Assembly (NCBI GenBank): GCA_039680785.1
Contig: JBDKSF010000014.1
Coordinates: 1-46,824 of the forward strand
Length of the DNA: 46,824 nt
Direction of reading: 5' to 3'
Source: Candidatus Cloacimonas sp.
Lineage (GTDB): Bacteria; Cloacimonadota; Cloacimonadia; Cloacimonadales; Cloacimonadaceae
In this document: piece after piece, positions 1 to 46,824 of the stretch
Numbering within the stretch: the stretch's first letter is position 1
Layout: each line of letters starts with the position of its first letter
Program-made: the position numbers and the translations under genes
The notes under the pieces: model-generated
The model's input: the letters and a program-made list of their open reading frames with translations, nothing else
Told to the model about the DNA's origin: nothing
Databases searched by the model: none

Positions 1-171
1 CCTGATAGTAAACCCTTTATAGGAAAGTTCAATTACTCCCTGGCTCTTAAAATATTCCCACTTTTGCAATTCCTGGCGTAATTTATCTTCTTCACTTATT
101 CGTTTGGGTCCTGCGCAGGCAGTAACAAGTATAGCTACAATCGTAAATAGGGCAAGAACTATTTTTTTCAT
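1..171 (-). CDS. Lipoprotein of unknown function, N-terminal 57 residues (cut by window start)
   Basis: The frame is open from an ATG at 171 down to base 1, so only the first 57 residues are visible. They begin MKKIVLALFTIVAILVTAC, a short basic start, a hydrophobic stretch and a lipobox (LVTAC) with Cys19 as the probable lipidated residue. A charged, probably helical segment follows, rich in Glu, Lys and Gln. The start has a modest upstream AGG and lies 34 nt after the lgt stop, so it is probably the last visible gene of the same operon. A lipoprotein directly behind the enzyme that lipidates lipoproteins is suggestive but may be coincidence. The family cannot be named from this fragment. 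Confidence 0.7.
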   Translation of the reverse strand, partial: MKKIVLALFTIVAILVTACAGPKRISEEDKLRQELQKWEYFKSQGVIELSYKGFTIR

Positions 172-205
172 TGCTAACCTCGTGGTTATGGCATTAGAAG
201 AAACA

Positions 206-1033
206 CTACTTATCCGGCTTTGGGTTTTCTTTATGACGGGTTGTGATTTTGTAAAATCCCAAAACAGATAGGATTATCATTATTAAGCTTAAGAATTGTC
301 CAATGCTCATAAAACCGAAAATAAAACCGAACTGTGTGTAAAAATCAATCTCATCCGGCTCTCGCACAAATTCTATCAGAAACCTGAAAATACCATATAA
401 ACCAATAAAACTCCAGAATACAAGTCCATCCTTTTTCAACTTTTTTAACAGATAAAATGTGATTACAAACATTACTATCCCTTCCAGAAAGAGTTCATAA
501 AGCTGAGAAGGATGGCGGGGAACTCCATCTGAGCCAGGGAAAATCATTCCCCAAGGTAAAGCTGTCGGTTTACCCCATAATTCGCCATTGATAAAATTTC
601 CGAGGCGTCCCAGTCCCAAACCGATAGCTACTATTGGAATTGCCGCATCAGCCATGGCATAAAAATTCAGCTTATGCCGATGACAATATATCCACCCGGC
701 AATTATTACTCCCAAGGCACCTCCGTGAAAGCTCATTCCTCCTTCCCAAACAGCAAAAACCATCATCGGATGAGCGATATAATAGGGCAAGTTATAAAAA
801 AGAATATAACCAATACGACCACCTAATATAACACCTAACATCAGATAAAAAATGATGGATTCATAGTGTTCTTTGGAGAGCTTGATATTGCGCAATTTCA
901 GAAACGGTTTGTATAAGACGAAGGTTAAAATGAAGCTTAAAACATAGAATAAGCCATACCAACGAATATGCAGATTTAAACTGCCTATGCTAAAGCTAAC
1001 GATATCGGGATTTATTTGGGGGAAAGTAATCAT
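206..1033 (-). CDS. lgt: Prolipoprotein diacylglyceryl transferase
   Basis: This inner-membrane enzyme moves diacylglycerol from phosphatidylglycerol to the lipobox cysteine of prolipoproteins, the first step of lipoprotein maturation. The 275-residue product has the usual family length and several hydrophobic membrane segments. It carries HGGALG at 103-108 (His103), the Lgt signature GRLGNFINGE at 142-151 with Arg143 and Asn146, and RHPSQLYE at 173-180. The C-terminus is a short basic tail. Its ATG overlaps the etfB stop (ATGA), so the two are probably translationally coupled. Substrates exist in the window, including the lipoprotein just downstream and the binding protein at 37482-38543. 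Confidence 0.96.
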   Translation of the reverse strand: MITFPQINPDIVSFSIGSLNLHIRWYGLFYVLSFILTFVLYKPFLKLRNIKLSKEHYESIIFYLMLGVILGGRIGYILFYNLPYYIAHPMMVFAVWEGGMSFHGGALGVIIAGWIYCHRHKLNFYAMADAAIPIVAIGLGLGRLGNFINGELWGKPTALPWGMIFPGSDGVPRHPSQLYELFLEGIVMFVITFYLLKKLKKDGLVFWSFIGLYGIFRFLIEFVREPDEIDFYTQFGFIFGFMSIGQFLSLIMIILSVLGFYKITTRHKENPKPDK

Positions 1034-1815
1034 CTGTGTGTAAGTTCAGAAAGGCGTTGAGCGATTAATTCCACTGCCTCGTCACCACTGCCTTCAAACT
1101 TTTCCACTTGTTTTAAGTGCTGAGGGGAAAATATATTTAACACTTGGGTAGGAGAACCATTTAAACCGGTTTGTTTATCATCCAGTCCCAAATCATCACA
1201 ATTCCAAACAGTTAGTGGAACTGTTTTAGCATTCTTCTTGCCCCGTAAGGAAGGTAAGCGAGGAACATTGATTTCTTTCACTACGGAAATAACTGCCGGA
1301 AGTTGCATTTCCACACGGTCAAAGCCATCTTCCAGCAAGCGTTCCACTACCATCGAGTTTTCCCCAAAAGATTCAATTTTACGCACAAAACAGGTCTGCG
1401 GGATATTTAAATGGGAAGCAATGCCTGGTCCAACCTGTCCCGTATCTCCGTCAATTGCCTGTTGGCCTGTTAGAATAAGAGTATAATCTCCAATTTTCTT
1501 GATCGCTGCGGCTAAAGTTAAACTTGTGGCATAAGTATCGGCTCCGGCAAAACGCCTGTCTGACAGCAAGATAATATTATCCACGCCCAAGGAAACCGCT
1601 TCTCGCAAAGTTACTTCACATTGATTTGGTCCCATACTTATAGCAGTGACAGTTCCGCCATTTTTTTCTTTCAAACGCACTGCTTCTTCAATTGCATAAG
1701 CGTCAAAAGGATTTAAGATACTCTCTACCCCTTCCCTGATCAAAGTATTGGTTTTGGGGTCAATTCGGATCTCAGTTGTTCCTGGAACTTGTTTAATACA
1801 AACAATATAGTGCAT
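1030..1815 (-). CDS. etfB: Electron transfer flavoprotein, beta subunit
   Basis: The 261-residue protein starts MHYIVCIKQVPGTTEIRID and matches the EtfB fold and length. EtfB binds AMP or FAD and pairs with EtfA to carry electrons from dehydrogenases, or in anaerobes in electron-bifurcating complexes. Family-type stretches include NPFDAYAIEEAVRLKE near residue 36, DTYATSLTLAAAI near 93, a GQQAIDGDTGQVGP segment near 117 and LPAVISVVKEINVPRLPSLRG near 172. The normal partner etfA is not adjacent and not elsewhere in the window: the gene sits 12 nt after the aminotransferase and overlaps lgt by 4 nt. Either etfA lies elsewhere or this beta subunit has a different partner. Confidence 0.93.
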   Translation of the reverse strand: MHYIVCIKQVPGTTEIRIDPKTNTLIREGVESILNPFDAYAIEEAVRLKEKNGGTVTAISMGPNQCEVTLREAVSLGVDNIILLSDRRFAGADTYATSLTLAAAIKKIGDYTLILTGQQAIDGDTGQVGPGIASHLNIPQTCFVRKIESFGENSMVVERLLEDGFDRVEMQLPAVISVVKEINVPRLPSLRGKKNAKTVPLTVWNCDDLGLDDKQTGLNGSPTQVLNIFSPQHLKQVEKFEGSGDEAVELIAQRLSELTHR

Positions 1816-1827
1816 TTTTTACATCCT

Positions 1828-2934
1828 TCAACCGCAATAAAAGCTGGTTATGGTCTCACAGACATATTGTTTTTGCTCATTTGTGAGCTCAGGGTAAATC
1901 GGGATGGAAAGAACTTTTTGGGCTAATTCTTCCGCGACGGGCAAATCTCCTTTCTGATAACCCAAAGAGCTAAAACATTCCTGTAAATGTAAAGGTAGAG
2001 GATAATAAACGGCACAACCAATGCCTTTTCCTTGCAGATATGCCATCAGTTCATCTCTCTGTTCACAAACAAGAGTATATTGATTGTAGATGCTAACTGC
2101 TCTTGAGTCAATGGAAGGTATTCTGATGCCGGGAATGTTTTTTAGGTGAGCATTATAGTAATCTGCATTGGTGCGTCTGCCTTCACTCCATACTTCCAGA
2201 TAGTTTAGCTTTACACTTAAGATAGCTGCCTGTAAAGTGTCTAAACGGCTGTTCAAACCAACCCATTTATGAAAGTATTTGGGATTTTCGCCATGCACTC
2301 TTAATTGACGCAATTTGGCAGCCAAATCATCATTATTGGTTAAACACATTCCTGCATCGCCCATTGCGCCTAAATTCTTGGAAGGGAAAAAGGATAAAGT
2401 TCCAATATCGCCAAAAGAGCAGCTCATTTTTCCATTCCAAGAGGAACCAATACCCTGGGCATTATCTTCAATCACTTTTAAATTATATTTAGCAGCAATT
2501 GCCATTATGGAATCCATATCGGCACACTGTCCAAATAGATGAACAGGTAAAATTGCTTTAGTATTTTCCGTTATCGCTGCCTCAATTTTATCAGGATCAA
2601 GATTGAAAGTTAAAGGGTCTATATCTACAAAAACAGGTCTGGCATTATTACGCCAAATGGATGAAGCAGTGGCAAAAAAACTGAAAGGAGTGGTGATAAC
2701 TTCATCACCCTGTCCAATTTCCAACGCTTTTATCGCTAAAACCAGAGCATCCGTTCCGGAAGCACAACCGATTGCATTTTTAATTCCTAAGTATTTAGCC
2801 ATTTTGTCTTCAAATAATTTTACTTGAGGTCCCATAATATACTGATGTTCAGTAATCACATTATCCAGTGCTTCTTTTATTTCTCCTATTATAGGTGCAT
2901 ATTGAGCTTTCAGATCCAGCATTGGCACATTCAT
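1828..2934 (-). CDS. DegT/DnrJ/EryC1/StrS-family sugar aminotransferase
   Basis: This is a PLP-dependent aminotransferase of the type that transfers an amino group, usually from glutamate, to a keto sugar on a nucleotide during lipopolysaccharide, O-antigen or capsule synthesis. The 368 residues are a normal length. Visible landmarks are GCASGTDALVLAIKAL at 56-71 (phosphate-binding loop), EDNAQGIGS at 156-164 with the PLP-pairing Asp157, and SFFPSKNLG at 181-189 with Lys186 as the probable Schiff-base lysine. It lies 15 nt after the SLBB protein and 12 nt before etfB. With the epimerase upstream this makes a sugar-nucleotide and polysaccharide cluster. The exact sugar cannot be told from sequence alone. 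Confidence 0.93.
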   Translation of the reverse strand: MNVPMLDLKAQYAPIIGEIKEALDNVITEHQYIMGPQVKLFEDKMAKYLGIKNAIGCASGTDALVLAIKALEIGQGDEVITTPFSFFATASSIWRNNARPVFVDIDPLTFNLDPDKIEAAITENTKAILPVHLFGQCADMDSIMAIAAKYNLKVIEDNAQGIGSSWNGKMSCSFGDIGTLSFFPSKNLGAMGDAGMCLTNNDDLAAKLRQLRVHGENPKYFHKWVGLNSRLDTLQAAILSVKLNYLEVWSEGRRTNADYYNAHLKNIPGIRIPSIDSRAVSIYNQYTLVCEQRDELMAYLQGKGIGCAVYYPLPLHLQECFSSLGYQKGDLPVAEELAQKVLSIPIYPELTNEQKQYVCETITSFYCG

Positions 2935-2949
2935 TTCTTTTTATCTCCT

Positions 2950-4323
2950 TTAATTTGTAGTAAGGGCTCTAATACCAAGTATAATGGTAACGACGGAAGA
3001 AGTGAGCGTAACGATATCTTTTACATCAGTCCAAGTGGAACGATCTGATTGAGCAGGCACAAAAACAGTATCTCCCGGTTTGATGTATAATTCTTTATTC
3101 GGCTTAACCCAATTTCCACTTGTGCCGCGAATAATTCTATCTTTACCAGAACTTCTGTTATTAGTGTATCCACCTGCTGCCTGAATATAATACTTCCAGT
3201 CCTTACCTTCCATCCAAGGAATCATTCCAGGATTTTTAACTTGACCGCTAACCCAGACCATATCAATTTTTTCGGGAATGTAAATAATATCTCCATTGTA
3301 TAAAACAGGATTTGCTTCTTTGCCTTCACTGTTCATCATTTTTACTGGGTCTATACTATATTTTCCTTTCAGTTGTAATAAATTAGTTCTTAGATAGGAA
3401 TATTCGAGGGGGGTCATATCTCCCATACTTCTATTTAGTAACATTTCGAAATATGGATCAGGATCGGCATTTACATTTTCGTTATAATAGACCATTGTTT
3501 TAACATCGCCGCGCTTGGTCAATCCACCTGCCTGTTGCAAAACTTCATAGAGAGTTGTATTGGCATCAATAACATATTCACCGGGATTTTTTACCTGACC
3601 GAATATCTTAATTCTTTGTCGGGTTCTTATTTCTGAATCACAGGATATGATAAGGCGATCGTCAGCTTTGAGCGGAAAGTTTAGCAAGGAAGGGTTATTT
3701 TTTAAATCATAGTTTAAGACATCATAATCAATGCGGTTTTCTTTATAGCGGTAGAGCTGAATTTTGGCAATATCGGCATCAAAAGTAAAGCCCAAAGATA
3801 GTTCTACTATGGTGCCAAGTTTATCGCCCTCCACAAATTCCAGTTCACCGGGCAGGTTAATTCCCCCCTCAATGGAAATAAAATTTTGGATGGCAGGAAC
3901 AAAGACCAAATCGCCATCTTTTAGAAATGGATTATTACTAAGATCACCCAGACGATAAAATTTTAGCAGATCATAGGTCTCCGTTTTACCGTTACGGGTT
4001 ATTTTGATACTGCGTAAACCCTGATTTTGAGCATAGTCCTTGCTTTTTTCTTTTTCAGGATTGGGAGGGCTTAATTGTTCAGCCGGCTTGGGGGTTTCTT
4101 CAAGAACTGGCTGTTCTATCTTCATAGCTTCTATTACAGCATTTCTATTAAGAGCAAGAAGATCAGAAAGTCGATTCAGAGGAGTTAGTTGATATACGCC
4201 AGGATTTTCTACATAACCGGTCAAACTGACGGAAATATATATTTGTTGCTGCTCTGGAGCAGGTTCAATAGCAAACAATAGGCAAAAAGTAAGGGACAGG
4301 ATCAGCAGAAGTTTAATTTTCAT
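2950..4323 (-). CDS. SLBB-domain polysaccharide export-type periplasmic protein
   Basis: The 457-residue protein has a cleavable-looking signal peptide (residues 1-18, ending LLFA) and several SLBB-like ligand-binding beta modules. Each shows the pattern G.V.NPG.Y.L....L.D.L, at about residues 35-55, 150-170, 240-268 and 355-385. A Pro/Glu/Lys-rich linker lies near 70-95, and a hydrophobic segment ends the protein (about 435-455). Such proteins form or gate outer-membrane polysaccharide export channels. The usual N-terminal export domain of Wza is not evident, so this is a repeat-rich relative rather than a clear Wza. Its start overlaps the epimerase end by 11 nt. No Wzc-like kinase or flippase is seen nearby. 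Confidence 0.82.
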   Translation of the reverse strand: MKIKLLLILSLTFCLLFAIEPAPEQQQIYISVSLTGYVENPGVYQLTPLNRLSDLLALNRNAVIEAMKIEQPVLEETPKPAEQLSPPNPEKEKSKDYAQNQGLRSIKITRNGKTETYDLLKFYRLGDLSNNPFLKDGDLVFVPAIQNFISIEGGINLPGELEFVEGDKLGTIVELSLGFTFDADIAKIQLYRYKENRIDYDVLNYDLKNNPSLLNFPLKADDRLIISCDSEIRTRQRIKIFGQVKNPGEYVIDANTTLYEVLQQAGGLTKRGDVKTMVYYNENVNADPDPYFEMLLNRSMGDMTPLEYSYLRTNLLQLKGKYSIDPVKMMNSEGKEANPVLYNGDIIYIPEKIDMVWVSGQVKNPGMIPWMEGKDWKYYIQAAGGYTNNRSSGKDRIIRGTSGNWVKPNKELYIKPGDTVFVPAQSDRSTWTDVKDIVTLTSSVVTIILGIRALTTN

Positions 4324-5272
4324 AATATTCTATCATTCGGGTGATGATGTCATCCAATTTCAGTTTAGGTTCCCAACCGATAAAATCTTTAATTTTAGAT
4401 AAATCAGGTTCCCTATGCATCATATCTTCAAAACCCTCTTCAAAAGCATCCGCATAACTCATATATTCAATCCGGGATTTACTATGGCACATATCCTTAA
4501 CTTTCTTAGCCAGATCAGTTATAGAGATGGATTCGGTTGTTCCCACATTAAAAATCTCTCCGGCGCATTCAGTTGTATTCATCAGTTTGGTAAATGCATC
4601 TATCACATCAGATACATCTGCAAAACAACGAGTTTGTTCTCCTGTTCCGTAAATCACGAGGGGCTGATTTAACAGCGCAGCTTTTATAAATTTGGGTAAC
4701 ACCATTCCATATTGTCCAGTTTGGCGCGGACCTACCGTATTAAAACAACGGACAATAACTACGGGTAATTTTTTTTCGCGATAGAATGCCAGAGCTAAAA
4801 ATTCATCTATTGCCTTACTACAACCGTAACCCCACCTGCTTATATGAGTGGAGCCCAATAAACGATCATCTGTTTCCGCAAAGGGAACTTGCTCACTTTT
4901 ACCATAAATTTCACTGGTAGAAGCGATCAACGCTTTGGCTTTATATTTGTTACAAAGTTCTAATACATTATCCGTTCCCATTATATTGGTTTTCAGTGAT
5001 AGTAGCGGATTTTCAATTATGTATTTCACTCCCACCGCTGCCGCTAAGTGATAGACCTGATCTACATTACTTATTAGTTTCTCCAATAGCTCGCGATTCA
5101 ATACACTGCCTATCGTTAAATGAAATTTTGGTTTATCCTTAAAGGACTCAATATTTTCCAGACGACCTGTAGATAGGTTGTCAATAACAAAAACCTCGTT
5201 GCCCTCATCCAATAGCTTTTCTGCCAAATGTGAGCCGATAAAACCGGACCCACCTGTTACCAGAACTCTCAT
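4313..5272 (-). CDS. NAD-dependent sugar-nucleotide epimerase/dehydratase (extended SDR)
   Basis: The 319-residue protein is an extended short-chain dehydrogenase/reductase acting on a nucleotide sugar. The Rossmann NAD motif GGSGFIG is at 7-13, and the acidic residue of the adenosine pocket lies in VIDNLSTGR near 29-37. The catalytic set is STSEIYG at 118-124 with Tyr149 and Lys153 (YGCSK). The NTVGPRQ and TRCFADVSDV segments (about 178 and 214) bind the sugar nucleotide. It resembles UDP-glucose 4-epimerases and UDP-glucuronate decarboxylases, and these cannot be separated safely by eye. It is the first gene of the minus-strand run, with the repeat-rich non-coding stretch upstream, so the operon promoter should lie just above 5272. 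Confidence 0.9.
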   Translation of the reverse strand: MRVLVTGGSGFIGSHLAEKLLDEGNEVFVIDNLSTGRLENIESFKDKPKFHLTIGSVLNRELLEKLISNVDQVYHLAAAVGVKYIIENPLLSLKTNIMGTDNVLELCNKYKAKALIASTSEIYGKSEQVPFAETDDRLLGSTHISRWGYGCSKAIDEFLALAFYREKKLPVVIVRCFNTVGPRQTGQYGMVLPKFIKAALLNQPLVIYGTGEQTRCFADVSDVIDAFTKLMNTTECAGEIFNVGTTESISITDLAKKVKDMCHSKSRIEYMSYADAFEEGFEDMMHREPDLSKIKDFIGWEPKLKLDDIITRMIEYYEN

Positions 5273-5460
5273 ATATTCTCCATATTATATTATAAGCATA
5301 TTTTATGTGATTATCAAACGATTAGGTATAATGATTTGATAGTTGGTATTTTGTCAATGAGAAAGTAGGTTCAGAACTCCCATTAAAATAAATTGGGGTA
5401 TTACAAGTTACTGATATTCAACTCGTTTTTCCGTTGGACTCGTGTTTTGTTTGGTTTTTG

Positions 5461-6095
5461 AAGCTAAACCGATTCTTCTTGAGTGTGCAACGAGATTAAG
5501 AGGTAACAAGAAATTTTATTCGTTGTCTGATACTTTCAAAGCGTGTAGTTTTTGACTCTAAACCGATTCTTCCTGTTATTGCAACTATATGCAGAGGTAA
5601 CAAAATATATTGTTTATTGCCTTCAACTGCCAAAGCTGAAGCTCGGTTTAGAGTTAAAAAAATCTTGCAGTAGCTCATCCGCCAGCGATCTCTTTTCTTG
5701 TTTTAACTCACAATTTTGAGGTTGGGAGACAAGTTATAGCTCGGTTGTCAGTGTTTACAATTTGCGAGAGGTGGTTACAGAGATGGTAGTGGCAAAATTG
5801 TAAGTCAAAACAAGCATCGTGTGTCTTTGACTCTAAACCGATTCTTGTTGTGATTGCAACGAGATTAAGAGGTAACAAGAAATTTTATTCGTTGTCTGAT
5901 ACTTTTAAAGCTGAAGCTCGGTTTAGAGTTAAAAAAAAGTTGAATTAGCTCAATTGCCAGCGATCTCTTTTCTTGTTTTAACTCACAATTTTGAAGTTGG
6001 GAAACCAATTATAGCTCATCTGTCAGTGTTTATAATTTGCGAGAGGTGGTTACAGAGATGGCAATGGCAAAATTGTAAGTCAAAACAAGCATCGG
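5461..6095. repeat. Tandem repeat of 275-bp period with nested inverted repeats
   Basis: Two collinear copies run 5555-5814 and 5830-6089; all landmarks are offset by exactly 275 nt, so no indel has accumulated between them. A partial copy (about 5464-5543) precedes them. Each full copy has two inverted-repeat pairs. The first pair has perfect 12-nt arms ACTCTAAACCGA / TCGGTTTAGAGT (5555-5566 with 5643-5654; 5830-5841 with 5918-5929). The second pair has 22-nt arms with two mismatches (5697-5718 with 5793-5814; 5972-5993 with 6068-6089). The copies differ by substitutions, mainly within the first loop. This could be a pair of structured RNAs, a MITE-like element or protein-binding DNA. No family is recognised. 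Confidence 0.85.
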
Positions 6096-6180
6096 CTTAG
6101 AGAAAAAAAACATAAGTATTTATTCCTATAGTCCAAACTGCATAGCGGAAGCAAGTTCCACTTTTCTCACTCACTTCCAA

Positions 6181-6252
6181 GCGTCAATCAAGTGTTAATC
6201 AACCCTTAATCAAGCGTTAATTGTTAACGCTTGATTAAGGGATGTTAAACGC
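6181..6252. repeat. Array of 11-nt units centred on an 18-bp perfect hairpin
   Basis: From 6181 the sequence reads in 11-nt units: GCGTCAATCAA, GTGTTAATCAA, CCCTTAATCAA, then GCGTTAA, a 3-nt loop, and the mirror units TTAACGC and TTGATTAAGGG. The centre forms a perfect 18-bp stem with a 3-nt loop (6203-6220 with 6224-6241). A weaker mirror unit follows at 6242-6252. There is no T-run after the stem, so a simple terminator is unlikely, although it does lie beyond the 3' end of the minus-strand guaD-like gene. The same 11-nt phasing recurs at 16285-16351 and 42342-42413. Confidence 0.8.
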
Positions 6253-6460
6253 TAAATAAATACCTTCCAGCAAGTAAGGGAAAAAACAAAAATAGGGGGA
6301 TTATATTAGGTAAGTGATTATCAAATTAGAAGAATGTAGCACTACCAAAGGTATTTAGTGTCTCCTGATTTTAGTGTTCGACAAGAAAATATTTGTTTCT
6401 GCGCCTGAGATTATCTTCCTGTTTCACCTTATTCTTTTACGGCTTTCTCCAGATTCATAC

Positions 6461-7702
6461 TTACTTCATATCTTCAGGAAAATCGCAATTCCACAGCTCT
6501 TTACCTGCCACCATTGTTTTTGACACCTGCCAAGCATCGGGGCAAAAAACAATGTGAGAAGGGACATCAGCTATGGGAAAATCATTTTCCTTAGGCCTTA
6601 AAAAGACGATATCTGCCTCTTTACCTGTTTCCAAAGACCCAATCTGGCTATCCATACCCAGTAATTTTGCGTTTCCTAATGTTATATGGTAGAGGGCTTT
6701 AGCAGGAAAAACCGGATAATGGCTTTGACGGTAATTCATCATTTTAGCGTGAAAAAGCATATTTAATGTGGTTCCAGCTCCTACATCGCTGCCCAACCCA
6801 TATTCTATTTCCGCTTCTTCAATTTTAGCTAAGGGAAATTCTCCGCTTTTCAGGAAAAAATTGGAATCAGGGCAGTGAGCAATTTTGCATTTATTGGCGG
6901 ATAAGATTTGCAATTCATTATCCTGTAAATGAATGCAATGCGCTAAAAGGGACTGTTCGGTCAGTAAACCCGATTGTTCATAAACTTCCGCATAACTGGA
7001 TAAACCAAAGATATCTTTCACTAACTTCAGTTCATCTTTATTTTCCGAAAGATGGGTTTGAATCCAGGCATTATGTTCTTTAGCAAATCTTCCTACCCCG
7101 CTCATCAACTCTATTGAGCAAGTGGGGGCAAAACGAGGTGTAAAAATATATTCCAGTTTGGGGTTTTTAAGGTGCCATTTTTCGTAGAGGAGAATACTTT
7201 CTTCCAGTGCTTTAAAGCCATCCTGTTTAAGGGAATCGGGGCAATTCATATCCATCAAAGTCATACCGATAAATGCGCGTATGCCAATTAGTTCTGCAAT
7301 TTCAAAAGCGATATTGCAGGCATTAGAAAAAGGTGCAGTATAAATAATGGCGGTGGTTGTCCCTCCGCGTAATAAGGCAGAAAAGAACTCTCTGCTTAAT
7401 TTTTCAGCGTAGAAATTATCTTGGGAGCGAGCTTCTTCAGGGAAAACATATTTATGCAGCCAAGGAAGAAGTGCCGGTTCAAAAAGTCCCCTGATGCGAT
7501 ATTGACTTAAATGCGTATGTAAATCGATAAATCCAGGCAAAGCATATTCATTTTGCCTGTTTTCATCTATTTTTCCTGTAAAGTTCTGTTTAGGAGTGAT
7601 GGCGGAAATAATGCTGTCGGTAATGCTGATAACTTGTTCCGGCAGAAACAGTATTTCTTCGCGGGAGATGGGATTGATGATGTTAGTAAGAATATTTGGC
7701 AT
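6461..7702 (-). CDS. guaD: Amidohydrolase, guanine deaminase-like
   Basis: The 413-residue protein belongs to the metal-dependent cytosine/guanine deaminase branch of the amidohydrolases. Guanine deaminase converts guanine to xanthine and ammonia in purine salvage or breakdown. The metal ligands are visible: HTH at 62-64 in PGFIDLHTHLSQ, His217 in THLSENKDE, His255 in AHCIHL, and Asp306 in GSDVGAGT. RFAPTCS (190-196) and HCPDSNFFLKSG (276-287) resemble guanine deaminase rather than chlorohydrolase. The C-terminal composite sheet returns near GKEADIVFL. It is the last gene of the minus-strand run, 3 nt after the FG-GAP gene. Another purine or pterin deaminase activity is possible, so the symbol is tentative. 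Confidence 0.82.
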   Translation of the reverse strand: MPNILTNIINPISREEILFLPEQVISITDSIISAITPKQNFTGKIDENRQNEYALPGFIDLHTHLSQYRIRGLFEPALLPWLHKYVFPEEARSQDNFYAEKLSREFFSALLRGGTTTAIIYTAPFSNACNIAFEIAELIGIRAFIGMTLMDMNCPDSLKQDGFKALEESILLYEKWHLKNPKLEYIFTPRFAPTCSIELMSGVGRFAKEHNAWIQTHLSENKDELKLVKDIFGLSSYAEVYEQSGLLTEQSLLAHCIHLQDNELQILSANKCKIAHCPDSNFFLKSGEFPLAKIEEAEIEYGLGSDVGAGTTLNMLFHAKMMNYRQSHYPVFPAKALYHITLGNAKLLGMDSQIGSLETGKEADIVFLRPKENDFPIADVPSHIVFCPDAWQVSKTMVAGKELWNCDFPEDMK

Positions 7703-7705
7703 AGG

Positions 7706-10369
7706 TTATACTTTTTTGATGGCGATTACTTTGGCTCTATTTATCCCAAAATGCAGTTCCGGGGCATTTTGAGAGCCGGTTCCTTTGGCACTGCAAAGTT
7801 CGCGGATAAGTTTCTTTTGCTTATGGAAAGGTCTTTTAAGCGTTATTTCCACTCTCGTTCCAAAAGCAGGACTATTGGGAACTATGGCAAAATTTTTCAC
7901 TTGGCTTTCCAATTCAATATTTTCATTTTTCCAAACGGGCTTAACATAAAGAGCTTTATTTTTAGTAAGCGTCTTATTATGTAATATTTTAGCTCCAGTT
8001 CCGCTACCGGCAACAAGATCGGGCAAACCGTCGCGATCTAAATCTCCAGTGGCATTTCCCCAACCATTATAAACTCTGGCTCCAGCCAGCCAAGTAACAT
8101 CTTCAAAAGTTCCATCACCTTTATTATGATATAAATAGCTACGCTCGTTGTCGTAAACCGAAGTGATAAATAAATCCAAATAACCATCATTATCAGCGTC
8201 AAAAAAGAGAGGATCACTGTGCAATTCATCGTAAGTTATTCCTGCTTGTTTGGTTACATCGGTAAACAGCCAGTAGTAAATAGTGTCATTTTCCACTACT
8301 CTATAGGTTAATCCGTCATTTCTAAGCAGCATACTGATATCCGAAATATCGATATATCTGGGGTGAGCTAAATTAGCCACAAACAAATCCAAGTCGCCAT
8401 CATTGTCATAATCGCCCCAATCGGCTCCGATGCTATGTCCATAATAACCGTTTTTGTAAGTTCCAGCCAAGCCATAAAGTGCCGCTACATCTACAAAGAG
8501 AGTATCTTGCTGTTTCCAACAGAAGTTTCTATTTAAACGATAGTTGGTCACATAAATTTCCTGCTTGCCATCATTGTCAAAATCAGCGGGGGCTACTCCT
8601 CTTCCGGATAAACCCGGTTTATCAGTGTAATAGGGTTCCCGAAAGCCGTACTCATAGCTTTTATCATTAAAGTAGCCATTCTTGTTATCCCAAAAAATAT
8701 CAGGATAACCGCTTCTTTTTTGCCAAATTTCATAATTGGCTGCATAAAGCGAAGGGTAACCTGTTTGGTTATTATCAATCCAGGCGACGGCTTCGGTAGG
8801 ATAGGTATCATCAATGTCTCCGGCGCGATCATTGACATTAACAAAGCGAGTGTTATCCATATTTTTCATTAATTGGTCACCTTGACCATCGGAAGAATGG
8901 CTATAGGAAACAAAATCCAATAAGCCGTCTTTGTTAAAATCAGCAAAAATGCCTCCGCTGCCGTTCAAATCCTTACAGCCAGCACTATCCGTAACTTCTG
9001 TAAACTGCAATTTGCCTGCGTTTTTATATAGGTATTTACCATTAAAGAGAAGATCAATTAAACCGTCCGAATTATAGTCAGCTAAAGCAACTCGCGAGTA
9101 ACCTTTTCCAGCTAAATTGGCATTATCGCTGATATCTTCGAAGCAAATTCCTTTGTATCCGGCGATATTTTGCATCCATTTTAAGGGCTCTTCTTTAATC
9201 TTAAGTTCAGTTCGCAATCTATTCATAAAAGCCATTGACTCTTTATCATAACGGTTTCGGGGGGAGCCCAAAATCAAACATTGGGTAAAATGTTCCGCTG
9301 CTTTTTGTTTATCATTTTTTTTGCCGGAAAGAAGCAGAACTTTTGCCATCCAGAAATTTTGTTCTGCTTGCTCACCCCGATCGTTATGTGTAAAATGAAC
9401 TTGGGCGCTTAATTTAAGGAGGTCATCATATTGTTTTTGGCTGTTTTTGCTTAAAATCGGAGTTTCGGTTTCATCGCCAAAAAGACCAAAGGGCTTAATC
9501 AATTGGTAATATTGCAGTTTCACCTCTTGCTCCAAAACCCTTGCTTTCCAGTCATCAGCTGAATAAATATCGTATAAAAGTGTTTGTTCACTATCCGAAT
9601 ATGCGTTTGCCAGATATTTTGCGGAAAGCTGTAAAAGGTCTTCCTGCCCCGTAAAGTCCTTTCTAAAAGTGGGAGAAAGCAAAAATAGCGAAGTAATGTA
9701 AGCCGAGGTAGGATCTAAATTGGCAAGGGGGGGTAAAGCTTCAATCAGTCCTGTCCAATTTTTGCGGTTGGCAAGATTGTATAGTTTATAGTATAAAGCA
9801 ATCGAACGATATTGAGAATGAGGATATTTGGTTTCAAATTCTTGCAGTTTTTGAAGGGCGAGAGAATCACTGCGTTCAATACTGATTTCATCAATCAAAT
9901 CCTTTGCCATTGCTTCAATTATCGTGTTATACTTTTCAGTGGTGGCAATTTTGTCATATAGTTCAGCTTCAGTGCATCTTTTGGTATAATACAGCCAAAC
10001 ATAATGATCCAGAGAGTCAGTTAATGCCTGGGTGATAGAATTCAGGTCAGTATAAAACTGTAATGAATCCACTTCGCTGCTTTCACATAAAAAAAGCCAC
10101 TGTAAAGCATCTTCCAGAGATTTATAATCTCTTGCCAAGCGTTTATGACATTGTTTGGCAATATCTTGTAAATATGCTCTATGGGCATAATAGAGCACCG
10201 TCTTGAGGTCTTCTTCATTACCTTTGGCAATTTTGGACTGAATGGTTTCATAGCTTTTGGCAAGAACCTGAAACTGTTCCTTATCACATAAAAAACGAAT
10301 CTCTTCATTAGTTATGGCAAAACAACTTAGCGAAACGGTCAAGAGTATGAATAGAGATATATATTTCAT
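7706..10369 (-). CDS. Secreted FG-GAP/VCBS repeat protein with C-terminal ASPIC/UnbV-like domain
   Basis: The 887-residue protein begins with a signal peptide (1-18, ending SCFA) and is probably exported. Residues 20-400 look helical and may be TPR-like. From about 425 it becomes a beta-propeller-type FG-GAP region with six calcium-loop motifs: DYNSDG 431, DFNKDG 477, DFDNDG 596, DYDNDG 653, DADNDG 724 and DLDRDG 776. The C-terminus (about 820-887) has FGTRVEI and the SQNAPELHFGI stretch typical of ASPIC/UnbV domains. Such proteins bind calcium and act in surface adhesion or as extracellular scaffolds; the exact role is unknown. It overlaps hslO by 4 nt (ATGA) and precedes the guaD-like gene by 3 nt. 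Confidence 0.88.
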   Translation of the reverse strand: MKYISLFILLTVSLSCFAITNEEIRFLCDKEQFQVLAKSYETIQSKIAKGNEEDLKTVLYYAHRAYLQDIAKQCHKRLARDYKSLEDALQWLFLCESSEVDSLQFYTDLNSITQALTDSLDHYVWLYYTKRCTEAELYDKIATTEKYNTIIEAMAKDLIDEISIERSDSLALQKLQEFETKYPHSQYRSIALYYKLYNLANRKNWTGLIEALPPLANLDPTSAYITSLFLLSPTFRKDFTGQEDLLQLSAKYLANAYSDSEQTLLYDIYSADDWKARVLEQEVKLQYYQLIKPFGLFGDETETPILSKNSQKQYDDLLKLSAQVHFTHNDRGEQAEQNFWMAKVLLLSGKKNDKQKAAEHFTQCLILGSPRNRYDKESMAFMNRLRTELKIKEEPLKWMQNIAGYKGICFEDISDNANLAGKGYSRVALADYNSDGLIDLLFNGKYLYKNAGKLQFTEVTDSAGCKDLNGSGGIFADFNKDGLLDFVSYSHSSDGQGDQLMKNMDNTRFVNVNDRAGDIDDTYPTEAVAWIDNNQTGYPSLYAANYEIWQKRSGYPDIFWDNKNGYFNDKSYEYGFREPYYTDKPGLSGRGVAPADFDNDGKQEIYVTNYRLNRNFCWKQQDTLFVDVAALYGLAGTYKNGYYGHSIGADWGDYDNDGDLDLFVANLAHPRYIDISDISMLLRNDGLTYRVVENDTIYYWLFTDVTKQAGITYDELHSDPLFFDADNDGYLDLFITSVYDNERSYLYHNKGDGTFEDVTWLAGARVYNGWGNATGDLDRDGLPDLVAGSGTGAKILHNKTLTKNKALYVKPVWKNENIELESQVKNFAIVPNSPAFGTRVEITLKRPFHKQKKLIRELCSAKGTGSQNAPELHFGINRAKVIAIKKV

Positions 10370-11247
10370 TTTTTCCCCTCTAATTGGGCAATTAATTGTT
10401 GAATGTCTTCAGCGCTGAAATTATAGTTCTTATTACAATAAAGACATACGGGCTGGATGCCTTCCTGCAAGGTCTGCAGTTCCTCTTTTCCCAAAAGTAA
10501 CAAGGCCTTGCTGAAAAGTTCATAGCTGCAATTGCAATGGTAGGCAATTTCTTTTTCTTCGTTTATTTGCCACTTTAACCCTTTAAATACAAAACGATCA
10601 AGAATATCATTCAGAGTGAGACCCATATCCATTAAATCACTGATATTGGGAGTTCTATCCAAATTTTCTTTAATTTTATCCGCTATTTTTACATCGGCAA
10701 AAGGCATCTGCTGAATGATAAAGCCCCCGGAAGCACGCACTTTTGCCTCTTTATCAATTAACACACCTAAATTTACAGCAGTGGGTATCTGTTCTGATTG
10801 TTGATAATAGTAGGCAAGGTCTTCGGCAATTTCTCCGGTAATTAGCTCCGTAGTGCTTAAATATGATCTGGCTCCTTTTGTGTCTCTGCTAATGGTTAAA
10901 GTCCCTTTTCCGAGTGCTTTGCCGACCAGAAAATTATCTTCTTTGTGGTCATAAAAGAGGTGCGGATTTTTTACATACCCTCTTAAATAACCATTTTGCG
11001 TGCAAATAACGATTGCTCCTTCCATATCTCCCAGGGAATCAATCCGAAGAGTAACTTCGCTATCCTCTTCTTTTAAATCCCATGAGAGCATTGCCGAGGC
11101 AGAAATCATTCTGCCTAAAAGTAATGTGGATAAAGGAGAAAGATCATTTAAATCACGCGCCGTTTGAACACAATTAGGGCTTTGCACGGCAAAAAACCTA
11201 AAACTATCGTTGTGAGCAGTGCCACGCAAAATAAAATCCTTATTCAT
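10366..11247 (-). CDS. hslO: Hsp33 redox-regulated molecular chaperone
   Basis: Hsp33 is a cytoplasmic holdase that is activated when its zinc-bound cysteines are oxidised. The 293-residue product has normal length. It starts with the family-type DFILRGTAHNDSFRFFAVQS and has SGGFIIQQMP at 173-182. The C-terminal redox switch is present: Cys238-x-Cys240 (CNC) and Cys268-x2-Cys271 (CLYC). It overlaps the SpoIID-like gene upstream by 8 nt and the FG-GAP gene downstream by 4 nt. An oxidative-stress chaperone fits an anaerobe that meets oxygen occasionally, which is an inference. Confidence 0.96.
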   Translation of the reverse strand: MNKDFILRGTAHNDSFRFFAVQSPNCVQTARDLNDLSPLSTLLLGRMISASAMLSWDLKEEDSEVTLRIDSLGDMEGAIVICTQNGYLRGYVKNPHLFYDHKEDNFLVGKALGKGTLTISRDTKGARSYLSTTELITGEIAEDLAYYYQQSEQIPTAVNLGVLIDKEAKVRASGGFIIQQMPFADVKIADKIKENLDRTPNISDLMDMGLTLNDILDRFVFKGLKWQINEEKEIAYHCNCSYELFSKALLLLGKEELQTLQEGIQPVCLYCNKNYNFSAEDIQQLIAQLEGKK

Positions 11248-12733
11248 TTAGCCAGTCCTTATTTAGGGTTGTTCCGGGGTAGTAGAACTGCAAAATTTCT
11301 TCGTAATTAAAACCTTCCCTGGCTTTTCTTAAAGCTCCCACTTGACACATTCCAACTCCATGTCCTGCTCCTCTGCCTTTTAAGTTCAGTTCTTTATGAG
11401 GATAAATAGTTACGATTCCATCTTCGGTGGCATAAGAACCCTCAATATAAAAGAAAGAAGATAACAAATTTCCGAAAATTTGACGGATTTGATATTCATT
11501 ATTTAGGGTAACCGTCTCGCTGCCAATAAGTTTTAGCTCTGTTATTCGTCCCGAATTTCCCCTTTTGATAATCTCAATTTTATCAATGTCATTTAGTCCT
11601 GCATTATCGGCTAATTGTTTAAGAGATATTGATTTATGCCAAGAGAGTGCCCCCTTTTCCCAAGTAGTCATATTTTCCGTGGGGAGCTTTTCGTTTATCC
11701 ATTCGCGGGCTTCGGATTCTTTAGTAAGATCATAATTTTCAGCATTATCAATACATATTATGCCATTCAAATGCTCAACCGGTTTTCCTTTCCAAATAAT
11801 ACTGGAGGCATCTGTTTTTCCTCCACAGCAACTGTGATAAGTAGCTTCGGCAAGATTTCCGTTTAAACACAAGACCTCGTAAGCACACTCAGATATTGCC
11901 TTCCAAATTTGTTCATTCTGCAAATATTTACCTTTATAAACTTGGCAGTGAGTTGAATTGCACAGATCATACCCATCCGTTTTATGTTTGTTATTTAACA
12001 GTAAACTAAGTGCATGAGTTCTGGCAGCAACCGTTTGTGCTTTAAGCGCTTCGAAGGGTGCATTGTCACCAATTTCATTGGGAACAACTCCCGCAAGATA
12101 TTGTTCCAAAGGGAGAAACTGATTTAAAACAATCTGCCTTTTCACGGTTTTCAAAATAAAATCCCCACTATAGCCAAAACCATCTTCATTAAAGCATAGA
12201 TCATTTTCCGAATGTATTTTTAAGGGCGTTTCCATATAATAAATGTTACCCTTTGCATCCTGAATTTGCACCGTGGAATTAAGCAGCGGCATTTCTCTGA
12301 TATATTGAGTGGGGATATTATGTAGAAGAGCATATTGTTGTGCTTCTTCTTCCGTATTAAAGTTTTCCGGCAGAAAATGTTGCAATTCTTTTTTCTTTAT
12401 TAATCTTCCCTCTTCCCAAACAAAAATGTCCTTTACAACGGCATTTTTTTCTTCTTCTGGTGAAAAAGTAGTATCTAAATAATTTAGAATAGCGTAACGA
12501 ACCGTTTTGGTAGGATTTACTATGGAAATATAGATATCGGAATTAAAACTGCGAGATATGAGCCCTTCATTTTCAGAAACAATTATGGGTGTAGTAACTT
12601 TCGGAAAACTGATATTTAATGAAGGAGAAATAACCAGATTGATTTCCAGATATAATTCTCCGTCCAAAACTTGAGCTCCTGCAAGCAAAGAACCGCAAAG
12701 CAAAAGTAATAAGAGCAGAGAGAGAGTTCTCAT
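11240..12733 (-). CDS. SpoIID/LytB-domain protein (probable peptidoglycan-acting envelope protein)
   Basis: The 497-residue protein has a signal peptide (about 1-20) and an N-terminal region of about 180 residues with no recognised domain. A SpoIID/LytB domain follows, with QYLAGVVPNEIG near 206, APFEALKAQTVAARTHAL near 221, the YHSCCGGKT segment near 297 and the C-terminal GRGAGHGVGMCQVGA near 453. SpoIID of Bacillus is a lytic transglycosylase acting on denuded glycan during engulfment, and family members in non-sporulating bacteria act in wall remodelling or division. Nothing here suggests sporulation. It lies 12 nt after metG and overlaps hslO by 8 nt. Confidence 0.9.
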   Translation of the reverse strand: MRTLSLLLLLLLCGSLLAGAQVLDGELYLEINLVISPSLNISFPKVTTPIIVSENEGLISRSFNSDIYISIVNPTKTVRYAILNYLDTTFSPEEEKNAVVKDIFVWEEGRLIKKKELQHFLPENFNTEEEAQQYALLHNIPTQYIREMPLLNSTVQIQDAKGNIYYMETPLKIHSENDLCFNEDGFGYSGDFILKTVKRQIVLNQFLPLEQYLAGVVPNEIGDNAPFEALKAQTVAARTHALSLLLNNKHKTDGYDLCNSTHCQVYKGKYLQNEQIWKAISECAYEVLCLNGNLAEATYHSCCGGKTDASSIIWKGKPVEHLNGIICIDNAENYDLTKESEAREWINEKLPTENMTTWEKGALSWHKSISLKQLADNAGLNDIDKIEIIKRGNSGRITELKLIGSETVTLNNEYQIRQIFGNLLSSFFYIEGSYATEDGIVTIYPHKELNLKGRGAGHGVGMCQVGALRKAREGFNYEEILQFYYPGTTLNKDWLNE

Positions 12734-12745
12734 AATTTTTTTATT

Positions 12746-14836
12746 TTATTGCACAACCGAACCGGGAATTCCTTCTCCGTCAGGTAAAAGAACTAATAAT
12801 TTGCCGTTGGCATTGGCAGCCAAAATCATACCTTGGGAGTTTACACCCTTTATTTTCCGGGGTTGTAGATTTGCCAACATCAGCACTGTTTTTCCGATGA
12901 TATCTTCCGGCGCATAATCAACTGCGATTCCGGCAATTAGTTCCCTTTGTTCCGTCCCTAAATCCACTTGCAATTTTAAGAGTTTATCGGTGGCGGGAAC
13001 TTTTTCCGCCGCTAAAACTTTCGCTAAACGCAAGTCCAGTTTGGCAAAGTCATCATAGCTGATTAATTCTTTAAGAGGAGCAATTTCACTTTTAGCCACT
13101 TCTGCCTTTTTTTCTACAGAATTGGTATTTGGCAGGCAATTTGGAGTTGCCGATTTCTCATTGTCAGTGGTAGCGGACTTATTTTGGGAATGTAATTTGG
13201 TCATTTGCGCCTCAATTTCTGAATCTTCAATTTTTCTAAAAAGGGGCTGAACCTCATTTAACTTAATATCTGCCAGCAAATTATAGGCATCTGCAAAACC
13301 GAATTTAGCGTTCAAACCCATCATTTGTCTAAGTTTTTGCATAGATTTGGGCAGAATCGGAGAAAAAGCCACGGATATTTTTGCCAGCAAATTGGCGCAA
13401 ATATAGAGTGTTTCCATAACTGATTGTTTATCTTCTTTCAGCATTGCCCAGGGTTTATTTTCGTCAAAATAGCGGTTGCCAAGGCGGGCTATATCCATTA
13501 TCAGGCGCGTGTTTTTCTTCACTTGATAGTCCTGATAACTTTCTTCAATTTCTTTTAAAATGGCATCTGCTTCGTCAATTACCACTTTAGCCGATTCACT
13601 TAACGCACAAGCAGTTATTTTTCCTGCAAAGTTCTTATTGGCAAAGGCAAAAACTCTATTAGCCAGATTGCCCAGCGTATTATTCAGATCTGTATTTATC
13701 TTATTTTGAAAGTCCTTAAAATTAAAATCGGAATCCTGTCTTTCGGGAGCGTTCACTGCCAGATAATAGCGCAAAAATTCACCCTCAAAGTCCTGCAGAA
13801 ATTCGTCCACCCAAATAGCCCAATTTCTACTGGTAGATATTTTTTCGCCTTCCAGATTCATAAATTCGTTGGCAGGAATGTCATAAGGAAGGCAATATTT
13901 CGTATCTTGTCCCATCAGCATTGCAGGCCATATTAGAGAATGGAAAATAATGTTATCCTTTCCAATAAAATGAATTAGCCGTGTTTCTGGGTTCAGCCAA
14001 TATTCCTTCCATTTATCCGGCTGACCGATTTTTTCCGCCCATTCTATTGTGGATGAAATATAACCGATCGGAGCATCGAACCAAACATACAAGACCTTGC
14101 CTTTTGCTTCGGGAAGAGGAACGGGAACTCCCCACATTAAATCTCGCGTAATGGAGCGTTCAATTAAACCCTGCTCCAGCAAACCCAGAATAAAGTTTCG
14201 CACATTTTCTTTCCAGTAATCTTTTGTGGCAAGCCATAACCTCAGCTGCTCCCGAAATTTATCCAATTGTATAAACCAGTGTTGGGTCTCTTTAATCACT
14301 GGCGTGGAGCCACAAATCTTGCATTTGGGTTCCTGCAAAGTAGTTGTTTCATAAATTTGGCCACATTTATCACATTGATCACCTCTGGCATTACTGGCAC
14401 CGCAACGAGGACAAATTCCTTCCACATATCTATCCGGTAGAAAGCGTTTATCATTTTCACAATAGAATTGCAGCGTGTTTTTGGGCTTGATATAGCCATT
14501 TTTGTGTAGTTGTAAAAAGAAGTCCGCGGCAAGTTTATAGTGAGGTGGACGGGCAGTGCCGCTAAAATTGTCAAATTCAATTCCAGTTCCGTCAAATGCC
14601 TCTTTAATACTTTGATGATAACGAGTTACCACATCCTGTGGCGTAATTCCTTCTTTATCAGCAGTTATGGAAATCGGAGTGCCATGTTCATCCGTTCCAC
14701 AGATATAAATGACATCCTCACCTTCCAAACGCAAAAAGCGAACAAAAATATCTGCTGGCAAATAAGCTCCGGCTAAATGTCCGATATGCAATTTTCCATT
14801 GGCGTAGGGTAAAGCGCTGGTAACTATATATTTCAT
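12746..14836 (-). CDS. metG: Methionyl-tRNA synthetase with C-terminal tRNA-binding domain
   Basis: MetG charges tRNA-Met with methionine. I place the start at the ATG at 14836 (protein MKYIVTSALPYANGKLHIGH), because the longer frame adds 17 unlike residues inside lysC while this ATG overlaps the lysC stop as ATGA. The product is 696 residues. The HIGH motif is at 17-20. A zinc-ribbon insertion has four CxxC knuckles (CPRC, CDKC, CKIC and a further Cys pair nearby), and the KMSKS loop appears as KISTS. After a low-complexity Ser/Thr/Asn/Lys linker the C-terminus carries a Trbp111/EMAP-II-like OB fold (DLRLAKVLAAEKVPATDKLL). This is the full dimeric type. Confidence 0.97.
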   Translation of the reverse strand: MKYIVTSALPYANGKLHIGHLAGAYLPADIFVRFLRLEGEDVIYICGTDEHGTPISITADKEGITPQDVVTRYHQSIKEAFDGTGIEFDNFSGTARPPHYKLAADFFLQLHKNGYIKPKNTLQFYCENDKRFLPDRYVEGICPRCGASNARGDQCDKCGQIYETTTLQEPKCKICGSTPVIKETQHWFIQLDKFREQLRLWLATKDYWKENVRNFILGLLEQGLIERSITRDLMWGVPVPLPEAKGKVLYVWFDAPIGYISSTIEWAEKIGQPDKWKEYWLNPETRLIHFIGKDNIIFHSLIWPAMLMGQDTKYCLPYDIPANEFMNLEGEKISTSRNWAIWVDEFLQDFEGEFLRYYLAVNAPERQDSDFNFKDFQNKINTDLNNTLGNLANRVFAFANKNFAGKITACALSESAKVVIDEADAILKEIEESYQDYQVKKNTRLIMDIARLGNRYFDENKPWAMLKEDKQSVMETLYICANLLAKISVAFSPILPKSMQKLRQMMGLNAKFGFADAYNLLADIKLNEVQPLFRKIEDSEIEAQMTKLHSQNKSATTDNEKSATPNCLPNTNSVEKKAEVAKSEIAPLKELISYDDFAKLDLRLAKVLAAEKVPATDKLLKLQVDLGTEQRELIAGIAVDYAPEDIIGKTVLMLANLQPRKIKGVNSQGMILAANANGKLLVLLPDGEGIPGSVVQ

Positions 14837-16014
14837 TGTTTGTCCTCGATATAAATTTTGTGCAGGGTTTTTACCGCTGCAGAACAATTTTCTTCCGGTA
14901 ATAGAAGTTCTATGCTTTGTTCATTGTTAAAACTGCGTAATATATTGAATTCCTTGCTGTTATCCATTACGGATGACCAAAAAGCAGGATCGTGTCCTAC
15001 ACCTAAACCGACGAGATTTACAAAGGCAAAATCGCCTTCTTTTTTGACTGGCTTAATGTTTTGTTCTTGTAGAAAATAGTCAATTTCTGTTATGTATTTG
15101 CTTTCTATGAAAAGCTCCACTAAGCCCTCGTTCATAAAACTCTTATATATTTCATAATTCCAATTAGTTAAGGTGTTTAACACTTGGCTGTTGAGCGGTA
15201 AAGTGTAGCGCGTTAAATTCTCTTTATGAGCAATGGCAATTACCTTTCTTTCTTCCATTTGTTCTTCCTCATTTTTTCCTGTTTTGTTATCGGTTATCAG
15301 TGAGCCCGGGGCAAATGTAAAAGAGGATTTTATCTCCACTTCCACACCATATTTAAGAGCATATTCCACAGCCCGGGGATGTAATACCTTAGAGCCATTG
15401 TAACATAGGGTTAGCATCAGTTGTGGGCTTATTTGTTTAAGCAATTTTGGCTGTGTCACAAGTTTCGGATCAGCGGAAAAAATCCCATCCACATCTGTGT
15501 AAATTTCACATTTATTTGCCTTTAAATAGCACGCTAAGGCAACTGCAGATGTATCAGAACCACCTCTGCCCAAAGTAGTTATTTCTTTGCTAATGCTAAC
15601 ACCCTGAAAACCTGCCACAATAACAACTTTGCCTTTTTCCAGTTCTTCCTGGATGCGAAAAGCATTTACTTTCAGAATCCGAGCATTGCCATGCTTTTCA
15701 TCTGTGATAATACCACTTTGAGAACCGGTAAAAGAAATGGAAGGAATTCCTTCTTCCATCAAAGCTAAAGACAATAAACTCATACTTATCCGTTCACCTG
15801 CCGTCAATAACATATCCAATTCCCGCCGAGAAGGATGTTGGGAAATTCCATAAGCAAGAGCAAAAAGTTCGTCTGTTGTTTTAGCCATTGCCGAAACAAC
15901 TAATACCAGACCCTCTCCCTTGTGATATTCACCGGAAAGTTTATGAGCTATGTTGCGGATTAAATCAATGTTAGCAACTGAAGTTCCGCCGAATTTCTTT
16001 ACTATTATTGCCAT
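14833..16014 (-). CDS. lysC: Aspartate kinase
   Basis: Aspartokinase phosphorylates aspartate, the first step toward lysine, methionine, threonine and diaminopimelate. The 393-residue protein begins MAIIVKKFGGTSVAN, with the KFGGTS nucleotide-binding motif at 7-12. GRGGSDTSAVALA near 150 and IYTDVDGIFSADPKLV near 172 are diagnostic. The C-terminal ACT region (about 240-393) is present, so feedback control by an end product is expected. It stands alone rather than fused to homoserine dehydrogenase. It is the first gene of the six-gene minus-strand run; upstream on that strand, a TTGACA lies within the 50 nt before the start, but no convincing -10 partner is seen. Confidence 0.95.
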   Translation of the reverse strand: MAIIVKKFGGTSVANIDLIRNIAHKLSGEYHKGEGLVLVVSAMAKTTDELFALAYGISQHPSRRELDMLLTAGERISMSLLSLALMEEGIPSISFTGSQSGIITDEKHGNARILKVNAFRIQEELEKGKVVIVAGFQGVSISKEITTLGRGGSDTSAVALACYLKANKCEIYTDVDGIFSADPKLVTQPKLLKQISPQLMLTLCYNGSKVLHPRAVEYALKYGVEVEIKSSFTFAPGSLITDNKTGKNEEEQMEERKVIAIAHKENLTRYTLPLNSQVLNTLTNWNYEIYKSFMNEGLVELFIESKYITEIDYFLQEQNIKPVKKEGDFAFVNLVGLGVGHDPAFWSSVMDNSKEFNILRSFNNEQSIELLLPEENCSAAVKTLHKIYIEDKQ

Positions 16015-16284
16015 ATCTTTCTTTTTTGCAGATTTATCATCTTTGTCAAGAAAAAAAGGTTTTTTGAGTGGATAACGCCGTAAATAAAGGTTTTGAGGGT
16101 GAAGAATATTTTTTTCCCCGATTCCGGTGAACTCTTTGATAAAGGACGAATTTTCTAACCTATTCTTTGAATTTGCATTATCTTGGCTAACCTTTTGCTA
16201 TCCTATAGGTTAAATTACCAAAATAATTTTCTCTAAGGCATAATAATGATAAAACCATATTATCTCTTATTTCTGGAAGTTTAT

Positions 16285-16351
16285 TACTTCTTTATCATAC
16301 CTCAATCAAGCGTTAATAATTAAGGAGTGATTAAGGGATGATAAAGAAGTG
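16285..16351. repeat. Mirrored array of six 11-nt units in a 391-bp intergenic region
   Basis: Three 11-nt units run TACTTCTTTAT, CATACCTCAAT, CAAGCGTTAAT (16285-16317). After one base, three more run ATTAAGGAGTG, ATTAAGGGATG, ATAAAGAAGTG (16319-16351). The right units resemble the reverse complements of the left units, and the outermost 13 nt on each side pair perfectly (ACTTCTTTATCAT with ATGATAAAGAAGT). It sits between the divergent lysC and 147-aa genes, ending 54 nt before the latter. The rest of the intergenic region (16015-16284) is AT-rich with nothing else assignable. Confidence 0.75.
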
Positions 16352-16405
16352 ATTGACAGTTTCAAGCAAGGAAATATCTTGGCATCAAAATATAGGGAGG
16401 TTACA

Positions 16406-16849
16406 ATGAAAGTAACTGTAAAAGATGGAATAAAGGGATTTTCAGGCAAACTGGATGGTGCGATATATTATTATCATCCCCGCTTGAAAAGGACTTTAAT
16501 GCGGAGAGCTCCTCAAATGCCCATCCAGGAAAAAAACCTGGAATATGCTGCCATAGCCAAACAAATTAAAGATATTAACCCTTCGGAAGCGTATCGTAAC
16601 GATTTTAAAAATTTCCTGAACCTTTTGAGGGATAAGGATGATAGCGTGCGAGTGCCCTCTTGGTATTCCCTTTTTGTGAAAATGTTGTGGGCAATGCAAG
16701 CCAAATATCCCGAACAAGTGAACCTGAAAACTATTACTAAAGAGCAAATTCTGGAACAACAGTTACCCTGCCTTTCGGTAAAAACAGCGGTGGAAGACGG
16801 CTTGCTAACGAAAGTTCCTGGTTATCAATATCTAAACAAAGAGATTTGA
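16406..16849 (+). CDS. Uncharacterised 147-residue protein
   Basis: I do not recognise this protein. The frame is open from 16349, but the ATG at 16406 is chosen because AGGGAGG lies 6 nt upstream and the protein then starts naturally as MKVTVKDGIKGFSGKLDG. It is soluble-looking and basic at the N-terminus. A Gly/Tyr-rich start (SGKLDGAIYYYHPRLKRTLMR) is followed by a helical middle and a Trp/Phe-rich patch (SWYSLFVKMLWAMQ, about 94-107). The end may be a small helical domain (LKTITKEQILEQQLPCLSVK). There is no signal peptide or membrane segment. It is a single gene with the 11-nt array upstream. It may be a lineage-restricted family; I cannot propose a function. Confidence 0.8.
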   Translation: MKVTVKDGIKGFSGKLDGAIYYYHPRLKRTLMRRAPQMPIQEKNLEYAAIAKQIKDINPSEAYRNDFKNFLNLLRDKDDSVRVPSWYSLFVKMLWAMQAKYPEQVNLKTITKEQILEQQLPCLSVKTAVEDGLLTKVPGYQYLNKEI

Positions 16850-17015
16850 TCCAATTCTTTCATATCTTGCTTCCTTAAAAAAAGGTTTAGAAAGTAGAGC
16901 GGGTTCACAATGTTCAATTTGATGTATTAAGTTGAACGAAACAGTTAATGTAATGATTCCATAAGCGTTTTGGATAACAGATAGAGTGGTTTGAGTGATG
17001 TTAATAAATTATCAC

Positions 17016-17069
17016 TTGCCAAAATCATAAGCTTGATTATATTAACTTATAGTTAATGAGATAAGGAGG
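17016..17069 (+). promoter_or_regulatory. Promoter with palindromic operator and strong RBS before the XRE/ImmA-IrrE gene
   Basis: A candidate -35 TTGCCA (17016-17021) is followed after 16 nt by TATATT (17038-17043). A perfect dyad ATTAACT-TAT-AGTTAAT (17041-17057) overlaps the -10 and the expected transcription start. The Shine-Dalgarno AAGGAGG (17063-17069) lies 5 nt before the ATG at 17075. A dyad over the -10 of an XRE gene is what an autorepressor would bind. The boxes are eye-called. Confidence 0.55.
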
Positions 17070-17074
17070 TAATA

Positions 17075-18139
17075 ATGAATGTCGGAGAAAAAATAAAATT
17101 GTATAGAAAGCGACTAAACATTTCTGGTAAAGAACTTGCCCAGAAATTGGATGTAACACCTGCTCTTATAACCTATTATGAACAGGGGAAAAGACAAGTT
17201 CCTTTGAAAACACTAATGCAAATATCGGAAATTATCAAGGTTCCTCTGGAATACTTTGTTACCGATAAAGAATATATTTCATATTCTGCTTATCGTGGTA
17301 AAGGTAGAATAACAAAAGAAGAAAAGGAAGAAGTTGCCTTATTCGAGGAAATAGTAGATAACTATATTAGGATTGCAAAGTTAAACGATTTTGACATCCA
17401 TTACCAAGGTCCTAATGAATATCGGGGGAAAACTATCTCCGACCAAGAAATTGGCATAATTAAAGCCCAACTGGAGGTTCCGCTTATTGTGCATTATAAT
17501 AACTTAGTTGAAGCTCTTTGGCTAAAATGGAGAATTGCTGTCTTTGCTCTTCCTTTTAGAAATACAAATTTATCAGCAATCACGATAAGAAGAGATGACA
17601 TTTATTGTGTTTTTATTAATAAAGGGCACACAATTGAAAGAAACTTTTTTTCTTTAGCTCATGAACTGGGACACATTTTGATGCATCTGGATACGGATGA
17701 ATTTATTATTTCTCGTCTTGGCTCAAGAGACCCTAAAGAAAAAGAGGCAAATGAATTTGCTTCCAGATTTACTGTCCCGTATGCTTTGCTAATGAATAAG
17801 GTAGGGAATAATTCCTTTTCGGAAACAATAACAGCAGATAAAATATGGGAATTGGCAAAGTATTTTAATGTTTCTTATGAATGCATTGTTTATAATCTGG
17901 TAAAGGCAAATATATTGAATTACGGCAAAGATGAAATAGCCAGATTGAAAGAACCGATTAAAGAATATGAATATAATATAACTATAGACGATTTCCCAGC
18001 TATTTATCGTTTACTGGTCTATCTTACCTGGAGAAAGGGAGAAATATCTATCTCCAAAGCCGGTAATTATCTATTATCCGATATACAAACTGTTAATGAT
18101 GAATTCGGTAAAATAGGCAAAATTCTGGGTAGGGTCTAA
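17075..18139 (+). CDS. XRE-family transcriptional regulator fused to ImmA/IrrE metallopeptidase
   Basis: The 354-residue protein joins an N-terminal HTH_3 DNA-binding domain (about 6-60; GKELAQKLDVTPALITYYEQGKR) to an ImmA/IrrE-type zinc protease. The catalytic HELGH is at 196-200 (SLAHELGHILMH), and a downstream acidic EANEFASRFTVP near 224-235 supplies the third metal ligand. Proteins of this type act as self-controlled repressors of mobile elements, toxin-antitoxin loci and defence genes, with the peptidase cleaving repressors after damage or invasion. It stands just before the NACHT gene (325 nt away) and may control it. A palindrome overlaps its promoter, suggesting autoregulation. Both active-site and HTH residues look intact. 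Confidence 0.88.
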   Translation: MNVGEKIKLYRKRLNISGKELAQKLDVTPALITYYEQGKRQVPLKTLMQISEIIKVPLEYFVTDKEYISYSAYRGKGRITKEEKEEVALFEEIVDNYIRIAKLNDFDIHYQGPNEYRGKTISDQEIGIIKAQLEVPLIVHYNNLVEALWLKWRIAVFALPFRNTNLSAITIRRDDIYCVFINKGHTIERNFFSLAHELGHILMHLDTDEFIISRLGSRDPKEKEANEFASRFTVPYALLMNKVGNNSFSETITADKIWELAKYFNVSYECIVYNLVKANILNYGKDEIARLKEPIKEYEYNITIDDFPAIYRLLVYLTWRKGEISISKAGNYLLSDIQTVNDEFGKIGKILGRV

Positions 18140-18166
18140 ATCTGAAATGATTTTTATTAGACACTG

Positions 18167-18186
18167 CTACCATTTTAAAAATGTAG
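18167..18186 (+). terminator. Weak hairpin after the XRE/ImmA-IrrE gene
   Basis: CTAC(C)ATTTT pairs with AAAATGTAG around a single A, leaving one bulged C. It lies 28 nt after the stop at 18139. No T-run follows, so factor-independent termination is doubtful; the remainder of 18140-18348 holds nothing else I can name. Confidence 0.25.
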
Positions 18187-18348
18187 TGACAGATAAGTCT
18201 TAAAAATTTGTGTAAAATTGGAAACTTCAAACTTAGTAACGCGCGAATAGATTGGATAAAAAAAGATATTGACAAAAAAAGGCAATTTAATAGAATTAAT
18301 AATAGGTTTCAAGACCATATATAGAGATTAAAAGGAGAGTATATTAAA

Positions 18349-18471
18349 TTGTCCTTAATAAGATGCAAGACAATGAGTTGGAATTTACAAAAACATTTAG
18401 AAATCAAATCACTGGCTGGTAGATACACTACTCCATTTTATAAATTCCAATTTAAGAGATCTGATGGATAA
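18349..18471 (+). CDS. Candidate 40-residue leader ORF overlapping the NACHT gene
   Basis: A TTG at 18349, with GGAG 11 nt upstream (18334-18337), opens a 40-codon frame. An internal ATG at 18373 gives a 32-residue form beginning MSWNLQKHLEIKSLAGRYTT. Its TAA stop (18469-18471) overlaps the start of the NACHT gene (ATG at 18464), which would allow translational coupling. A closely similar stretch precedes the 242-aa gene at 23419-23482, but there the frame is broken. The NACHT gene itself has only a weak ribosome site. The competing frame from ATG 18363 gives 19 residues. It could be a real small protein, a coupling leader, or the remnant of an older gene start. Confidence 0.35.
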   Translation: MSLIRCKTMSWNLQKHLEIKSLAGRYTTPFYKFQFKRSDG

Positions 18472-21400
18472 ACATCCTTTTTACCAGGGCATTCCACTCC
18501 CTTTGGAAAGTATGAACGATAATGATTTCAATAGTTTTATCATTGCTTGTTCTGATTATTTTTTCCCTAATACTATAAGTGATACATCATTTCCAGATAC
18601 GCATGATAATGGTTTTGATCTTAGACGAAGAGTTTCTGGAACTGATAACCAATATATTTGCATACAATCGAAAAAGATGCAAGCAATAGTCGACTACTCA
18701 ACCATTTCTAAAGAACTGTGCAAGGTCGCATTAGCTTCAAAGTATTATAATTTAATCATTAAAGAGTATTATCTCTTTAGTGTTAAAGGTGCCAATAGTA
18801 AGTGGTGTTCTGATAACGAAGTCAAAAGAAAAGAAGAGCTAATTAATTACACGAAAGATCATTTAAAGAAGGAAAAGCTCTTCATTGATATTCGCAAGAA
18901 ACTTCAAAGTATTGGCGTTTATGATAACGAATTGTTCGAAGTTGTTCAGAAATTCATTAACACCTTGGATAACATTGTGATATGCAAGCAGGATGATATC
19001 GAAAGAATGATAAAAAAAGGTGATAATAAGGACTTCGATAACATCATCTCTAACTTCTTCATCGTTAATAAAATGTCAAGCGAAGTAAATCCGAGGCCTG
19101 ATTATGATGAGGATAAATACTTTGATCATGCTACGAACGTGATTTCAGGTATTCTTAAGCAAACTATTGAATTAGAGCTATATAAAGACATTAATAATGA
19201 TTTGATGCATTCAAACCCTATGTACGATCAAAATAATGTCAGCGAGTCGGCAGTAATATCATATCAGGAGTTTCTGAATAATCTCCAAACTGGTACTGTA
19301 TTTGTAATCACTGCAAAAGGAGGTTATGGTAAAACTATTTCGACAGCGTACATTTTCAACAAAGCCATTGAGCTACATAGGAATGATACAAAACGACCTA
19401 TTCCTGTTTTGATTGAATGCAAATCGTACTTCGGGAAGGTATGTGATCTAATTAACCGCAGATTAGGACTATCTCACGGATCATTCTATCAAATCGGAGC
19501 CAGTTTTCTTCTCATATTTGACGCAATTGACGAGCTTCCACAGAGTGAGGTGAAGAATTTTTTTGCTGAATTATCAATATTGATAGACAGTTATCCCATA
19601 TCATTAATTATTACTCAGAGAAACAACACCCTTAACTCAGATTTCATAATGGGTAAGTCTGTATGTTCCTATGGCATAATGCAGTTATCCATTAGACAGA
19701 TGTATGAAATCTGTATACTTCAAAAGATGAATTATGAAGAATCAAAAGAGATGATCTTTAAGTACATAGAGACCTATAAAGATACAGAAATTCTCTATTC
19801 ACCGTTTATTTTCGTAAAAACTATTGAATTCTACAGGGCGAATATGTCACTTCCAAAAAGCGCTTTGTCTCTCCTCGAATTCTACATCTCAACCAGATTT
19901 AATAGGAACAAATATAGAATTAGTTATGTCTCAAACTCTTATTCCACTAATGACATTGCAGAAACATTCATAACTATAGCCAAACATATGCTGCTATCAG
20001 GTGATTCTTCAATTGACCTCACTGAAGTACAGCAAATTTGCAAAAAAATAAGTTCAGATTTGTCTAGAGAGGAATTCATGGCGTTTCTGACAAATTTTGA
20101 AATCATGGATGTAGTAGATGGTATCTGTTCTTTCCAACATCAGATTCTTGCATACTATTTTGGATCATTCCAAATTAAACCCGATCAGTTGATTTCACTT
20201 TTCGATGATGGTAAAGATATAGAGATGCTTATAATCTTATCATTATCAAGATTTACTCTTGAAGAGGCTATATATGTGATTCAGCATTTATGCCAAACTG
20301 ATCTAATCCTAGCCTCCAAATGTGCATTGATAATTGGTGATGATGCAGTTAATACACTGTTACCAACAGTTGAAGCAAAGTATAAGAGCAACAGACTATT
20401 TGATATTTGGGAAGCAACTACATCATATGGAATTCTGAAATCTCCTTCATCATGTAAAATGTTACTCGATGACTTTAATAGTGAAGAGAAGGTATCCTTT
20501 AAGAAAAGTAATATTAAACGAGCACTATTGATGATGGGGGAGGAATCACAAAGCTTAGAAGTTCTGAACGAAACTGAACAAAATTATGCAATACCGCTCG
20601 ACATAACAATAACTCCGAACCCATGGAATTATATCCCGATAAATGTTCGCTACCGATTAGCACAAGAAAGAATCGAAAGTGCAATATGTGATAATTTTAC
20701 GAGCTTTAACGAGTTTAAAAATGGCTTCTGCTTTTCTATGCAGTTCATTTATTATACCATTCCAACAGATGATATAGTGCAGTTCTGTAAATCAGTAATC
20801 AATGCTACTCCAATCCTGAAATCCTTGCGAACATTCTATATCGCTTTCTTCATCGTATTAAGAGATGACAACCCAAATGATATACCGTATTTAAAAGATA
20901 TGCTTAACAGAAGTCTTAAATTTGCAGAGCATTTGGAAATCCTTATCGAGAGTTATAAGCTCGGATACATTTTATTTGATGACGCTGATGTTTTGAATAT
21001 CATTGAAATCTACAATCAAATGTCCTGTGAAGAACAAATACCATCCAGTTCAAGTAATACTCTTGATACTAAGCAAATTCGTGAAGAAAGCAGAAAGCAC
21101 AGAAATCTGGATACCATCAGTAAGATTGAGAGTTTTCTTGACCTCATAGACCTAAGTGAGGGTCATCTAACAACCATTTTTTCATATTTTGACAAAAATC
21201 TAGTATTAAAGAAGAGGAGTTTCATTTGGTTGTTGTTGGGCAAGTATAAGTACCAAAGCATGCACTTGTTGATTCCATCAGTTATCGAGAATCACGACAT
21301 TGATACTTGCGCATTAGCGACTTTATATTTGAAAGAATCTGAGGCATCGGAATTGTTTCTGGATGAGTACAAACAGCTCCTTTCTGAAGAACCAGATAGG

Positions 21401-22114
21401 TTTTTCTCGTATGATTTACGTCTGTTACTTAAGCACCTTGAGCATAATGGTAGAGTTGATGATGTTCTCTCATTTATCACACCAAGATTATATGCTGGGT
21501 TTCATCTTGGCGATATTGTGACTGATTATCACGACCTGCGAGATCCCCATACTCAGATGATTAATCGAGAAGTAGGATTACTTACCTATTTGGAGATGTA
21601 TCTAAGTAATTGCCTCAATATTGATAATGACATCTTGAGGGCTTTTATCAAGGATTATGAACTTCTTGTCTTTAGTGAGGATAGAAACATGGTTGGAAAA
21701 GTGTTACCGAAACTCGGACTAAAGGAGTTAACGCTGGCAATAGAAAACAAAGAGATTGCAATGGTACCACATCTCATTAAAGCGGTTGTTCAAACATACG
21801 GAGAAAAAACAAATGTCGCAATAATTGGAGAAGAGATATTCAAAACCCAACGGCTTTCAGGTTGGGAAAAAGTATTAGATCTTATATGGAATGACTCAAC
21901 GATTCTATCTGCAATAGATAGGCTTATTTATGAGTCATCTTTGCCTTTAGATACAAGCGAGATATCGCAGTTACAAGATTTAAACGGTCTTGTTACTAAA
22001 CAACAAGCTGAAAGTATAATAGGTCCTTTACTAAATTCAAACCGAGATATCAATGACATTGCAAGAAGAACCCTTGAGCTTTGGTATGATGTTGGTATAA
22101 GAAAGAAAAGCTAA
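18464..22114 (+). CDS. Large NACHT-family STAND NTPase with N-terminal Mrr-like nuclease motif (putative defence protein)
   Basis: The 1216-residue protein appears to be a three-part STAND protein. Residues 1-100 hold a PD-(D/E)XK/Mrr-like signature: Asp52 in NGFDLRRR and Gln68-x-Lys70 in YICIQSKK. A NACHT-type NTPase follows: Walker A KGGYGKT at 285-291 and Walker B LLIFDAIDELPQ at 349-360 with the extra acidic pair Asp356-Glu357, then ITQRN near 383. The remaining 650+ residues look like helical repeats without a recognised family, the usual place for ligand sensing. The layout matches bacterial Avs and bNACHT defence proteins, in which phage recognition drives oligomerisation and effector activation. 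The nuclease is inferred from spacing only. It lies behind an XRE/ImmA-IrrE regulator and is followed by a degraded transposase. Confidence 0.78.
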   Translation: MDKHPFYQGIPLPLESMNDNDFNSFIIACSDYFFPNTISDTSFPDTHDNGFDLRRRVSGTDNQYICIQSKKMQAIVDYSTISKELCKVALASKYYNLIIKEYYLFSVKGANSKWCSDNEVKRKEELINYTKDHLKKEKLFIDIRKKLQSIGVYDNELFEVVQKFINTLDNIVICKQDDIERMIKKGDNKDFDNIISNFFIVNKMSSEVNPRPDYDEDKYFDHATNVISGILKQTIELELYKDINNDLMHSNPMYDQNNVSESAVISYQEFLNNLQTGTVFVITAKGGYGKTISTAYIFNKAIELHRNDTKRPIPVLIECKSYFGKVCDLINRRLGLSHGSFYQIGASFLLIFDAIDELPQSEVKNFFAELSILIDSYPISLIITQRNNTLNSDFIMGKSVCSYGIMQLSIRQMYEICILQKMNYEESKEMIFKYIETYKDTEILYSPFIFVKTIEFYRANMSLPKSALSLLEFYISTRFNRNKYRISYVSNSYSTNDIAETFITIAKHMLLSGDSSIDLTEVQQICKKISSDLSREEFMAFLTNFEIMDVVDGICSFQHQILAYYFGSFQIKPDQLISLFDDGKDIEMLIILSLSRFTLEEAIYVIQHLCQTDLILASKCALIIGDDAVNTLLPTVEAKYKSNRLFDIWEATTSYGILKSPSSCKMLLDDFNSEEKVSFKKSNIKRALLMMGEESQSLEVLNETEQNYAIPLDITITPNPWNYIPINVRYRLAQERIESAICDNFTSFNEFKNGFCFSMQFIYYTIPTDDIVQFCKSVINATPILKSLRTFYIAFFIVLRDDNPNDIPYLKDMLNRSLKFAEHLEILIESYKLGYILFDDADVLNIIEIYNQMSCEEQIPSSSSNTLDTKQIREESRKHRNLDTISKIESFLDLIDLSEGHLTTIFSYFDKNLVLKKRSFIWLLLGKYKYQSMHLLIPSVIENHDIDTCALATLYLKESEASELFLDEYKQLLSEEPDRFFSYDLRLLLKHLEHNGRVDDVLSFITPRLYAGFHLGDIVTDYHDLRDPHTQMINREVGLLTYLEMYLSNCLNIDNDILRAFIKDYELLVFSEDRNMVGKVLPKLGLKELTLAIENKEIAMVPHLIKAVVQTYGEKTNVAIIGEEIFKTQRLSGWEKVLDLIWNDSTILSAIDRLIYESSLPLDTSEISQLQDLNGLVTKQQAESIIGPLLNSNRDINDIARRTLELWYDVGIRKKS

Positions 22115-22126
22115 CTCCCCCTAAAT

Positions 22127-23331
22127 ATGGCTAGTAAAGGGTATAAGTACCCCCCCCTACCAGAGATAATAAATGGCACTAACCAAAAACAGGTAAAAGA
22201 AAAAATAGAAAAATGGGAGTTATTGAAACAGGTAGAGAGAATGCAACCGTTATGAATACCTATATGGAAAACAAAGAACTTATTGGTAGTCAAGATGTTA
22301 AGACCTATTGTACGCAGATGGTTCAAGATGCTCTAAAATATGAAATCTAACCCTGCGATCGACATTATCAGACAACGGTTAAAACAGTGCGTAAATGGGT
22401 AAAGCGATACCAACAATATAAGGAGGATGGTTTGAATGATCTTTCCCGTAAAAAAACACACTGCCTAATCAAGATTGATAAAGAAATAGAACTGCAGATT
22501 ATTGAATGTCTCAAAGCTCACCCAAGTTGAAATGATAGAAGAATCAAAGAATTACTGGAACTCAACTTCTCGTATGTCTCTATCCATAGAGTAATTAAAG
22601 ATGCTGGCCTGGTTTTACCTAAAAGAAAAAAATATAAGAAACATAAAGATATGCAAGAAGTACGAAAACAAAAGAAAGTATTTAGCCGGTTCCCAATAGA
22701 TATAAAATATCTGACCGATATTCCTGAATACGAAATCTGGAGATGGGAACATTATTTCCCTAAATATCTTATCTCTGCCAGGGACTATAAAACAGGTGCT
22801 ATTTATCTTGCTTATACCCATGAAAAATCTTCTACGGCTACAGCCCTGTTTGTCGATTATCTACTTTCTTTTCTTCAATACTATGGCATAGATCCCCAAT
22901 CTATTGTTATCCAAACTGATAATGGAAAAGAATTCACTAATCCTACTGACCGAAAAGTAACTCTATTTGAAAAAATAGTTAAAGAAAAATATCAAGCAAC
23001 TCATTTTCTTATTCCCTACCGCAGACCTACTTGGAATAGTGATGTAGAATTCTTTCATAACCTTATTGAAGAAGAATTCTTTCTTTCCGAAAAACCAAAT
23101 AGTGAAATTGATCTCTTGGCTAAAACCTTCGCTTACCAAGTCAAGTTCAATTCCTTTAGAAATAATAGAGGTAGAAATAATCAAAATCCTGAACAAATCT
23201 TCCAATCAGAATTGAATACTAAGAAACCTCTTCCTGTCATTCCTCCAATTTTGGTTGACAAATATATACAGCTGATTGGAAAGGATAATAAGGGGGAATA
23301 TTTTTTATCTTTACCACCAACTCCCCTATGA
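22127..23331 (+). pseudogene. Decayed DDE (rve-type) IS transposase with two in-frame stops
   Basis: The best-preserved part is 22651-23331 (226 residues), an integrase-core transposase with catalytic positions visible in IDIKYL (Asp), IQTDNGKEF (Asp) and SDVEFFHN (Glu). The same frame continues upstream through an HTH part (TTVKTVRKWVKRYQQY) to an ATG at 22252. It is interrupted by TAA at 22348-22350 and TGA at 22528-22530; the surrounding residues suggest Lys (AAA) and Trp (TGG) were mutated. A 42-residue frame from ATG 22127 ends at TGA 22253-22255, overlapping that ATG. Its relation is unclear; it may be the true N-terminus after a frameshift. The layout is like IS481-related elements. 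Terminal inverted repeats could not be found, so the element ends are unknown. Confidence 0.82.
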
Positions 23332-23418
23332 GAAAAAACTTGACGGAAATTAACAAAATGAAAATAGTGACATCATTTGTTTTTTATAACATAAATTGGG
23401 AGTAAGGAGTAATATTAG

Positions 23419-23558
23419 ATGCATTTAAAGAACCTGAGAAATAATGAGTTGGAATTTACACCAACATTTGGGACTCAATTAAATATAACCAGCAACATGC
23501 CATAGTTCTTAAAGCATATTATGAAACATCTAAGTATAAAGGAAAGAGTAAAAGCTAA
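23419..23558 (+). pseudogene. Broken leader ORF before the 242-aa gene, related to 18349-18471
   Basis: An ATG at 23419 with AAGGAG 10 nt upstream starts a 28-residue frame. One base out of frame, ATG 23444 reads MSWNLHQHLGLN and stops. The third frame then reads about 25 plausible residues to a TAA at 23556-23558 that overlaps the next gene's ATG (TAATG). The DNA at 23444-23478 closely matches 18373-18407, and the distance from the GGAG to this block is 38 nt here and 39 nt there. This looks like the same leader with one or two frameshifts. A regulatory DNA role is also possible. Confidence 0.35.
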
Positions 23559-24286
23559 TGAACATCACCGACGATCATCAAAAGGGACATGGGTTAGAAA
23601 CATATATTAGAGTCGCGGCGGAAATGTTGTTCGACCTAGGTAGCGAGTGTGAAAACACGAAACCTGAAAATGGCAATAAAATGATTTTCCCCCTTCAGAA
23701 ACAACCCAAAAAAGATAAGGTTAAAAGAGTTAGCGAACAGGAGTTACGTCAGTGTTTTATTGAAGTAGTAAAGGGTTCCGAGTATGTGTATTCAATTGAA
23801 ACTCCCACAATGTACAAATACAGAAAGACTGGGAGTAAAGAAATATCTGGAAATCTAGACTTATGCTTGTATTCCATTGAAAATAGTGAGATCGTACGAG
23901 AAGTATGTATCGAATTCAAAGCGCATAATATGGAACCATCGTACTATTTCGATCTATACAAAACTACAAGAGAGTCAGGAAATAATCTTTACTACCATTT
24001 ATTGAAGAGTATGAATAACGGCACTTTGACAGCATCAACTAAAAAAAGGAAAGGGCTTCTCGTAAAACTACAGCAAGACCTAAGGAGTTTGGATATAAAC
24101 AATATTCACTCTGAGAGTTTGACGATCGCTGTTGTATGCTTGTCGCCTCGCTTGGTGATATATCAAAGTATCTCCAAGGATAACCTACAAAAACGAAATT
24201 ATAGCTTGATGGATTTTATTTACCGTGTAGAAAGAAAGCAGCTGGAAATCAGAGATAATAATAGCTGGTCTGTTTTGATTAAGTAG
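23558..24286 (+). CDS. Putative PD-(D/E)XK-type nuclease protein, 242 residues
   Basis: I do not recognise a named family. The most telling stretch is GNLDLCLY (Asp101), 17 residues later IEFKAH (Glu119-x-Lys121). This fits a D...(E/D)xK catalytic core, with hydrophobic strands around both elements as in restriction-endonuclease folds. The N-terminus (1-30) may provide the leading helix with a conserved Glu. A Lys-rich loop is at 49-56, and a helical C-terminal half ends with possible strand LTIAVVCLSPRLVIY. There is no signal peptide. It follows the decayed transposase, behind a leader like that of the NACHT gene, and may be part of the same defence locus or a separate one. Nuclease activity is inferred only from motif spacing. 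Confidence 0.6.
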   Translation: MNITDDHQKGHGLETYIRVAAEMLFDLGSECENTKPENGNKMIFPLQKQPKKDKVKRVSEQELRQCFIEVVKGSEYVYSIETPTMYKYRKTGSKEISGNLDLCLYSIENSEIVREVCIEFKAHNMEPSYYFDLYKTTRESGNNLYYHLLKSMNNGTLTASTKKRKGLLVKLQQDLRSLDINNIHSESLTIAVVCLSPRLVIYQSISKDNLQKRNYSLMDFIYRVERKQLEIRDNNSWSVLIK

Positions 24287-24732
24287 AATAACAATAGAGA
24301 GCACGATTAGAAAATACAAAAGCCCATAATTCATGATGTTCCCTTTGCAAATTCCCGAATAAGGGGTGAGATGGTTTTTGTTGAATTGTGTCTAACAAAT
24401 CCCTGTTATAATATGCCAGATTGGAGTCATGATTTGACAAATAGCTATCGATTTTGACTGGTTTTGATTTCAGATGATTTGACAATTGGTGATAAAAACG
24501 GAGGGCATTTCTGCTGTTTTGTAAAGCAGGTGTCACGGTTTGACATTTCAGGCGTAACTTTATAAATGATAAGATATTATGATGCAAGTAGATAGAATTC
24601 AATATGGTAAAGGTGAAAATTGGTTCTTAGGAATGGCTTAAGCAGAACAAAAAAAAACACATTTTTTGCTTGACAGGTTGTCAACTGCATTTACAGGTGC
24701 ACTGTAAACAAAATCGCCAATAGGTGGGAAAA
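24287..24732. other. 446-bp intergenic region before the sigma-54 activator
   Basis: No gene is supported. Two copies of ATGATTTGACAA lie at 24429-24440 and 24474-24485 (45 nt apart), and two dyads lie at 24670-24708, described separately. The 107-codon minus-strand frame at 24279-24602 starts with TTG, has no ribosome site, and looks fortuitous. I see no clear -24/-12 promoter in this region. Confidence 0.6.
24670..24708 (+). promoter_or_regulatory. Two adjacent dyads upstream of the activator gene
   Basis: TTGACA-GGT-TGTCAA (24670-24684) is followed by TTTACAG-GTGCA-CTGTAAA (24690-24708). Arms are perfect at 6 and 7 nt, and the two dyad centres are 22 nt apart, about two helical turns. They lie 24 nt or more before the gene's ATG at 24733. 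This is what a dimer pair bound to one DNA face would need; the binding protein is unknown, and the activator itself is a candidate. Confidence 0.5.
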
Positions 24733-27700
24733 ATGGCAGAGGATATAACTCAGAAACTGGATGCATATATAACCAAGAAGATAGCTCTATCCAGAGTGAT
24801 GGGCTTTTTGAGAGATAGTTCCAAGAGTCATTTAATAGAGATAACCGGCAAATCTGGTACAGGTAAAAGTCACTTTGTTCAGCCCTTGATGGATAGCGTT
24901 TCCGATGTTTATGAGCGGCGGATTAGATTTTCTCCGCATCCTTTGGTGTTGAATCATTTCACGGAGCTTATTCAAATCATCACTGATGTGACTGAAGAAG
25001 ACCTTTATGGTTACTACAAAGAATTTAGGGATAATATCGGTTCAGTCAATAAATATGATTTTTTCTATTATTTGACGGAACGCTTGCAAGGGATGGAATT
25101 ATATCAGCCATTGTTGTTATTAGTGGATGATTGTGATGTTTTGGACGGTTATACGCGTGATTATTTACAATATTTGGTTCAATATCTTCCGGACTTGGGA
25201 ATTCAAATTGTAGTATTTACGCAGGCGCGGTTATTTCCTTTTTCGGAGCTGGAAAATATTCCCGCTTTGGGAGTGGAAGATTGCCAACAGCTATTGCAAA
25301 TGACTTTTCCCGACACTGATTTTAATAATGGCAGCGAAAGTGAGATATTTCAAAAAATAACTTCCGGAAACCTCATGATAATAGAAAAAGTCATCAGAGA
25401 GATGCAAGCCCAGAAACCGAAGGGAAAGTTTAATTTGAGCCCCTATCTGGAAAAGACCTTTGATGCAAAGCAGATATATTACGAAATGTTGGAAGCCCTT
25501 ACTTCGTCCCAAAAAGAAATTCTGGCTGGAATGTATGTTTTGGATGGTTTCGCCGCGGAAGAACTGTTGAAAGCGCTGGGCAAACCCAAAAATTTCAAAG
25601 CGGATTTAGCGTTTTTAACTGAAAAAGGTTTGATTTCCGATCCCGCAAAAGGTTGTTCAATTCAGAAGAAAAAAGCATTTTCCGAATGGTTGCAGAGCAG
25701 TTTGGAGGTAATAAACAACAATTTATTATCTCGTTTGATGGAATATCTGCAAGCAAAAAATGAATATCCTCAGCTGATCGTTTCGCTCCAAATGCTCAGT
25801 AAGAAATATAATGCGGCGCTTTTTAATAAAGTGATATCGGATTTCTCACTTATTAATGATGCCGAGAGTGTGCTGAAGCTGGAAGAATATGTGTTATTAC
25901 ATACAAAAAATCCAGCAGGCAAATTAGCGAGCACCCAAAAAATCGCAGAGGCATATTCGGCTTTAAATAAGAAAGATCAAGCGATTGATCATTTTCGGCA
26001 GGCATTGCATATTTGTACGGAAAATAATCTGCCGGCAGAACAGATCGTTTATAAGCTGGCAAGTGATCTTTATGCCGTGAATTCTTCCGCTTTTGCTTTG
26101 GAAATAATAAAACAATATTCTCCCGCCACCATAGATCCATATTGGAAAATTAAGATTCTGTTGCTAAAAGCCGATATCCAAACTGAAAACGAAACATTCA
26201 ATGATGCGTTCACTACCTTAGATAATGTAAGCCACTCTTTCAATAGTATTTCGGATCAAAAACTAAGACACTGCGTTCAAGCAGAAGCAAAGAAAATACG
26301 CGGTAAAATTCATTATTACATCAATGAATGGGAGCAAGCGGAAGAGGTATTTAACGCAGCGGAAACACTTTATTCTCTGGCAAAAGATCATAGCGGTTTG
26401 GCAGCCATCTATAACAACTTGGGTGTGTTATATATGTTTCAGGGTTTTTGGGAAAAGAGCGAGGCCTATTTTCTGAAAAGTTTGGCGTTGGAAAAACAGT
26501 ATTACAACTTGAATGGGATCTCGGTTTGCTATAATAATTTAGGTGGTTTGATGGATGATAAAGGCGATCCGGCAAAATCGTTATATTATCTGGAAGAAGC
26601 ACTAAAAATCCAAAGGTTGCTTGCCGAGCCCTATAATATAACCAATATTTACAATAACATCGGGGTAACCCTGATGGATCATAATGAGTATGATAGAGCG
26701 GAAGAAGCGCTGAAAAAGTCACTGGAAATAGCCAATGAATTCGTTTTTAACCGAAATACCATCGCTTCGATGAATAACTTAGGAGCTTTATATTTTAAAA
26801 AAGGCGATTGGGTGGAATCCATATCCTACTATGAAAAGGCAATAAAATTATCTCAAGAAAGCGATTTTAACGAAGGTCTGTTACGCAGCTTCAATAACTT
26901 AGGCGAGGTCTATGAAAAACAGGATGAATTGAATTTGGCTTATGACCTCTACATAAAAGGGTTGGAATTACTTCCTTCCGTTTCCGATGATTATATTAAA
27001 GCCGATTTATACGGAAACCTGGGTAGCGTTTTCACCAAGCTGCATAAATTTAAAGAGGCATATCGCTATTTGGTGGAAAGCTTGGATTTTTTCAAGTCCA
27101 TTGCGGCGCGGGATAAAATTATCGAAGGTTATCTGAAACAGGCATATTACTTCATTTTAACGCGAAATATTGAAAGTGCGGATTATTACATCGCGGAAGC
27201 CCAAAAGCTTGCAACCGAACAGAATTTGCCCTTTGAAATTGGAAGAGCTTATTATCTGCGCGCTTTGCTGGAAAGAAAAAACCCAGAAGCTGCCAAGGAT
27301 CATTTGAATAATGCGATCCGAAATTTTGTGGAAGTAGGCAGCAACTATGAACTCTCTTTGGCAAATTATGAACTCGCGGGTGTGCTTTTAGATATGCAGG
27401 AATGGGAGCAAGCGCTGCAAATTTTGAAAAATAACCAGAAAATAATAGAAAAATACGGCTCCATTAAGTTATTGGAACAGAACGATATCCTAATGCAAAA
27501 AATCTCGCGTGAGTATTCATCGCAAATGGAAGAGGCAAAATTTGAAGAGAATTTGCTGAATCAATTTTACGAGATAACCCAGAAACTGAATACCATAACT
27601 GATCTGGATGTTCTGATTGAACAGTCCCTTGCCAGTTTAACGGAAATGTCCAGCGCCGACGGCGGAATTTTATTGTTGCATGCCAATCCCAGTTTACCGG

Positions 27701-29016
27701 ATGCCTGGGAATATAAGATCTATAACAATTTTTCGCCGGAAGAGAAATACTATGAGCAATTCCTGAATATTTGCACAGACATTTATCAGAGTGGAAAGCT
27801 GGAAAACATTAAACAACCGCATTTTGCTCCTATGTATAATAATATTCTGGTGTTGCCATTGTCCATCAGAAAAAATACCTTGGGAGTTGTTCTGCTCTTT
27901 TGTAAAAGCGGTTCCAAATATTTCTCGGAACGCATAATCAATTTACTCTCCGCTCTTGCCAATCAAATTATTGTAATTATAGACAACATTCGCAGCGCCA
28001 ATCTGGAAAAAAGCCATGCCATAATTCGTGAACAGCTGTCTTCCAATAATCTCTACGCTGATATAATAGGCAAAAGCCCGGAAATGTTGAAAATATTTGA
28101 GATCATTGAAAAGGTAAAAGATACACCTACCACTGTCCTTTTGGAAGGCCCCAGCGGAACAGGTAAAGAATTGATAGCCCGTGCTTTACATTATAGTAGC
28201 AACCGCAGAACGAAAGCATTTGTAGCTCAATATTGCGGTGCTTTACCTGAAACCCTTTTGGAAAGTGAACTTTTTGGTCATGTGAAGGGTTCTTTCACGG
28301 GTGCCGCTTATGATAAGAAAGGCCTTTTTGAAATTGCGGATGGAGGAACTTTCTTTCTTGATGAAATTGCCGACATCAGCCAATCAACCCAAGCCAAATT
28401 GCTGCGTTTTTTACAGGAAGGCGAAATTAAAAGAGTCGGCGCCACTAAAACCGAAAAAGTTAATGTGCGTGTTGTTTGTGCTACCAATGTTCCTTTGATG
28501 GAAAGAGTTAAACGAGGCGATTTTCGTTTAGATCTATATTACCGGTTGAATGTGATTCGCATTGATGTTCCACCTTTAAAAAACCGAGCTGGAGACATTC
28601 CTCTTTTGGCAATTCACTTTTTAGATAAATATAATAAACGGATGAACAAAAATGTTCCCGGCTTCTCTGCAGAAGCAATGAAGATTTTGGAACAATTCGA
28701 TTGGCCTGGAAATGTGCGTCAGCTGGAAAATGAAATTGAACGCGCCGTAACTCTTGCCGAGCCCAATACATTCATCAAACCAAGCGATTTTAGCGAAGAA
28801 GTGTATCGGCATACGGAATATTCCAATACGATCGCTATGCTTTCAGGAAAGAAAAATTTGAAAGATGCAATTGAAGAACTGGAGCGTAAACTGATCTCCC
28901 AATCCCTGGAAAAATATCAATGGAATCAGACCCAGGCAGCCAAAGAACTTGGCCTATCCCGTCAGGGTTTGATAAAAAAGATGCAAAGATATAACCTCTA
29001 TCGAGAAGAGAACTAA
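24733..29016 (+). CDS. STAND-like ATPase/TPR/GAF/sigma-54 activator with Fis-type HTH
   Basis: I use the ATG at 24733 because AGGTGGG sits 4 nt upstream; a GTG 9 nt earlier overlaps that site. The 1427-residue protein has an N-terminal AAA/STAND-like ATPase (Walker A GKSGTGKS at 39-46, Walker B LLLLVDDCD near 128-136). A long TPR block with NNLG-type repeats follows (about 390-925), then a GAF-like sensor (about 950-1085). Next comes a sigma-54 AAA+ domain with Walker A near 1137, the sigma-54-contacting loop as GSFTGA near 1186, and FFLDEIAD near 1207. A Fis-type helix-turn-helix ends it (WNQTQAAKELGLSRQGL). It should sense a signal and open RNA polymerase with sigma-54. GSFTGA rather than GAFTGA is a small variation. 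The dinG-like gene follows 15 nt later. Confidence 0.92.
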   Translation: MAEDITQKLDAYITKKIALSRVMGFLRDSSKSHLIEITGKSGTGKSHFVQPLMDSVSDVYERRIRFSPHPLVLNHFTELIQIITDVTEEDLYGYYKEFRDNIGSVNKYDFFYYLTERLQGMELYQPLLLLVDDCDVLDGYTRDYLQYLVQYLPDLGIQIVVFTQARLFPFSELENIPALGVEDCQQLLQMTFPDTDFNNGSESEIFQKITSGNLMIIEKVIREMQAQKPKGKFNLSPYLEKTFDAKQIYYEMLEALTSSQKEILAGMYVLDGFAAEELLKALGKPKNFKADLAFLTEKGLISDPAKGCSIQKKKAFSEWLQSSLEVINNNLLSRLMEYLQAKNEYPQLIVSLQMLSKKYNAALFNKVISDFSLINDAESVLKLEEYVLLHTKNPAGKLASTQKIAEAYSALNKKDQAIDHFRQALHICTENNLPAEQIVYKLASDLYAVNSSAFALEIIKQYSPATIDPYWKIKILLLKADIQTENETFNDAFTTLDNVSHSFNSISDQKLRHCVQAEAKKIRGKIHYYINEWEQAEEVFNAAETLYSLAKDHSGLAAIYNNLGVLYMFQGFWEKSEAYFLKSLALEKQYYNLNGISVCYNNLGGLMDDKGDPAKSLYYLEEALKIQRLLAEPYNITNIYNNIGVTLMDHNEYDRAEEALKKSLEIANEFVFNRNTIASMNNLGALYFKKGDWVESISYYEKAIKLSQESDFNEGLLRSFNNLGEVYEKQDELNLAYDLYIKGLELLPSVSDDYIKADLYGNLGSVFTKLHKFKEAYRYLVESLDFFKSIAARDKIIEGYLKQAYYFILTRNIESADYYIAEAQKLATEQNLPFEIGRAYYLRALLERKNPEAAKDHLNNAIRNFVEVGSNYELSLANYELAGVLLDMQEWEQALQILKNNQKIIEKYGSIKLLEQNDILMQKISREYSSQMEEAKFEENLLNQFYEITQKLNTITDLDVLIEQSLASLTEMSSADGGILLLHANPSLPDAWEYKIYNNFSPEEKYYEQFLNICTDIYQSGKLENIKQPHFAPMYNNILVLPLSIRKNTLGVVLLFCKSGSKYFSERIINLLSALANQIIVIIDNIRSANLEKSHAIIREQLSSNNLYADIIGKSPEMLKIFEIIEKVKDTPTTVLLEGPSGTGKELIARALHYSSNRRTKAFVAQYCGALPETLLESELFGHVKGSFTGAAYDKKGLFEIADGGTFFLDEIADISQSTQAKLLRFLQEGEIKRVGATKTEKVNVRVVCATNVPLMERVKRGDFRLDLYYRLNVIRIDVPPLKNRAGDIPLLAIHFLDKYNKRMNKNVPGFSAEAMKILEQFDWPGNVRQLENEIERAVTLAEPNTFIKPSDFSEEVYRHTEYSNTIAMLSGKKNLKDAIEELERKLISQSLEKYQWNQTQAAKELGLSRQGLIKKMQRYNLYREEN

Positions 29017-29031
29017 AGAACAGGAAGATGT

Positions 29032-31920
29032 GTGAATAGCGAAGCCAGGAAAGCAATTAAACCCGAAGTATCCAATATGGAGTTTTTTTCTGATAAGCCC
29101 GAATTTGTGGCTATCGATATCGAAACCACAGGGCTCAGTTTCAGTAAAGACGAAATTATTCAGGTTGCGGCCATCCGTTTTAGTGGAAACGAAGTAGTTG
29201 ATAAATTTGTCAGCTTTGTAAAACCCAGAGGTAAAGTTCCTAAGTTTATTGAACATTTAACTCATATTTCTGCGGATGATCTTAAATTGGCTCCTCCGGT
29301 TAAAAAAGTGCTGGTGGATTTCAGTAACTTTGTTGGAAACAGCATTCTGGTAGGGCATAATATAAGTTTTGATCTCTCTTTCATCAATGATTTTTTAATA
29401 AACGGCAATGACTTTCCTTTAAATAACCTGTACCTGGATACAATGGAAATTGGGCGAATTTATCTGCCTTTTACTACAGATCACAAATTGCCTACGCTCG
29501 CTGCATTTTTTGATATTGAACTCGATAATGCACATCGAGCTGATGCGGATGCCATTGCTACTGGGCTTCTTTTTAATGCTCTGAACGATTACATTTTAAC
29601 ACACTATAATTATATGATCAATGCACGCTTAATGGATTTAAGTATGCAAGCGCAATTGACCAGTTGTTTAAATGGGTATTTAAAATGGATTGTTAAACAA
29701 CTGCGCACAACGGCACTTTCAGGCATAAAACCCGTTCCAGTGATAAACGAACTGAATAATGTGATTGAGCATAGTGGTTCCGGTTCTTTAAACAACATAC
29801 AAGATGTCTTTGCTGAAAATGGTATTTTTGCCACCGAATTTCCTAATTATGAATATCGTTCAGGACAGCTGTCAATGGCAAAACAAGTAGCCGAGGCATT
29901 TGCTAAAAAAGAATTTTTAGTAGTGGAAGCGGGAACGGGAGTAGGCAAGTCATTTGCCTATTTGGTTCCGGCAATTGAATTTAGCAACCGCAATAAAGCC
30001 AAAGTAGTTGTTTCCACCAATACCAAGAACCTGCAAGAGCAGCTTTTCTTCAAGGATTTGCCTCAATTGCGCAAAATTTTACCCTTGCCATTTAAAGCCG
30101 TTTTGGTTAAAGGCAGAGAAAATTATATTTGTGAAAGACGCTGGCAGGATATTTTGGAAGAACAAACAAGAGGAATGTCTTCTTACGATGCGCATGGTTT
30201 ATTAAATCTGCTTGTTTGGAAAGAACACACTCACACGGGAGACATATCCGAAAATTCCTCTTTTGACAAGAACCATTATAGTGTTCTGTGGCATAAGATT
30301 TGTTCCGATCGTTATCTTTGTGGGGGTAGAAAGTGCCCTAATTTTCACGGTTGTTATGTAATGAAATTGCGCAAAGATATTGATAACGCATCTATCGTCG
30401 TTGCCAATCATTCTTTGTTGCTTGCCGATGCGCAAATGGAAAATTCCACTTTAGGCGAATATGAGTATCTGGTAATTGATGAAGCGCATAATTTAGTTTC
30501 CGCTGCTTCCAAAAACTTGGGTTTCACTTTAAGTTATGCTGATTTTAACAGCTTGTTCAATCAGCTATCTCATTCTGCCAAAAAATACTCCGGAGGTTTT
30601 TTACCTCAACTTCATCAGGCAGTTCAGAAAAGTATATTGACCGATGCCACTAAAACCCATATCCAATCTCTTTGTTCCAAGCTGACAAATGAACTTGATG
30701 GACAGCGTCAGCTAATTACCACTATCTTTACTATGGCTGCCGATCTTGGTAACAGCAGAGAAGCAAACTACCATAAATTACGCATAAAAGACACTGCTAC
30801 TTATCCTGATATTTATAATCTGCTGAAAGCGTTATCTTTGGCTCTTAAAAATATTCTCAACGATTTAGTTGCCTTAAATAATGTGCTAACTACTCTGAAA
30901 AGTGAGCAGTTACTCAATCTGGACATCATCAAGGATAACTTAAGCGGTTATCTGCAAAGATTTTCCGAAACGGAAGATTTATTACTAAATTTATTAAATC
31001 CCGATTTAGAAAACTATGCTTTATGGATTGAAAACGAGCTCCATCCTGAACGCAATTATCCTGCCAGCACTTTTTGTTATGCACCGGTAGAAGTATCTGG
31101 TTTATTAAATCGTTTGCTGTATAAGAACATACCTTGTATTGTTTTTACTTCTGCCACTTTATCCATCCGAGGTTCTTTCAAATTCTTTCTCAATCAAGCG
31201 GGTTTAAATTTGGTTACGGAAAAGAAAGTAGTGGAAAGCATTGTGGATTCGCCATTTGATTATGACAAGCAGTCGTTATTGTTAATTAGCAGTTTTCTGC
31301 CTGAACATAAAGATAAGTTTTTCCAAAGCCAAGCATTGGGTTGTTTGGAACAAATATTCACTACAACCAATGTGGGGACGATGGCTCTTTTTACTTCATA
31401 TAAGGATTTGGATACTGTTTACGATTATCTCAGCGATACACTTTATCATAGCAATCGTCCTTTTTTTGCTCAAGGCAAAGGTAGCAGCCGAAATTCCATT
31501 TTGGATGATTTTAAGAAAAGCAAAAATGCCGTGCTCCTTGGAACTTCTTCTTTTTGGGAAGGAGTGGATATTCAAGGTGATTCACTATCCTTGTTGATAT
31601 TATACAAAATTCCTTTTCAAGTCCCTTCAGAACCATTGGTGGAAGCTCTTATCGATAAATTAGAACGCGAGAATAAGGATTCCTTTATGCACCTAATGTT
31701 ACCCAATGCCTTATTGCGTTTAAGACAAGGTTTTGGACGGCTAATCAGAAGTAAATCTGACCGTGGAATTGTCTTGATAATGGATTCCCGCGTTTCCAAA
31801 AAAAGTTACGGACAATATTTCAAGCAGATTCTTCCAGGCCGTTGCATAGAACTGCAAAATGAACAACATCTGATCTCCGAAATCGGCAAATTTTTCAGTA
31901 ATTTAGCAGGACATTTATGA
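29032..31920 (+). CDS. dinG: DinG-family helicase with N-terminal 3'-5' exonuclease domain
   Basis: The 962-residue protein starts at a GTG (29032) behind AGGAAG. Residues 20-190 are a DEDDh exonuclease: Asp29/Glu31 in AIDIETTG, GHNISFD at 108-114 and HRADADA at 168-174. An XPD/DinG-type superfamily 2 helicase follows, with Walker A AGTGVGKS at 300-307, DEAH at 483-486 and the LRQGFGRLIRS motif VI near 900. Cys430-x4-Cys435-x5-Cys441 plus Cys367 fits the iron-sulfur cluster of XPD-like helicases. DinG proteins resolve R-loops, forks and G-quadruplexes. Exonuclease-fused DinG proteins in Gram-positive bacteria often lack this cluster, so having both is of note. It overlaps murB by ATGA. Confidence 0.93.
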   Translation: MNSEARKAIKPEVSNMEFFSDKPEFVAIDIETTGLSFSKDEIIQVAAIRFSGNEVVDKFVSFVKPRGKVPKFIEHLTHISADDLKLAPPVKKVLVDFSNFVGNSILVGHNISFDLSFINDFLINGNDFPLNNLYLDTMEIGRIYLPFTTDHKLPTLAAFFDIELDNAHRADADAIATGLLFNALNDYILTHYNYMINARLMDLSMQAQLTSCLNGYLKWIVKQLRTTALSGIKPVPVINELNNVIEHSGSGSLNNIQDVFAENGIFATEFPNYEYRSGQLSMAKQVAEAFAKKEFLVVEAGTGVGKSFAYLVPAIEFSNRNKAKVVVSTNTKNLQEQLFFKDLPQLRKILPLPFKAVLVKGRENYICERRWQDILEEQTRGMSSYDAHGLLNLLVWKEHTHTGDISENSSFDKNHYSVLWHKICSDRYLCGGRKCPNFHGCYVMKLRKDIDNASIVVANHSLLLADAQMENSTLGEYEYLVIDEAHNLVSAASKNLGFTLSYADFNSLFNQLSHSAKKYSGGFLPQLHQAVQKSILTDATKTHIQSLCSKLTNELDGQRQLITTIFTMAADLGNSREANYHKLRIKDTATYPDIYNLLKALSLALKNILNDLVALNNVLTTLKSEQLLNLDIIKDNLSGYLQRFSETEDLLLNLLNPDLENYALWIENELHPERNYPASTFCYAPVEVSGLLNRLLYKNIPCIVFTSATLSIRGSFKFFLNQAGLNLVTEKKVVESIVDSPFDYDKQSLLLISSFLPEHKDKFFQSQALGCLEQIFTTTNVGTMALFTSYKDLDTVYDYLSDTLYHSNRPFFAQGKGSSRNSILDDFKKSKNAVLLGTSSFWEGVDIQGDSLSLLILYKIPFQVPSEPLVEALIDKLERENKDSFMHLMLPNALLRLRQGFGRLIRSKSDRGIVLIMDSRVSKKSYGQYFKQILPGRCIELQNEQHLISEIGKFFSNLAGHL

Positions 31921-32858
31921 GTTTTAGCGCATTCTTGCTTTTACGCCAGGAATTGCCTCATCTATTTGAGGAAGGAATTATTCAGAGTGAAGTTCCTTTA
32001 AAAGAACACTGCACCTTCCAAATTGGCGGTCCCGCTGAAATTTTTTGCCTACCTGATAACACAAAACAATTGGTTGAATTGCTACAATTTTGTCTTACGC
32101 ATTCTATCCCTTATTTTATTTTAGGAAAGGGCTCTAATTTACTTATCTCCGATAAAGGGCTAAAAGGAATGGTAATCAGCACGGAGCATTTTACTAAAAT
32201 AACCAAGGATGAAGAATACATTTCTGCATTTTGTGGAGTTACTCTAAAAGATTTGGCTAATTTCGCTTGTGAAAATGGTTTAAGCGGTTTGGAATTTGCC
32301 TCAGGAATTCCGGGTTCCGTAGGAGGGGCTGTTTTTATGAATGCGGGTGCCTATAATTACGAAATTAAGGATATCCTCTATGCCAGCAATTGTATAATGC
32401 CTGTATTGGATAAAATTATTGCTGGTAAATCTCGTATCCATTTGAGAGCTGCAGACCACAATTTTTCCTATCGCCATAGTGCATTGCAAGATTTAGGATT
32501 AATTCATCTTTCTTCCGTGTTTCATCTAAAAAAAGAAAATCCTGCATTAATTAGGCAGCAGATGAATGAATTAGAACAAAAAAGATGGCAGAAACAGCCA
32601 ATGGAATTGCCCAGTGCGGGAAGTGTTTTTAAGCGTCCGCAAGGTTTTTATACCGGGAAATTAATTGAAGAATGTGGTTTAAAAGGTTTCAGAATCGGAG
32701 ATGCGGCTGTTTCTGAAAAACACTGTGGCTTTATTGTCAATCTTGGTTCCGCTACAGCCAAAGATGTTTTGCAGCTTATTCAACATATCCAAAACACTGT
32801 TTTTCTACGCTATGGCGTTAAATTGCAGACCGAAATTCGCATTTTGGGCGAGATATGA
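31917..32858 (+). CDS. murB: UDP-N-acetylenolpyruvoylglucosamine reductase
   Basis: MurB reduces UDP-GlcNAc-enolpyruvate to UDP-MurNAc with NADPH, the second committed step of peptidoglycan synthesis in the cytoplasm. The 313-residue size fits the shorter type II enzymes. Visible landmarks are HCTFQIGGPAEIF at 31-43, the FAD loop GKGSNLL at 70-76, GIPGSVGGAVFMNAGAY at 130-146, and SAGSVFKRP at 233-241 with a catalytic Ser in the GS pair. The closing Glu306 falls in QTEIRILGEI. Its start and stop overlap the neighbours by ATGA, so the three genes are likely cotranscribed. Other mur genes are not in the window. Confidence 0.96.
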   Translation: MSFSAFLLLRQELPHLFEEGIIQSEVPLKEHCTFQIGGPAEIFCLPDNTKQLVELLQFCLTHSIPYFILGKGSNLLISDKGLKGMVISTEHFTKITKDEEYISAFCGVTLKDLANFACENGLSGLEFASGIPGSVGGAVFMNAGAYNYEIKDILYASNCIMPVLDKIIAGKSRIHLRAADHNFSYRHSALQDLGLIHLSSVFHLKKENPALIRQQMNELEQKRWQKQPMELPSAGSVFKRPQGFYTGKLIEECGLKGFRIGDAAVSEKHCGFIVNLGSATAKDVLQLIQHIQNTVFLRYGVKLQTEIRILGEI

Positions 32859-33631
32859 AAAGCCGAAATATCCTGCTTCCTTTGCTGTTTTTGATCATCT
32901 TGGTCGCATTTTGGCAGTTTATCAGTGCCAAAGGAATCATTGCTTTCTGGGTTATCCCTTCTCCTTTACAAGTATTAAAGGTGTTTGTAGATTATCCTGA
33001 TTTGATTTGGCATCATTTAAAACCAACCTTGCTGGAAGCGGTCAGCGGACTTTTAATCAGCATTGTTTTGGGCTCTTTCACGGCTATTGCAATGAACTTA
33101 TCCAAAGTAATAAAGCAAATATTCTATCCGTATCTGGTTATTTCACAAACAGTTCCCATCATAGCGGTAGCGCCTCTGTTGATAATTTGGTTTGGCTATG
33201 GAATCAGCGCCAAAATTTTTGCCGTAGTGCTAATGTGTTTTTTCCCCATTGCTTTAGGACTTTATGACGGCTTCAGAAGTGTATCCATAGATCAAATACG
33301 GCTTTTAACTTCTATGGGGGCAACGCCTTATAAGATATTTACACTTTTAAAGATTCCCGCTGCTCTGCCTAATTTTTTTACAGGACTAAAACTGGCTGCC
33401 ACTTACAGCATTATGGGAGCCGTAATTGGTGAGTGGTTAGGGGGAACTTCTGGCTTGGGAATTTATATGACCAGAGCTACAAAATCCTATCAAACAGCCC
33501 AGGTCTTTGCCGTGATTTTAGTGATTGTTGCCTTGAGTTTGGCATTATTTGGCATAGTAGCTTTGCTGGATAGAATTTTGCTTAAGTGGAAATATCACAC
33601 GATAGATGAATATCTGGAGCCGGCAAGATAG
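32855..33631 (+). CDS. ABC transporter permease (SsuC/TauC/ThiX type)
   Basis: This 258-residue inner-membrane protein shows about six hydrophobic segments, beginning with LLPLLFLIILVAFWQFI. It has the cytoplasmic EAA loop typical of binding-protein-dependent permeases, here SMGATPYKIFTLLKIPAALP near 152-171, followed by GEWLGG near 192. The family imports sulfonates, taurine, nitrate or thiamine precursors. The ATPase and binding protein are not adjacent: it is the last gene of the plus-strand run and a convergent gene follows. The substrate cannot be named. It begins in an ATGA overlap with murB, an unusual partner. Confidence 0.87.
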   Translation: MKSRNILLPLLFLIILVAFWQFISAKGIIAFWVIPSPLQVLKVFVDYPDLIWHHLKPTLLEAVSGLLISIVLGSFTAIAMNLSKVIKQIFYPYLVISQTVPIIAVAPLLIIWFGYGISAKIFAVVLMCFFPIALGLYDGFRSVSIDQIRLLTSMGATPYKIFTLLKIPAALPNFFTGLKLAATYSIMGAVIGEWLGGTSGLGIYMTRATKSYQTAQVFAVILVIVALSLALFGIVALLDRILLKWKYHTIDEYLEPAR

Positions 33632-33641
33632 ATATAATAGC

Positions 33642-33668
33642 CACCGATGACACCGAAAACACCGAAAA
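33642..33668. repeat. Three tandem 9-nt units in a convergent intergenic region
   Basis: CACCGATGA, CACCGAAAA and CACCGAAAA follow one another directly after the permease stop. The rest of 33669-33854 is AT-rich and I see no clear terminator or gene. The role of the short repeat is unknown. Confidence 0.55.
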
Positions 33669-33854
33669 AGGATAAAAGCACGGAGCTATAAAAAAGAGGA
33701 GTATGTTTTTGAGAGGGGAACGGAGGAATTCAGATCTATCTTTTTATTTGTCCTATCAAAAATTCAGCTGGCTTAGCTAATCCCATTATCTGTCTGCTGT
33801 TTTTGCGCCGTTCATAATCCTACCTGCCCAATTAGTTTGTGGACAAAGTATTGG

Positions 33855-35111
33855 TTATAGCGGCATTTGCGCTTCCTTGCTTTTTACTTGTCCCAAATCA
33901 CCCACCTTATAATTGCCCAAAAAGCGAACCCGAACATAGTGATCGCTCAAGAATTCACAATAGCCATTCTCACTTTTTTCCACAATTCCGCGTAATAAAA
34001 TATCATTGTCACACAGGAATTTTGTATAATTGGATGTAAGTTCGTGCGATATTTGGATAAGTTCGTTACTGCGCTTGTTTTTTTCCATTTTGGGGATTTG
34101 GTTTGGCAGATCATAAGCAGGAGTCCCTTTTCTTTTGGAGAAGCTAAAAATATGCAAATAAGCCAAAGGCAGAGAACGCAAAAAATCACAGGTCTGTTTA
34201 TGTTCTGCTTCCGTTTCTCCTGGGAAACCGGTTATCACATCCATTCCGATAGCTGCCGAAGGAATTCGTTCCAAAATATCTGTTACTAACCTATAAGCTG
34301 TGGTGGGAGTATAGTGGCGCTGCATCCGTTTTAGCACCGTAGCCGCACCGCATTGCAACGGTAGGTGATAATGCAAGCAAAGCTTATCTAAAGTAGGAAT
34401 CAGGTTAAGTAATTCCCTATTAAACAGTTGCGGTTCCAGGGAACTGAGACGAATCAATTCCAGACCTTTTAGGGCATTTAAACTCTTTAAAACGGTGGCT
34501 AAATTGTTAGTTCCATCTTTATAAAGCCCTATGTTTATGCCAGAAAGGACAATTTCCTTGTAACCGTTGTCCACGAATAATTGGGCTTGCTGTAAAACTT
34601 GTTCCAAAGTTGCCGACCGACTTCTTCCTCTTCCATAAGGAACTGCACAATAGGCACAGTTAAAATCGCAGCCATCCTGAATGATTTGAAAGGCGCGAGT
34701 TCGATCATACATTTTGTGCGTTGGTTTGAAAACATATTCCTTTGCCTGCATAATATCCATAAATTCATAGTTGCTGCCTGCCAGAATGTCCGCTATATTA
34801 AGTTTTTGTTGATTATCTACAATCCAATCAATATTGCCCATTTGGGCGATTTCTTCGGGATAGCGTTGGGCAAAACAACCGGTTACCACAATTTTAGCAA
34901 AGGGATTTTTGGCTTTCTGAGCCAACGCTTGACGGATTAAATACCTGCTTTTATAGTCCGTTCGGTTGGTTACAGTGCAAGTGTTGATGATGTAAATATC
35001 GGCTTCTTCCTGCCAATTAACTAAGGTGTAATCGGTGAATTGGTCTAAAATTATGGATGATTCCGCTTGATTAGCTTTGCAACCAAGGGTGGATATGGCG
35101 ATACGGATCAA
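33855..35111 (-). CDS. mtaB: tRNA threonylcarbamoyladenosine methylthiotransferase
   Basis: MtaB is a radical-SAM enzyme that adds a methylthio group to threonylcarbamoyladenosine at position 37 of tRNAs. The 418-residue protein has the three N-terminal cluster cysteines Cys11 (GCKANQAES), Cys45 (NTCTVT) and Cys79 (TGCFAQ). The radical-SAM triad Cys148, Cys152 and Cys155 is in DGCDFNCAYC. The C-terminus (about 350-418) would form the TRAM tRNA-binding domain. The GCKANQAES start and NTCTVTNRTDYKSR favour MtaB over MiaB or RimO. It overlaps purN by 4 nt. Confidence 0.94.
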   Translation of the reverse strand: MIRIAISTLGCKANQAESSIILDQFTDYTLVNWQEEADIYIINTCTVTNRTDYKSRYLIRQALAQKAKNPFAKIVVTGCFAQRYPEEIAQMGNIDWIVDNQQKLNIADILAGSNYEFMDIMQAKEYVFKPTHKMYDRTRAFQIIQDGCDFNCAYCAVPYGRGRSRSATLEQVLQQAQLFVDNGYKEIVLSGINIGLYKDGTNNLATVLKSLNALKGLELIRLSSLEPQLFNRELLNLIPTLDKLCLHYHLPLQCGAATVLKRMQRHYTPTTAYRLVTDILERIPSAAIGMDVITGFPGETEAEHKQTCDFLRSLPLAYLHIFSFSKRKGTPAYDLPNQIPKMEKNKRSNELIQISHELTSNYTKFLCDNDILLRGIVEKSENGYCEFLSDHYVRVRFLGNYKVGDLGQVKSKEAQMPL

Positions 35112-35710
35112 CGCTTACTCAATAATTGATAGATAGTTTTGGCATAAGTGGAGTGCTCTGTTTTCAGAACTTTTTCGGCAATTTCTTCAGGAGAATTACA
35201 GTCCTGAATCGTGATGGTCTCCTGAGCAATGATATTTCCGTGATCATATTGGGGATCGACCAGATGAATTGTTACGCCACTTTCCTTTTCTTGGGCAGCA
35301 AAAACAGCATTATGAACTGCCATTCCATACATTCCTGCGCCTCCATATTTGGGAAGTAAAGCCGGGTGAATGTTCATCACAGGGATGTTTATTTGTTCCA
35401 GAAAGGTCTGGGAAAGCTTTTTCATAAAGCCGGCAAGCGCAATAAGTTCTATCTTATTTTGCTGGCAGAGCTCCAGAACTTTGCTTTCAAAACTTGGCAT
35501 ATTATGGGCAGCAACAATTTGATAATGTAGTCCTAAATTTTTGGCTAATTGAACGGCAGGGGCATCTGGACGAGTAAAAATCACCAAAGCGATTTCGATC
35601 GGTAACTTATTTTCTGTAAAATAGCTGTGCATAGCGCTCAAATTTGAACCGCGACTTAAGCCGCTGCTAAAAACAGCTATTTTATGAGTGCTAAATGTAG
35701 TTCTTTCCAT
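35108..35710 (-). CDS. purN: Phosphoribosylglycinamide formyltransferase
   Basis: PurN transfers a formyl group from 10-formyltetrahydrofolate to GAR in the third step of purine synthesis. The 200-residue length is typical. The start has [10 protein letters not shown] for the phosphate loop, and the core shows [15 protein letters not shown] with Asn113 and His115. Asp156 (YDHGNII) is the probable third catalytic residue. The ATG lies 34 nt inside the aspS coding region, in a different frame; no better start is visible, so the overlap appears real. Other pur genes are not nearby. It overlaps mtaB by 4 nt. Confidence 0.93.
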
Positions 35711-37458
35711 TGCTGTTCATCTACTTCGGAAGGGGCTTGAGTCATTAAATCAGTTGCCTTCAATGTTTTGGGAAAAGCGATTACATCCCGGATGGAATCA
35801 GCGCCTGTAATTATCATTACCAATCTGTCTAAACCGGGAGCTATGCCTCCATGAGGAGGAGTTCCATATTTTAATGCTTCCAAAAAGAAACCGAAACGAT
35901 CTTGCAATTCCTCTTCGGTAAAGCCCAAAATCGCGAAAATCTTCTTTTGAATATCGAATCTATGACATCTAATGCTGCCACTGGATAGCTCTGTTCCGTT
36001 GCAAACAAGATCATATAACTCACCTTGAATCTCTCCGATTTTTTCCGGAACATCCAAGTAAGGAATATGTTCTTCCTTGGGCAAAGTAAACATATGATGA
36101 GCCGGTTCCCATTTACCTGTTTCGGTGTTTTTGGCAAAAAGAGGAAAATCGGTAATCCAACAAAAAGCATAACTGTTTTCCTGAATTAGGTTTAGCTTTT
36201 TTGCCAGAAAATTGCGTAAGCCCGATAGAACTTTGCAAACCATTTCATAATTATCTGCGGCAAAAGCAATAAGGTCATTTTGTCCGGCTTTAGTGGCTAC
36301 TATTATTGCTGTAGCTTCCTCCGGACTTAGGAATTTACTGATGCCACCTTCCAAACCGTTTTCAGTAACTTTGGCAAAAGCGATTCCTTTACCGCCCAAG
36401 TGTTTAGCCAATTCAACCAATTCATCCTGTTGTTTTCTGCTAAAATCAGCAGCTCCGGGAATGGCAATTGCCTTTACAACACCTCCGTTTTGCAAAGCGG
36501 AAGCAAAAACGGCAAAACTGCTTTGAGAGACGATTGTGGAGATATCGTGTAATTTTATGTCAAAACGGATATCCGGCTTGTCACAACCGTAATTTTCCAT
36601 CGCTTCATTATAAGGAATAATTAGGAAAGGGATAGTTAAGTTTATATGCAAGATATCCTTAAAAAGCTTTTGCATTAAGCGCTCTAAGAGGTCAAAAATT
36701 TCAGCTTTGGTTACGAAACTGAGTTCTATGTCCAGTTGCGTAAATTCGGGTTGTCTGTCTGCTCGTAAGTCCTCATCCCTAAAACAACGCGCAATTTGAT
36801 AGTATCTATCAAAACCAGCTATCATTAAAAGTTGTTTAAACATCTGCGGAGATTGAGGCAAGGCATAAAATTTTCCGGGCTGAATTCTGCTGGGAACAAG
36901 ATAATCCCGTGCCCCTTCAGGAGTGCTTTTCATCAAGATTGGGGTTTCAATTTCATAAAAACCCTCATTATTGAGAAATTCTCGCATAATCTGCATAATG
37001 CGATGTCTGGTAATGATAATATTTTGTAATTTGGGTCTGCGTAAATCCAAATAGCGATAAGTGAGCCGTAAATCTTCTTCTGCCATAGCACTTTCATTAA
37101 ATTGGACAGGTAAGGGTTGGGCATCATTAAAAATATATAATGTCTCAGCCACTAATTCAATTTCGCCGGTAGGAAGAGAAGGATTGATGTTTTGTTCGCT
37201 GCGGGCACATATTTTTCCATAAACCCCAACCACATATTCGTTTCGGACTTTTTCGGCTTTGGCGAAGACCTCTTTTTGTTCCGGGTGGATAGTTATTTGC
37301 AAAATGCCTTTTACATCGCGCAAATCAATGAAGATCAATCCACCTAAGTCACGGCGTTTATTTACCCAACCCATAACGGTTACATTTTGTCCGATCTGGT
37401 TTTTGTTCAAATCTCCGCAGTAATGGCTGCGAGCTAAATTTCCCAAGTTATCCGGCAT
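35677..37458 (-). CDS. aspS: Aspartyl-tRNA synthetase (bacterial type)
   Basis: AspRS charges tRNA with aspartate; some bacterial enzymes also charge tRNA-Asn. The 593 residues match the bacterial size with an N-terminal OB-fold (residues 1-105, with [23 protein letters not shown]), a class II core and the inserted GAD domain. Motif 2 is [20 protein letters not shown] near 223-242, and motif 3 is [15 protein letters not shown] near 543-557. The start has a ribosome site (AGAGAGAAAA) in a 23-nt gap after the binding-protein gene. Discrimination between tRNA-Asp and tRNA-Asn cannot be judged here. Confidence 0.97.
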
Positions 37459-37481
37459 TTGTTTTTCTCTCTTTATCTTTC

Positions 37482-38543
37482 TCAGTTTAGTTTAATGTTT
37501 TCGTATAGTTTATCTATTTTCTTCACATTTTCGCCAATGGCATTGATCATATAGCATTTTTGCAAATACTGTTCATTAGGATAGATGAGGGCATTATTTT
37601 TGATTTCTTCAGGCAACAAATTATTTGCTTCTTTATTGGGAGTTGCATAGCGACAATATTCCGTGTTGCGTTCATTGATCTTTGCATCCAGCAGAAAATT
37701 GATGAATTTATAGGCGAGTTCTTTATTATTACTGGATTTTAGCATAGCTATGTTATCCATCCATAAACTGGTGCCTTCTTTAGGTAAAAAGAAACCCAAA
37801 TCAGGATTATTTTCCATTACCTGTAAAGCATCTCCATTATATGCTTGAGCCATCCAAGTAGTTCCGTCCGCAACTTCATTTTTATAGCTATCGGAATCAA
37901 ACTGGGTAATATTTTTATCCCATTCGGCAAGGGTTTTTTCAGCTGCAGCCAATGCCTCCGTGCTTGTATCATTAAGATCATAACCATTATAAATTAAAGC
38001 GGCGCCAACAACTTCTCTTGCATCGTCCAGCATCGTAACTTTATTTTTACTGGTGAAGAATTGATTGCTTAAAATATTCCAGCTTTGAGAAGTGAGAATT
38101 TCTTTGGGAACATATTTTGTATTATAAATAATGCCAGTTAAGCCCCAAAAATAGGGGATGGCATATTTATTGCCCTCATCAAAGCTGGCTGCTTTTGCCA
38201 ATAAAAGAGAATCCAGATTTTTATAATTGGGTATGCGAGAAAGGTCTAAGGGCTCAAGTAAATTGGCTTGGCGCATAATTGTAATATGATCTCCGCTGGG
38301 GAAAACAAGATCAAATGCTTTCCGGGAGCTCATTATTTTGGTGAGCATATTCTCATTGGAATCGTAAGTGCTATATTTTATAATACATTTATTCTGCTGT
38401 TCAAATTCTTTGGTGAGCTCAGGATCAATATAATCGCTCCAATTGAAGATATAGAGAACTGGTTTATTTTTACTGCAGGAGCTGCTTAAAATTAGCAGTA
38501 ATATAAACAGCATCAGAATGATAACATTTTTTCTTTTCATCAT
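37482..38543 (-). CDS. potD: Spermidine/putrescine-type ABC transporter substrate-binding lipoprotein
   Basis: The 353-residue protein starts with a lipoprotein signal peptide ending LILSSSC (Cys23). The mature part begins near [15 protein letters not shown], which closely matches PotD/PotF polyamine-binding proteins. KITMRQAN-type and [17 protein letters not shown]-type segments of the two-lobed fold are present. PotD delivers polyamines to the PotABC transporter, but no potA, potB or potC gene is adjacent, so this is an orphan binding protein. The symbol is family-based; another small organic cation is possible. It lies 172 nt downstream of the MFS gene, probably in its own transcription unit with aspS. 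Confidence 0.87.
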
Positions 38544-38690
38544 ATTCTCCTTTTTTGGTAGGGGAAGCTTTTCAGTCCTTGTTTAAACGGAGAAAGCATT
38601 TCCCTATAACTTGGTCTTGTAGTATCACAAAAATTCGCCCGCGGCTTTGCCATAATTTTCTTTGGGCTGCTAATAAAATAAATACTTTAG

Positions 38691-38714
38691 CAGAAAGTGG
38701 ATTGGCGCTTTCTG
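38691..38714 (-). terminator. Weak hairpin after the MFS gene
   Basis: CAGAAAG (38691-38697) and CTTTCTG (38708-38714) pair with a 10-nt loop just past the MFS stop, which is at 38716-38718 on the minus strand. There is an AT-rich tail but no clean T-run, so it may only partly terminate. Confidence 0.35.
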
Positions 38715-38715
38715 A

Positions 38716-39939
38716 TTATTTTTTGGCTTGCTCAATTCCTTCCTGCAGCTTAACACTTTGTAAAATAATCCAGCCAATCACGAAGAAAAATATCAACGCT
38801 AAAACCGCATAACGGATATTTCCCGTTTTATGAGCTATCCATCCATACAATATAGGACCAATAATAGAAGATAATCGTCCTGTCAAGGTATAAAATCCAA
38901 AGAATTCCGCCTGTCTATCTCGAGGAGTTAATAACGACAGCATAGTTCTACTGTTTGCTTGACTGCTTCCAATTGCCAAGCCGGCAACGAGACCGACAAA
39001 ATAATATTCAGTTGCGCTACGGCAGAAAAAAGCCCAAATAACAACGCAAATCCAGATCAATAGTGATATATTCAAGGAAATTTTTACATTCAGTTTATCC
39101 GTTAGCCAGCCAAAAAATGCCGCCCCCAAAATGGAAGTGAATTGTGCCAAAATAAAATAGGTTATCATTTGAGTAGTCGTCATTCCAAAAAGTTCCGCTC
39201 CATAAATAGAAGCAAAAACAATTACCGTGGTTATTCCATCGTTATAAATAAAGTAACTGATGATATATTTTAACAATTGAGGCAAGCTGGCTATGTTTTT
39301 TAATGAATACATCACTCTTTGCCAGGCAATTTTATAATAGTTTGATCTTTTGGAAGGACGCTTGAATTCTTTCAGCCAAAAAAAAGTGAACAACGAAAAC
39401 AAAAACAAATGCAAAGCCACCACTGGAAAAACCAAACGAACATTAATTTTTACCAGAACCAAAGCTACCAAAAGTGACACTAAGCCACCCACATAACCTA
39501 AAGACCAACCAAAACCTGAGACCTTGCCTATATCTTCGGGCTGGCAAATTTCGGGCAGAAAAGCATCATAAAATACATTGGCGCTATTAAAACCAAAATT
39601 GGCAATAATGAAAAACAGCATTCCGGTGAATACATAGCCCGGTTTTACAAAGAAAAGAAGCGCCGTAAAAATAACAGTGATATAGCAATTGATGAACAGC
39701 ATTCTTTTTTTGGCACGAGAATAATCGGCAACCGCACCCAAAATGGGCGCTGAAATAGCCACCAAAGTCATAGAAATTCCAATGGCTCTTCCCCAAAGCA
39801 TTTCTCCATAACCAGCTGGACCGCTTACCACACTTTTTATGAAATAGACACTATAGACGACTGTTACAATTATAGTCGTAAAAGCCGAATTGGCAAAATC
39901 ATAAAGCATCCAACCCATTATGTTACGGTTTAATTTCAT
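38716..39939 (-). CDS. MFS transporter, UMF1/Atg22-like
   Basis: The 407-residue protein is an inner-membrane transporter with about twelve hydrophobic segments. The start MGWMLYDFANSAFTTIIVTVVYSVYF resembles the UMF1/Atg22-like subgroup, which has the WxLYDFANSAF signature. The loop LGAVADYSRAKKRML near 67 is the family's cytoplasmic motif, and FGWLTDKLNVK is seen in the second half. Substrates of this subgroup are mostly unknown in bacteria; Atg22 exports amino acids from yeast vacuoles. The start abuts the recF stop with no gap, so cotranscription with dnaN-recF is likely. Confidence 0.86.
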   Translation of the reverse strand: MKLNRNIMGWMLYDFANSAFTTIIVTVVYSVYFIKSVVSGPAGYGEMLWGRAIGISMTLVAISAPILGAVADYSRAKKRMLFINCYITVIFTALLFFVKPGYVFTGMLFFIIANFGFNSANVFYDAFLPEICQPEDIGKVSGFGWSLGYVGGLVSLLVALVLVKINVRLVFPVVALHLFLFSLFTFFWLKEFKRPSKRSNYYKIAWQRVMYSLKNIASLPQLLKYIISYFIYNDGITTVIVFASIYGAELFGMTTTQMITYFILAQFTSILGAAFFGWLTDKLNVKISLNISLLIWICVVIWAFFCRSATEYYFVGLVAGLAIGSSQANSRTMLSLLTPRDRQAEFFGFYTLTGRLSSIIGPILYGWIAHKTGNIRYAVLALIFFFVIGWIILQSVKLQEGIEQAKK

Positions 39940-41013
39940 TTATTCTTCACCTGTTAAAGATAAAATCGGGTAGCCCTGCCAGATCTGTGCTATTTCTTCT
40001 TTGGGGCTGGCAATGAAAACTTGATAGCGATTATTGATACAATTTCTAATTGCCAAAGAGTGAAATGAATCAAGTTCAGCGAAAATATCGTCAAAAAGCA
40101 GAATGGGTTTGATTTTAGTTACATTTTCAATCAGATGTGCCTGAATCAGTTTCAAGATGATCACGGCAATGCGTTTTTGTCCCTGAGAAGCATAAATACG
40201 CATTTTTTTCCCCGCCAGCTTAAATTCATAGTCGTCCAAATGAGCTCCGGCTAAAGAATGTTGCGTTATTTTTTCTCTTTCTTCCAGCTGGGCTAAATGC
40301 TTGATAATATCATCCACGGAACTTTCGAGAGGCATTTTTAGGGAAGGTAAATAAGCCAAAGAAATAGAAGTGGAGACAGGAAAAACATCTTGGAAGGTCT
40401 CTTTGAAGGCCTTGTTTATTTGTTTCAGATACTTATTACGATAATTCCAGACCTCAGACAGGGAATCGGCAAAGGAAGAATTCCAGCTAAGCAGTTCTTC
40501 TTTACTGTAATTTCTTTTCAGCATTGCGTTGCGTTGTTGAACCAGATGCAAAAAATGTCTTAAAACAGATATGTAAGGTGGATAGAGTTGAGAAATTGCC
40601 AGATCAAAATATTGTCGCCTAAAACGGGGTGAACCGCTTATCAATAGATGATCTTCAGGGGCACAATAGATAATTTTTATCACTTCAAAGAGGGTGCTTA
40701 GTTGGCGTATTGGCAGATCAGAAATTTTCAATAGTTTACGCTGATCGGCATAACTTAAAGCAACTGTATTGGCAGAATTTTGATCACTAATGAAAGAACC
40801 CTGCACTCTAAAAAATCGCTTATCAAAATGCAATAATTCCTCATCGCGATGAAAACGCACCGATTTTCCAATGCTACAATAGGCAATCGCTTCCAGTAGA
40901 TTGGTTTTTCCGCAACCATTGGGACCTATAATCAGTCCACCTTGTGCCTCAAAACTGAACTCTTTTTTCAGATAGTTGCGGAAATTCTCCAGTTCAATTT
41001 TAACCAGGTTCAC
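39940..41013 (-). CDS. recF: DNA replication and repair protein RecF
   Basis: RecF is a SMC-like ATPase that with RecO and RecR loads RecA at gapped DNA. The 357-residue protein is normal in length. It starts MNLVKIELENFRNY, with Walker A GPNGCGKTN at 30-38. A SPRFRRQYFDLAISQLYP segment near 126-143 and Walker B PILLFDDIFAELD near 311-323 complete the ABC ATPase; SQGQKR near 274 supplies the signature region. It begins 5 nt after dnaN, the order seen near many replication origins, but dnaA is not present in this window. Confidence 0.95.
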   Translation of the reverse strand: MNLVKIELENFRNYLKKEFSFEAQGGLIIGPNGCGKTNLLEAIAYCSIGKSVRFHRDEELLHFDKRFFRVQGSFISDQNSANTVALSYADQRKLLKISDLPIRQLSTLFEVIKIIYCAPEDHLLISGSPRFRRQYFDLAISQLYPPYISVLRHFLHLVQQRNAMLKRNYSKEELLSWNSSFADSLSEVWNYRNKYLKQINKAFKETFQDVFPVSTSISLAYLPSLKMPLESSVDDIIKHLAQLEEREKITQHSLAGAHLDDYEFKLAGKKMRIYASQGQKRIAVIILKLIQAHLIENVTKIKPILLFDDIFAELDSFHSLAIRNCINNRYQVFIASPKEEIAQIWQGYPILSLTGEE

Positions 41014-41018
41014 ATTAT

Positions 41019-42188
41019 TTATGAACGCAAAGGCATCAGGAGGAAAGTAATTTCCTGGTCTGGAACGGCATTTTCATTGAAAATCATCATCGCTTCTTTG
41101 GGAGAACCGAGTTTGATGACGACTTTTTCTGTATCTATTGCTTCCAAAATGGACAGCATATATTTGTAGTTAAAAGAAACTCCCGTAGAACTACCCGAAT
41201 AATTATAGTCATCCATATTTTGTTTTGCGTCGCCTGTATCGCGATTGGAAGTATTAACTTCAAAGCGTTCACTATCCAAATCAAAATGGATACGCATATT
41301 ATCGTCCGGAGCAACCAGGGCAACTCTTTTGATGGCCGTCATCAAGGCATCTTTATTAATGACGAATTTATTCGGTAAATCGGTTGGAAATGCTTTATCA
41401 TAATCAGGATATTTATGTTCCATAATTTGCGAGGAAACAAAGAACTCACCATAAGAAAACAGAATCCGAGTATCGTCCATAGCCACTTTTAGCTCTTTCA
41501 CTTCTTCGTTGAAGATTTTTTGCATAAACTGCAGTGTCTTAACTGGAATCACTTTTTCTACATAAAGTTGATCTTGATCCGTGAAGATATTGTTTTCCTG
41601 ATTATCATTTACTCCTAAAGAAGGCAGCAGAGAGGAATTTAGTATTTTAATTTCAGCAACTTTTCTTCCATCTGTAGCCACCATAATATGATGATCGGAA
41701 TAAATTTTCCAACAAACACCAGTAAGTATGGGCCTGTTTACATCCGTGGAAACGGCAAAATAGGTCTTGTCAATCATTCGGTTGAATAATGCGGCATCCA
41801 GAGTTATGGCATTGTTTAATTTGGTTTCAGGAACAACGGGAAAAAGAGTGTGATCGGCAATTAACAGATTAAAATCTACCTTCCCACTTTGAATCATCAA
41901 GAGGTCATCATGCTGCCAAAGATTGATAACGGCATCTGTCATATAGTTTATAATTTCATTAAAATGATGGGCAGAAACGGCAATTGTTCCACCTTCAGAG
42001 ACGGCAGCGGGAAATTCCACTACAACAGTTAGCTTCAAATCCGTTGTGCAAATGCTCATCATATTGGTCTCTTCGGATACATTAATAAGGTAATTGTTCA
42101 GTATCGGAGAGGTACTTTTCGTAGGAACAATAGATACAAGATGTTGTATACGGGCAAGCAGATCCTTTTTTTCAATCGCTAATCTCAT
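41019..42188 (-). CDS. dnaN: DNA polymerase III beta subunit (sliding clamp)
   Basis: The beta clamp encircles DNA and tethers polymerase and other partners. At 389 residues with three repeated clamp domains it is near the usual size. Typical elements are MRLAIEKKDLLARIQHLVSIVPTK at the start, LSICTTDLKL-like strands near 47, ATDGRKVAEI near 174, and the C-terminal ending DQEITFLLMPLRS. It is the first gene of the minus-strand run, with recF 5 nt downstream. The upstream 456-bp region is shared with the divergent dikinase-like gene and holds an 11-nt array. Confidence 0.95.
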   Translation of the reverse strand: MRLAIEKKDLLARIQHLVSIVPTKSTSPILNNYLINVSEETNMMSICTTDLKLTVVVEFPAAVSEGGTIAVSAHHFNEIINYMTDAVINLWQHDDLLMIQSGKVDFNLLIADHTLFPVVPETKLNNAITLDAALFNRMIDKTYFAVSTDVNRPILTGVCWKIYSDHHIMVATDGRKVAEIKILNSSLLPSLGVNDNQENNIFTDQDQLYVEKVIPVKTLQFMQKIFNEEVKELKVAMDDTRILFSYGEFFVSSQIMEHKYPDYDKAFPTDLPNKFVINKDALMTAIKRVALVAPDDNMRIHFDLDSERFEVNTSNRDTGDAKQNMDDYNYSGSSTGVSFNYKYMLSILEAIDTEKVVIKLGSPKEAMMIFNENAVPDQEITFLLMPLRS

Positions 42189-42341
42189 AATATCCTCTTT
42201 CGGATTTTTTTCTTTTTTTCCAACAAAATAGGATAAGCTATTTAGTCAAATACTTTTTTTAGCCACGGAGGGGGATGAAAAATGGATTGGAGAGATATCG
42301 CCAATTGCCCATAAGCCGCTTACTCGATGGTTTAGTAATGC

Positions 42342-42413
42342 AGTAACATTTAAGTAACACTTCTGTAACGAGACAAGGTCAGTGTAAGAGAAGTGTTACG
42401 ATAGTGTAAGATA
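42342..42413. repeat. Mirrored array of six 11-nt units between dnaN and the dikinase-like gene
   Basis: AGTAACATTTA, AGTAACACTTC and TGTAACGAGAC (42342-42374) are followed after 6 nt by AGTGTAAGAGA, AGTGTTACGAT and AGTGTAAGATA (42381-42413). The central halves include a perfect 11-nt dyad GTAACACTTCT / AGAAGTGTTAC (42354-42364 with 42389-42399). The rest of the 456-bp region (42189-42644) shows no gene, no clear DnaA boxes and no other repeat that I can support. Confidence 0.75.
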
Positions 42414-42644
42414 AGCTTTCATCTGCCAATAAGTTATATACTGTCTATCGGTAATGGGCGAAATTTAAGTGTAATTATCTGCGCCAGATAATGTTGGAGG
42501 AAAGTCATTGGGTTATGGAGGGAAACTTCTCCGCGAGGCAGAAAGCTAATATCTTGAGCGATAAACTCCTTGACAGAAATCTGCCCCAATATATTAAAGA
42601 AAAAGCATTGTTATGATTTTGCAATAAAATATGAGGTTTAGGTC

Positions 42645-45600
42645 TTGGAAACCCTTAAATCAAAAGCATTGGCAGAAAATCTTGCAGTTACCAAAGTATC
42701 CGAAATAGAGCTTGATGAACAGGCAAAATGGTTACTTTTCTTAACTGAAGGTAATTATGGCATTTATCAGCGTGCCCAAATTTTTTTGGAAGAGCTGTAT
42801 CATCCCTATACAAATCCTGAAGCAGTTGCTACGCTTATCCGGCAAAGTATTTTGGGGGACTTGTGGTTTTATGTGCAATTTCCTGATAGAGAAAAGACCT
42901 TAACCATAATAGGCAATTTATATATTTTGGCTGCTAAAAAATGCAGTAAGCCACTGCAAGAAAAAAGAATAATAATAGAATATCTGGATTTTATTTCTGC
43001 TTTGTGTGAAAAAGAGGACATCCCAGCCAGCGTATATGCCTTTTTATTGAAGGAACTGATTAATTGGCAAAGACGCAGCAGAGAAAGATTCATACCCATA
43101 AACGGCGTTTGTCGTAAATGTTTAACTCGTTTAGTACAAGTGTATGATGGCAATGCTGAATGTTTTGTTTTGCTGAAAGACCTATTGAAAGCGGGTTTGG
43201 AATTCTGGCAACAAACCACGGACATTGAAAATTGGGCACATAAAATGGGGATTGAGAACGCAAACGAAAGAGAAAAGCTCTCTGCTAAAATAGGCGCTGA
43301 ATTTTACAGTAAATGGCTGAAAGAGCTGGAAAACAGACAGACCTTTGCCTCTCTGAAAGATATTCCCGCTTATTCTGACATAGCTGTTTCAATGCGGGAA
43401 GCGATATGTGAATTTAAAACATTAACTATGCGCATCCAATACATTTTTTACTTATTGGGTTTACCCGGGATGGAGGAACTGAAAGATCATTTGCTGTGGG
43501 ACTTGAATCGCCAATTATCCGATTTGGAAAACGAACTGAGTGAAGAAGAAGTTCCCCTGATGCTAAATTCCATCTTTGAGACCTTGTATGAATTTAAGAA
43601 AACTCGTCTTAACATTGTGCTGGATTGTATTTTAACTATTGGTAAAACAGTTCTTTCACATAACAATAATAAACACTGTCAACACTTGCTACCCAAAATT
43701 ATGGAATTGGAATTCACTCCGCCCGGGAAAATCAAGATTGATAATGATTGGCAGCTGGAAGTGGATAAAAACCATATAAAACATTTGCGAATGCTGCTGG
43801 AATTAATCGCCATTGATCCGCTGAAGTGCAAAGACCTGTTGGCATATTTAATTATCAGCATAAGTCGCGAAGGGATTTTTATATCCGATACGGACCTATT
43901 TCAAAAAGATGTTTCCGCCTTTTTGAATTCTAATTTCAAACCTGTGGTCGTGCAAACCAAGCACTTGCTGAAAATGTTTCCCGTTTTTTTCAATGAAATT
44001 GGAGCGGAAGGTGAAATAAGGGATATCAGCACTTCTCTGGATGAAATATGCCATAGAAAAGACCTCTTATTGCATTTTCTGCGCAAACAGATTCATACCG
44101 AAAGCAATAATATGCACCTAATGCTGATAAACAAGATATTGCGCTATTGGACAAATCTTGATTATAATGAGCTGAAAGGAATGGTTCCCGAAGATGTGAT
44201 GATGTATATTATGCTTCCGGATGATCTTACTAAAAAGCAAAACAGCGCCGTGAATGAATTTTTAAGCAAAAATAATCTTAGTCCGGATGAGTTGCTTTCC
44301 CTCTCTTGGCAAAGAGTGAGTAAATTATTTGAAACTGAACCGGAGGACTTTTCTTTAACCCGGCTGAAGCTGTTATGCTATTCACATTTTTTGCTGAAGG
44401 ATAAATATAACCTTGATCCTTATGATATCGTTAAATTTCTTACGCGCTACAATTGGTTCAATGCTCACGAACAAACCCGACTTGCCAACAGCTTTTTAAG
44501 AAAGGACTATGACAATTCTATCAGGCAATTGCTTTCTTACATTGGAAAAATGAATGCGGTGATTTTGGATCCCAAAGCCACTACTGCCTGGGAAAACATA
44601 TATTACAAAAGACACATTGCCGCTGGCATTCCTTCTATGTATGGAATGTATCGCGAACCCAAACTGGAAGCAATGGGAATGATTTTCAGAATAGAAAATG
44701 TAGTGAAACGACTCTTTGAACGCGATGTCCAACAATTGAATCTGAACTATATTACGGGAAAAACTTTACGCCGCATTATTCGTATTCTGGAACTTTACGA
44801 TTATGCAATGAAACAAATAATGGTTACGAATGATGCTTACGGTTCGGCTTTGGATATGTTGAAATCGGCTAAATATTTAAGTAACCTTTCCATAGATCAA
44901 TATCTTGATATTTTTAAGCTGCTGAAAGATGGCGTGGTGGAAATCATCAACGAATACTATTATAGATTTTATGAAACTCAACTGCGCCAGATTGGTTCGC
45001 ACATAGCGGATAAAAGTAAACGCGGAAATACGGAATTGGATATTTTTGCGGAGGAATTTTACCGCAACCTGCTTTCCAAATCATTTTTGGTGCAAGGTCT
45101 GGACAATTTTATCACGCGGATTCTTGAGTCCCTATCCGAAATGAAGTCCCTCTTTAAGCCCGCAGATATACCCAAGGTGATTAGTTATGATCCGGATAAT
45201 CTCTTTTTTCATCTGAATAAAAAGAACTCTCGCATTGAAAATCAAGTTTTGTTGGGGTCTAAGGCATATTTTCTGAAAAGGATGTTTCAATACGAATTTC
45301 CCATTCCTCCCGGTTGTGTTATTACTACTGATCTTTTTCGCCATAGAGAAATAATAAATACTCATCCTGATATTTCCAACGAACTGGATGCTCTGATAAT
45401 GCAAAATTTAAACATCCTGGAGAAAAATACGGGATTGGTTTTGGGAGATCCTGACAAGCCATTGCTGTTATCTGTGCGTTCCGGTGCTCCAATGAGTTTG
45501 CCGGGAGCAATGAATACATTTTTGAATATTGGCTTAAGCGACGATGTAACGGTTAAACTATCCAAAAAATATAATTACGGATGGACTGCCTGGGATTGCT

Positions 45601-46712
45601 ATAGACGCCTAATTCAAAGTTGGGGAATGGCTTATGGCATTCCTCGCGATGAATTCGATGCTGTAATGATAAATTATAAAAAGCGATATCAGGTTGAACT
45701 AAAAACACAATTTTCCGATGCTCAAATGCAGGATATGGTTCAGGACTATAAAAAAGTGCTGGAAATACATAATATTGAACTGGAACAAAGACCTTTTATG
45801 CAACTTTACAAAGCAATTTCCAATGTTTTGGATAGCTGGAATACAGACAGAGCTCGCTTATATCGTCAAAAACTGCATATTGCCGACGAATGGGGCACTG
45901 CTGTCATCATTCAAAAAATGGTTTTGGGCAATATCTCGCTAAAATCAGGAACCGGAGTTCTATTTACTTATGCCGATTTTAATGAGGAAGGGGGAATCTG
46001 TTTGAATGGTGATTTTACCCTCTGCAGCCAAGGAGAAGATGTTGTAGCTGGTTTAGTGCATACTTTGCCCATTTCGGAAATGCAAAGATTACATAGTCAG
46101 ACAGTGGTGGAAAGCTCTTTGGAAAACACTTTTCCTGATATTTACAATGCTCTGTTGCGCTACGCAAAACAGCTGATTGAAGATAAAAATTATCCGCATC
46201 AGGAAATGGAATTCACTTTTGAAGGACCATCTCCGGATCAGTTATATATATTGCAAACTCGCGAACAGATAATTCAAAAAGCCCCTGACTACAATGTATT
46301 TGGCTCAATAAAAGGAGAACAGGAAATACTTGCCTACGGAATTGGGATTGGGAAAGGCGCGGTTAATGGAATAATCGTTTTTGACAAGGAAGATATAGAA
46401 ACATTTTCAGGAAAAGGGGAATCCCTAATTTTGGTGCGTCCTGATACTGTGCCGGATGATTTGGAGCTGCTTTTTGAATGTCAGGGATTGTTAACTTCCC
46501 GGGGAGGTGTAACTTCTCATGCAGCAGTTACAGCTACGCGTTTAGGACTTATCGGAGTGGTAAATTGCAGAGAATTGGTGGTTTCTGAAACTGATTCTAA
46601 CTGTAAAATAGGGGACACCTGTTTGAAAGCAGGCGATAAAATAGCTCTGGATGCTATCAGCGGAGCTATTTACAAAGGACATTATCCTCTGGTTAGCGTG
46701 CATTGCTTATAA
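42645..46712 (+). CDS. PEP synthase/PPDK-like dikinase lacking the PEP/pyruvate barrel, with large novel N-terminus
   Basis: Translation probably starts at TTG 42645 behind GAGG; an ATG at 42631 opens only a short out-of-frame ORF. The first 860 of 1355 residues are helical and match nothing I recognise. A dikinase ATP-grasp region follows, with QVLLGSKAYFLKRM near 867 and SVRSGAPMSLPGAMNTFLNIG near 942-962 (nucleotide binding). The swivelling phosphohistidine domain has GGVTSHAAV near 1283-1291, where the His is the phosphate carrier. Real PPDK and PEP synthase then continue into a large TIM barrel that binds PEP or pyruvate, but this protein ends about 65 residues after the histidine. The phosphate acceptor is therefore unknown, and the gene stands immediately before gap. 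Confidence 0.85.
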   Translation: METLKSKALAENLAVTKVSEIELDEQAKWLLFLTEGNYGIYQRAQIFLEELYHPYTNPEAVATLIRQSILGDLWFYVQFPDREKTLTIIGNLYILAAKKCSKPLQEKRIIIEYLDFISALCEKEDIPASVYAFLLKELINWQRRSRERFIPINGVCRKCLTRLVQVYDGNAECFVLLKDLLKAGLEFWQQTTDIENWAHKMGIENANEREKLSAKIGAEFYSKWLKELENRQTFASLKDIPAYSDIAVSMREAICEFKTLTMRIQYIFYLLGLPGMEELKDHLLWDLNRQLSDLENELSEEEVPLMLNSIFETLYEFKKTRLNIVLDCILTIGKTVLSHNNNKHCQHLLPKIMELEFTPPGKIKIDNDWQLEVDKNHIKHLRMLLELIAIDPLKCKDLLAYLIISISREGIFISDTDLFQKDVSAFLNSNFKPVVVQTKHLLKMFPVFFNEIGAEGEIRDISTSLDEICHRKDLLLHFLRKQIHTESNNMHLMLINKILRYWTNLDYNELKGMVPEDVMMYIMLPDDLTKKQNSAVNEFLSKNNLSPDELLSLSWQRVSKLFETEPEDFSLTRLKLLCYSHFLLKDKYNLDPYDIVKFLTRYNWFNAHEQTRLANSFLRKDYDNSIRQLLSYIGKMNAVILDPKATTAWENIYYKRHIAAGIPSMYGMYREPKLEAMGMIFRIENVVKRLFERDVQQLNLNYITGKTLRRIIRILELYDYAMKQIMVTNDAYGSALDMLKSAKYLSNLSIDQYLDIFKLLKDGVVEIINEYYYRFYETQLRQIGSHIADKSKRGNTELDIFAEEFYRNLLSKSFLVQGLDNFITRILESLSEMKSLFKPADIPKVISYDPDNLFFHLNKKNSRIENQVLLGSKAYFLKRMFQYEFPIPPGCVITTDLFRHREIINTHPDISNELDALIMQNLNILEKNTGLVLGDPDKPLLLSVRSGAPMSLPGAMNTFLNIGLSDDVTVKLSKKYNYGWTAWDCYRRLIQSWGMAYGIPRDEFDAVMINYKKRYQVELKTQFSDAQMQDMVQDYKKVLEIHNIELEQRPFMQLYKAISNVLDSWNTDRARLYRQKLHIADEWGTAVIIQKMVLGNISLKSGTGVLFTYADFNEEGGICLNGDFTLCSQGEDVVAGLVHTLPISEMQRLHSQTVVESSLENTFPDIYNALLRYAKQLIEDKNYPHQEMEFTFEGPSPDQLYILQTREQIIQKAPDYNVFGSIKGEQEILAYGIGIGKGAVNGIIVFDKEDIETFSGKGESLILVRPDTVPDDLELLFECQGLLTSRGGVTSHAAVTATRLGLIGVVNCRELVVSETDSNCKIGDTCLKAGDKIALDAISGAIYKGHYPLVSVHCL

Positions 46713-46740
46713 AACAAAAAAATAAAAGGAGCAAATCAAA

Positions 46741-46824
46741 ATGAATCTGAGCTTAAAAAACAAAAAACTGCTGGGAATCAATGGATTGGGTAGAATTGGA
46801 AAACTACTCTTATGGAACCAGATA
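46741..46824 (+). CDS. gap: Glyceraldehyde-3-phosphate dehydrogenase, N-terminal 28 residues (cut by window end)
   Basis: The frame runs from an ATG at 46741, with AAAGGAG about 9 nt upstream, to the window end. GINGLGRIGK at 12-21 is the NAD-binding motif of GAPDH, the glycolytic enzyme that makes 1,3-bisphosphoglycerate. It lies 28 nt after the dikinase-like gene and may be cotranscribed with it. The active-site cysteine is outside the window. Confidence 0.85.
   Translation, partial: MNLSLKNKKLLGINGLGRIGKLLLWNQI

Follow-up and report, generated by a model that had tools for sequence, protein, structure and literature searches.

Dispersed mirror-image arrays of 11-nt units in Cloacimonas genomes and their association with a family of small basic proteins

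The palindrome at 6181-6252 of the stretch analysed here (the window, 46,824 nt) belongs to a set of dispersed arrays built from mirrored 11-nt units. These arrays occur in several types and are associated with the genes of a family of small basic proteins, the unit sequence differing from paralog to paralog. It appears rather probable from sequence comparison that they are the cognate sites of these proteins, with one specificity per paralog, autoregulation of the paralog genes and a dispersal resembling that of REP/RAYT systems. The gene located beside the array at 16285, which was left unremarked in the initial annotation, gives the arrays their meaning. The window is contig C14 of a fragmented genome of 2.07 Mb (122 contigs), about a quarter of which (520 kb) was read directly, model searches being added. 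Its features are listed in Table 1.

Table 1. Array elements and associated features of the window
Feature	Position	Strand	Support
Type-A element, whole, imperfect palindrome of ~110 bp	6157..6279	.	Type-A model R2 match, 109.8 bits; alignment of 57 copies
Inner 11-nt phased mirror array of the first type-A element	6181-6252		Inverted repeat 6191-6220/6224-6253, 87 % complementary
Perfect 18-bp inverted repeat with 3-nt centre (CCCTTAATCAAGCGTTAA TTG TTAACGCTTGATTAAGGG)	6203..6241	.	
Second type-A element, directly upstream of the cognate gene	16259..16373	.	R2 match, 68.9 bits
TTGACA, candidate -35 box within the outermost phased unit of the array	16353..16358	+	Geometry across 16 species
Gene for a 147-aa basic protein, type-A member of the array-paired family	16406..16849	+	
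Type-B element (GTAAC units)	42317..42421	.	Type-B model R3 match, 74.6 bits

At 6181-6252, units CGTCAATCAAG, TGTTAATCAAC, CCTTAATCAAG and CGTTAATTGTT, spaced by 11 nt, lead into the 18-bp inverted repeat, and 11 nt was the strongest local period there as well as in the arrays at 16285 and 42342 (27, 24 and 23 of 40, respectively). The initial description of this locus as four 11-nt units with a perfect 18-bp stem and a 3-nt loop was borne out by sequence and period analysis. The array is real, but the extent first given to it was too small, as the full element covers about 110 bp and includes inverted outer ends (CTTCCTTRCTT/AAGYAAGGAAG in the aligned copies). Elements of type Cac1 were of similar size, and aligned copies (about 105-110 bp) displayed sharp ends and unrelated flanks. 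From the centre outward, similar 11-mers follow one another along each arm, the units of the two mirrored arms facing outward; some types displayed centres of 8-25 nt. The arms of the second type-A element (16283-16317 and 16319-16353) form an inverted repeat with 83 % complementarity. The other two arrays of the window were originally thought to carry units different from those at 6181. This held for 42342-42413, which is of type B, but not for 16285-16351, which is of type A like the first (E=4.5e-19). The type-B element sits between the divergent genes dnaN and a large gene with PEP-utilising domains, and its paired paralog lies elsewhere in the same genome (C37:2188-2631). The large gene (42645-46712) encodes a 1355-aa protein whose PPDK-type ATP-binding and PEP-utiliser domains are restricted to the C-terminal third, the first ~860 residues being without family match.

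The array at 6181-6252 is not a chance product. Within the 520 kb read directly, 10 of the 11 strongest close inverted repeats had a best internal period of 11; under looser limits this was the case for 16 out of 32, versus 0 out of 8 in a Markov null. Intergenic period-11 stretches numbered 18 versus 1.7 in shuffled sequence for the genome of the window, 19 versus 1.3 for G008, 9 versus 0 for G016 and 7 versus 0 for G004. The comparison with shuffled intergenic sequence, proposed at the outset, thus gave an excess of about tenfold in the first two genomes. Period 11 was nearly the sole period in excess in the intergenic DNA of G016 and G004, and all 48 arrays confidently detected in the sampled genomes lay outside long reading frames. 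Intergenic tandem repeats of 7, 8 and 9 nt, seldom mirrored, were also strongly in excess in the genome of the window and in G008 (e.g. GGGTTAAC; L011:100-260, L053, L055, L259 and others).

Several array types were distinguished according to unit sequence. The genome of the window displayed types A (TTGATTAAGGG), B (GTTACGGAAGT), C (GGAGGAGTGGA) and D (GGTTACGGGAT), while types A, B and C were accompanied in G008 by Cac1 (AATGGGTAAGC) and Cac2 (ATATGGGAATG), the latter also being present in G001. Additional unit sequences were encountered in G004, in G016 and at single loci of other genera. As estimated with sequence-only models (site numbers being half of the match counts, since a palindrome matches on both strands), type A occurred in all nine genomes of the genus Cloacimonas searched, with ~10 sites in the genome of the window and ~20 in G001; type B displayed ~59 sites in the genome of the window and ~49 in G008; and Cac1 displayed ~44 sites in G008 and none in the genome of the window. 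Phasing without conservation of sequence, as first suspected from the window, was therefore found on a larger scale, with many unrelated units in several genera sharing one 11-nt mirrored design. A k-mer search for an outer motif independent of type in the genome of the window retrieved only AAGCAAGG as enriched (5.6-fold).

The proteins encoded next to the arrays are basic (median pI of the family 9.6). Each of the 41 genomes searched within the bacterial family contained at least one member; numbers ranged from two to 28 per genome within the genus, with seven members in the genome of the window, nine in G008 and 27-28 in G004. Across the phylum, 62 out of 125 genomes displayed a match, 12 of them outside the bacterial family and with weaker matches. 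No Pfam, NCBIfam or PHROG family matched the 147-aa protein at a meaningful E-value, no relative with solved structure was retrieved from the PDB by sequence or profile, no relative was found in viral contigs, phages and plasmids, and these family and structure searches recognised no nuclease or transposase domain. A single-sequence AlphaFold prediction was of low confidence (pLDDT 46) and gave no usable fold. Downstream of the array-paired gene, the window carries a gene (17075-18139) with HTH and IrrE-like peptidase parts, which resembles regulators of the phage-repressor type.

Three type-A sites in three species were located just upstream of orthologs of gene 16406-16849, and the array occupied an equivalent position in 15 species besides that of the window. 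More generally, an 11-nt mirror array was present upstream of 37 out of 63 family members compared to 32 out of 315 control genes (10 %; p=4.6e-16), where arrays were scored by threshold within 400 bp upstream and controls had an upstream gap of at least 150 bp. By this criterion the remaining 26 members displayed no array, among them the entire subfamily with motif LALPGxxGNMDD, as seen in three genomes (L288 in G008, L328 in G001 and L041 in the genome of the window). Over 44 pairs, arrays were more alike the more similar the proteins were (rho 0.46; 0 of 2000 permutations), and 0 of 2000 permutations was again obtained after omission of pairs above 60 % protein identity. Arrays were nearly identical at protein identities above 60 %, partly similar at 50-60 % and at background level below 50 %. 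Since the association at the gene itself could be in part a product of locus inheritance, two tests in trans were carried out.

Both trans tests relied on nine genomes that share history, orthology being assigned by identity. An ortholog of the Cac1-paired paralog (at least 58 % identity) was present only in G008, G004, G005 and G007, and these four displayed 88, 141, 44 and 26 Cac1-model matches (both strands), respectively, compared to 0, 0, 1, 3 and 2 in the five genomes lacking it. For type B, where the prediction was recorded beforehand, the two genomes with an ortholog displayed 118 and 98 matches; 63 weaker matches were found in G004, which has a relative of 61 % identity, and 0-16 in the other six genomes. 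In addition, all 16 dispersed arrays confidently detected in the genome of the window matched the array type upstream of a paralog of its own (15 with scores of at least 30 and one with 27, shuffled sequence giving 17-20). Exceptions were the type-A arrays of G005 and G007, where the type-A gene has no close ortholog, and about eight type-B sites in G001, which has no type-B ortholog. Among the part of the paralogs examined, no cognate was found for the C-type arrays of G008 and for one type of G004. Genome G001 displayed no intact type-A gene and carried two pseudogene remnants beside arrays. At both loci (L208 and L209, on C1 and C28) a type-A array precedes a C-terminal piece of the gene paired with it, which would fit a joint duplication of the two with later decay of the gene.

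The promoter of the type-A gene displayed a fixed geometry. A TTGAC sequence was located 34.5-35 nt from the array centre in 13 out of 16 species, as would be expected of an autoregulated protein whose site overlaps its own promoter, and 54-57 nt from the ATG in 14 out of 16. TTGAC probably serves at once as -35 box of the gene and as outermost array unit, which points to autoregulation of type-A genes. Arrays of other types were found at a greater distance from the start codon, about 70-310 nt upstream of it. In promoters of non-type-A members (L037, L041, L283-L289), two TTTTGTCACC repeats were observed about two turns apart, the second continuing into CCCCTATATATATAG; this motif is possibly a common operator or an unusual promoter.

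According to the preferred reading, a lineage-specific family of basic proteins of about 147 aa would use the arrays as sites on double-stranded DNA. Each 11-bp unit would likely receive one protein contact, so that the copies would be aligned along a single helix face, with two rows of this kind opposed across the array centre. Every paralog would read its own unit sequence and keep one array copy in the promoter region of its own gene. For the type-A gene, whose last unit would hold the -35 box, the bound protein should control its own gene. The proteins may also drive or maintain the dispersed copies.

An alternative would be a neutral rule such as slippage or template switching, or a helically phased curvature to which gyrase or nucleoid proteins bind, in either case with no partner of its own. 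Units often displaying one G/C cluster per turn and the excess of 7-9-nt tandem repeats in two genomes would agree with such an origin, but it would leave unexplained the matching of types to paralogs, the copy numbers that track gene presence and the fixed promoter geometry, and is hardly credible. Of the three causes proposed in the initial annotation, replication slippage leaves the fixed value of 11, the mirroring and the link of array type to paralog without explanation, while an iteron-like binding array provides the best fit. A mobile short element is supported as far as dispersal goes, by tens of dispersed copies with sharp ends and unrelated flanks, mobility itself being something that we infer.

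Mobility is central to a different reading, in which arrays and proteins form selfish pairs of repeat and mobiliser, a family protein or a complex recruited by it copying the cognate arrays into new intergenic sites, as has been proposed of RAYT transposases for REPs, and the promoter copy acting only as master copy. Copy numbers dependent on the cognate gene, the coexistence of several types per genome, the size, sharp ends and unrelated flanks of the elements, the scarcity of sites common to different species (few for type A), the pseudogene remnants found next to arrays in G001 and the resemblance to REP/RAYT systems are all in its favour. It is nevertheless rather unlikely, as the protein displays no recognised nuclease or transposase domain and no clear target site duplication was detected (a weak signal for 16 copies of G004, best direct repeat 0.47 versus a null range of 0.33-0.44). 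Furthermore, a search for empty sites with joined flanks gave no true match (the single match lay within the same locus), hairpin pairing was not copy-specific, and the constancy of the promoter geometry across many genera suggests host use.

The arrays could also be operators of tens of target genes, each protein being a transcription factor with a classical regulon. Besides the fixed -35 geometry at the type-A gene, this would suit the arrays located between divergent genes (14/56) and those upstream of dnaN in several genera. However, convergent gaps (8/32) held arrays equally often, array-bearing gaps were usually long (median 502 bp) and an orthologous gap may carry a different type in another species, as was found for the dnaN, guanine deaminase and aspartate kinase gaps; we regard this possibility as improbable. 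These three gaps were too diverged between species to be aligned. Upstream of aspartate kinase in G004 (L130:2720-2900), tandem CCCCCTCTGTCATACCAGCRAA repeats with an inverted repeat at their end were observed. Because dispersed arrays were found in every gene context, convergent gaps among them, and few type-A sites recur from species to species, an ordinary regulon is not indicated. In the preferred reading, the genome-wide copies would either accompany the gene as REP-like passengers or serve to structure the chromosome.

Arms of the same copy were no more complementary than arms taken from different copies (0.717 versus 0.724 for type A, within genomes; 0.683 versus 0.725 for Cac1), and a copy-shuffle test on types A, B and Cac1 revealed no excess of arm pairing within copies. 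The stem itself is thus not what is kept; each arm separately conforms to the type consensus, as rows of protein sites along a DNA duplex would be expected to do. The unit length agrees with the roughly 11 bp per turn of A-form RNA, and the inverted repeats are long and near-perfect, which would suit hairpins of RNA or single-stranded DNA (terminators, structured RNAs or cruciforms). Such hairpins are highly improbable given the copy-shuffle result, the 8-25-nt centres of some types, the arrays in divergent gaps and the lack of any Rfam match in the window at gathering thresholds; a hairpin or RNA structure was discarded on the first and last of these grounds.

At the genome level, the array system parallels REP/RAYT systems without being a member. 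In the latter, the abundance of a repeat class depends on its cognate RAYT and deviations follow RAYT loss (PMC3686654). Similarly, the arrays are intergenic palindromic repeats in tens of copies, with several classes per genome and each class beside its cognate gene, and their abundance depends on that gene, with the exceptions of type A in G005 and G007 and of the few type-B sites in G001, and outlives its loss. In contrast to REP/RAYT hairpins of 20-40 nt with a GTAG-type tag, the arrays are ~110 bp long, consist of phased 11-nt units and have arms that do not co-vary, a type-A copy is built into a promoter, and the partner protein lacks a recognisable Y1/HUH domain. A RAYT was rejected as array partner: the sole Y1_Tnp gene in the genome of the window, RAYT-like and located elsewhere (L111, C77:14386-16828), is flanked by GC-rich palindromic repeats of its own. 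Similar repeats, of the GTAGCCGGAGGACGC type, were found elsewhere in that genome (e.g. L010, L037); gene and repeats represent a separate, ordinary REP system.

Centromeres of the ParR/parC type offer another comparison. ParR of plasmid R1 needs at least two 11-bp repeats, and pairs of protein and repeat are family-specific (PMC9426499). Both systems display short direct repeats whose length is close to a helical turn and which, in parC, precede the operon, but the arrays have mirrored arms, tens of dispersed chromosomal copies and many paralogs per genome, and the 147-aa protein matched neither ParR nor any ribbon-helix-helix model. Like MITEs (e.g. enterobacterial RU elements), the arrays are short, non-coding, intergenic and dispersed in many copies with inverted repeats; unlike them, they display an 11-nt internal periodicity, no parent transposon was seen, no clear target site duplication was detected in the 16 copies of G004 and they are tied to a small non-transposase gene. 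Operators of the PhoB/OmpR type consist of direct repeats, such as the 11-bp pho box, next to the -35 region. The arrays share the 11-bp units beside a -35 region, but have mirrored arms and paralog-specific sequences, and the protein family is unrelated.

The literature searched contained nothing on Cloacimonas repeats. Within this literature and the collections searched, neither protein nor array fits a known family; the mechanism is one that we infer. More tentatively, though quite possibly, the proteins may form a new superfamily that reads DNA in 11-bp steps, a unit for every helical turn, and has radiated in Cloacimonadota into tens of autoregulated, mutually distinct specificities coexisting in one cell, every one with a genome-wide set of mirrored arrays of its own. 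Such a system could organise the chromosome or be a new kind of mobile repeat.

An odd palindrome has thereby become a testable system, whose unannotated proteins form a family with members in all searched genomes of one bacterial family. It provides a natural series of protein/DNA-site pairs with equal spacing and differing sequence. If the proteins bind as proposed, it would contain many examples of a recognition code changing while spacing stays fixed, and would add to REP/RAYT a second, independent example in which a cognate gene governs intergenic repeats across a genome. It may also provide a function for unannotated genes and intergenic DNA of Cloacimonadota, which are abundant in anaerobic digesters.
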